Part shown: one piece after another, positions 1 to 53,718 of the stretch
Numbering within the stretch: position 1 is the first letter of the stretch
Layout: the number at the start of each line of letters is the position of its first letter
DNA from: Mortierella sp. BCC40632
Lineage: Eukaryota; Mortierellomycota; Mortierellomycetes; Mortierellales; Mortierellaceae
Assembly (NCBI GenBank): GCA_011634665.1
Contig: WAEK01000035.1
Span: forward strand, 15,001-68,718
Direction of reading: 5' to 3'
Length of the DNA stretch: 53,718 nt
Translations under genes and position numbers: made by a program
The notes under the pieces: generated by a model
The model's database searches: none
The model's input: only the letters and a program-made list of their open reading frames with translations
What the model was told of the DNA's origin: nothing

Positions 1-2
1 AT

Positions 3-548
3 GCATCGGTACGAAATCGGATTATGGTAGTTGTCAACGATGCGATTGCCACGAATGCTAGGGATGGGCATGAGGCATATAGAACACGAGTCCGCCAGGT
101 ACTCGAGCAAGCCACGACTCAGCAACCTCCACAAGATGCAATCGCCTCGCCTGCTGTGCTGCAACAACGCCATGATAGTCTTTCTCATGTTCTTGTGCTA
201 CGAATGATGCAAGCGCTTAACCATATCCTGTCTAAAACAGCAGATCCACCTCTGCTGGGTCAAACGACGGGTGAGCAACATGTTAGGCATGTTCTGGATC
301 TGATTCGCAGGGGGGAGATGAGGGAGGCATTTTTCATCATTTCCAGACTTTGGTCTTTCGATGACGCAGAGCTTATTCGGCGTCAAGGCGAGCAAATCTT
401 TGTGACCTCATTAGAGCAGCCCGACCTTAGTTTGACGATAATGGAGACGGGAGTTCAGGTACTAATTGCTGCCAATGTTCATCAAAGACTCGTTAACAAA
501 AGTCAGATGACGAATGCTCAATTAGCCCTTGACCTTCCTGTGATATAA
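3..548 (+). CDS. 3' part of an unrecognised gene
   Basis: The reading frame is open from the first bases of the window to a TAA at 546-548, so this is probably the 3' end of a gene or its last exon that starts outside the window. The first internal Met is at base 24, giving at least 174 residues. The product is hydrophilic and probably helical, with no signal peptide, membrane segment or motif I recognise. Its central part is rich in Leu, Arg and Glu. A purine-rich stretch and a poly(T) tract (about 807-825) follow. I cannot assign a function. It could also be an exon of a transposon-related gene. Confidence 0.4.
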   Translation, partial: ASVRNRIMVVVNDAIATNARDGHEAYRTRVRQVLEQATTQQPPQDAIASPAVLQQRHDSLSHVLVLRMMQALNHILSKTADPPLLGQTTGEQHVRHVLDLIRRGEMREAFFIISRLWSFDDAELIRRQGEQIFVTSLEQPDLSLTIMETGVQVLIAANVHQRLVNKSQMTNAQLALDLPVI

Positions 549-1677
549 TTCGAGCTTACCTTGAGGGAACGCCTCAATAGGGATAGACATAGCAAGAAGA
601 GGGGTTACAGCAAGGGGAGAAAGAGTCGGTGAGAAAAAGGCATGCCTGAACACTTGGTCCAGGGACGTTGGGTATTTTATTCTGCTTCCTGCCCCGCAGG
701 AAGCTAGGTCTAACGTAAATACTAACAGGTGCACGTGCCCTAGGCACTGCTCCTCTGATATGAGCCTCCCGCCATAGATCCCAAGTCGAACACTTCCTGC
801 AGAGGTTTTTTTTTTTTTTTTTTTTCCTTGATCTAGCAATCTAGTAACAAAATATGGGAGTTGACTCCTTTTCATCATACATTATAGGCAAGAAGACAGA
901 GGATGATCCCGGTACCAATGCCGACTACAGATCAACCTCAAGGCTCATGGAGAGAAGCCTTTTATGATCCACGTATGCCTCCTCTATGTTTCTTGTGTGC
1001 CTGTTTTTTAGTACTTTTCATAGTGTTCGTTTGTCTACCTTTGACCATAGTTATAGCACCGTTTGCCGTTCTAGGATTCATAGTTCTAACGCTGAGTCAT
1101 ATTGCTGCTCAAAAATAACTAAATTATTTAGAGATTGTTAATCTGTGGCTGTCGGTAGTTGGCTGTCCATTCAAGATGACAGGAAACACTGATGTACTGG
1201 ACACTCTATCGCCCTTGCACAATGTATATCTGGTGTGCTATTGGAACGATCTTACTCTGCGTGAAAGGATTGGCAAGTTGTACACAATTGATGTTGCCGA
1301 TATCAAGTCTGTAAGACCAAAGTTTAAGGCTCCAAAACGACCAGCGCATTCCCGTTGTACCTTGCCTCTTTACCAGCTCCAGGTATTTCATTTGGCACTT
1401 AAAGTCTTGCTGGACCATCTGAGTCAAAAATAAATTAAATAATCACTACCCTCTCTTTCTCTCACTTTTCTTCGGTTCCACGCCTAGGACAATGACGAGG
1501 CTTGCTGCACCGTGGCTCTGGTAAATTTCCTCTTGAACCAGCTGCCTCAAGATCAAGGCTCTGTTCTACAACCATTGTTTCAAAACATCACCATGTTGAG
1601 AAGATCTAACGTAGGCTTGGACTTGTGTTGTCGCTCCCCAATTTTTTTCTTATCTCTTGGTATAGTCCAACATCCAA
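549..1677. other. Intergenic stretch with short unassigned ORFs
   Basis: No gene is convincing here. One 71-codon plus-strand ORF (903-1118) would encode two adjacent hydrophobic segments (about residues 27-66), so a tiny two-pass membrane protein is possible. Another 85-codon ORF (1176-1433) has no recognisable motif. A poly(T) tract lies near 807-825. The stretch ends exactly where the first DIRS element begins. Confidence 0.35.
903..1118 (+). CDS. Possible 71-aa two-pass membrane protein
   Basis: This short ORF has a polar N-terminus rich in Pro, Met and Thr. It is followed by about 40 almost uninterrupted hydrophobic residues (Phe, Leu, Val, Ile, Cys) that could form two membrane helices with a Pro-containing turn. 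The ORF ends at a TAA. I see no homology, promoter or intron that confirms it. It could be an exon or chance. Confidence 0.2.
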   Translation: MIPVPMPTTDQPQGSWREAFYDPRMPPLCFLCACFLVLFIVFVCLPLTIVIAPFAVLGFIVLTLSHIAAQK

Positions 1678-1859
1678 GTATACTTCGCATACGACAGTAT
1701 GCTTCTTAAAGGTGATACGGCCGTCTTTATTTGATTGCTAGCAAGTACTATTTTTTTTTTTTTTTTTTTTTTATAAATTTTTTTTTTTCTGTGTCACTCC
1801 TTTCCTCTTTTGGCCGTTTTTCTTGCTTGCTGGTGATTACCGCTTCAAAATTTCCCAAA

Positions 1860-2726
1860 ATGGACTCAAACAACTCTACCCCTACACCTCCCCCACCCCC
1901 CCTTACCCTCGACAACGATATACTACGACAAATCCTACAGCATATTCAACACACCAATCTCACCGATCAGGGCGACAACATGAGTATCGACAAGGACGAC
2001 ACAGACACCTTCACCCGGGAACGTCGCGAATGGCAACCTTCCAAAGACTTCCTGGAGGACTATTCCCCCGACCCCCTTCACGACGTGGAATGGATCCTCC
2101 CGCGAGAGGACAAGAGCGCGATATGGGATACTGCTCCCAAGAGAAAAGGAATCAGCTTCGACGCCCCTGATATCCCCTCTGTCCTTTACCAAAAGCTCTC
2201 GAAAAAGAGTAGACTAGCCGACAAAGACCTTGCAAAGATCGGCACTAGAGTCGCTATGACCACTCGCCCCCTGGACTATTTGGCATCCAGAATTTGGCGA
2301 TTACAAGATAAGATTGACGACGAGTCTTACCAGGAACTCCTCCTCCTGACCACTATGACCAGGACACTTATCAGCGACGCGACATCGCATATCATGCAGG
2401 TACGCCTGGAAGAGGCCTACCGAACATACTCGCCAACAGCCACCTCCCTCCTCAGTCGCGACGACAAGCAATCGGCGCTGAGCGATGAGAAGCTCAAGAG
2501 CGACATGAAAGCCCTGAAGAAATTCAAGGAGTTCTCAAACGACCGCCGCAGATTTGGACCACCCAACCAACAAGGCAATAAACCTTTCAACAACCAGTCG
2601 CGCTTCAAAAAGGGTGGATACAACAATAGCAACAGCAACAACAACAGCAACAACAGCAACAACAACAATTACAAACCAAAAAACTTCAATGGCACCGGCA
2701 GCCAGGATCGCCGGAACGATGCTTAG
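1860..2726 (+). CDS. DIRS gag-like protein (ORF1)
   Basis: This 288-codon ORF starts at the ATG after the pyrimidine-rich leader. That ATG is preferred over the upstream in-frame start at 1731, which would translate the poly(T) terminal repeat. The N-terminus is Pro/Thr-rich, the middle is charged and helical, and the C-terminus is an Asn/Gln-rich low-complexity basic tail. This composition and its position before the reverse transcriptase fit a DIRS nucleocapsid-like ORF. There is no CCHC knuckle. In copy 2 the same ORF is broken by several one-base homopolymer indels. The reverse transcriptase ORF begins about 30 bases after this stop in another frame. Confidence 0.75.
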   Translation: MDSNNSTPTPPPPPLTLDNDILRQILQHIQHTNLTDQGDNMSIDKDDTDTFTRERREWQPSKDFLEDYSPDPLHDVEWILPREDKSAIWDTAPKRKGISFDAPDIPSVLYQKLSKKSRLADKDLAKIGTRVAMTTRPLDYLASRIWRLQDKIDDESYQELLLLTTMTRTLISDATSHIMQVRLEEAYRTYSPTATSLLSRDDKQSALSDEKLKSDMKALKKFKEFSNDRRRFGPPNQQGNKPFNNQSRFKKGGYNNSNSNNNSNNSNNNNYKPKNFNGTGSQDRRNDA

Positions 2727-2758
2727 AGACATCGCCTCCCCAACCCGGAAAGACCGCC

Positions 2759-4690
2759 TTGGCGGGGACAGGGAGGATCGCACTTCATCTCCAAGAGTGG
2801 CAACAATTAACCGACAATTCCTGGGCCCTCGACATCGTTCGAGACGGCTATCAGCTAACCTTCACCAACCCACCGCCAACCTCCTCCACCTTCAGACGAC
2901 CCCGACAATTCAACGATCCCGAAACAGCTCTCATCGAATCGGAGCTAACCAACTTAAAACTCATGGACGCGATAGAAGAGGTAGATCCCTCTCAGGACGG
3001 TTTCACCTCCGATATTTTTCTGGTCCCCAAAAAGAACGGGAAGCAACGACCCGTGATCGACCTCCGGAAGCTCAACGAACACATAGTACACCGCTCCTTC
3101 AAGATGGAATCGTTAGCAGTAGTAGTAGCAGGCATTCAACGAGACGACTATCTGACGAGCATCGACTTGAAAGACGCCTTTTTCCACATCGACATCCACC
3201 CGACGAGCCGGAAATACCTCCAATTCACCTGGGGAGGAAAGAAGTACCAGTTCAAAGTGCTCCCTTTCGGTCTAACATCTTCTCCAATCGTGTTTTCAAA
3301 GGTCCTAAAACCGATACTAACCTGGGCAAGGAAGCAGGGCATTCGGATATACGGATACTTGGACGACTTTATCATTCTCTCTCGATCTCGAGAAGAGGCG
3401 ATCAAGAACACCAAAATCATCTGCGAGAAGATGGCGGCTCTAGGACTCAGAGTGAACCCCGAGAAGTCATCATTCAACCCCTCTCAAACGATGCAACACT
3501 TGGGATATGTGATCAACACCAAAACGATGGAGATCCGCCTCCCACGCGACAAGGTTCGAAACGTGATTCGATCAGCTCAACACATCTTGGACAAGGGCAC
3601 GGCGACCACGAGACAACTGGCTTCCTTGATCGGTCTTCTTCACTCAACAACCTGCGCCATATTCCCAGCCCAACTCCGCACGCGTTCTCTACTATTCTTG
3701 AAGATCCAGAACCTTCGATCGAGTCGGGATTGGGATTACCAAACCCAGCTCTCGGAGACCAGTCAGGAAGAGCTCCGATGGTGGATCGACAACCTTCAAC
3801 GCTGGAACGGGAGATCATTTCTTCCTGCCGATCCCTCAGAGACTGTCACAACGGATGCCTCGGACACGGGATGGGGAGCCCATTACAAGGAACTCCAGTT
3901 CGGGGGCCACTGGCGGGGGACGACGAGACCGACCTTCACATCAACCACAAAGAACTCTTAGCAGTCCACCTCACCCTCCAGTCTCTCCCACACCTGAAGG
4001 ATGTCACCATCAAGGTCCGCTCCGACAACACGACTGCCATTGCTTATATCAATCACATGGGAGGGACTCGATCCCAATCTCTATCCAACATAGCAACGGA
4101 GCTATGGGACTGGGCCCTCGAAAGACGGATAAAAGTCATTGCAGAGCACATCCCAGGACGAGACAATGGGATAGCAGACCGACAATCACGGATGTCCCCA
4201 GAGAAACACCAGTGGATGCTTCACCGACAGTGGTTCAACATGATCGAGAAACGATGGGGCTCACACGACATCGACCTATTCGCCGACCGGATCAACCACC
4301 AGCTCCCCTGTATTACTCGTGGCGTCCGGATCCAACAGCAGTCGCCTCAAACGCTCTCACGCAGAAATGGCGCCAGTGGAAGAACCCGTATGCCAACCCC
4401 CCGTGGGCGCTGATCCCGACAATTCTCAGAAAGCTGCGAAGAGAACGCGCCACAATAACGTTGATCACCCCAGATTGGCCTTCGGCTCCGTGGTACCCTA
4501 CACTACTCAAGATGAATTGCGACCAGCCTTTGAGCCTTCCTCGACGCGCGGTGATCCCACGATCGTCTCAAGCACACCCTCTCAGGAATCACAAGTGGAG
4601 TTTGACCGCGTGGCGTATCTCAGGCATCAATTCCAAGAGTTGGGCATGGAGGCAGCAACTCAGGACCTGATGTATCACCCCTTCCTTGTC
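2759..4690 (+). CDS. DIRS reverse transcriptase / RNase H
   Basis: The reverse transcriptase copies the element RNA and RNase H degrades the template. Seen in order: an RT palm with IDLKDAFFHI and PFGLTSSP, the catalytic YLDD box near 3356, then an RNase H region with DASDTGWG and RSDNTTAIAYI. A DIRS-typical segment follows, with DIDLFADR and a Trp/Pro-rich PDWPSAPWYP. The first 1.2 kb are one frame (2759-3961). The frame then changes near a G run at 3914-3918 and again near a C run at about 4400, so the sequence as given does not encode one protein. Copy 2 is open across the first of these points, which suggests homopolymer error or recent inactivation. The recombinase ORF overlaps the 3' end. 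Confidence 0.85.
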
Positions 4691-5580
4691 AACTAGCAGA
4701 CATAGGAACTATCAGTCAGCCCAAAGAGCCTGGGTCTCATGGTCAAGATCCAACAATGTCGATCCCTTCAACGCTTCCGATGTTTCCATAGCCAACTACC
4801 TCGCGTACCGCTCCAGCAATGGCTCCGCCCCCGAGCTCCATCAAGCTTTTACCTCTCGGCAGTCAGAGAATTACAGCCAAGGACCAAGGCTAGCCCATCA
4901 ATTCTCTCCAAGGTCATTGCCTCTGCCTCATCTCAAGCAACGCCGAAGGAACTGACTGCCGCACCTTTGGATATCTCACCTGTCCTAAAGACTTTGGCAC
5001 AGTGGGGTCCTAACAAGGGCCTATCAGACTACAACTTGCGCCGCAAGCTCGCATGGCTCCTAGCTATCACCACGTTCTCACGATCATCCGACTTGCACCG
5101 TATCGATCCCAGATCCCTCTCAGTCTCCAAGAACACTCTTACAGGTAGCATTCTTTCCCCTAAAGAACGCCGAGGGGCCGACCCATTATCAAGCCCTTCC
5201 ACGTGGATGCCCACCATGACTCCACCCTCTGCCCGGTAGCGTGCTTCATTGAATACCGTACGAGAGAAGACAGACGAGGCTGTCCTATCAACTCACGAGA
5301 CTTACTGTTCACAACATCCGACCCTCCGTACAATCAAGCCTCCGATCAAACGATAGCAAGATGGATAAAGACAACTATGACAACTTCGGGTCTCAAGGTC
5401 ACAGCCCACGCAACACGATCCGCTGGCGCTTCCAATGCTCTCATGAAGGGTGCCTCCCTAGAAGACGTTATTACTCGTGGCAATTGGGCATCACCCAATA
5501 CCTTCGAAGTTTTCTACCGAAGATACCGGATGTCTAAGACGAACTTTACATCGATGTTATTGAATCAAGGGCCTCTCTGA
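4686..5580 (+). CDS. DIRS tyrosine recombinase
   Basis: This enzyme integrates the circular DNA intermediate without staggered cuts. The N-terminal helical part begins at 4686. The catalytic half shows the tetrad expected of tyrosine recombinases: an Arg in TTFSRSSDLHRI, the HATRSAG box (His and second Arg, about 5409-5430), a GNW segment, and the nucleophilic Tyr in FEVFYRRY near 5515. The frame shifts near 4953 and again near the GGGGCC at 5175, so three pieces must be combined conceptually. The stop is at 5578-5580, just before the internal complementary region. The catalytic C-terminus is identical in copy 2. Confidence 0.85.
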
Positions 5581-5692
5581 AGTATCACCTTTAAGAAGCA
5601 TACTGTCGTATGCGAAGTATACTTGTGGGATTGGATGAGCCTGCGATAGCAGGCGACATCTAATCCCATGTGTACGAAGCATACAAAGGTAT
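5577..5692. repeat. DIRS internal complementary region, copy 1 (left part)
   Basis: The sequence downstream of the recombinase reads as the reverse complement of the element's own ends: first the left end (AAGCATACTGTCGTATGCGA), then the right end (GGATGAGCCTGCGATAGCAG). This internal complementary region is a hallmark of DIRS elements. The gypsy element inserted within it after GGTAT, and the rest continues at 11735. Confidence 0.85.
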
Positions 5693-5766
5693 TATAACAG
5701 GAACGATGGTTGAGAATGAACTGCCGTTTATTAGAGGGTGGTGAGAGGTATTTATATACTGCTGCA
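5693..5766 (-). repeat. 3' LTR of the gypsy element (74 bp)
   Basis: Read on the minus strand it begins TGCAGCAG and ends GTTATA. It contains a TATA box (TATATAAA, plus-strand 5751-5758) and a polyadenylation signal (AATAAA, 5727-5732), the minimum parts of an LTR. It is identical to the 5' copy. The end is not the usual CA. Confidence 0.85.
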
Positions 5767-5792
5767 CCTTCCCATTTAAAAAAAAAAATTAT

Positions 5793-6506
5793 CTAATTAC
5801 TACGGCTCTGGGGAGGGTTCTCTGGTTGTTGGTTAGGTGGGGGCGCGTGAGAAGTATGGTCCGCTTCTCTCACGAAGAGTTCCCTGAACAGGGAGGTGTT
5901 GGCCATGTATGCCTCCACGTGTTTGTCCAAAAGTTCGCGTTGCTGATCCTTGCATGTCGTCGAGCGGTCTTTGCGAACTCTTTTTGTATCCACCTGTTCC
6001 GGAAAATACATCAGCGCAAGGTCGTTATACTCTGCTCTCCTTTTTTTGCTTTGCTGCATTTCTCGAGAGAACACCCCAGCCTTGTCCATGTCAGTGTCGC
6101 AAGTCTTTTCGAACCTCATAGCCATGGCTCTTGAGAATGTTAACTCATCCTCGATGGCGGCATCATCAACCTTTCGAAAGACAACGGTTTGCGCATATGT
6201 CGTGTGTCCCTCAAGTAATTCCATTGTCTCTCCTCTGCCGACAGTGCCGAGTCGCCTTGCCCCAGTCGTTGGTGCGGTTGTTGCGGGGTCGGCTGCTGTG
6301 GCCTGGTCTGTGCCTGCGCTGGCACTGAGGAGGGTGGTTTGGTCGTCCTTGAGGGTGGAAGGGAGGGCGTCATTGGGACAGGGGGGGGGGAGTCGTTGGG
6401 GTGGGGGGGCAGGTGTCTCTTTGGGACGGGGGCAGGCGTCTTTGGGACGGGGGGCAGGTGTCTTTGGGACGGGGGGGTAGCTGTCTTTGGGGGGGGGGGC
6501 GGCCAT
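5793..6506 (-). CDS. Accessory ORF between pol and the 3' LTR (237 aa, unknown)
   Basis: This ORF lies inside the LTRs, downstream of the pol stop and of a poly(A) tract. The first 60 residues are a Pro/Lys low-complexity segment encoded by G/C homopolymers, so the frame there is uncertain. Residues about 80-237 are ordinary charged sequence with Lys/Arg-rich helices and no membrane segment, so it is not an envelope protein. I recognise no domain. Upstream it has CCAAT (plus-strand 6653-6657), a TATA-like box (6608-6615) and a CT/CA-rich leader, which suggests its own promoter. It may be a captured host gene. Confidence 0.5.
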   Translation of the reverse strand: MAAPPPKDSYPPVPKTPAPRPKDACPRPKETPAPPPQRLPPPCPNDALPSTLKDDQTTLLSASAGTDQATAADPATTAPTTGARRLGTVGRGETMELLEGHTTYAQTVVFRKVDDAAIEDELTFSRAMAMRFEKTCDTDMDKAGVFSREMQQSKKRRAEYNDLALMYFPEQVDTKRVRKDRSTTCKDQQRELLDKHVEAYMANTSLFRELFVREADHTSHAPPPNQQPENPPQSRSN

Positions 6507-6607
6507 TGTGTGTGTGTGTGTGTGTTTTGGTGGTGGTGAGGGTGGTGAGGTTGATGAGGAGAGAAGAGAGAGAGGTTTGTCGATTTTTCAGCATCCATCC
6601 ATCTATA

Positions 6608-6657
6608 ATTTATACATCTGGTCCTGGCATCCTGATGACATGTCGATTTCTGATTGG
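6608..6657 (-). promoter_or_regulatory. Putative promoter of the gypsy accessory ORF
   Basis: Reading on the minus strand there is a CCAAT box, then about 40 nt later a TATAAATT box, then about 100 nt of pyrimidine-rich leader ending in a CA repeat just before the ATG at 6506. This spacing resembles a fungal Pol II promoter and would let the ORF be expressed independently of the LTR. Confidence 0.4.
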
Positions 6658-6680
6658 ATGCCAGGTTCATTCAATGATGA

Positions 6681-6726
<46 letters not shown>

Positions 6727-6732
<6 letters not shown>

Positions 6733-9700
6733 GTCCAATCCATGTTCTTCCTTGTATCTGTCGACAGTCTCCTTGCAGTGGTCGAGGTTGCGGGCCGGTT
6801 CCCATGTTGCGTCCTCGTTGTTGTATCCTTTCCATAAGACGAGAAACTGGTGTTGTCTACGGTACAAGCGGTAGTTGAGAATTCTCTCTACCTCATATTC
6901 CTCCTCGCCGTCGATCAACTCAGGGTCTGGACGAGGTGGGGCTCGCTGTCCAAGTTCTTCGGGTGACTCGTGGTAGTGTCGGAACCTGTCCACGTGGAAA
7001 ACATCATGGATCTTGTAAGTCGGCGGCAACTCAAGACGGAAGGTAACGGGGGAGTGTTGTTCGATGATAGTGAAAGGTCCAATAAATCGAGCAAGTAGCT
7101 TCTGAGCTCTGGTCTTAACTCCTCTGTCCTTGGGCAAGGTGATATTTTCAGCGTTCAGCATAACCTTGTCTCCTACTTTGAAATCATGGTCGCGTCGTCT
7201 ATGGTCGGAGTTCCACACTTGTCTTTCTTGAGCGAGGCGAATGTTCTCCTGTGTCGTCTTCAATACGTGCTGTTGCTCCTTGACAAAGTCTTCCACGCTT
7301 GGCACTGATGATGTTGGTGGTTGTAGCAGTGCGGTTGGAACACGTGGGTGGAAACCGTAGTTCATGAAGAAAGGAGAGAAGCCTGTAGTGGGGTTAACAG
7401 AGTTGTTGTAAGCAAACTCGGCTGCCGGTAATAAAACGTCCCAGTTGGTCTGCTTGTCGTCCGCGTAAGCCCTTAGTACAGATGTAAGGGTCTGGATAGC
7501 CCGTTCGGATTGACCATCCGTCTGCGGGTGGAAAGCGGTCGACAATGCTAATTTAACATCCATGAGGCGGTGAAGTTCCTGCCAAAAGTTACTCGTAAAC
7601 TTGCTGTCGCGGTCTGAGATGATCCTGCGAGGCATGCCATGTAGTCGGAAGATATTATTAAAAAATATACGGGCGACGTCTGATGCCTGTGTCTGTGGTC
7701 CTGGAAGGGGCGAAGTGAACTTGTTTAGAGAGTTTGTCCACAAACACCGTGATCGCGTCAAATCCTTGGTCCGTCTTTGGCAAATGAACCGCGAAATCCA
7801 TAGTCACTGTATCCCAGCGCTGTTCGGGGGTTTCGTGTGGATGGAGCAAGCCGGCTGGCCTTTGTCGACTGGGTTTGGATCTTTGACAGCTTTCGCAAGA
7901 TTCAACATAACGCCTGGTATCATTGGCTATTCGAGGCCAGTAGAAAGAGCGTCGGAGGGCATCGTAAGTCTTGTCGAACCCGAGGTGGCCGGCAATAGCA
8001 GAGTCATGGGCATCATGGAGAAGGTCAAGGCGGATGTCGGCTTTTGCTAGGGATGCAGATCAGATAAACGCCCTTGTGTTCAATACATAACAGTCCCTTG
8101 TACAAGGCATAATTTTTTTGGGCAACTTCCTTCTAAGCAGCTTGCATAGATTGGGCCCAGACGGGGGTCTTCTGAGTACCCATCTATTAGACGTTGTCTC
8201 ACACTTGGTTCCATTGAGATTTCCAGGTTGTTTATCGTCTTCGGCTCCTCCTCCTGGTGGTCGGGGCGGCGTGAGAGGGCGTCTGCGATGATGTTTTCTT
8301 TTCCAGGTTTGTGTTTTACTTCGAAATCATATTCCTGTAGTAGTTCCATCCACCGCGCCTGGCGTCCAGTGAGTTTGGGTTGTGTCAAGAAGTGTTTCAA
8401 GGTATCGTGGTCGGTGTAGACTGTGAACTTGGTGCCATCTAGGTAGTACCTCCAAGTCCTGAGGGCGTGCACGATCGCAAGCAGCTCCTGCTCATGAGTT
8501 CTGTAATTGCGTTCGGCACTGTTCAATTTCCGTGAGGTGAATGCGACAGGTCGGGTCACACCTTGTCTATCCGTTTGGGCGAGATATCCACCTAGTGCAA
8601 ATCCAGAGGCATCCGCTCCCACAATAGTCGTCAGTGTAGGGTCGAATATTCGTCGTATGGGGGCAGATGTGATGGCCTTCTTGAGTCTCATAAAAGCCTT
8701 TTCATGTTCATCCTCCCAGCAGAAGGATGTCTTGTTTCCTAGGAGGTTGGTCAATGGAAGGGCGATCTCGGCAAAGTCCTTGACACCTTGATGACAATAT
8801 TGTGCGAGTCCTACAAACTGTTGGACGTCTTTTTGCTTGGAAGGGCGGGGCCACTCCTGGATGGCTTTGATGTGAACAGCACTGATTTGTATTCCTTCTT
8901 CCGTGATCGTGTGGCCAAGGAACTCTGTTTGTTTCTGCATGAATGAGCATTTGCTCAGTTTTGCATAGAGTTGATTTTTTTTTCTTAATAACGCCAGCAC
9001 CTCTCGAATGTGTTGAAGATGCTCCTCTTTTGTCCTGGAGTAGATGAGTAAGTCGTCAAGATATGAAATGACACTTTTGTCGAGAACAGGGTGAAGAACA
9101 TTTCTCATCATGGCAGAGAACGAGGCAGGAGCATTAGTCAGACCGAAGGGGATCACGTTCCATTCAAAATGACCATATCGACAACGGAAGGCAGTTTTGT
9201 GAGTGTGTGGTTCGAATATCCTTTGTTGGTGATAACCTGAGAGGAGATCCAGTTTCGAGAAATATCGTGCTCCTTGAAGGCGGTCGATAAGCTCATCGAT
9301 CCTTGGTAGAGGGTGTCTGTTCTTCTTGGTGATCTGATTCAGTCCTCGATAGTCGACACACATACGTAGTGTGCCCTCTTTTTTCCGAACAAAAAGTACA
9401 GGTGAGCCGAATGGTGAGGTGCTAGGTTTGATGAAACCCTTTTCTAGAAGATCGTCCAGTTGCTTCCTGAGCTCATCTAGTTCGGCAATGGACAATCGGA
9501 TGACTGGTCGAACGGGAGGGTCAGCCATTGGATCAGTCTCTATCTTCATGGCGTCCCCTCGGTCAGGTGGGAGTCCCGAGGGAAGGGATGTTGGAAAGAC
9601 ATCGGCAAACTCGTTTTGGATGATTGCTGCAACCTCAGGGGAGAGATCGGAGGGGTTGTTTGACCCATGGATCGGTTGTAGGTTTGCAATAAATAATTCA

Positions 9701-10264
9701 CTACCCGGAAGAGCGACGATATTGCAGAACTTGATGGCGTTGACTCGTTTGCAATGATTGTTACCATGATTGGGGCTCTTGTCTTTGAGGCCGTCTAGTC
9801 TGTCGTTGCATATCCAATGAATATCGCGACCGTTGGATTTAAACTTCACCTCGTTTGTGCGCCAATTGATCATGGGGTTCACGAGGGCTAGCCAAGGTTT
9901 GCCGAGAATAAGGTCATAGTTTTGTAGTGGATAAAGGATCGGTTCCAGGTTGGCCGAATAAGTTTTTGTGATAAAACTATGTTGGAAACATGGTTTATGA
10001 CTGAGACAGAGCCATCCGGCAGAATAACTGGAATGGCAGCGCAAGGGTGGAGGGAAGAGAATGGCGTTCCTGAAAGGTATTGCTGAGTACATTTCCTTCT
10101 GCTCCTCCATCGATGAGGATGCGAGCAGAGTAGCCATCGATCTTGCCAAGAAAGGTGAGGAGTGTATTTGTCGTGCTGTTCGATGTAGCCGATTGTAAGC
10201 GAATGGCGCGCGCGGCCACGGCGGGTTCTAGAGATGAGAGAGGGTCAGATGGGTCCAGGTCCAC
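6727..10264 (-). CDS. Gypsy pol: protease, RT, RNase H, integrase, chromodomain
   Basis: The retroviral-like aspartic protease comes first; its active-site region reads ILIDGGAEGN, with GG where DSG or DTG is usual. The RT follows, with CVDYRGLNQITKKN and the YLDD box, then RNase H with DASGFALGGYLAQ and YTDHDTLKHFL. The integrase has an HHCC zinc region (plus-strand about 7880-7990), an RNase H-like core with VFVDKLSK and FHPQTDGQSER, and a C-terminal chromodomain (LVLWKGYNNEDATWEPARN) ending at 6727. The chromodomain directs integration to modified chromatin in this family. Frames change near 10000, 8060 and 7700, so the sequence as given is not one continuous ORF. Each break is small and could be an indel error. 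Confidence 0.88.
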
Positions 10265-10503
10265 TGCCTCAATCGACCTAGGTAGAAGGGTGGTTGGCGT
10301 GGTACGGGTAGGTGTGACAGGGTCGGAGTAACTGTCGTCAGATTCTTTGAAAAGTTTACATGCATGAGGAATGTTCGAAGGGGAAGTGTTTTGGTTTTGG
10401 AGCTTAATTTTTAATTCAGAAGAACTACAACTTAACTCTGGAACTAGTACACTCCCCTTGTCCAGAGAACAAGAGGAGGGGGCATCGGCAATCAGGTCCT
10501 GGA

Positions 10504-11459
10504 CTAATCCTGATTGCCGGAGACTTTTCCCGACTCTGGGGAGGAGTCCTCATTAACCGATATGTTGTTTAGTCTTGCGGGCCGGGATGGGGGTTTGTTG
10601 ACGTGGCAATCTCGTTGATGGTGACCCAACTCACGGCATTTGAAGCAGCCGTTATTGTCTCGCAACCATTGGCGCTCAGAAGGTGAGAGGGGTTTGAGGC
10701 CTGTTTTATTCTGACGATTATTGCCGTTTTGCTTGAGCCTATTATTTTTTTCCTTCCTGAGGGCATTAATCTCGAACCGAAGATTGTCCACTTCCATGGC
10801 CATGGGCGATTGGTGCTGGGGCTGGAAGTTGGAAGCAACGACAGAAGGTTGGGTGTTCGTTGTATTCTTACTTTTGGTACCAGCGTGGTCTGGTTGGAAG
10901 TTGTAGATTCGGTCGAACTTCTCAGCTGCAGCGAAGAGCTCGTAGACAGAGAGATCCTTGGAGATGAACAAGGCCTCCAGGAGTTGTTGGAGAGCTTTTT
11001 AGGGCAGCCATCGACAAATCTGATGTGGGCCGTATTCTCGATATCAGCTCTGACTTCGGCGGTTTTAGCTTCGGTCAGTAAGGCAGTAAGAAGTCTTTTT
11101 GACTCGGTAACATAGGTCTCGACAGTAGAAGTCATTCGTAGGTTGAACAACTTGGAGCGGATGGTGCGTGTGAAGTCGGCAGGGATGTACATCTCGGAGA
11201 AGTCTTTCTCAAAGTCTATGAAGGAGGCAGTGTCGCTCAATCCTGATCCATCGAACCAACATGCCGCGTCCACATCCAAAAGTGAAACTGCGACAATTGT
11301 TTGGATGTTCTCGGGGACGGAGGTGGCGAGGAGGTAGCGTCTAACGCTTTTTAACCATGCTTGTGCAGAAAATCCATCGCGACCTCCTTTGAATTTGTCT
11401 GGAAGGGGGTACTTATGTGAAGGTGTGGTGGGAGCAACGGTAGACATGGTGATAGACAA
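10504..11459 (-). CDS. Gypsy Gag with CCHC knuckle
   Basis: This Gag starts at the ATG at 11459. The capsid-like part (GGRDGFSAQAWLKSVRRYL, then helical sequence through about 10990) resembles retrotransposon Gag. The frame then shifts near 10980. The downstream part ends in a zinc knuckle of the form C-x2-C-x4-H-x4-C (CFKCRELGHHQRDC, near 10610-10650), which binds RNA. The stop precedes the protease region. The 200-bp leader between the 5' LTR and the ATG is G/C-homopolymer-rich on one strand. Confidence 0.82.
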
Positions 11460-11655
11460 ACGGTCGAATGCGGCGGACAGGGGGTCTAGTAGGGACAGGG
11501 GGTCGTTTGGTAGGGGGGTGTGGGGGTGTGGGAGAGAGCAGGGGACAGGGTTAGGGCGGTGGACGGGGAAGACGGGGGGGCGACGGGGGAGGTCAACTTG
11601 AAAAAGTAATGTTCAGGGTGTCAGGGGGGAAAAAAAAAAAATTCCTTTGCTATCA

Positions 11656-11729
11656 TATAACAGGAACGATGGTTGAGAATGAACTGCCGTTTATTAGAGG
11701 GTGGTGAGAGGTATTTATATACTGCTGCA
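11656..11729 (-). repeat. 5' LTR of the gypsy element (74 bp)
   Basis: This copy is identical to 5693-5766. It carries the TATA box that would start the genomic transcript. It is immediately followed by the GGTAT target duplication (11730-11734) and the resumption of DIRS sequence. The base stretch on its inner side shows no obvious tRNA primer-binding site beginning TGG. Confidence 0.85.
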
Positions 11730-11734
11730 GGTAT

Positions 11735-11993
11735 GCTGAGTAAAGGTGCCCACCCACCCTCCGCAAAAAAAAAAAAAAAAAAAAAAAAAACAAGCAATCA
11801 AACGACCAAAGAGGAAAGGAGTGACACAGAAAAAAAAAATTTATTTATAAAAAAAAAAAAAAAAAAAAATCTATAGTACTTGCTAGCAATCAAATAAAGA
11901 CGGCCGTATCACCTTTACTCAGCATACCTTTGTATGCTTCGTACACATGGGATTAGATGTCGCCTGCTATCGCAGGCTCATCCAATCCCACAA
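11735..11993. repeat. DIRS copy 1 right terminal region
   Basis: This is the remainder of the internal complementary region plus the right inverted terminal repeat. It includes the A-tract pair (11765-11790 and 11849-11868), the TAGTACTTGCTAGCAATC segment shared in inverted form with the left end, and the outer sequence ending CCAATCCCACAA. Confidence 0.8.
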
Positions 11994-12213
11994 TTATATT
12001 TATTCTACTTTTTATTAGAGGACCTTTCAGTACGACGTTATGTGTGACACAGCAGTTCACGCGTTGCATTTGATCATACTGGCCTACCCAGTCAATGCCT
12101 TGGAGAGAACCACATAATCATTCTGAGCCATGAGGGATGTGTCTGGGAGATTGATAGTCTGGATGAGCAGGGTCCATATTTTCTGGGCAAAGCTGAACAA
12201 GACTGGGCCTATG

Positions 12214-12392
12214 GCTTGCTTAGTATAGCGGTCAGGCACCCACCCCGCTTTCTTCGGGGTCTTGGTTCGAGTCCGGGTCGGGCGTGCGATTAAGTTCCGT
12301 TCGTCAATTGAGGCACCCTCAGCATGGTGTAAAAGTGCTGAACCGTGTGGCCTGAGAAGGTTAAAGCGGCGGATCAAACTTAGCACAAAAAA
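12214..12392 (+). repeat. tRNA-Glu-derived SINE-like sequence
   Basis: The segment contains an internal Pol III A box (TAGTATAGCGG, 12221-12231), a 5-bp anticodon stem CCCCG/CGGGG around the loop CTTTCTT (which would put anticodon UUC in place), and a B box (GGTTCGAGTCC, 12264-12274). The acceptor stem does not pair well, so it is not an intact tRNA. About 100 nt of unrelated sequence ending in a short A run follows, the structure of a tRNA-headed SINE. It could also be a lone tRNA pseudogene. No other copy lies in this window. Confidence 0.5.
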
Positions 12393-13700
12393 ATAGGTGA
12401 CCTTTTCACCGTCCCCTTGTCTCCTCTTCCTCGCCCCCCACACCGCCTGGTCAGCGGTCCAAACACAGTTTACAGCATACAAACACAAAAAAGTCGCCGA
12501 TTCTGGGAGACCGGCGCACCAGAGTACAGGGAATTCCAAGCCCAGACACAGAATCAGCAAGCTTCAATACCAAGTGTCCAAAGAGTTCCGCGCCCTCGTT
12601 CAAGTCGCACACCCCTTGTACCGTTTCTTGGCAGTTTGATTGATGATAGTTCTAGAAAGCTCGTGCTGGTGGACAAACCCTCCACAAGAGGACCCGTCTT
12701 CGTTTAGAGCAATGGAGACAACAGAAGCGATGTCCAGATAAAAAAGGCGTACACAGCATTTGCGATTCCAGTATGCAGTATTTACGATTCCTGTATTTTC
12801 ATCCCTGGGTTCGATTCCCAGGATGACCACGGCCTTTTTATGACCAGGCTACGCAGATGCAGCGACAATTTGTTTCACCCTCGAACGTGCAAAGTTTCAC
12901 GTTACATTAAGGTTTTTATCATGCTGGCATGAATGCAGGTCATTCTGTTATGATTTGACTTTGAGATTATCACTGACATGACTAAACCTGCAACAAGATT
13001 AGAACGGACTAAACTTTTTGACAACCGGGCTGTCCAGGATTGTTTAGCAACCGGATCGCCTTTGGAGTTAGTACGGGAATGTCACACGAAGATAGTAGGA
13101 AACAGCCATTTTTGTTTTCGGGTCCTAGAAACTCCAATTCGAAGCCTCATCGTCTAGAACTTTGCGATGGTTATTGTCATCGATAATTAGCAAAAAACAG
13201 GCCAATTGAGGCTCCAGATTTGTATTTTACTCGCTTTATCTGAATATCTCTCAGGAGTGAGATGTGAGAGTGGAGAACAAAGGCAGGGAGAAAGAGTTTA
13301 TGGGACTGGTTGACTTCAGGGCCAATATAGACCCGGGATCTAATCATTCTCGGGACTAAGACAAAAAAAGAAAAAAACTGGCCTCCGCACTAACTCCATG
13401 TAAAAGTGTAAAAGTCAGGGGTTGCCAAATAGACTCTTGATATTATCTTTCGAGAATCATGGTTATCCTCCAGCTGGGCTCCTTGGAGGCTGTCAGTTTC
13501 CCCATTGCAAGTTGCGGTTCCTCAAACGGATAATAAAGTAAAAAAAAAAAGACCACTGAGAAATAATAAAGGAAAAAGGTACTGCTTGCTTCATTACTTC
13601 CAGGTTGCCTCTGGCCTTGCAACTATGTGAAGTGCCAGCTCAAAATCAAGAATGTCTAGATAAAAAGAAAAAAAAAACATAGCACCCGATCCCGCAGCGG
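12393..13700. other. No recognisable gene
   Basis: This stretch holds only short overlapping ORFs without motifs, several A-runs (13365-13376, 13540-13550, 13660-13680) and an isolated tRNA T-arm-like hairpin near 12805-12821. I see no gene in it. Confidence 0.4.
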
Positions 13701-13714
13701 AGCAGATTCTCATG

Positions 13715-14010
13715 GTTTATTCATTGATTGTATTTACATTGATCCATGAGGGCCAGTACATCCCCGATTTGTTTTTTGCGACGGGGGAGGTAAGGAAAAA
13801 GACGGCGACCAAAAAGCCGAGCAAGTAGAGATGGTCAGGTGTCTGAACAGGTGCCTTCTTGGTTAGAACTCTACCAATTGAGTCAGATACTTGCGTTGGA
13901 TGGATGTAGTTGTTGTATCTGGATCAAGGACTCGTCTTTTGGTCCATGTATGCTTGAAACCCCATCTCAGATTTTTTAGATGATGGTTGAGTGCTTGACG
14001 TTGACCACCA
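13715..14010. repeat. Degenerate dispersed repeat, copy A
   Basis: This resembles 47455-47745 in the same orientation. Shared landmarks in the same order are a TTTATT..ATTGAT start, TCAGGTGTCT.AACA, ACCAATTG.GT.AG.TACTT and a CCATCTCAG.TTTTT end. The copies are strongly diverged, so this is an old repeat family. Relic coding sequence continues on its right side. Confidence 0.5.
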
Positions 14011-14240
14011 TTATCCAGGAAGCGTGCGCTGATACGGCTAAATCGTTCTCTATCTCACACGTTGATCGGATCGTAATGCCACACCTGAACCCTTGCAAAG
14101 GTCACAAGTGTCTTTCTCACTGCTTGGGGGTCATGGACACAGACCCCACTAAAGAGAGCCTTTCCCTTGGCAAGGATGGCACTCACCGGGTCTTCCTCTA
14201 TGATTGCACTCTGAGACTGGAGTCATTGTATCACCTTGGA
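14010..14240 (-). pseudogene. Relic of an unknown coding sequence shared with 47740-47994
   Basis: Conceptual translation on the minus strand has internal stops but keeps a collinear resemblance to the intact 84-codon minus-strand ORF at 47740-47994 (a Val-Ser-Met-Thr-Pro-Lys-like segment aligns with Ile-Asn-Asp-Pro-Gln-Ala, followed by an aligned Gly-rich and Lys/Ser-rich part). It sits beside the same dispersed repeat as that ORF. I do not recognise the family. Confidence 0.35.
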
Positions 14241-14269
14241 GTGAATGAACCATTCATTCAAGAAATTTA

Positions 14270-14902
14270 TTGACGGATGGCTCGTGCCCTCTTGTTCTGA
14301 ATTGGTTTTGTATCCTTATCCTGAGATTGCTCCAACTCTTTGTCTATTCTTATTTCTTCACTTTCTTCAGATGCTTTAGAAATTTCACTATTGCTGTCAT
14401 GGATGACTGTTGGGTACAAAACTTCGCCGACAGTGCAACAATCAGAGGCCGGGGAACTGTGGTTTTGGGCAGCTTATTGCTAGTGAATAAGTAAGGAAAG
14501 TATGGTCTACATATATACTTACTACGAAGTTAGTGGCACACGAGGCGTTGCATTGGTGGCAACAGTGGGAACGATAGGGCGGAGAGAGTGGGCGCAGCAT
14601 GTGGCACACACTGTGGCAGTTGGTTTTCAGCCCATGGTAAAAATTAATTGCAACAGAGGGCGATATTGATACAGAATTTTTAAATTCTTACCGCCGCCAT
14701 AGAGCGCAAAGAATCTTGAGTGGGTGTTGAAACAGGCATCGTCTTTCCCCTGGATTCTGTTCTTTGTGATTGTAGATGTCTCTCTTAGAAGTACACCAAG
14801 CTCTCGTAGAAATTTGGGAGGAGGGAGGAGACCGACAGGATGGAAGTAGGGTAGAGTCCAGATTGGATTATGACCGATGGCCATTGTGTTCAATAAAGCC
14901 AC
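14270..14902 (-). pseudogene. Relic of a third nuclease-like gene (3' exons)
   Basis: One minus-strand exon (about 14692-14800) reads TSTITKNRIQGKDD followed by an Arg-Phe-Phe-Ala-Tyr-Gly-Gly-Gly block and a GTAAGAAT splice donor. It matches exon 5 of the neighbouring gene at 15308-17664, which has the same Thr-Ile/Asn-Arg/Arg-Phe-Phe-Gly-Gly-Tyr-Ala-Gly-Gly pattern at the same splice site. A plausible last exon rich in Ser/Glu ends at a TAA near 14273. The 5' exons are not recognisable, so this is a truncated paralogue. Confidence 0.5.
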
Positions 14903-15307
14903 CGGTTAACATCACTGGACTTCCATGGCCCTCCTCTTTAGCTCTTACATTCCAATGCCTCTGGTTTAACATTACAACGCAAGTAAATATCATCCAAATG
15001 TAGGATCAAATCGTCATCATAACTTCTAAAGGTGTAGACTAAGTCTGGTGTGTATGCTGATCTTCAACAGAGCCAACAGCATAGGCTCTGTGGTTCACTT
15101 GGTGAGTGCACTAGCTGCTCTCTACACCAACCCACAACCTCCATGCACTGCCTTCCTTCTCTCCCTCCTCTCGTGCCAAGCAAAAAGAGCAAGCGTATCA
15201 ATTTTAATTTCTCTTCTGGATATACCATTCGCTGGATCTGCAATGCTTATTCTCCGCTCCTTAGTGCAATGTTAATTCTTCGGATGTCATAGACAACTAC
15301 TTGTTCC

Positions 15308-17664
15308 TCATGCAAGGTCGGATTCATATTCATCGCCCAAGTCGCTGCTGCAAGAGGAGCTGGTTAGTTCGACAGGAGAGGATGCCACAAGCACACTAGA
15401 GTTAAACTCTGCAGGAGGCTCGTTATATATCCAAGTTATATCTGTCTCGCTTTCCAAATCATCACTGCTGTAATCCACATCATAGACTTTTGTTTTCTGT
15501 AGCTCTCTGTATGACTCAATAGTTGCACGCACAATAGCCTAGCATACGGTGATATAGGATCGAACAGTTACATACATGCGTAACACTCAGCAGAGCAAAA
15601 AGATAATAACCTACAACATGAGTCATATTTGTAAATACCCTAATTTGTAAAATCTTGACGAGTCCTTGGAACTGACATTGAAGATCCCCCATTTCTACTG
15701 GGAGGTTATATAGAGGTGACCGCCGCATCAAGAGAACATATGATGTGCTGTTCGCTGGCCGCAATTGAATGGTAGTGTACCCCGGGCCTAAAAAATTAGA
15801 GTTGAGATATATTATTCTTCAGTAAACAAAGCACTATTCATATTAATAAAATGGCAATAAGGCTAATGAACACTCACCACCAGCGTAGCCACCAAAGAAA
15901 CGACAGGTGCTCTTGAAAGTGGAGGGTACTTCCCTCATTCTATTCTGAGCAATAGTGATAGTCTCTCTGACGACAACTTGCTCCATCTCTTTGATAAATT
16001 TGGTCGACTTTGCGTCCCATGTGCGCATTCGTTCCACCACCATCCAGTCATGCTTTTGAATCTCATCGCGGCAAACAAGATCCAGCTTTCTACCAGACCT
16101 CTTCCTTGGGAGCTCCTCAGCACCGAGATGACGGTGGACATTTCTCCTTCGTGATGAATCTATGCCCCTCTTCTCACCATCCACCATAAAAATCCCTTCA
16201 AGGTCATTCAACAAATCCAACCATACTGGCCATGCCGCTCTTGCCCACCACGCTTCTGATAGATCCTCCACGACAAATGGCGAGGGCTTCTTGCTGTACA
16301 GGTAATGCCTAATATTCAACATTCAATTGATAGCAATGGTTACGCCATTCGATAACATACACCGAGGCAAAAATAGCCACCATGACAGCATTGTAATGCC
16401 AATTGATTTACCATTCCGCCGTCGTCTTCAAGGCAAGATGACAATTGTAGCGTTCTGCGGCATCTAAGTTTTGAGGTGGTGAGATGCAATGGGGATGGCG
16501 GCCATGCAACATACACTGCCGTAGACTTATCAAGTATCTAGCAGTCAAGCTCGAAAGTTCAGGCATATCGAATGATGTCTGCTCCGTGATCTCCTTCCAT
16601 TCATCCTTAGAAAAGAGTGCTTTCGTTATCTGGCAAGATAAATCGACTGTGTAAGACCTAACACTATTTTCGAGGTGAATGGTTGTAAGAGCTTAGGATA
16701 CTAAATGAGCGAAATAAAAAAATTCCAGTAGAAGATCAACCCCAAGCTTCATACCAAATGGATGCTCCATCTTTCAGACTTGCATCGAACAACACTCTTT
16801 CAACGGCCCGGCCAGATGACTTCAGTCTCCAAAAGTAACTGTCGTCAAGATGCTCAAATCGGCTCGTTCGCCGTGACTGAAGAGACTTGATGAGCTTTTC
16901 CTCCTTTTTATCATTTTTGGTAGTCTTTCTCGCCTTTATAGCCTTCCCTGCCTTGCTTTTTCCTGTATCATCCTTTGCTCGGCGCTTTAAAGGTGGGATG
17001 TCTGCTAAAAAAAAAAAAAAAAAAAAAAAATTAGATGGTATGCCCGAACGGCCGGTCGGTACATATGACCGTACACAAACAGAATCCTAAATTACCGTCA
17101 CCCTTCGTCTCTCCTACGACAGTATCGGCGGGATCCTGAGGCGCTTCATCAGATTCCTCAAATCCAGCAGCGATGCTACGTGCAGAGTTGTCTAGCTGCA
17201 TCGTTGAGGTCAGTCCGTGAGGTGGCGCTAAAAAAACTCAATATTAAGAGGGTTAGCCGAGATATGCTTAGAGATGATATGCTGCATCTCTCGCAAACCT
17301 GATTGCTGAGTAGCTTACCAGCAGTGTTTGAGAGGTAGCGATCGTATCCGATCTCTGACTGTTTCAATCCAACCTTTTGCGATAGCACACCAGCCTGTTT
17401 GGCTGTGACTTCAGAGCTGACTTGCAGGCTGCGCTCGGTCCAGAACCTTTCTGCATGATGGTCGCAGAAGACCTTGTAGGCTTGTTGGATTTTTTCTCGT
17501 CTGTCGCGACTAATCTCATCGGACTGAATAAGCAGCATAAATGTATCTGACGCTGACTGTCGATCACTAAGGTTGAAATGGCGGATAAAGTTCCCAAATG
17601 TGACATGCTCCTTTCCAGTCTTTTTGTTGCGAGCCCATTGTAGGTGTGTTGATAATAATGACAT
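15308..17664 (-). CDS. PD-(D/E)XK-like fungal protein, 7 exons, 594 aa
   Basis: I assign exons at 17319-17664, 17096-17227, 16755-17004, 16412-16657, 15878-16308, 15639-15787 and 15308-15538. All introns are GT..AG and every junction is in phase. The second intron contains a T-run of about 24. Exon 3 holds a Lys-rich nuclear-localisation-like segment and an SSGRAVERVL motif that recurs in large unnamed protein families of Mucoromycota (from memory). Exon 5 contains GRKLDLV with Asp about 401, aligning with the metal-binding Asp of the paralogue at 23807-26268. Where that protein has Glu-x-Lys, this one has Glu417-Arg-Met419, so the catalytic Lys is missing. It is probably an inactive or altered nuclease fold. 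It is divergent to the Crinkler at 18563. Function is unknown. Confidence 0.65.
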
Positions 17665-18562
17665 GGCAAACGATTCGAGAAGATGCAGGGCGTGATTCCG
17701 AATATCGAGAAGTTTGGCTCAAGTTGACCTTTGTGAAAGAGAGGCAGATGCATGGAAAAGTGGTCAAGAGCCAAGAATGACAGTATAATCAACACGAACA
17801 ACAGGTCATCCAAGTGGCATTAATCAATCAGAGAGATCACATGGCGCCCAAGAGAGCACATGCCATGCAGAGCCCTTCTGACGACCACCATTATCGCAGC
17901 CACTCCTCGCCTGGCAGAGCCCAGAAGTATATCTGCCAAACTAAAGAAGCGGGGCTGCATGTGAAATGGTGTTTTCTGCCAGAATCCATGCATAACATCG
18001 ATCAGGGGGATCACATGGCGCCCAAGAGAGCACATGCCATGCAGAGCCCTTCTGACGACCACCATTATCGCAGCCACTCCTCGCCTGGCAGAGCCCAGAA
18101 GTATATCTGCCAAACTAAAGAAGCGGGGCCGCATGTGACAAAGTGTTTTCTGCATGGGTAGCATCAAAAACAAGACGTTACCTTCAAGAAATCAATGGAG
18201 ACAGGGACATTGATGACAAGGTCGGAGGAACAAGGTAGGAGCCTCTTGCACGGCTTCAGGACAATGACAAGACAATGGACGCCCTAATTACGTCACCGAA
18301 TTTCCTGCCGCGGCAGTTGCCACCACTTTCTTTGCACTACCACTGCTTTGTCACCCACCCCACTCAATTTTCCTTCTCTTCTTGGCGCTCCACGCCTTCC
18401 CACACTTTCATCGTCTTTGCCACCATTCTCACGCCTTTCCATCCCTTCTTACTATTCCATTCTTTTCTCTTTTCTTTTATCCCTCGCTTTCTCTACATCC
18501 AGCACCTTCTCAACGGCGCTCTTGAGACGGCCATTACTCTCCCCATCCTCTTCTTTCCATTG
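17665..18562. promoter_or_regulatory. Divergent intergenic region with a 174-bp tandem duplication
   Basis: This is the head-to-head spacer between the nuclease-like gene and Crinkler 1. Two near-identical 174-bp units (17835-18008 and 18009-18160 plus a partial third edge) each start GATCACATGGCGCCCAAGAG. The unit length is a multiple of three, so both strands stay open across it by chance. The last 200 bases before the Crinkler ATG are strongly pyrimidine-rich and resemble the region upstream of Crinkler 2, which suggests a shared core promoter. Confidence 0.6.
17835..18160. repeat. 174-bp tandem duplication
   Basis: There are two direct copies in a row with only a few differences (for example GGGGCTGCATG versus GGGGCCGCATG near the unit ends). 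It is located only in the first divergent promoter. The equivalent position upstream of Crinkler 2 has a microsatellite instead. Confidence 0.85.
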
Positions 18563-20390
18563 ATGCTTCGCAACAACATGACGAGCAACACCTTGAGTCT
18601 GTTCTGCCTCCTTGATGGAGACAAGACCGCGTTCCCGGTCAAGATCTCTCTTGATGACTCGGTTGGCGATCTCAAGGACCTCGTCAAGGTCAAGCAGTCC
18701 CCTGATTTTGATGACATTACAGCCAAGGAACTTACTCTCTGGAAGGTCTCCATCCCAATCTTGCCCAAGGGCGAGCGCAAAGAGATCTCGCTTACCGATG
18801 TCGCACCAAAGGAGGAACTCGATGAGACAGACGATATTGCTGATGCCTTTCCAGAAGCACCACCCAAGAAGACAATCCATATCATTGTCCAGCGCCCTCC
18901 TCCTCAAGGTAATGAGACGCGTCTTGTTGATTGATCCTGCCAGCAGGAGCTTATTCAACAGGCTAACCCTATTCTTTTTCATTTCTAGTACATGCGCCTG
19001 CGCCATCTCGCTCATTGACTCCGCTTCCTGGTTACCACTCGGATACCTCTCGTCCCAGTTCACCGCTGTCTGGTATGAGATCACCTGTGCTCTCTTGTCT
19101 CTGCACTTTTTTTTTTTTTTTTTTGTTGGTTCTAACTTCACACCCTTTCTTATACTACTAGGCGATCTCCATGCTGACATCAAAACAATCACGGACAAGT
19201 TCTTTGCACCAGGACCTATTGCCAACTTTCTTGAGGCGTTTGTGAAAGGCGAGGGACATCTCCCAACCACTACTGGACATATTCGAGGATTACCAAGAGC
19301 TTGGCGTCGACAGTTTGGCCACCCTGCCGAGACTCGACCCAGCTTGCTATTCATGGATCTTCCCAACCCCTCGGTACCTGATTCAGCGTCAAGGAATATC
19401 GCAGCGGGTTCTATACTGGATTTGGTGAAGGAGAACAACAGAGCGTTCATACCTGTCTTTGGCGTTTCTGGTAGGTCTCTTAAGGCAGTGTTTAGTTTGC
19501 AAATATCAAGATCGGTGCTTCTACAATATACCAATTTCCTTCACATCCCTTCATGTTCACAATAGGATGTGGCAAGACTCGTGCTATGATCGAGCTCCTC
19601 TCTCAACACTGGGGCTTTTACTTCAATGCTTCCAGTGATGACTGGGGATCTGCAGATATGACAACCCTTCGATCTGTCGTCCAAAAGTACTTGAATGACC
19701 GACGTGACTCTTCCGATATAGACCTAGAGGCCAACAACGGATATGCAAGAAAGACCACACTCTTGCTCTTTCTCTCTCGACTTATCATCTTCAAGCACTG
19801 TTTGAACATCCCCGGCAGCAGCGAGTCGTTGACCAGCGCAAGGTGGACTCTCCTACAAGTGTGCCCGCATGTGCTCTTCGAACAGGACTTTTTCAACATG
19901 CTCTTCTTTCAGCTTCTCCATCTTCGAAATCACCGTGAAACTGATCTTTGGGATTTTGTGCGCAGTATGTATGAAGATACCAAAGGATGCCTTATCGAGC
20001 ATGGATGTCTACCAAGGATCAAGAGCAATACCAGGCTCTTAGTGATTCACGATGAAGCTCAGATTCTTGGCGATGAATTCAACGGTTCCTTCCAGTCGAC
20101 AACCTCAACAAAGTCCCCACGGCCACTTCTCTCTCCTATTTTACATGCGTTCCGAGACATTGGCGAGCACCAGCTCACACTGGTTACCTGTGGAACTGGT
20201 CTTTCGATCAATACTCTTTTTTGGGTTCAGAGCTCGGGTTCTGGTCTGAAGGACAGCTCCACTACCTTTGAGGTGAGCAGCTCTCCACTTTTGACGCTGG
20301 CTCGTCTGACAATCACGTTTGAGCTCAGAGATCAACTAACATTTGGCTCCTTTTCCTTCCACCTACACCACCACCACCACCACCACCACC

Positions 20391-20421
<31 letters not shown>

Positions 20422-21824
20422 TCTCGAGTTTCCTGGCTGGACAGACAAAGAGTCAATTTGCGCATACATTTCCCGAGTTAGAAACTCTTTGCACGATGAT
20501 CAATCAAAGCAGGAATGGGACAGATTTCTCTCCCAGGAAGTAGTCGACATGCTATTCCAAAAATTTGTAGGCCGCTATCGACCGGCTATAGCAGCAATTG
20601 GTATCTTAACTTGATGAACATGAAGGAAGGGTGCAACAGAATGATTCCATGTCCAGTACGCTAAACACCTGTAGCATTATCATCTCCCTGTCTATAGAGA
20701 GGATCGTCGAATCCAATGACCCTGGGACATGGAAGAAGACCATCGAGGATGCTGAGGATAGGCTGGTGTCTTGGGCACACCGGCACATCAAAGGCAATTT
20801 GTGCTACGAGATATCTCGCCTCCACGACAAACACAACAAATACAAGGATCAGCTTGTGGACTCTATCGATAACATGCTTGGCCTCCTGATGTACCAGCGT
20901 TGCATGTTTGGGAGCCATGACCTTGTTCTCAAGGAAGTAGATCCTCAGTTGGTAGAGCATGCGTTTGGTCGAATCAAAATCATCTCGGGTAAGGCTACTA
21001 CCGTTTTGGACGAGCTCTTCGTTTCCAAGGCTGTGGAGAACTATTTCATGGCCACAGATCCATACTTCAAGAAGGAGGTCCGGAAACGAATGGTGAAAGC
21101 GACAGCCTCTGATCAAGGATGTGTGTTTGAGAGGTTCATGATGAGTGTTTTTAGCGAGACATTCAACAAACAACCTCTATCGGATTGGCCACACGATCCC
21201 CCCATCGCTGACATGTGTCCAGCTCTCGTCGGCAAGGTGGAGATTGTTGGGTGGAGGGAGCCTGGACTCGAGCAAGGCACGACTCACGCGACGATATCAA
21301 TGGAAGATTTCATGGACGCTCATGTTAACCACCAGTCAACTCGCAACAGCATGCCTGTCGCCCCATTTTTCTTCCCCAAGTCCAAACCGTCGGGACCAGA
21401 TTTGGTTTTCTTCATTCGGATCGATGGCGTTCGGCTGGTTCCTGTTTTTGTGCAGATGAAACTACATCAAGGATCGTCTAACTTCTCGGAGAAGGATTGG
21501 AGCGAAGCACTCAGCACAGTATCGGCTCTTAAAATTGAGGGTCACGCTAAGGCATTTCGCAAGTATTGCCCTGACAACGTCTACATCAGCATGGTCGTTG
21601 CATATCCTACCAAGTGGACGGACAAACTGCCAGCAGCATCCAGTCTCCCAAAGGATCCCACTGGTGTTCAACAAGTCGTGATCAATATCAGTGACGACAA
21701 TTTTGGCGACATTTTCCCCAAGGATCATGTAGAGTTCATTGATCGTCTCAAGAACGCGCGAAAGCGTTCTGCTGACGATGAGGATAGTAGCGATGAAGAG
21801 TACTCCAAAAAGCAGAGGAGCTAG
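18563..21824 (+). CDS. Crinkler (CRN) protein 1: UBL-like header, P-loop NTPase, PD-(D/E)XK nuclease; 917 aa
   Basis: Six exons (18563-18908, 18989-19072, 19162-19470, 19566-20272, 20420-20600, 20698-21824) join in phase to 917 codons plus stop. Residues about 1-115 match the Crinkler N-terminal header (LFCLLDGD start, ELTLWKVSIP core). A Pro/Ser linker and the NTPase follow: Walker A GVSGCGKT at residues 244-251, split by intron 3, and Walker B LLVIHDEA with Asp409-Glu410. The C-terminal restriction-endonuclease-like domain shows Glu687, Asp777 in GPDLVFF and the Gln795-Met-Lys797 variant of ExK. Header-NTPase-nuclease is a known Crinkler architecture. In pathogens and symbionts such proteins act as nuclear effectors or in inter-organism conflict; that role here is inference. 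No classical signal peptide is visible. Intron 4 contains a long A-run. This is the intact copy. Confidence 0.85.
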
Positions 21825-22772
21825 TCTATCACTGCACCTTCCTCAACCTAGTTGGCACTCTTATTATTCTTTCCTCAACCAGCTTGTTTTTTCTCCATCG
21901 AATGCCTATACCCTTTGTTGTCATACCCTGCGTTCGCAATCATTCTTTCAACTCTTCTGCACTTTGCATCTATTTAGCATGATGAATATCTTTATTGAAT
22001 ATCAAAGACTTCGCATCGTCCTCAACATTCTTTTCAAATTCTTGAAGGAGTTACTACTATTGTAGTATGCGACGGCGAGGCGGATGAGAACAGATACGTG
22101 CTTTTTTCTTTGTATATGAGTGACCAGAGAGAGGGGGGAGAGGACCAGAAAAATTCTGTGAAAGCGACGGTGGTGAAACTGCAGCAGGAGGGGGCGATGT
22201 GTTAGAACAGCATGTGAGTGAAAGGATGAGTTTCAGACAGAAAGTTTTGTGGGGAGAACGGCGACGACGCCGAGGGATATCAGCGATAGGTTTGCGGGAG
22301 AGCGGCGACAATGCAGAGCAGAGAATGAGTGGCGACAGTGAATAGGGAGAGCAGCGACAGGTGGAGGGTGTTAGAACAGCGTTAGTACATTGTTAATTGG
22401 GTTAGTAAAATGTTAATCAGGGTAAGTTCAAGGCAGAGGGAGATCAGCGACAGGATGAAGGGTGTTTTGTCCGTCAGTCTTTGCTTCTGCTTTGATTATT
22501 GAGTTAGTGGGATCTAGTGTAGTTGGCTGCATCAAAGAGGGCGACAGTTGCTTCCGGATCTATCAGTCAACAATCAGAGAGTGAGGATAAGAGGTTAGTG
22601 CAGTTTCTTGATAGTTTTGACCTCCTTTTATACTTGTTGCTGCGGTAGTCGGAGTAATATCTTTAGGGTGGCGTTGATCATATGCTCCGGTGGCGCGAGA
22701 TAAATGCTCCAATTGAGATATTCCGACACGCTTGCGCCATAAAGTTGAGTAATGCGCAGCACCTTCTGATAT
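21825..22772. other. Spacer between Crinkler 1 and the 28S segment
   Basis: No gene is supported here. From about 22440 onward the sequence is clearly homologous to 31770-32087 downstream of Crinkler 2 (shared GGGTGTTTTGTCCG, TAGTTGGCTGCATCAAAGAG and TGCTCCGGTGG.GCGAGATA). It therefore belongs to the duplicated unit. Confidence 0.55.
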
Positions 22773-22781
22773 CTATTTAAA
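22773..22781 (+). promoter_or_regulatory. TATA-like box upstream of 28S segment 1
   Basis: CTATTTAAA lies about 115 nt before the 28S homology. The corresponding place in unit 2 has TATATAAA (32088-32095), followed by the same conserved stretch TTGATTCACACTTTTCCGAT. A Pol II-type promoter for a transcript entering the 28S segment is possible. Confidence 0.4.
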
Positions 22782-22891
22782 CCTTCCCAAGATGCACTCT
22801 TGATTCACACTTTTCCGATCAAGAACGACCAAGGGTATCCAGTAAGTTTTTCAAAAAGGTAAGAGATAAATTATTAAAGAGTAGAAAGAAT

Positions 22892-22928
22892 AACTGGCTT
22901 GTGGCAGCCAAGCGTTCATAGCGACGTT

Positions 22929-22964
<36 letters not shown>

Positions 22965-23008
22965 ACTGAAGCAGAATTCAGTAAGCGTTGGATTGTTCAC
23001 CCACAAAT

Positions 23009-23063
<55 letters not shown>

Positions 23064-23460
23064 ATGAAGTGTTGTTGCAATAGTAATTGAAGTTAGTACG
23101 AGAGGAACCGTTCATTCGGATATTTGGTATTTGGGCCTACCTGAGCAGGTAATGGCCCGAAGCTATCATCCGTTGGATTATGGCTGAACGCCTCTAAGTC
23201 AGAATCCGTGCTAGAACGCGACGATTGCCGCCTCCTCCGATTTTTAGTTGAATACGAATAGAGCTTCGGCTCCTGAATCATACTTTTGGGAATCGCATGG
23301 GTAGCGGAAAGGCTGCTTGTGTCTCTCATCATGTTAATTTCAAATATTGGAAGAGATAAATCCATTGCAGACGACTTTAATTGAACGGGGTATTGTAAGC
23401 GGTAGAGTAGCCTTGTTGCTACGATCCGCTGAGATTAAGCCCATTGTTCTCTAGATTTGT
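22892..23460 (+). rRNA. Partial 28S rRNA: 3'-terminal ~569 nt, copy 1
   Basis: The sequence starts at AACTGGCTTGTGGCAGCC and continues to the mature 3' end of large-subunit rRNA (GATTTGT at 23454-23460). It includes the sarcin-ricin loop AGTACGAGAGGAAC (23094-23107) and the highly conserved GGATTATGGCTGAACGCCTC. The rest of the rDNA unit is absent, so it cannot make a ribosome on its own. Substitutions at conserved positions (for example CCCACAAATAGG where CCCACTAATAGG is general) show it is not a fresh copy. Several differences from copy 2 are compensatory within helices. Confidence 0.93.
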
Positions 23461-23806
23461 CAAAAAAAAGAACAATATCTCTTTTTTTTTTTTTCACTCG
23501 TGTGGTGTTCCTAAGGGGTGGATATGTTTGTCATTGTGCGCGCGCGTGTATACTACAGCTTATATGCTGTTGTTACTGGGTGTGGCATTATTGGCACACA
23601 CGTTCATCTGCTCGAGTCAACAACACAGGGAGCGACAAAAAAAAGCTCTGGCTCTGGGATCAAAGTTTAGTCCGTATTTTCAAGCGGATCTGATTTCTTT
23701 CCCTCCCTCCTCTCACTCTTTAGCGCTCGTGGTAGACATCTAGTACAGCAATCTATTTGAGTTTTCAGCCAAGCTTCAAGGTGCACTTTATTGCAATTAC
23801 GAGCCA
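23461..23806. other. Spacer after 28S segment 1
   Basis: This is AT-rich with a T-run (23479-23491) and no gene. Similarity to the other unit stops at 23460. Confidence 0.4.
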
Positions 23807-26268
23807 TTACAGTATCCATTCATCATTCTCGTCGTTAGTGTCATCGTCAACATTTGCATGTACAGCCATGAGATGCCTATCCTTCTTCGATGGCGTCAGC
23901 AGGATATAAGGGTTCGGTCTTTTTCTGGGAGGAGGAGTGCGTGGCGCTTCATCTGGAGATGAAGGACAATGGTTCTCGTCGGTAAAACCGAAAGGTGTTG
24001 ATTGTGACATCGCCAAAGCGTCGACAACTTTCACCGCATATCTTCTCATGTGCTCCTATTATTATGATTAGTATAATGCTATCAATAAATCACTTGAGCA
24101 TATCACCGTCAACTCTCAAGGTCATCATTGCTCAAAAAGCGCCATACCCTAAAAGACAGGAGTGTCAGGATGCTGCTTGATTGGAGAAAAGCCTTCAATT
24201 GCGAGACTTCTGGCGGCAACGTTATGCCCTTCGCGGTCGATCTTCCAGCGCCGAGAATGTCGTCATAGCGTCTCAGGGTGTAAAAATCAAGACCTAGACC
24301 TTTGCCTTCAGCAATAATGGGGTAACTGGACTCGAGATCTAGCCCACGTTCTTCTAACTCCAAGAGAATCGCTGCGTTCAAACGAACCGACTTTTTCTGC
24401 TGTTTGTCGCACATTTGTTGTGTAGAAGTCGAAGCTTTGAATTCGAAAATGGCAATTTCCGTCTTCCACATATTGTCCATTTGGATTCTGATACTCATGT
24501 CAATTTTGCGCCCGCAAGATGTTGACGTTGTCGCTCCAAACTCTCGTTCCACCAGTTGACGGGCATTGGTACTCGCCTTGGACACAAGCTCACCTCTGCA
24601 TAAACGAGATAGACCGATAAAATTGAGTCACCTTGATGATAAATGAAAATCGAGTTCCATAAGCACGCGAAGCAATGACTTACGGTATTGCTCTCAAGGC
24701 TGTATCGAAGAATAAGATGTTGAAGAGCATAGTCCAGGCTGAGACGTACACGTGCTCAGAAGTCGGGGGTACAAATATGCCGAGCTCGATCCACAACAGA
24801 ATCTGTTGGACAATCTGAAGAGTGACATACTTCGCCTTCTCGGCATACGTATCTCTTGAACCTGAAGCATCTTGCAAGAGCTGCCATACTTTTTTCTGAA
24901 GTTGAAGGAAATTAGGTTCGCAAAACGGGTCCATTGTGAGGTCGGGGTATAAGGCCGCCAAGAGTTCGGCAAGCAGGCTCTTGACAGCCATGTGGGTGTC
25001 CGACTGGAGATCGAGATCTGGGAGCCGTGATGCGGTCATAATCTTCTTAGACAGGCTGAATTGTCGTGCGCTTGGTGAAACTGTGTTGACAATGCCCGAC
25101 AGCAACACACTGAGATGAAGAAAAACAATTAGCAACGTCAACTCTATTGATTCACGTAACATTATCTCTGACAAAAGCATGAACTGGCTTACAATGCATC
25201 CTTTTTGGATTCAACTGGTCCAGGCTCTCGCAAGCAAATTAATGCTGCCTTATACATTTCGTAGATGATCGACTGTTCAGGGAGCTTTGATGGTGGTTGT
25301 GAGGGTAAAAGGGCGGGTTTATTCTTAGCCTACAACAAGGGAGACAGCTGCAGCATTAATACTGTATCTTGAGCTGCCAACTCTGAATAAAGAAAGGGAT
25401 GCACTTGACATACCTTCTGAAAAACATAAGAGATAAGGTCGTAAAAGGGGTTCGCCTTCGCTCCAGACGGGATGACGATCTGTATTTCTGGTCAGTCGAG
25501 ATTCAACATGACGTTGGAGATAGGCCAGAAATGTAACAACGACACTGGCTTGAGATTTCCAAAAACGCACATCATACTTACCATCAGCATCCGTATCGTG
25601 GTCTCCAATGGTCTCGTCTAACCATGCATATGTCCGAAGAACTTAGTGACGTTAGAATTAAAAAAAAAGGAAAAAAAAAGGAAAAAAAAAAAATAATAAT
25701 ACAGATAATACAGAACCATTTTTGATGAAACGAGAATGTTACCTGCTGCCTCGAGGTTGACATGTGATTCCGCTTCTGCCTCACTGTTCTCTGAGTTATC
25801 CATCGTCTTCATATGCGAGTGCAAGACAGACGAGAATCCATGCTGCTCAGGACTGGACCGCTCATTGAGCCATGAGCGCCTCTCCATTGTCTTCTTCGAC
25901 GATTCGCTGATGGTGATGTTGGCGAGAGGGGTTGCGTTTTGTATTAAAGATGTTTCTGTCCGGGAGAGCGAGAAAGCTGTGGTCGCCGATTTTGTAGCAT
26001 CAGCCCAAAATAGTTGAGCCTTGTTTTTTTTCCAGCTTTCGAACTCAACGGTAAGTGTTGATTGCTGCGCCTTATTGAATATTCTGCTGCATGTTATAGA
26101 TGAAAAATAATCCTTATGTGCTGTCCTTTTGTCGGTATATTTAAAAAACGTGAAGAAGTCCGTCGGATTGAGGGTTGCTTTGTTCACTGAGATATATTTA
26201 AAAATCATATCCGGAACCCATGGCTCATCAACTTTTGGCTGCCGGCCTGAAGACTCAGTTGATGACAT
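23807..26268 (-). CDS. PD-(D/E)XK nuclease-like fungal protein, 7 exons, 639 aa
   Basis: Exons at 25743-26268, 25582-25641, 25414-25487, 25193-25329, 24684-25109, 24148-24595 and 23807-24055 join in phase to 639 codons plus stop. I chose the ATG at 26268; upstream codons offer no other ATG. Exon 6 contains CGRKIDMSI with Asp440 and AIFEFKA with Glu459-x-Lys461, the Asp...Glu-x-Lys signature of the restriction-endonuclease-like superfamily, followed by a Gln/Lys-rich helix. Exon number, domain order and the N-terminal helical block parallel the gene at 15308-17664, so they are diverged paralogues, with this one keeping the catalytic Lys. The C-terminus is Pro-rich then acidic. It is head-to-head with Crinkler 2. 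The target is unknown. Confidence 0.7.
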
Positions 26269-27639
<1,371 letters not shown>

Positions 27640-30600
27640 ATGCTTCGTAACACCATGACTGACAGCTCCATCACTCTGTTCTGTCTTGTTGATGGAGAGG
27701 CTAATGCGTTTTCGGTCGAGATTGAATCCGCAAGGACCGTTGATGCTCTTAAAGACGCCATCAAAGCCAAGATTCCTGACACATTCAATGGAGTTGATGC
27801 CTGGGGATCTCACTCTATGGAAGGCCTCTGTCCCCGTCGCACCTAAGAAAAGACCGCAAAAGATTTCGCTTGCTGATGTCGCGTTAAAGGAGGAGCTCGA
27901 TGAGACAGACGACGTTGCTGATGTCTTCCCAGAGGCACCTCCCAAAAGACAATCCACGTCATCGTCCAGCGCCCTCCCTCAAGGTGAGACGCATCTAACT
28001 GATTGATCCTGCTAGCATGAGCTTATTCCGCTCTCTAACTCTATTTTCTCTCCATTATCCTCATAGTCCATGCACCCGCACCTTCTCGCTCATTGACCCC
28101 ACTTCCCGGCTACCATTCGGATCGTTCTCGTCCCAGTACGCCCCTGTCTGGTATGAGTTCGTACTCTCTTTTTTTTTTTTTTTTTTTTTTTTTTCGTGGT
28201 TCTATCACACCCTTTCTTATGCAACTAGGCGACCTCCATGCCGACATCAAAACAATCACGGACAGGTTCTTTGCGCCAGGACCAGTCGCCAACTTCCTTG
28301 ACGCGTTTGTGAAAGGCATGGAACATCTCCCAACCACAACTGGACATATTCGAGGACTGCCTCGAGCTTGGCGTCGACAGTTTGGCCATCCTGCTGAGAC
28401 TCGACCCAGCTTGTTATTCATGGATCTTCCCAACCCTTCGGTACCTGATTCAACGTCAAGGAATCTCGCCGCAGGTTCTATTCTGGACTTGGTGCAGGAG
28501 AACAATAGGGCGTTCATACCTGTCTTTGGCGTTTCTGGTAGGTCTCTTGAGGCAGTGCTTGGTTTGCAGATATCAAGATCAGTGCTTCTACACGATACTA
28601 ATTTTCCTTCACATCCCCTCATGTTCACAATAGGATGCGGCAAGACTCGCGCTGTAATCGAGCTCCTCTCTCAACACTGGGGCTTTTACTTCAATGCTTC
28701 CAGTGATGACTGGGGATCTGCAGATATGATGACCCTTCGATCTGTCGTCCAAAAGTACTTGAATGACCGACGCGACTCTTCCGATATAGACCTAGAGGCC
28801 AACAACGGATATGCAAGAAAGACCACACTCTTGCTCTTTCTCTCTCGACTTATCATCTTCAAGCACTGTTTGAACATCCCCGGCAGCAGCGAGTCGTTGA
28901 CCAGCGCAAGGTGGGCTCTCCTACAAGTGTGCCCGCATGTGCTCTTCGAACAGGACTTTTTCAACATGCTCTTCCTTCAGCTTCTCCATCTTCGAAATCA
29001 CCGTGAAACTGATCTTTGGGATTTTGTGCGCAGTATGTATGAAGATACCAAAGGATGCCTTATCGAGCATGGATGTCTACCAAGGATCAAGAGCAATACC
29101 AGGCTCTTAGTGATTCACGATGAAGCTCAGATCCTTGGCGATGAATTCAACGGTTCTTTCCAGTCGACAACCTCAGCAGAGTCCCCACGACCACTTCTCT
29201 CTCCTATTTTACATGCGTTTCGAGACATTGGCGAGCACCAACTCACTCTGGTTACCTGTGGAACTGGGCTTTCAATCAACACTCTTTTTTGGGTTCAGAG
29301 CTCAGGTTCCGGTCTGAAGGACAGTTCCACTACCTTTGAGGTGAGCAGTCCACGTCTTTTAACGCTGGTTCGTCTTTCAGTCACGTTTGAGTTCAGAGAT
29401 TGACTAACAATTGGCCCCTTCTTCTTCCACCTACACCACCACAAAAAAAAATAAAAAAGTACCTCGAGTTTCCTGGCTGGACAGACAAAGAGTCAATTTA
29501 CACGTACATTTCCCGAGTTAGAGACTCTCTACACGACGATCAAGCAAAGCAGGAATGGGACAGATTTCTCTCCCAGGACGCAGTCGACATGCTATTCCAA
29601 AAATTTGTGGGCCGTTATCGACCGGCTATAGCAGCGATTGGTATGTTAACTTGAGATGAACATTAAGGAAGGGTGCAATGAAATGATTCCTTGTCCAGTG
29701 TGCTCAATATCTGTAGCATTATCATCTCCCTGTCTATAGAGAGGATTGTCGAATCCAATGACCCTGGTTCATGGAAGAAGACCATCGAGGATGCAGAGGA
29801 TAGGCTGGTGTCTTGGGTGCACCGGCACATCAAAGGCAACTTGTGCTATGAGATAAATCGTCTCCACGACAAACACAACAAATACAAGGATCAGCTTGTG
29901 GAGTCTATCGACAGCATGCTGGGCCTCCTCATGTATCAGAGATGCATGTTTGGGAGTCATGACCTTGTCCTCAAGGAGGTGGACCCTCAGTTGGTTGAGC
30001 ACGCTTTTGGCCGTATCAAAATCATCTCGGGTAAGGCTACTACTGTTTTGGACGAGCCCTTCGTGTCCAAGGCCGTGGAGAACTATTTCATGGCCACAGA
30101 TCCCTACTTCAAGAAGGAGGTCCGGAAACGGATGGTGAAGGCGACAGCCTCCGATCAAGGATGTGTGTTTGAGAGGTTCATGATGAATGTTTTTAGTGAG
30201 ACATTCAACAAACAACTTCTATCGGATTGGCCACACGAACCCCCCATCGCTGACATGTGTCCAGCGCTCGTCGGCAAGGTAGAGATTGTTGGCTGGAGGG
30301 AGCCTGGACTCGAGCAAGGCACGACTCACGCGACAATGTCAATGGAGGATTTCATGGACGCTCATGTCAACCATCAGTCAACTCGCAACAACATGCCTGT
30401 CGCCCCATTTTTTTTCTTCCCCAAGTCCAAGCCGTCGGGACCAGACTTGGTTTTCTTCATTCGGATCGATGGTACTCGGTTGATACCTGTTTTTGTGCAG
30501 ATGAAACTACATCAAGGATCGTCTAACTTCTCGGAGAGGGATTGGAGTGAAGCACTCAGCACAGTCTCGGCACCCAAGATTGAGGCGCATGTGAGGACTT

Positions 30601-30868
30601 TCCGCCAGTTCTGCCCTAACAATGTCTATATCAGCATGATTGTAGCATACCCAACAAGTGGAGTGACAAGCTTCTGGCACCTTCAGATCTCCCAATGGAC
30701 ACCAGTGGTGTTCAGCAGGTCGTGATCAACATAGGCGATAACAATTTCGGCAACATTTTCCCCAAGAGCATGTAGATTTTATAGATCGACTCAAGAATGC
30801 TCGAAAGCGCTCTGTTGACGACGATGACAGCAACGACGACGACTGCTTCAAAAAAGCAGCGAAGCTAA
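27640..30868 (+). pseudogene. Crinkler (CRN) gene 2, same architecture, four small indels
   Basis: This copy has the same six-exon layout: 27640-27983, 28067-28150, 28229-28537, 28634-29340, 29460-29640 and 29740-30868. Exons 2-5 have the same lengths as in Crinkler 1. The header (LFCLVDGEANAFSVEIE) is closer to the common Crinkler consensus than copy 1. The NTPase (Walker A again split by intron 3) and the nuclease domain are nearly identical to copy 1. Frame disruptions lie near 27807 (one extra base in GGGG), 27945 (one base short in AAAA), 30655 and 30766. The first two cancel each other; the last two remove the C-terminal tail. It is either a decaying copy or an intact gene with assembly errors. 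Intron 2 contains a T-run of about 22. Confidence 0.75.
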
Positions 30869-32087
30869 TCTTTCACTGCAGAATAAAATGCGCTTTCTGC
30901 TTGTGAAGACGTGTTACTGAGCTGTCTTCATCCAATTTGTTTGTCTCCATTCCTTATCGTGTATAGAGAGAGATGAGCAACAGGCAAGAGAGGGAGCGGC
31001 GATGATCTAGCGACAGAGAGGGTATTAGTCGTGAAGACGATAAAGTCATACTGCTGGTCAAGGTGGGGAAAAAAAGTCTGGGCGTTGTGCGGGAAAAAAA
31101 AAAAGTCATGCTGGCTGAAGTGCGGGAAAAAAAGTCATGCTGGGTGTAGTGCGGGAAAAAAAGTCATGCTGGGTGTACTGCGGGAAAAAAGTCATGCTGG
31201 GTGTACTGCGGGAAAAAAGTCATGCTGGGCGCACTGCGGGGATGAGTAGGATTGTTGATCAATCTTTTCTCAGAGTGATCAAAGAGTGAGATTAGAGGTG
31301 AGGGATATCTGCGGGAGAGTAATGCAAGTTAGCACAGCGTTTGTACTGGAGGGGGGAGGTGGAGAGCGGTAATCAGATGGTGTAAGTCCTGGTGCGAGAT
31401 CTGTGTTTGATTATTGGGTTAGTGTAGACTATGTCTCATCAAACAATCACAATATCGTAAATGGAGTTCAGAGAAGGATCCTCTCTTTGGAGGAATAAAA
31501 ACTGAACACTGTAAACCACAGACTTGCGCACTGTAAATTGCTGTGCGTGAGCTGGGGGAGAGAGGACGAGAGAGGGGCGTGAGTGGGACAAAAAATGCGC
31601 ACTGCAGACTACAAAATTGCGCACTGTGAAATGACACAAAAAGAGATGAGAGATGCCCTGTTTTTATCTGTCCCATAGGTCCCACTCTTTACTCTGACAG
31701 GGTGGAGTGTGTTAAGACAGTGTTAGATCAATATGAGCTAGAGTTAGTTCAGGGCACAGGGATAAAATGGCAGGATGGAGGGTGTTTTGTCCGCCAATCT
31801 TTGCTTTCGCTTTGTTTATTGACTTGGTGGGATCTAATGTAGTTGGCTGCATCAAAGAGACAAATCACTTTTGGATCTATCAGTCAAAAATGAGAGGATG
31901 AGGACGAGAGGTTAGTGCAGTTTCTTGATAGTTTTGTCTCTTTTTATACTTGTTGCTGCGGCAGTCGGAGTAATTGCTTGAGGGTGGCGTTGGACATATG
32001 CTCCGGTGGAGCGAGATATGCTCCGATTGAGATAATCCGACAACGTTGCGCAGTAAATGTGAGAAATGCGCAGTTCTCTCTAAAATC
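30869..32087. other. Spacer between Crinkler 2 and 28S segment 2, with short tandem repeats
   Basis: There is no gene. A tandem array at 31061-31245 has six or seven units of about 28-36 bases containing GCGGGAAAAAAGTCATGCTG. The distal part (31770 onward) is homologous to the spacer after Crinkler 1. Confidence 0.6.
31061..31245. repeat. Tandem repeat, GCGGGAAAAAAGTCATGCTG core
   Basis: Successive units share the core and differ in the length of the A run (4-11). The array is present in unit 2 only; I do not see it downstream of Crinkler 1. Confidence 0.85.
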
Positions 32088-32095
32088 TATATAAA
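32088..32095 (+). promoter_or_regulatory. TATA box upstream of 28S segment 2
   Basis: TATATAAA lies 46 nt before the 28S homology, followed by a segment shared with unit 1 (TTGATTCACACTTTTCCGAT). The spacing would place a transcription start roughly at the beginning of the 28S segment. Confidence 0.45.
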
Positions 32096-32140
32096 CCCTC
32101 CCGAGAGACCCTTTTGATTCACACTTTTCCGATCAAGTGT

Positions 32141-32177
32141 AACTGGCTTGTGGCAGCCAAGCGTTCATAGCGACGTT

Positions 32178-32213
<36 letters not shown>

Positions 32214-32257
32214 ACTGAAGCAGAATTCAGTAAGCGTTGGATTGTTCACCCACTAAT

Positions 32258-32312
<55 letters not shown>

Positions 32313-32711
32313 ATGAAGTGTTGTTGCAATAGTAATTGAAGTTAGTACGAGAGGAACACTTCATTCGGATAATTGGTATTTGGGTCTGCCTGAGCAGGCA
32401 ATGACCCGAAGCTATCATCCGTTGGATTATGGCTGAACGCCTCTAAGTCAGAATCCGTGCTAGAACGCGACGATTACCGCCTTTTCCGATATCTAGTTGA
32501 ATACGAATAGGTCTTCGGGCCCTGAGTCATACTACGTGGGGAGGTCTTGCATGGCGGAAAGGCTGTGTGAGGCACCTGCTAATGTTAATTTCAAATATTG
32601 GAAGAGATAAATCCATTGCAGACGACTTTAATTGAACAGGGTATTGTAAGCAGTCGAGTAGCCTTGTTGCTACGAGCTGCTGAGATTAAGCCCATTGTTC
32701 TACAGATTTGT
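32141..32711 (+). rRNA. Partial 28S rRNA: 3'-terminal ~571 nt, copy 2
   Basis: It spans the same part of the large-subunit rRNA as copy 1, from AACTGGCTTGTGGCAGCC to the mature 3' end GATTTGT (32705-32711), including the sarcin-ricin loop AGTACGAGAGGAAC. It keeps CCCACTAATAGGGAACG, so it is closer to the general sequence than copy 1. Both copies begin and end at the same rRNA positions. No 18S, 5.8S or upstream 28S sequence is present. Confidence 0.93.
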
Positions 32712-33257
32712 ATGTTTCGACATACCATTCTTCTTCTTCTTTTATCCTTTCTGATGATTAGCTTGCTGCGTGAAGATCAGAGAGAGAGATCATTGTCTTT
32801 GTAAAGAAAAAAAGTTGCAGAGTAATGTAGGGAGAAGGGGGGGGGGGAGGAGTGGAGTGGAGGAGTGGAGTGGAGGAGTGGAGTGGAGGAGTGGAAGGCA
32901 TCAGATGGATGAGAGAGGAGGGCACCAGATGTGGAAGAGGGGAAGAGAAGAGGAGGGTATCAGAAGAGGAAGGGGGTAGGAGGCTGCTAACTGGGTCAAG
33001 TAGGAAAACCCTATCATCAATCTTCCTTGACCAAGACCGAGCGAAGACTCAGACTGGAGAGAGAGAGGGTGTGGGTTCTGGATACGAGGCAAGCCTTTTT
33101 CCAGAGTTTGGCTACAAGTAAAGACAAAACATCTATATTTCTGAATTACGGCCATACACAGGAGAAAGCTCCGCATCCCGTTCGATCTGCGCAGATAAAC
33201 TCCTGATGGCAGGGTCAGTACTATGGTGGGGGACCACATGGGAATACCCTGTGCTGT

Positions 33258-33288
<31 letters not shown>
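32712..33288. other. Purine-rich spacer before the large transposon
   Basis: There is no gene. It includes a tandem GGAGTGGAGT array (about 32850-32897), GA-rich sequence, and ends in a T-run of about 30 (33260-33288) that abuts the left end of the large transposon. Confidence 0.5.
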
Positions 33289-33491
33289 GGATGAAGATAT
33301 TCTCACATGTATACTTCGCATACGACAGTATGCTTCTTAAAGGTGATACGGCCGTCTTTATTTGATTGCTAGCAAGTACTATATTTTTTTTTTTTTTTTT
33401 ATAAATAAATTTTTTTTTTCTCTGTGTCACTCCTTTCCTCTTTGGCCGTTTTTCTTGCTTGCTGGTGATTACCGCTTCAAAATTTCCCAAA

Positions 33492-34310
33492 ATGGACTCA
33501 AACAACTCTACCCCTACACCCCCCCCACCCCCTTACCCTCGACAACGATATACTACGACAAATCCTACAGCATATTCAACACACCAATCTCACCGATCAG
33601 GGCGACAACATGAGTATCGACAAGGACGACACAGACACCTTCACCCGGGAACGTCGCGAATGGCAACCTTCCAAAGACTTCCTGGAGGACTATTCCCCGA
33701 CCCCTTCACGACGTGGAATGGATCCTCCCGCGAGAGGACAAGAGCGCGATATGGGATACTGCTCCCAAGAGAAAAGGAATCAGCTTCGACGCCCCTGATA
33801 TCCCCTCTGTCCTTTACCAAAAGCTCTCGAAAAAGTAGACTAGCCGACAAAGACCTTGCAAAGATCGGCACTAGAGTCGCTATGACCACTCGCCCCTGGA
33901 CTATTTGGCATCCAGAATTTGGCGATTACAAGATAAGATTGACGACGAGTCTTACCAGGAACTCCTCCTCCTGACCACTATGACCAGGACACTTATCAGC
34001 GACGCGACATCGCATATCATGCAGGTACGCCTGGAAGAGGCCTACCGAACATACTCGCCAACAGCCACCTCCCTCCTCAGTCGCGACGACAAGCAATCGG
34101 CGCTGAGCGATGAGAAGCTCAAGAGCGACATGAAAGCCCTGAAGAAATTCAAGGAGTTCTCAAACGACCGCCGCAGATTTGGACCACCCAACCAACAAGG
34201 CAATAAACCTTTCAACAACCAGTCGCGCTTCAAAAAGGGTGGATACAACAATAGCAACAGCAACAACAACAACAGCAACAACAGCAACAACAACAATTAC
34301 AAACCAAAAA
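33492..34310 (+). pseudogene. DIRS copy 2 gag-like ORF (frameshifted)
   Basis: This is the same ORF as 1860-2726. One-base losses occur in C runs and elsewhere (near 33531, 33700, 33830 and 33896), and the Asn/Gln tail is slightly longer. As given it is not translatable as one protein. Confidence 0.75.
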
Positions 34311-34364
34311 CTTCAATGGCACCGGCAGCCAGGATCGCCGGAACGATGCTTAGAGACATCGCCT

Positions 34365-36322
34365 CCCCAACCCGGAAAGACCGCCTTGGCGGGGACAGGG
34401 AGGATCGCACTTCATCTCCAAGAGTGGCAACAATTAACCGACAATTCCTGGGCCCTCGACATCGTTCGAGACGGCTATCAGCTAACCTTCACCAACCCAC
34501 CGCCAACCTCCTCCACCTTCAGACGACCCCGACAATTCAACGATCCCGAAACAGCTCTCATCGAATCGGAGCTAACCAACTTAAAACTCATGGACGCGAT
34601 AGAAGAGGTAGATCCCTCTCAGGACGGTTTCACCTCCGATATTTTTTCTGGTCCCCAAAAAGAACGGGAAGCAACGACCCGTGATCGACCTCCGGAAGCT
34701 CAACGAACACATAGTACACCGCTCCTTCAAGATGGAATCGTTAGCAGTAGTAGTAGCAGGCATTCAACGAGACGACTATCTGACGAGCATCGACTTGAAA
34801 AGACGCCTTTTTCCACATCGACATCCACCCGACGAGCCGGAAATACCTCCAATTCACCTGGGGAGGAAAGAAGTACCAGTTCAAAGTGCTCCCTTTCGGT
34901 CTAACATCTTCTCCAATCGTGTTTTCAAAGGTCCTAAAACCGATACTAACCTGGGCAAGGAAGCAGGGCATTCGGATATACGGATACTTGGACGACTTTA
35001 TCATTCTCTCTCGATCTCGAGAAGAGGCGATCAAGAACACCAAAATCATCTGCGAGAAGATGGCGGCTCTAGGACTCAGAGTGAACCCCGAGAAGTCATC
35101 ATTCAACCCCTCTCAAACGATGCAACACTTGGGATATGTGATCAACACCAAAACGATGGAGATCCGCCTCCCACGCGACAAGGTTCGAAACGTGATTCGA
35201 TCAGCTCAACACATCTTGGACAAGGGCACGGCGACCACGAGACAACTGGCTTCCTTGATCGGTCTTCTTCACTCAACAACCTGCGCCATATTCCCAGCCC
35301 AACTCCGCACGCGTTCTCTACTATTCTTGAAGATCCAGAACCTTCGATCGAGTCGGGATTGGGATTACCAAACCCAGCTCTCGGAGACCAGTCAGGAAGA
35401 GCTCCGATGGTGGATCGACAACCTTCAACGCTGGAACGGGAGATCATTTCTTCCTGCCGATCCCTCAGAGACTGTCACAACGGATGCCTCGGACACGGGA
35501 TGGGGAGCCCATTACAAGGAACTCCAGTTCGGGGGCCACTGGCGGGACGACGAGACCGACCTTCACATCAACCACAAAGAACTCTTAGCAGTCCACCTCA
35601 CCCTCCAGTCTCTCCCACACCTGAAGGATGTCACCATCAAGGTCCGCTCCGACAACACGACTGCCATTGCTTATATCAATCACATGGGAGGGACTCGATC
35701 CCAATCTCTATCCAACATAGCAACGGAGCTATGGGACTGGGCCCTCGAAAGACGGATAAAAGTCATTGCAGAGCACATCCCAGGACGAGACAATGGGATA
35801 GCAGACCGACAATCACGGATGTCCCCAGAGAAACACCAGTGGATGCTTCACCGACAGTGGTTCAACATGATCGAGAAACGATGGGGCTCACACGACATCG
35901 ACCTATTCGCCGACCGGATCAACCACCAGCTCCCCTGTATTACTCGTGGCGTCCGGATCCAACAGCAGTCGCCTCAAACGCTCTCACGCAGAAATGGCGC
36001 CAGTGGAAGAACCCGTATGCCAACCCCGTGGGCGCTGATCCCGACAATTCTCAGAAAGCTGCGAAGAGAACGCGCCACAATAACGTTGATCACCCCAGAT
36101 TGGCCTTCGGCTCCGTGGTACCCTACACTACTCAAGATGAATTGCGACCAGCCTTTTGAGCCTTCCTCGACGCGCGGTGATCCCACGATCGTCTCAAGCA
36201 CACCCTCTCAGGAATCACAAGTGGAGTTTGACCGCGTGGCGTATCTCAGGCATCAATTCCAAGAGTTGGGCATGGAGGCAGCAACTCAGGACCTGATTAT
36301 CACCCCCTTCCTTGTCAACTAG
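34365..36322 (+). pseudogene. DIRS copy 2 reverse transcriptase / RNase H (frameshifted)
   Basis: The region from 34886 to 36322 is one open frame. It contains PFGLTSSP, the YLDD box, RNase H (DASDTGWG, NTTAIAYI) and the PDWPSAPWYP segment, so it is intact where copy 1 is broken. The N-terminal RT part is broken by extra bases in T and A runs near 34645 and 34799. Confidence 0.8.
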
Positions 36323-37207
36323 CAGACATAGGAACTATCAGTCAGCCCAAAGAGCCTGGGTCTCATGGTCAAGATCCAACAATGTCGATCCTTCAACGCT
36401 TCCGATGTTTCCATAGCCAACTACCTCGCGTACCGCTCCAGCAATGGCTCCGCCCCGAGCTCCATCAAGCTTTTACCTCTCGGCAGTCAGAGAATTACAG
36501 CCAAGGACCAAGGCTAGCCCATCAATTCTCTCCAAGGTCATTGCCTCTGCCTCATCTCAAGCAACGCCGAAGGAACTGACTTTGCCGCACCTTTGGATAT
36601 CTCACCTGTCCTAAAGACTTTGGCACAGTGGGGTCCTAACAAGGGCCTATCAGACTACAACTTGCGCCGCAAGCTCGCATGGCTCCTAGCTATCACCACG
36701 TTCTCACGATCATCCGACTTGCACCGTATCGATCCCAGATCCCTCTCAGTCTCCAAGAACACTCTTACAGGTAGCATTCTTTCCCCTAAAGAACGCCGAG
36801 GGGGCCGACCCATTATCAAGCCCTTCCACGTGGATGCCCACCATGACTCCACCCTCTGCCCGGTAGCGTGCTTCATTGAATACCGTACGAGAGAAGACAG
36901 ACGAGGCTGTCCTATCAACTCACGAGACTTACTGTTCACAACATCCGACCCTCCGTACAATCAAGCCTCCGATCAAACGATAGCAAGATGGATAAAGACA
37001 ACTATGACAACTTCGGGTCTCAAGGTCACAGCCCACGCAACACGATCCGCTGGCGCTTCCAATGCTCTCATGAAGGGTGCCTCCCTAGAAGACGTTATTA
37101 CTCGTGGCAATTGGGCATCACCCAATACCTTCGAAGTTTTCTACCGAAGATACCGGATGTCTAAGACGAACTTTACATCGATGTTATTGAATCAAGGGCC
37201 TCTCTGA
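36322..37207 (+). CDS. DIRS copy 2 tyrosine recombinase
   Basis: The catalytic domain (36593-37207) is open, with the Arg of FSRSSDLHRI, the HATRSAG box and the Tyr in FEVFYRRY, ending just before the internal complementary region. Here the GGGGGCC run near 36798 keeps the frame that copy 1 loses. The N-terminal portion has small indels near 36391 and 36456. Confidence 0.8.
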
Positions 37208-37563
37208 AGTATCACCTTTAAGAAGCATACTGTCGTATGCGAAGTATACTTGTGGGATTGGATGAGCCTGCGATAGCAGGCGACATCTAATCCCATGTGT
37301 ACGAAGCATACAAAGGTATGCTGAGTAAAGGTGCCCACCCACCCTCCAAAAAAAAAAAAAAAAAACAAACAATCAAACGACCAAAAAGGAAAGGAGTGAC
37401 ACAGAGAAAAAAATTTATTTATAAAAAAAAAAAAAAAAAAATCTATAGTACTTGCTAGCAATCAAATAAAGACGGCCGTATCACCTTTACTCAGCATACC
37501 TTTTATGCTTTTACACATGGGATTAGATGTCGCCTGCTATCGCAGGCTCATCCAATCCCACAA

Positions 37564-37843
37564 ATATGTGAGCGGCTTATTCTCAGTCATATGTGAGAAT
37601 AGCTCTCAAACTCTTTTTTTTCTTAATCTCACATATGTGTGAGACGCTTATTCTCACACATATCTCCTGAAAAAGGCCTCCAGCTTACTCTCACACATAT
37701 CTCAACGTTCTGCTCTCACATTTATCTACAGTCCCAGCTTTTTTTTCTTCCTTTTTTACAGGCCCCGTTAGGGGTTTTATTCATTTGTGCGCACCCGTCC
37801 CATGTTTTCCAGACGTGGCTATCTAGTCCTCAATCCACCAAGG
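37564..37843. repeat. Left terminal inverted repeat (inner part) of the large transposon
   Basis: This segment is inverted relative to 53030-53310. It contains several copies of a CTCACACATATGTGAG-like palindrome and its halves, which are candidate transposase-binding sites. Its outer 20 bases (33289-33308) lie on the other side of the DIRS insertion. Confidence 0.85.
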
Positions 37844-39080
37844 AAAAAAAAAAAAAAAAGTAAGAGAATAGGTGGAAGGCGATCCAGAGAAGAGGAAAAA
37901 GACCAGGGTACAATGAGCACCCGCAGAGGGGCAAGTCAAAGGCAGGGACTACAACTAGGGGCAGAGGTCCCAGCTTTTTCAGCCACTCAATACGACTGTT
38001 ATGTCATCGGTCTATGATGCCGATTTGACACATCGTCAATTGTGCTTCCCTTTTTTTCTTACTCTTTTCGCCACTACTCAAAATCCTAGCACTCCTCGGT
38101 CGTCCTTTTGGTCTTCACTCTTCTTGGATCGCCGACGGTAGGGAGTCTCACCATCGTTTTGCACAGCTGCTTCACTTTCCATATCCTTTTCCAGAGATCC
38201 CTGAATTTCCTCCATCTTGCTCAAAATCTTCCCATGCATAAGTGGATCGTTGCTCGAAAGACCTGCGATCTTCTTTCCGAGTCCTGTTATTTCTGTGTGC
38301 CGTCTCTTCCTAGATTGGGTCTCCTTGTGATAAGCGACAGATTTTTGTCGGAGGAGAACAGGTCAGAAACACTGGTCATGAAAGAATCCGAGGGATACCC
38401 CATTCTGGTTGACTTGTGGTGCCGAGAAGCGGCCTGGAAAGACTTTGCGTCCAATCCTCTCACTAAGATCGGGGATGTCTTGGATGGATTCCTTATACCA
38501 GCGGCGGTGCACTAAACTGATGTGATATCGGCACTCTGGCTCTTTCCTCATGACGCAGAAAAAATGGCGGCAAACGACTCCCAAAATTTTGGAGGAGTAG
38601 ACAAGTGCAGAAGTACGAGTGATCGGTCAGAAGTATGACGTATTCCTTCTGTTCGCAGCCCAACGTGTCCTTTGCCCTGAAAACGAAACGCGTATCGTCT
38701 TGACCGATCCTAGAGATCAGAGAAACGAGAGTTGATATACGCCCCGATTCATCCTATTACACGAGACGAGGCAATATTAATATCCTCTTCCTAAAAGTGT
38801 GTGTTGGATAGGATACTTGCCGAGTCACTGTCTGGGGGTAGAGCTCCAAGAGCTCCTGTAGACTCTTGAGACGCGCAGAAAACCCAAATGATGAGTCCAT
38901 CTCCCGCCTCATTTTGGCCTTAGCAAACGAACCCAAAAGATCCTCATTGGATTGTAGTACTTGCTTGAACGCCTTTTTCTGACATGGTCGGCTCTAAAGT
39001 CCTGGAACTTGCCTCTCTTCTGGCTGCCTCACCTTCAGGACAGCTATTGAATTTTGCCTCAAAAAGTTCCTTCTCTATCT
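37844..39080. other. Subterminal region of the large transposon
   Basis: No gene is convincing here. The first 130 bases (to about 37970) match 51942-52180 (shared AGAGCACCCGCAGAGG.GGCAAGTCAA). A 135-codon plus-strand ORF (38108-38515) has no recognisable domain. The minus strand near 38900-39080 continues the transposase reading frame with stops, so a degraded transposase C-terminus may reach into it. Confidence 0.4.
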
Positions 39081-41215
39081 TCACACCCCTGTAGCTTTAA
39101 GGACCCTTGTTAAAGAGGAACCACCATTGAGATTCAGCATTTTAAGAAGATGGTGCGACTTCTCTACTCGTTGAGTGGATTGCATCCCAGCTGTGAACTG
39201 AGTGCGCACCCATGGCCAAGCCCATCGAAAACGGTTCGAATACAAACGATCAAGATAGTTGAGGACGATGGGGTTTTGTTGATATTTCTCGCACAGCTTC
39301 TGCCACTTGGCCTCGAATTCTCTGGAAATCAAAGAGCGGGTGACATCTTGAAAGCGGAGTGAGAATTCATCCCAATCTTTCCCAAGGGCTTTGAAAAAGG
39401 CGTAGCCTAATGTTCTTGTTTGCGTGCCACCGGCAATTGACTATAGTTGTATCAGGGAGAAAGGTTGTACTGACAATGTTCATTGCTGGATCTTTATCCA
39501 GCATGAGGGTCTTTGGGGGCTTATTTTCATTCAGCTCTAGCAGTTGCGAAAAGGACCCATTCGTAATCTGAGGTCTCTTCGCCAGAGGTAAGGGCACAGG
39601 CTACCAGTCTTGTCCGAAAATTGTTGTCAACTACAACGAAGCAATGGAGCGGCATACCGAATCGATTGGTGGATGCAGTTGTGTCGTGGACGACAACGTC
39701 ATGATACCTCCTGTATAAATCCTGTTGCGCCGGGCACATCCAAAAGACAGCCTGGAGACGACCGGCCACAATCCTGTTCCTGGAGAGCCATTGGCCTGGG
39801 ATTTCTCCAAGCAAGTTGAACAACTGGGCAGCATCAGAAATGGTGTTAGACGATGCACGTTGTTTCGAGATATAGTTGGCTATTTTTTCTGGTCGAACAA
39901 GTACTTGGATTTCGTAAAAGAGGCGCTTCGGGTTATCTGAAGCATCTCTATCGTTTTACCAGTTCCCCAACCCATTTCTGCAGCCTGTCTGATTAAATTG
40001 AGGTCATACTCTGTAAGAGGCTCAAATTCTGGACGAGGTTTTCCAAGGGCGTGGTTGTGCAAAACAGAGATGCTGGAAATACGCCATCGTGGCTTGATAG
40101 ACTTTGGGCTGTTAAGGTATACAGCGTATTTGCAGCCACAGCGGACTGAAATACTTCCTGGCCGCTGCTTGGATGGATCAAAACCTTTTTGAGGTGTGTG
40201 TGCCCTGGCGAGTGCAAACGATTAACCCTTTGGAAAAAAAAAAAAAAAAAAAGGCTCCTAAGTCTCCCGTTGTGCCAACGCCCTCTTTGATATCGACATA
40301 ACACAAAGTTGACAACAACTCACTTACCAGTCGGATAAGTAGCATTTTTCGAAGAAGAGTTGGCCCTCGTTCGGAAACCATTGCGGCAGGCATAGTCGAG
40401 CATCATGGACTTGGCCTCCTCGAAATCCGAGAATTGATCATCGACTGCGGGGCTCCATCCAACAGCATCCACGTGCTCTCCTAGAAAAGGAAAGCGTACA
40501 AATTTAGCACAACTCGTAGGCTAGTCTCAAGTGCAACAACTGCTAGATTCAATAGCGCACGCACCATAGCTCTGACACTCCGTGTTGTCCCTGTTGTCAT
40601 GACCACTTGCAGATGAGGCCTCGCCTCTGAGGCCTTCTAGATCTTCTGATGTATCCGACTCATTGGGGCAGAGAGAAACAGCGTCGTCCTCATCACTTTC
40701 GTTCTTTGTGGAACTATTGTCACTCTCGCTGCTGCTTGAAGATGAGGTACAACTCTCAGGACAATCAGGGCTGTTCGATCTATCGCCGTCGGACTTTTTC
40801 TTGCCAATTGTTCGGATACCCTCGTCTGGGCCTCTAGTCTTTTCCAGCTCTTCGACACTTGGCTCCTTTTCGCTCTCGTTAAGCTCCCTACTGCCAGTAG
40901 CAAAGCTTTTCGTGTCTACAATGATTTCTTCCAAACTCTCATAGTCGAAGTTGTCATCGGAGCTGGCCAAGTTGTTGTAATGATCAATGTAGTCGTCTGA
41001 ATCCCTATCCACATCCGTGTAATCACTCTCGTCAGTTATAGGGCTCAGCTCTCTGCTTTTTGGATACTTTGCTTCTTTCTGGCCCTCGCAAAGAACTGTA
41101 TTGGCTGACTTTTCCTAAGTCCTTGAGATACTTCTTGAACTTCTTGTCCAAATTAATGACCTTCGGATTGTTCCCTTTCTCCTTCCAAAAGTGCTTTACG
41201 ACATCGTCTTCCGTG
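39081..41215 (-). pseudogene. MULE/FAR1-type transposase gene with frameshifts
   Basis: On the minus strand an acidic Ser/Glu/Asp-rich N-terminus (about 40530-41200) precedes a FAR1-like DNA-binding segment (SMMLDYACRNGFRTRANS, near 40390), an intron with a T-run (about 40188-40329), and a Cys-containing continuation. The MULE DDE domain follows: HDTTASTNRFGMPLHCFVV carries the first Asp, LMLDKDPAM the second, and CRWHANKN is the usual Cys/His segment; a Glu-rich helix and VEKSHHLLKM lie near the end. MULE transposases cut and join the element ends. Frame changes near 39545 and 39390 and at the C-terminus break the ORF. It is probably the mobilising enzyme of the surrounding inverted-repeat element. 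It is on the same strand as, and directly downstream of, the Fanzor gene. Confidence 0.75.
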
Positions 41216-41272
41216 ACCTAAACGTAGATGGATACAACTTAGATACTGGATACTGGTGTTCCTTTTACTAGC

Positions 41273-43844
41273 CTAGTTTGCCCTGCGTACCGCAGGGATC
41301 CCCATTGCATCTCTAACTGATGTTGGAGGCATAGTAAGTTGAGCTATCTCCTGTGAATATGAACAGGTATGTTTGGTGGGACGGATTGTCCTTGTAAATG
41401 GCTCCAGTGTATGTCTCTCCAGTGAGAGTAGAGTCGACCCTCCTGCTATCGCAATACAAACGGCTGCGTTCACATCCCGGGACTTGATCGTATGTCCTCG
41501 CTGGACTGACCCGCACTGGCTGTTCGTACACTCCATTGCTCCATTCACCTGAACCATCTTCTCCTTGCCATCCACAATCCGACGCGACCGTGCCTTCCTC
41601 AATTGACCAAAACACTCGGCACACGTCTGGCTCGTCCTGAATTCATCAGTAAGTCCAACCACTCCGTACCGCATATGCTGCTCTCTCATCTTTCCTCCTC
41701 CCCGTCTAGCGTGCCCTCCAATTCTGCTTCCTACTCCCGTTCCTCCCGACCCCACCAGCATCACTGGGATGAGTGATGGACCATTCTTGCGACACCGAGC
41801 CAGGTGCTGGTAGTTACCCCAGGTACACGCTATATGGTGCCGTTGGCAACCACCACACCATCCATCTGACGGGGATACCTCTAGAACATTAAAAAGAAGA
41901 AGACTCAGTAAAAAAAAAAAAAAAAAAAAAAAAAGGACATTTTGTTCTGCTCAACTGTACCTGATGGGCTCTCTGACCCAAACGTTTCCAATGCGTGATT
42001 CTTCACATACTCCCTCTCTGCTGCCGCCACCTTCCCCACACCCTTCTTGTGCGAAGTCGCTGGTTGTGCAGATCCTTCAACCTTGCCTTTGATTTCTCAA
42101 ATCCTTCAATGCTTTGCGTGACTCTCGATGCAGCTCATGCGCCCTGTCAATCTCCTCCATCGTCTGTGCTGTCTTCAAAACTTGTTCCTTGTCTGAGAGC
42201 TTCTCCAGTGCTTCGCGTACATCACTATTCTCCGGTCTCTTAAGTCGCATCTCTCGCCTCTTGGCTACCCGTCGCATCCCTGAAGCTTCATTGAGCTGAG
42301 GTGCCGTGATCTTGAATGGACGACTCTGGGGTGTCCATTGTTCTCTAGAGGCAGTTGCCTCTCCTGATGACTCCTCATCCGGAGGCGGTGGCCATGGCTC
42401 AGGATTAGAGCTCCCAAAGGTTTCCTCCGCATCCTCTTCTGTGCCTATTCATCATTAAAAAAAGCTATTAGATGCGCTGAGCTTGACAGATGACCGACAT
42501 TATTCCTTACATCTTGCCCATTCAACTTACCATAAAGTACAGCATATCGGTTGATATGCGTCTTGATCTCGCCCAGGGTCTGTGCACATGTTACACTCAT
42601 CGTTCGAATCCCTGGATCTGTCCCCGCAAAGACAATTCTGTCCTCTGGCAACTTGGAAATATCGAGCCGCCTCGTTGAATCCTCGACTGTAAAATCCTTC
42701 ACAGTAGGGTGTGGTGTACTCCACCGCCTTTGAGCCATCCTTGCTCTTTGGGGTCTTTTTGTAACTACCCTGCGGAGCCCCATTCCAGTAACTCTTCTCT
42801 TTCCGCAGGCGTCGCAACTGACTCTCCTGTGGTGGTTACAGTTGCTCGAAGAGCTCGCACCTTTCTCCTTGCTTCTTGAAGAACGCGATATGTTTTTTGC
42901 TCACTCCCTCTTCCGTCCTCTACACTCTGAATATTGCCCTCATTCGTGTCTACGCCCCCGATGCCTTCCTTTTTTTGCCTTCTCATTCTCTTTTCTGACT
43001 GCTGTGCGGTGGTTCTTGGCTGTCAGGCTTTTGATCCGTCTCGAGCACCTTGAGTTCCTTTCGGCCTCGCTTGATTCTACTCTCAAGGTCTTTGATATTG
43101 CTCTCTACTCTCTTGATCTCTTCAGCAATTGTTTCCACTTCCATCTTTTGATACTCTATCTCTTTTGGTCCAGTCCATAGTATCAGTCCTGACCTTGGCC
43201 TTGACCCGCCTCTCGTAGTGGCTGAACAACGGGCGACCTCCACGCTCGGCTCCCCTGTGGAATCACTTCACCCAAAATCCGGACTGTGTACCTATCGACG
43301 AACATCATTCTGTCCGCAAATCTGAGGCCATGCTTGCGACACAGCCTTTGAACTTTCTCCAAGTCGAAGAATGCCCCAAAGACTGCGTCCTTGTGATGTG
43401 GGACTCTTTCTCCGGCTATTAGAGGAGTGCCTTCAGAGTTCTTGATATCAAAGTGGCCTGGCGTCTTGGCACACAACACCTCGTATAACCCCTTCGCTCC
43501 AAGAATCAATGCATGACTGGAAGAAGGTGATATCTGTGGTGACAAAAGCCGAGTGTGCTGAGGATACCCAGCCGCTCTTTGAATTGCGTTGGCAATGATG
43601 GCCATAGGTGCAAAGCAAAGTAGCGTGGGCCAGGGGGCGCCCTCGTTCCACCTTGGGGTCTCGTCTCTCGGCTAACTCGACGTTTTGCAACATAGGGTCG
43701 AAGTGCGTTGGCCAGCTTGGCTACAACACTGCATTGCTCCTCGGTGATATCCATTCCGCCGTGTGCTGACTTTCTGACCCAGTTGTTGTCGATTTCCTTC
43801 TCGATTCGGGGTGACTCTAGGAGCATACGAAGAAGTCTCCTCAA
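41273..43844 (-). CDS. Fanzor-type (eukaryotic TnpB) RNA-guided nuclease, C-terminal two thirds
   Basis: Fanzors are TnpB homologues that cut DNA using an RNA guide. RuvC-I is seen in [15 protein letters not shown] (Asp codon 42616-42618). After an intron (42445-42530) comes a helical Lys/Arg-rich region ([20 protein letters not shown]). An intron with a long T-run (41881-41960) precedes [11 protein letters not shown], then [11 protein letters not shown]. The Glu codon at about 41644 sits where Fanzors are reported to have a rearranged catalytic Glu. A zinc ribbon follows (Cys-x2-Cys near 41623-41614, Cys-x4-Cys near 41530-41515), then Ruv[18 protein letters not shown] (Asp about 41476). Upstream, [19 protein letters not shown] and [12 protein letters not shown] resemble Fanzor pre-RuvC sequence. 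Small frame changes near 43600, 43230, 42800 and 42080 are unresolved introns or indels. The stop is at 41273. Confidence 0.82.
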
Positions 43845-43890
43845 AAGACAATATGATCGCTCTTGTTGGCTCTTTTAGCGAGAGAATCCC

Positions 43891-46400
43891 CTAATTCGTT
43901 TCTAGTTCTTCCTCCATCTCATCGAGATCCCAGTCGTCGAAATCAGACCCTTCGAGATTGTCAGAGTCCTGATCTTTGACAGTTCTCCTTTGGGTCACAC
44001 CATTGTCCTTGTTGTTCACCTCAACCACCGGCTCTTTGACAAAATCTTCCTCCGGTTTTAATGTCCCATCGTCAAAATCAATCCCTTCAAGGTCGTCCGT
44101 ATTCGGGTCTTCGACGGCTCTCCTTAGGGGCTTGAATACTGGATTCACCGCCCGCCTCGACTGTCGGCTCTTTGACGGGGTCACCCTCCAGTTGGCTAAA
44201 ATCCCAGTCATCAAAATTGACCCCTCCGAAATTGTCCGTATCCAGATGTTCGAGTCGGACATCCAGTGGTTCAAAACATTCCGCCCCAGCGGTTTTGGGC
44301 TGTGTACTTGTGAGCCAGGATGTATTCAATCCTGTGCAGGACCGATTGAATCCGTTGCCCATCTCCGGTTGGGTCTTTGTCAAGAGCACGGTTGAGATCA
44401 TCGCAGAGCACCAGGATTGTCCGTTTCCATCTACTCTTGCCTACAGTTGCATTCTTGGGATGACTTTTTTTTTCTCGTGGCCTGACGACTTGAGTTTTTC
44501 TCTCTCTGCTTTCTTTCTCTCTCTCTGGAGCCAGATGGAGCCGCAATAGAAGCAAGAGAGTGTGATCGAGAAGCTTGTCATACATCTGGCCTCCCCAAAG
44601 GTTCTCGATGTTTGTAGCCATTTGCTTCAAGTGCTCACTAACAGTACTTGAACGGCCTCCAACATCTACTGAAAACTTTTGCTTTTGCCCGATACGAGGT
44701 TACCGACCACACTGCTCCAGACCTGTCGCCTGGCTTTGTTCGCTGCGTTAACTCCTTGAGCTCCGAAGAACCAAGAATACATGAACAGGAGAAAGCTATA
44801 CGACATTAGAGTTGTCGTGTCGCTCTTTCTCTCGGCTTCCAGGTGCTCTGGCAAAAGGTCAGGAAGGGGCCGCAACTGGGGAGCAAGGACAGGACAGTCT
44901 TGTCCCGAAACTCGAATCCCTGCCGGAAAGACCGACTGGATGTCAAAGGCCATCTTGGTAGATGGATTGATGTAGTGAGTCCCTGATGCGAAAAAAAAAA
45001 AAAAAGAGGGTGATATTCATTTGTCAGTAATAGAAAAAAAAAAAATAATAAAATAAAAAAAAAAAAAATGCAGAGCCATTACCTCATGAACCGCCTTCGT
45101 AGCCAGCACCGAGATTTCCTCACAAACCACCGTCATAGCCTCTTGACTTTTCTCTAGGAGAATTCGGATTCTCTCTTTGTCCTCTGTACAAAGATCAGGC
45201 CGAAGAACTTGCTGAAGTGTGGCTGTGCAGGATCGGAGCTGTCTCTGATCGGGTCCAGTCTCTTCCTCCATCTCGTAATCACCATCGCTGCCACCATCAT
45301 CGCCATCACCGTTTTTTCCGCTTCCTCTCCTACTACTACTACCCTTCTTCTCCTCCTCCACTTGTTCTAGCTGCCGCATCTTTTTATCGTTCGAGTCGGC
45401 GCGACCCCCTTCCCTTTAGACAGCTTTTTGGTCTTGGCCTCTTCTTCTGCCTCCCATAGTGACTGAAAGTTTGCTTCGAGGTAGCTGTTCCATTGGTTGA
45501 CGGTGCCGTCCTTCCCCAATTTTTGTCCATAGTAGTCCTAGAAAGATCTCGGGCGGCCACGTTGGAGGCTCTTATGGTATCGAAGGCGGACTTTTTGATG
45601 CATAGAGGAAGTCTCTTTGTTGCAATAAGAGACTGGTAGGCTTCCCCCTTTGTCTTTGCCCTTTAAGATGCTTCCTTTAATGCGGTTTTATGTAGTCATG
45701 CCTGCACAGTATCAAGTGGAGAAGCCATTAGATACACCATGCTTTATGAGGCTATTTCTGCTATCGAGTACTTGAAAAGTACATGTTTAAACATTTTACC
45801 TTGCTTTTTGAAGGCTTCCTGGATATCAGCGTCCGCAGGATCGTCTAACTTCCGTTTTTTAAAACCGCTATAGGTTCTTGGGCCTGTGCGGTAGACCGCC
45901 GGGGAGTAGCGGCTATGGTATGGCTGGGCTGGAGGTTCTCCTGGGGTATGTTGTTGGACCGAGTAGTTCTTGGATGGCACCAATGCCAAACACTCCCTCG
46001 TCCCAAGGTAGGAGTCAACGTGTTGAAGAATACCGATTGACATTGTCGAGTCTTCGCTCCTGAAGACCTTTGTCTTTTTCGGGTGGAGAAGACAAAAATG
46101 TCAACGTGTAGCTCTGATGACAATAGTCGGAAATGCAGGTTGCTGTGGGGTGGGATGTCAACTGATGTGTCTCCAATGGTAAGAGTGAATAGAGGGTTTC
46201 GAGATGCAGTGTTATTGAGAAGACTTTGCACGATCGATGTTGTCGCTGGTACCCGAGATGTTTCAAGTGGAGCCATGTCGACGACGATGCCCTGTCGGCA
46301 GAGTGTCTCCATCGTACTTGCCCCTGTTTTCCAATTGACAGTGGTCAAGGGACAGAGTACTCTCCAGTCTGGGTGCAAGAGCAGGGTCATGCCTCTCTAG
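43891..46400 (-). CDS. Minus-strand exons upstream of the Fanzor core (N-terminus of Fanzor or a separate cargo gene)
   Basis: Several open segments on the same strand look like exons. One is an N-terminal piece near 45845-46390. Next is a basic, Gln/Lys-rich piece ending in a GTAAAATG donor near 45800. An acidic linker (44995-45379) follows. A hydrophobic segment (MSYSFLLFMYSWFFGAQG, near 44780) begins a block of normal composition. Finally there is an acidic stretch (43891-44270) repeating a DNLEGSDFDDWDLDE-like motif. Introns at about 44990-45080 contain A/T runs. I could not resolve all junctions. They may encode the long N-terminus of the Fanzor, since Fanzor1 proteins can be large. A separate gene is also possible. 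Confidence 0.4.
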
Positions 46401-47454
46401 CATGCTCCTCCAGACTCTCAAGAGTCCTGCGCTGTGATCTCTCTTTGCAAAAAGAATAATTCAGTGTTGACTCCTAAAGAGCAAAACGATGTAGTAAATA
46501 TTTAGCAAAGATGTCAAGTTGAACTGTTGGGGTCCTTTTTTTTGTGCTTTTTTTTATTCTTTGCCCTACCATGATAAAAAAGAGGAAGAGAGAGCGTGTA
46601 TGTGTGTAGTAGTGTATGTGTATAGTGTGTAGTGTGTAGTGTGGGATGGGTGTGGATTGTGGATTGTGGAGTGTGGAGTGTGTGTGCAAGGAAAGAAAAA
46701 GGTCAAGTTCAAGCAGAGCTCTCTTCTCTCTCTTCTCTCATTGTTGAATCCTCTAGTGCGCTGCACTTTGCATCTTCTCACTTTTAATTTGTCGGTGCCA
46801 GAATGGCGCTGGGAAAATATGAATCATTTTTTTTCCTCACGCTTCAGGGGGGGACCATGCGCAGTGCACGGTCTTCAAACTGACATAATCATGAACTGTA
46901 TGGAGAGAGAAAGAGAAGAGGGGGAGAGAGAGAGAGAGCTTTTGAACACACATTCCTCAGACTTAAGCTGTTCGTTACGTAGTAGCTCTATTTTTTGCAT
47001 AGCTGTGGGCACGCAGGACCAAGCACTTGTATTCAAACTCCTGCCCTTGTTGAATTGAATATTTCTCAAATTGACCTCTTTTCTAAATGGTCCTTTTTCA
47101 AATCCTACTTTTCCTCGAAATAGTCCTTTTTTTCAAATCCTACTTTTCCTCGAAATAGTCCTTTTTTCTAAATAGTCCTTTTTCAAATACTACTTTTTTT
47201 CTAAATAGTCCTTTTTTTTCAAATCCCTTTTTCGAAAATAGTCCTTTTTTCAAAATCCTACTTTTTCGATATAGTCCTTTTTTCAAATACTACTTTTTCT
47301 AAATAGTCCCTTTTTCTGAAATAGTCCTTTTTTTTTTTTTTTGGGTCTTGGTCCGACCAAAGTGGATGAAATGAAAGAGAGAGAGAGAGAGAGAGAGAAT
47401 AGGGATGGACACCGTTTTTTCAGAAACCCTTTTTTTTTTTTTTTTTTTCAAACA
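46401..47454. other. Low-complexity region with short tandem repeats
   Basis: There is no gene. It contains a TG-rich run (46600-46685), GA-rich stretches (46900-46935, 47376-47398), a tandem array of a TAGTCCTTTTTTCAAATCC-like unit (47080-47335) and T-runs. Confidence 0.6.
47080..47335. repeat. Tandem array of a ~30-bp T-rich unit
   Basis: Eight or so imperfect units of the form (A)AATAGTCCTTTTTT plus CAAATCCTACTTTTTC. They vary in T-run length. Confidence 0.8.
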
Positions 47455-47745
47455 CCAAGTGTTTATTGATTAGCTTTTGCATCGACCCATTAGGGGCCAC
47501 CAATGTCTCAAGTTGCTTTTGTTGCAATGGGAAGGAGTGAGGAGAAAGACTGCCAAAAAGGTCAATAGGAAAGAGGTGACCAGGTGTCTCAACATGTGCC
47601 CTTTTTGAGTCTGTGTTTCACCAATTGGATTAGGTACTTTTCTTTTGAATCGCCTTCACCCCAGTACCTTGATTGCTAGCTCCTCTTTTATTCATGGCAC
47701 TCTTTTGAAGTTCCATCTCAGGTTTCTTCATGTTTCGGCTTAGTG
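47455..47745. repeat. Degenerate dispersed repeat, copy B
   Basis: This has collinear similarity to 13715-14010 (copy A), in the same orientation and again next to a minus-strand coding relic. Confidence 0.5.
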
Positions 47746-47994
47746 AGTGTCGCTGGTCGTCCTGGTCCGAGTGGCAGTCGCTAATGGCTTTGAATCGGCC
47801 TTGATCGTTCGCCCTTTGCTAGAGTCGTACCACCACACACCAGTGCCCGAGCAAACGCCTCTACTGCCTGCTTTTTTTGCCTGAGGGTCATTGATATCAA
47901 TTCCATGAAAGACACTGTACCTGTCATGTCCTACTACTGTACATGGTCGAGAAAGCATGCCGACGCATAGAGAAACAGTGCGAAGCGAGGGCAT
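47740..47994 (-). CDS. Short unknown ORF (84 aa), family member of the relic at 14010-14240
   Basis: The ORF has the motifs GRGVCSGTGVWWYDSSKGRT-like (as Gly-rich plus Trp-Trp-Tyr-Asp) and a Thr/Arg-rich tail. It is open from an ATG at 47994 to the stop at 47740. The 14010-14240 counterpart has stops. No known domain is recognised. It could be the last exon of a repeat-borne gene. Confidence 0.3.
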   Translation of the reverse strand: MPSLRTVSLCVGMLSRPCTVVGHDRYSVFHGIDINDPQAKKAGSRGVCSGTGVWWYDSSKGRTIKADSKPLATATRTRTTSDTH

Positions 47995-48820
47995 GGGGAT
48001 CCAAAGTTGGTTCTGAGTAATCGATTAGAGATGTTCGAGAGAACCCGACTACTGGTGAAAGGAGCCCCCCTTCGGGTCTGCGATACCTTTTTGGGATGTA
48101 TAAAGATTAAAAGGTCTACCCCACATGGAGTGAGAAAAATGATTACGATTGCAGCCGCTATTACAAATGTTCAGTCACCACCACCACCACCACTATTCAC
48201 ATTGCACATTGCACGGGTTTGCTAAAGTACCCTTCAGGATGGAAAAGAATAGAAGAAAGTTTCTTATTCCGGTTAATGGCCAATGACCGGTGCTCCGATC
48301 TTATACCTTTCACAGCACTGATCTTATGCCTTCATAGCGCCTTCTCATAGCGCCTTCTCATAGCACTCCGATCGTATGCCTTCGTAGCACGCACGTAGCA
48401 CATTACACGCAGGACACCTACGGCCGAATAAAGAAGGGCATGTTGTAGCACAGCAGAACAGGTAGCAAAAGAAGGGCAGGTAACAGCAGAGCAAAACCAG
48501 AAAAGGAAAAGGGGGATTTTCTATCAGGTGACGCGAAACTCAGATATTTCTTTTTTAGTATTTGTTAGATGCAAGCTGCATGGTTGGGGGTTTCACCTGA
48601 CTCTTGCCCAACACATGCGTTTCCCGGGTTGGTGAGAGAAAGCCCTGTTGGTCACTTAGTGCTAGAAAGATTAGACGCGTCCGCTAAAAAAAGTTTGATC
48701 TCTGCTCCCTACACCTTGCTCGTTTGCCACTCTCGTTTCTGTTCATGAGTGAGGCCCTGATTATGGGTCCTCTTAAACTACCGTCCACCACAAAACTTTG
48801 CTTTGTCTCAAAGACTATGC
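47995..48820. other. No recognisable gene; short repeats
   Basis: It contains short imperfect repeats of CATAGCGCCTTCT (48330-48390) and ACAGCAGA/GGGCAGGTA-like words. I see no supported coding region. Confidence 0.4.
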
Positions 48821-48825
48821 CAGTG

Positions 48826-50296
48826 AAGTACCAGAGAAGTTTATGGTTGCTCAGAGAAGTCTATGGTTGCTCAGAGAAGGAGGGTTGTTCAGGGTTGCTC
48901 AGAGAAGTATATGGTTGCTCAGAGAAGTCTATGGCGTTGCTCAGAGAAGGGGAGGTTGCCATATGGTTGCTCAGAGAAGGGGAGGGTTTTTCAGAGAAGG
49001 AAGAGAAGTGTATACATGGCTCCAGAGAAGTATGTGGTTTTTCAGAGAAATACTCAGAGAAGCTTAGAAGTTTATCAGAGGTGGTTGTTCAGAGAAGTGT
49101 TTTAAATGTCGTTCCAGAGAAGGGGAGGGTTGTTCAGAGAAGGGGAGGGCTGTTCAGAGAAGGGGAGGGTTGCTCAGAGAAGGGAGGGTTGCCAGAGAAG
49201 CGTATAGTTGCTCAGAAAGTATGTGGTTTTTCAGAGAAGTTTATGGTTTCAGAGAAGTCTATGGTTGCTCAGAGAAGGGGAGGGCTTGTTCAGAGAAGGG
49301 AGTGGTTGCTCAGAGAAGCATATATGGTTGTTCAGAGAAGTCTATGGTTGTCTTCAGAGAAGGAGGGAGAGAAGTTGGTTGCTCAGAGAAGGAGGGTTGT
49401 TCAGACAGCTCAGAATATAGTTGTTCAGAGAAGTATGTATTTTTCAGAGAAGCATATGGTTCCTCAGAGAAGTCTACTGGTTCAGAGAAGTATGGGTTCA
49501 GAGAAGTGTGTGGTTTTTCAGAGAAGATGGTTGTTCAGAGAAGGGAGGTTGTTCAGAGAAGTCTATGGTTGCTCAGAGAAGGGGGGTTGTTCAGAGAAGG
49601 GATGGTTGCTCAGAGAAGGTATAGTTGTTCAGAGGTGTGTTTCAGAGAAGTTTATGGTTGCTCAGAGAAGTCTATGGTTGCTCAGAGAAGGGGAGGGTTG
49701 TTCAGAGAAGGGAGGGTTGCTCAGAGAAGCATATCAGAGAAGGTTGTTCTCAGAGAAGGAGGGTTGTTCAGAGAGCGGGGAGGATTACTCAGAGAGAAGC
49801 TCAGAGAAGTGATATGGTTGTTCAGAGTTGTTCAGAGAAGTGTGGTTGTTCAGAGGGGAGGGTTGTTCAGAGAAGTCCAGGGTTGTTCAGAGAAGGAGGG
49901 TTGTTCAGAGAAGGAGGGTTGTTCAGAGAAGTGTATAGTTGCCGGGAGAAGTCACGTGGTTTTTCAGAGAGGGGATTGTTCAGAGAAGTCTATGGTTGCT
50001 CAGAGAAGGGGAGGGTTGTTCAGAGAAGTCTGGAGGTCGCTCTGAGAAGGGGGGTTGTTCAGAGAAGGAGAAAGTTTTTTCAGAGAAACAGAGACGATGC
50101 AAAGAAGTGGGCGTACAGCTTAGATAAAAGAGATGGGTAAAACAGGAGGAAGCGGGAAGCCAAAGAGAAGGAAATGGGAAGTATGTGGTATTTAAGAAAA
50201 ACATGGTTTCTCAGAAAGACATGGTTGTTTAGAGAAGTACATGTTTGTTCAGAGAAGTACATGGTTGTTCAGAGAAGTATATGGTTGTTCAGGAGA
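48826..50296. repeat. 1.47-kb minisatellite, TCAGAGAAG-based unit of 16-21 bp
   Basis: About 75 imperfect units each contain TCAGAGAAG. There are two main types: TCTATGGTTG(C/T) and GGGGAGGGTTG(C/T) between successive TCAGAGAAG words. Unit lengths vary and are not multiples of three, so long ORFs appear in all three plus-strand frames. They are a by-product of a unit that rarely forms stop codons. It is located inside the large transposon. Confidence 0.95.
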
Positions 50297-50489
50297 AGGA
50301 GACAAGGAAAACAGGATGTTCAAAAGAAGGGGCTGGGTGTAGATAGAGGAGCGGAACGAGAGAGACCAGCGTGAGAACCAAGATTTATACAAGGAGGTAA
50401 AAAGTTCAAGTGGTAAGTCTCTTTCTAGCTTACTCTCTTTTTCTTCTACACGCACTCACTCATTATTATTCTACCACGCATTTCACCCT

Positions 50490-50534
50490 CTCTCCCTCTC
50501 TCCCCTCTCCCTCTCTCTCTCTCTCTCTCTCTTT
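50490..50534. repeat. CT-rich microsatellite upstream of the cargo gene
   Basis: A tract of CTCTCC then (CT)n lies just before the first possible ATG of the coiled-coil gene. Pyrimidine tracts in this position are common in fungal core promoters. Confidence 0.6.
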
Positions 50535-50560
50535 TGATGCTTTCTCTGCCTCACCTCTTA

Positions 50561-51594
50561 TGCCAAAGCAGAACCTGACCAGTCAGAGAACTCTTCTGAG
50601 TAGCCAAGTCGCCCAGGAGCAGGGCGGTGAGGGACGATTCTGGCAACAGCGGAAGAAGAAAAGAAAAGACCAACGAGGGGTTGGTTGCACTTATTTCCAG
50701 TGTACCAAGGACTCTTGAAGAAGCGGCGATCGTGGATTCTCTGCACAGGATGAAGATCACCTTTTGCGATACCACCAAGATGTGCCCTCCGATTCCGCTG
50801 CAACAAAATAAAACAAGGACATCATTATCACACGAGACCCCACCGCCGAGATGCAGTACCGCTGCCTATGTATGACAACAATCAATTTGAGGTCATCAGT
50901 TAAACGACACTATGATAGCTGCGTGAGCTTGCACAGAAGGCGGCTGAAGAAATGACCAACAATCCTTCAACATTTATTGCTTGTCAGCCATCATCATCGC
51001 TCGAAGTAGCGGATTCAGACATGACACAGAGCATTTTCAACCAAACAATGGCCACCTACTACGAAAAATTTACCACCAAATTGTCTCAGCGAAGCGATAG
51101 GATTGAGCAACAACTCAGGAGCACTTCATTGGCCATCGTGTCCTCATAGACGAGTTTTCAAGAGTCACAAAGCAGCTGGTGCAGGCAGAAGAGCGTCAAT
51201 CCAAGAGACTAAGCGACTCTCTACACGTTAGAGAGAGACTGGATAGTCTTGACGATAGGTTGAGGGCGATCAATAACTATTTTGAAACCTCGACACCAGG
51301 TAATCTACAGATCACTTTTTGCTGCCATTGCAAGCCATCTCCTCATGATATCTATTCTAATATGCCTGATAAGTACGAGAGGTTCTTCACCTTGGAGTGA
51401 AATAGATCCATTGTCTCCCGAGCCAGAAATGGGGATATTTGTCAAGTCTTCTGAAACTGGTGAGTTTAAAGCACATGATTGGAAGTAAAAGACCCTGTTT
51501 GTGACACTTTCTAACATGAAAAATAGGTGATGATGATTCATCTCTAGACATCCAGCTAGTAAATAAAAATGAAGTTTCAGGAACTTGGTTGTAG
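50561..51594 (+). CDS. Cargo gene: small coiled-coil protein of unknown function
   Basis: I infer at least four exons. The first ends at GCTGCCTAT|GTATGACA near 50872. The next starts after GATAG near 50919 (LRELAQKAAEEMTNN) and runs to a donor at about 51299. The others are 51381-51461 and 51526-51594, with a textbook last intron (GTGAGT, CTAAC branch site, AATAG). Residues around LSQRSDRIEQQLRS and RQSKRLSDSLHVRERLDSLDDRL form a heptad-like coiled coil; the tail is acidic. One-base frame changes near 50650 and 51148 remain. No enzymatic motif is seen. Its position inside the inverted repeats makes it transposon cargo, perhaps a structural accessory. Confidence 0.5.
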
Positions 51595-51941
51595 ACTTCC
51601 AATGCCGTAATAGGATCTGTACAATCCCAATGTTTGAGCCGGCTCGAGTTTACAGAAGCAATCCTCTTTTTGAACTCTTTTTTTAAGTGGTCTCCTATAT
51701 CGTGTCACATGCACATGCTACCCCAGTCAAAAAAAGTCAGTATAAAATGAATGATCTTTCGTTACGACTGGAGAATAAGAATCTCGCAGCTGTTGGATCT
51801 CGGACCTTTGCCCTAGTTGTAAACCCTGTCCTTGACTGCCCCTGTGGGGTTTTGCTCTATCCCCCCTCTTCTCTGCATTTATTTTTTGTAGCTATTTAGT
51901 TCTGGGTCGCCTTCTTTTCTCTTACCTTTTTTTTTTTTTTT
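51595..51941. other. No recognisable gene
   Basis: A 70-codon ORF (51687-51899) lacks motifs. A T-run precedes the repeat starting at 51942. Confidence 0.35.
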
Positions 51942-52180
51942 AGCCCTGTTGGGGCTTTATTTGTCAGCGCGCCCGTCCCCGATCTGCAGGCGTAGCCAAC
52001 TGGTTCTCAAGACTAACCACAGAATAGAGAAGAAAGAAAAAGTGGAGGGGCGACTCACCCGATATAGCTACTAAAAATGCAAATGCAGAGAAGAGGGAAA
52101 AGACCAGAGTACAAAGAGCACCCGCAGAGGGGGGCAAGTCAAGGGCAGGATCTATAACTAGGACCAAAGGGGTACAGGGG
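51942..52180. repeat. Internal copy of the transposon subterminal sequence
   Basis: This is a direct-orientation, diverged match to 37756-37970 (left end): GCCCTGTTGGGGCTTTATT at the start and AGAGCACCCGCAGAGGGGGG near the end. The homologous sequence is therefore present three times in the element: left, internal and inverted at the right end. Confidence 0.65.
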
Positions 52181-53029
52181 TCCAGGAGGCGCGAGAGCGG
52201 CTCAATCAAGCAGGCCCGACCTTCAGCAACTTCAGCACGCCTGGATGTCGGGCGGCTTCGGTCTTGCGCGGGAGCTGGAGGAGCATATTCCTGGCATGTC
52301 TAAGAAAGCGGACCATAGACAGGGGTGGGCACATCCGACCAAATGTCACTTTCCTACTTGGACACCACAATGTACGGAGGGTGGTTCCAAGCCTCGTGCA
52401 TCCGCTTGTACTGGCGTCTGGTGTTGCTGCTGCTTTTGGATTCATTGATTGTTGTTTGTTATCCTTGAGTTTGGCTTGTTGGAGTGCTGTGTGCACGGAG
52501 GGCGAGGCTAGCCGGACTCAGAGCCAGAGGAGATCATCCGCCGAGCCGTCTCTTGGGTTGGCTCCGGAAGTGAAGCTTGTGGATGGCGACAAAGTCTTCC
52601 AAATGCCGTACAGGACCACTGAGTGTACTGCGATGAGGGGCAGGCTTTTGGCTTCTGGCCATCCCAGCATGCAGTTGTCAGGCAGACTGTTGACGATCAT
52701 GCCCAGGATGAGTGGCGATCCAAGAGCGGGCGGCCTTCTAGAGGGGCCCACCCACACTGCTCCGCAGTTGGCGAAGGGAGTGTCGTGGATCCTCTATGCG
52801 GGGCTCCTGCCCGGGGTGATCGATGAGACAGCTTTTGCACTTCTTATTGACGTCTTCGCTCCACGTAGTTCTGGCTTTTATCTGTTGAAAGACCTCTCTT
52901 TTGGTGACCTAAGGAGGCAGTGTGTGCGGATTGAATTGAACACTGTGTCCCACCACTTGTCAGGATAGGGGTCGTTGTTCTGCGCAGGAGACTTGAGCTC
53001 CAACCTACTTACCTTTTTTTTCCTTCCCT
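52181..53029 (-). pseudogene. Possible degraded retroelement coding sequence
   Basis: The stretch is relatively GC-rich and open on both strands in places (a 234-codon plus-strand ORF at 52264-52968; minus-strand ORFs at 52206-52496 and 52518-52757). The minus-strand phrases WWDTVFNSIRTHCLL and VVLYGIWKTLSPS resemble the C-terminal part of fungal LINE reverse-transcriptase ORFs from memory, but stops interrupt it. The plus-strand ORF has no recognisable domain. Assignment is tentative. Confidence 0.25.
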
Positions 53030-53330
53030 TTGGTGGATTGAGGACAGATAGCCACGTCTGGAAAACATGGGACGGTGCGCACAATGAATAAAAACCCCTA
53101 ACAGGGCCTGTAAAAAAGGAAGAAAAGAAAAGCTGGGACTCAGATAAATGTGAGAGCAGAACGTTGAGATATGTGTGAGAGTAAGCTGGAGGCCTTTTCA
53201 TGGAGATATGTGTGAGAATAAGCGTTCCTCACACATATGTGAGATTAAGGAAAAAAAAGTTTGAGAGCTATATTCTATGGATATGACTGAGAATAAGCCG
53301 CTCACATATAATGTGAGAATAGCTTTTTCC
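53030..53330. repeat. Right terminal inverted repeat of the large transposon
   Basis: This is the reverse complement of the left terminal repeat with a few indels. It contains the same CTCACACATATGTGAG palindrome. Outside it is a poly(T) tract (53331-53354), as at the left end. Confidence 0.88.
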
Positions 53331-53718
53331 TTTTTTTTTTTTTTTTTTTTTTTTAGCGAAGGGGGAGTGGGTATGTGTGTGGTGGAGGTTGGGATCATCC
53401 TTTTGGCTCAAAAGAGAAAAGACATGGATCAGCAAGGCCTGAGAGTTTTTTTTTTTTGGTTTATCATGGTCACCTCTGATGTGGTCGATTCCGAAGGGCA
53501 GGCGTGCAGACAAAGGCTTGAATCGCTGCCGCTAGGCTTATTTCGCCGACTAAGGCTTGCCGGACTAAGGCTTACTTGACCAGCTAAAACTATTCGGCTG
53601 GCTAAGGGCTTGTTCATCAGCTGGGCTTTATTTGACCTGCTAAGGCTTATTTTTGACCGCTAAGGCTTATTTGACCTGCTGGCGTTTGAGTCGATCTCGG
53701 GTTAAGGCTTATTTCGCT
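53331..53718. other. Right flank: poly(T) and a degenerate tandem repeat
   Basis: After the T-run comes unassigned sequence, then from about 53536 to the window end an imperfect tandem repeat of 20-25 bases with the word CTAAGGCTTATTTGACC. It probably continues beyond the window. Confidence 0.7.

Follow-up and report, generated by a model that had tools for sequence, protein, structure and literature searches.

A Helitron-type element with a Fanzor gene, and its probable nesting in a MULE at the expense of an Ulp1-type protease gene, in Mortierella sp. BCC40632

Fanzors are RNA-guided DNA-cutting enzymes. The window analysed here, a stretch of 53,718 nucleotides (contig WAEK01000035.1, positions 15,001 to 68,718, forward strand) from Mortierella sp. 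BCC40632, probably a soil dweller, contains a Fanzor gene in a 7.3-kb inner element (hereafter F) with Helitron-type ends, and F appears to be nested in an outer MULE at the place where an Ulp1-type protease gene had stood. In the account that we favour, F, being non-autonomous, would have entered the MULE with loss of the stretch between two A/T sites (the slash marks the insertion point) that held the protease gene. The composite, retaining the transposase gene and inverted repeats, would transpose as a MULE, carrying the Fanzor along as a passenger, and F, retaining its own ends, would transpose separately by a rolling circle, with RepHel probably supplied in trans from elsewhere in the genome. 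To this account as a whole (nested F, replacement of Ulp1, movement of the composite as a MULE and separate movement of F), we assign a probability of about 0.8. As a nuclease, the Fanzor itself may be RNA-guided, with a guide RNA that extends over the 3' end of F. The features of the window are as follows.

about 37565–53330: outer MULE, composite form, with ~300-bp terminal inverted repeats
about 37565–37856, plus strand: left terminal inverted repeat of the MULE
38500–41217, minus strand: MULE transposase gene, limits approximate, frameshifted in the window copy; acidic N-terminus from 41217, FAR1-like part near 40185, MULE domain 39370–39955
near 38627–38595, minus strand: SWIM-like cysteine/histidine motif, from motif reading only
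41267/41268: junction of F 3' end and MULE, CTAG/T
41268–48569, minus strand: F, non-autonomous, Helitron-type, carrying the Fanzor gene; delimited by boundaries of Fanzor-only copies and end reads
41268–41297, minus strand: F 3' end, with hairpin CCCTGCG-GTA-CGCAGGG (41297–41281), then CTAG and host T
41268–46043, minus strand: Fanzor gene, about five exons (approximately 46043–45800, 45701–45083, 44983–42531, 42447–41961 and 41880–41268)
41462–41647, minus strand: rearranged RuvC-II glutamate (DEFRTS), C4 zinc ribbon and RuvC-III RD
41479–41462, minus strand: RDVNAA (RD motif)
41530–41513, minus strand: CTNSQC of the zinc ribbon
41647–41612, minus strand: 12-residue Fanzor segment
42627–42601, minus strand: RuvC-I motif AGTDPGIRT (DPG aspartate), read from the sequence
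47062–47333: minisatellite of 17-bp units in F, differing in length among copies
48554–48569, minus strand: F 5' end, TCTAACAAATACTAAA, with host A directly before it
48569/48570: junction of F 5' end and MULE, A/TC
48832–50087: MULE minisatellite
53014–53330, minus strand: right terminal inverted repeat of the MULE

The Fanzor gene and its condition

The sequence-only reading had placed a Fanzor on the minus strand, and the motifs that it named are all present, namely the DPG aspartate, the rearranged glutamate, the zinc ribbon and RD, the last two in the order CAEC ... CTNSQC ... RD. According to PMC10711439, a hallmark of Fanzors is a catalytic glutamate six residues ahead of the first zinc-finger cysteine; E-FRTSQT-C of the window protein has this spacing, in register with DEYKTSSVC of SpuFz. 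The glutamate, the four cysteines and RD are invariant in an alignment of 13 sequences, and the DPG aspartate is kept in 18 of 18 Fanzor copies (contigs C54–C56 left out), with DYG in its place in several Mortierellomycete relatives. A sequence profile reached SpuFz only at E 0.093. The structure modelled for a full-length relative (P0027, not the window protein) matched first the solved Fanzors SpuFz (8gkh), PpFz (9cf0) and GtFz (9cer), at 9–20% identity, with the RuvC plus zinc-ribbon fold and the rearranged glutamate in common; the model thus indicates a Fanzor fold in the family, which matches Fanzor as had been proposed. The matched chains comprise 590–726 residues, whereas the window gene is predicted, from copy L027, to encode more than 1000 aa. 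The window exon also gave a Cas12f1-like_TNB match of 14.5 bits (E 0.041), below the cut-off of 26.3; this domain is not a defining Fanzor feature. The gene model is best supported from exon 3 onward, exons 1 and 2 and the start coming from splice-site reading only.

A real possibility, if the less probable one, is that decaying elements became nested by accident and that the Fanzor is dead, its nuclease function having no role. This agrees with the anatomy of the favoured account and denies only its final step. Small indels occur in every copy (those of the window break the frame relative to other copies), nesting is common in the genome, and the substitutions look neutral: among 18 copies, the ratio of synonymous to nonsynonymous changes in the long exon is 10:20 for shared and 29:59 for singleton changes, and in the last exon 2:5 and 4:5, respectively. 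However, indels outnumber substitutions in 15 of these copies, equal them in two and fall short of them by one in the window copy, an excess that assembly errors fit as well as decay does. Furthermore, copy L027 has an open exon of 844 aa, copy L021 has an open spliced C-terminal part of 497 aa, and in relatives from other Mortierellomycetes the catalytic glutamate, the ribbon and RD are still in place. The 844-aa exon holds both the RuvC-I motif and the supposed coiled-coil cargo of the sequence-only reading, which is in fact the N-terminal part of the Fanzor.

Ends, copies and target sites of F

F is found in at least ~40 places, mostly without the MULE, and in three settings: alone, in the MULE, and within an intron belonging to a second Fanzor gene (n = 6 loci). 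All 10 Fanzor-only copies that were fetched cease to match at window position 41267, with other sequence beyond, and 12 Fanzor-only matches start at the F 5' end, at query position 80–81 in 11 and 98 in one. With three variants of the MULE junction counted as one, there are 17 distinct 3' flanks, of which 16 have T directly after the end of F (the exception is L058). A precedes the 5' end at all seven distinct sites; F itself opens with TC at six of them and with TT at one. A perfect 7-bp stem forms the 3' subterminal hairpin, ending 13 nt from the end. These ends are of the canonical Helitron1 type (5'-TC, CTRR-3', A/T target, 3' hairpin). No target duplication was seen by eye in the four copies with both flanks (L041/L024, L045/L020, L044/L026 and L047/L052); TTTAA on both sides of F at the second-Fanzor site is ambiguous, because the first bases of F form part of it. 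Patterns for the 3' and 5' ends hit 69 and 22 genome sites, a rough comparison since the patterns are unequal in length and permitted variation, and the reversed-pattern control hit none for either.

The genome has 23 matches to the RepHel domain, among which are open frames of 770 and 1071 aa in which the match is stop-free. None of the 23 lies in F, and no 3'-end-pattern site shares a contig with a RepHel match at a distance of 100 kb or less. No RepHel-bearing element sharing the ends or hairpin of F was found, the ends of the RepHel elements being unreadable. The lack of RepHel in F and of such a partner counts for the alternative that F is mobile and yet no Helitron, representing a separate Fanzor element class that has a similar A/T target and an unknown enzyme. 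We consider it unlikely, given the coincidence of the 5'-TC, the CTRR-3', the subterminal hairpin and the A/T target, and the rough excess of 3' over 5' ends, as reported for the Chlamydomonas Fanzor Helitrons in PMC3627910.

The outer MULE and its protease-bearing form

As had been claimed, both genes lie within one element having inverted repeats of ~300 bp (37564–37856 against 53014–53309; 302 columns, 92% identical), the outer ~22 bp of the left repeat being missing from the window copy. The interval 39081–46400 of the sequence-only reading corresponds to neither F nor the MULE, and for the minisatellite that this reading named there are two, one in each element. Of the supposed FAR1/MULE transposase, the MULE part was borne out: exon 39530–39955 matches Pfam MULE at 1e-7 (32.7 bits; cut-off 27.6), rising to 8.7e-17 (61.8 bits) in the MULE-only copy L029. 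FAR1 stayed below the cut-off, both in the neighbouring exon (E 0.0014) and in L029 (0.0057 in the long frame; 2e-5, 25.7 bits against a cut-off of 28.1, in a piece joined across an intron), and the Pfam search of the transposase gave no SWIM match.

Ten other MULE copies have, at the position of F, a 1.4-kb gene of an Ulp1-type protease (Peptidase_C48, 4.5e-5, 23.8 bits; cut-off 20.7). The gene occurs in 10 places, every one beside a transposase match without F, and none was found in the composites. In the two of 10 MULE-only copies that were read across the site (L029 and L030), the Ulp1 region starts at the 41267/41268 junction, and the order AGCA/T...Ulp1...GGAAGA/T contrasts with AGCA/TC-F-CTAG/T of the composites. 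The two junctions suggest that F replaced the protease gene.

The composites occupy different genomic sites, and six were read at both ends. A 9-bp target duplication is clearest in the composite of contig C3, CAGAACTTG; the composite of C12 and both of C19 have A9, so that three of the four duplications are in poly-A and weak, and the left end is missing from C35 and C44a. From these different sites, and above all the clear 9-bp duplication, the composites therefore appear to jump as a unit. One composite of C19 is inserted inside the F of the other, beside its minisatellite. The sequence in place of the left end is common to C35, C44a and C44b, and some copies may thus derive from duplicated segments. 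Five of the 10 MULE-only copies were read at both ends, with target duplications AGTGGTGCG (C7), TTAGGATTT (C4) and T9 (C4), none seen in C2, and the right end cut in C11.

That the Fanzor and the transposase form one co-evolved transposon dependent on both genes, close to the single Fanzor transposon with cargo of the sequence-only reading, is highly improbable: the two genes do co-occur in further copies, on the same strand and ~50 bp apart in eight composites (contigs without error signature) that transpose as a unit, yet most F places found lack the MULE, the Ulp1 gene stands at the site of F in 10 MULE copies, F is bounded by ends of its own, and the transposase parts of the eight composites and the two MULE-only copies read are 99.2–99.7% identical, so that the union is recent.

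Related systems and implications

Plant MULEs with an Ulp1-type protease gene exist; the MULE-only copies here likewise have a C48 protease gene, whereas the composites have a Fanzor element at that place. The following comparisons refer to the available part of PMC3627910. The Chlamydomonas CRe elements resemble F in having an intron-containing Fanzor gene in a Helitron without RepHel and more 3' than 5' ends; they are Helitron2, with two hairpins, asymmetric inverted repeats and insertion after TTTT, whereas F has Helitron1 ends (TC...CTRR, A/T), only the 3' hairpin having been looked for in F. That part of the source does not mention MULE nesting of CRe elements. ROr-4, PBl-3 and MCi-4 (Rhizopus, Phycomyces and Mucor), also from early-diverging fungi, likewise have a Fanzor between inverted repeats of MuDR type, flanked by 9-bp target duplications; unlike them, the Fanzor here is in its own nested element, and the transposase gene, which they do not encode, is present, albeit broken in the window copy. 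Slime-mould Sola2-Fanzor chimeras similarly have one half in common and a differing Fanzor part; they belong to another superfamily, and nested Helitron ends are not described there. Helitrons with a Fanzor and MuDR-type elements with a Fanzor are thus each known separately, and what is new is the nested, protease-replacing form.

In 15 of 18 copies, the Fanzor gene ends in a stop codon that occupies the final three bases of the Helitron. The Rfam search of 37500–53400 gave no match, and RNA folding of the F 3' end gave z −1.98, with 8 of 200 shuffles equally stable. A putative guide across this end in a composite would begin TAAAAGGAACACCAGTATC, of which 18 of 19 bases match at the equivalent position in the two MULE-only copies read. 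Conceivably, cleavage there, beside the Ulp1 gene, and composite-templated repair would turn Ulp1-bearing copies into Fanzor-bearing ones, with the Helitron terminus acting both as Fanzor stop codon and as guide-RNA scaffold; such self-driven spread of the Fanzor within the MULE family is distinctly unlikely.

The favoured account illustrates how a Fanzor gene can change its vehicle, F occurring alone with its Helitron ends, in a MULE in exchange for a protease gene, and within another Fanzor gene's intron; this is a concrete route by which Fanzors come to be scattered over many transposon classes. The stop codon overlapping the Helitron terminus is a clear, testable constraint. Fanzor-form and Ulp1-form MULEs coexist in one genome, in eight to ten copies each and with a near-identical transposase part, and provide a natural test of whether a Fanzor alters the fate of its carrier.

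Limits and ends of the nested elements

The genome searched comprised 49.9 Mb in 62 contigs, with the window at C35:15001–68718. DNA searches returned 38 matches for the 5′ part of the inner element, F, and 22 for the transposase part. For the Fanzor part, where 40 of 89 candidates were scored, there were at least 42 matches, some of them fragments of a single copy. Protein matches place the closest named relatives of the window Fanzor in Lunasporangiospora selenospora, Benniella, Mortierella, and other Mortierellomycetes, from which the host is very probably a member of this fungal group. The Fanzor motifs and inverted repeats cited in the sequence-only reading are both present, the former on the minus strand and the latter over 302 columns (for Fanzor motif criteria, see the accessible part of PMC10711439).

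In all ten fetched Fanzor-only copies (F without the MULE; L019–L028), the window match ends at 41267, with different sequence beyond. Two of the ten MULE-only copies, which have an Ulp1-type protease gene at the place of F, were read across this site (L029 and L030); they match 37559–41250 and resume at 48573, the two blocks being separated by 1.4 kb of non-window sequence. Together these stops delimit F, the MULE being the remainder:

41268–48569, minus strand: F, with the Fanzor gene; limits from Fanzor-only and MULE-only copies

The 5′ end of F is TCTAACAAATACTAAA, preceded by a host A at 7/7 distinct sites, and the 3′ end is CCCTGCG-GTA-CGCAGGG-CAAACTAGGCTAG, followed by a host T in 16 of 17 distinct flanks (MULE-junction variants L014, L017, and L018 merged into one); the sole exception, L058, has an altered F end. 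With ≤3 mismatches, the 3′ and 5′ patterns occur at 69 and 22 genome sites, respectively, and the reversed patterns, used as control, at none. A RepHel-domain search placed none of its 23 genome matches inside F. We file F as a putative non-autonomous Helitron-type element.

A TAG stop codon forms the final three bases of F in 15 of 18 copies (error-rich L016–L018 omitted), except in the window copy, L013, and L014; the terminal hairpin is thus coding sequence (14 residues, then the stop). The diverged 3′ ends of L054, L059, L087, and L088 keep the same reading frame, as judged by eye. The stretch previously regarded as cargo belongs, in L027, to one open 844-aa exon together with the RuvC-I motif. 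In the structure model of P0027, a full-length Fanzor relative with DYG in place of DPG, long helices are predicted to precede the RuvC part.

Probable replacement of the Ulp1 gene and mobility of the composite

The 1.4-kb insert of L030 contains a Peptidase_C48 domain (4.5e-5; 23.8 bits, cut-off 20.7) and, by eye, HW, D, and QDDDFSCG motifs. DNA of this Ulp1 gene occurs at 10 genome places, every one adjoining a transposase match without F, and the genome search found it in none of the composites (MULEs carrying F); the C61 transposase match has neither Ulp1 nor Fanzor among the matches listed. In L029 and L030, the gene is bounded by AGCA/T and GGAAGA/T, and F in the composites by AGCA and T. 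Because both outer bases obey the Helitron rule, the Helitron transposition machinery may itself have deleted the Ulp1 stretch.

Outside C54–C56, the 3′ F/MULE junction was read in all eight composites; in seven, a match also runs across the 5′ junction, C44b starting too near the contig end. Two substitutions and a 7-bp difference adjoining the 3′ junction set all eight apart from both MULE-only copies, so a single event probably founded them. Their transposase parts and those of the two MULE-only copies are 99.2–99.7% identical, indicating that the union is recent. Indels exceed substitutions in 15 of 18 F copies and equal them in two, and the window copy has one indel fewer than substitutions, a pattern as compatible with assembly error as with decay. 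L016–L018, on ~22-kb contigs C55, C54, and C56, show clustered differences as in error-rich contigs; such errors mimic age, and these three seemingly old composites were set aside.

Both element ends were read in flanking DNA for six composites and for five of the ten MULE-only copies. The C3 composite has CAGAACTTG at both sides; those on C12 and both on C19 have an A9 duplication inside poly-A, which is weaker evidence; and the left end is missing from C35 (the window copy) and C44a, the sequence standing in for it being common to C35, C44a, and C44b. At C19:500806–541086 (L011, L012, L060, L067–L069), one composite has inserted into the other's F, next to the minisatellite. Among the MULE-only copies, two are flanked by 9-bp duplications of non-repetitive sequence and a third by T9; a fourth has no visible duplication, and the fifth has its right end cut. 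The flanking DNA indicates that the composite moves. The window copy may be immobile, since its outer left MULE end is missing and its transposase is frameshifted.

A short repeat family with inverted repeats (window 1675–1829, 5582–5692, 11791–12001, 33301–33461, and 37209–37567) has one member at the expected position of that left end. In the right half of the MULE, a stretch of ~1 kb (window 51927–52990; L066, L068, L071, L079) is 76–80% like 20 other loci, several directly adjoining MULE ends, and some MULE copies lie within poly-A beside a common flank.

F in a second Fanzor gene and relation to known elements

At six loci, F also occupies a single intron of the P0027 ortholog, a second Fanzor gene, near P0027 residues 427–433:

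L021, L022, L023, L031, L042, L043, L046, L049, L050, L051, L053: F in the second Fanzor gene

Flanks were read at six 5′ and five 3′ ends, and their agreement looks like one insertion multiplied along with its host gene. In L089, a copy of the second Fanzor lacking F, the insertion point reads GGCTAG, identical to the final six bases of F, possibly a deletion footprint in this single case, whose upstream part differs. Other relatives, 37–46% identical to P0027, lie at C6:2918336, C7:516329, C6:2045482, and C12:877027 (open frames, 676–1103 aa). At L048 (C17:5300–5520), two F copies stand head to head, ~44 bp apart, and the 5′-end motif repeats at 20-bp spacing. L019 and L020 have 1.4 kb of 3′ flank in common and different 5′ flanks (L048, L045), a possible read-through capture.

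The accessible parts of PMC3627910, PMC10432273, and PMC10711439 describe neither a MULE with a Fanzor-bearing Helitron inside it nor an element whose final base closes a stop codon. Those of PMC3627910 report Fanzor1 from two settings: Helitron2-type elements, and MuDr-type elements of Mucoromycota that encode no transposase. As discussed in the part of PMC10432273 available, Fanzor cleavage could aid the spread of single-stranded DNA transposons such as Helitrons.
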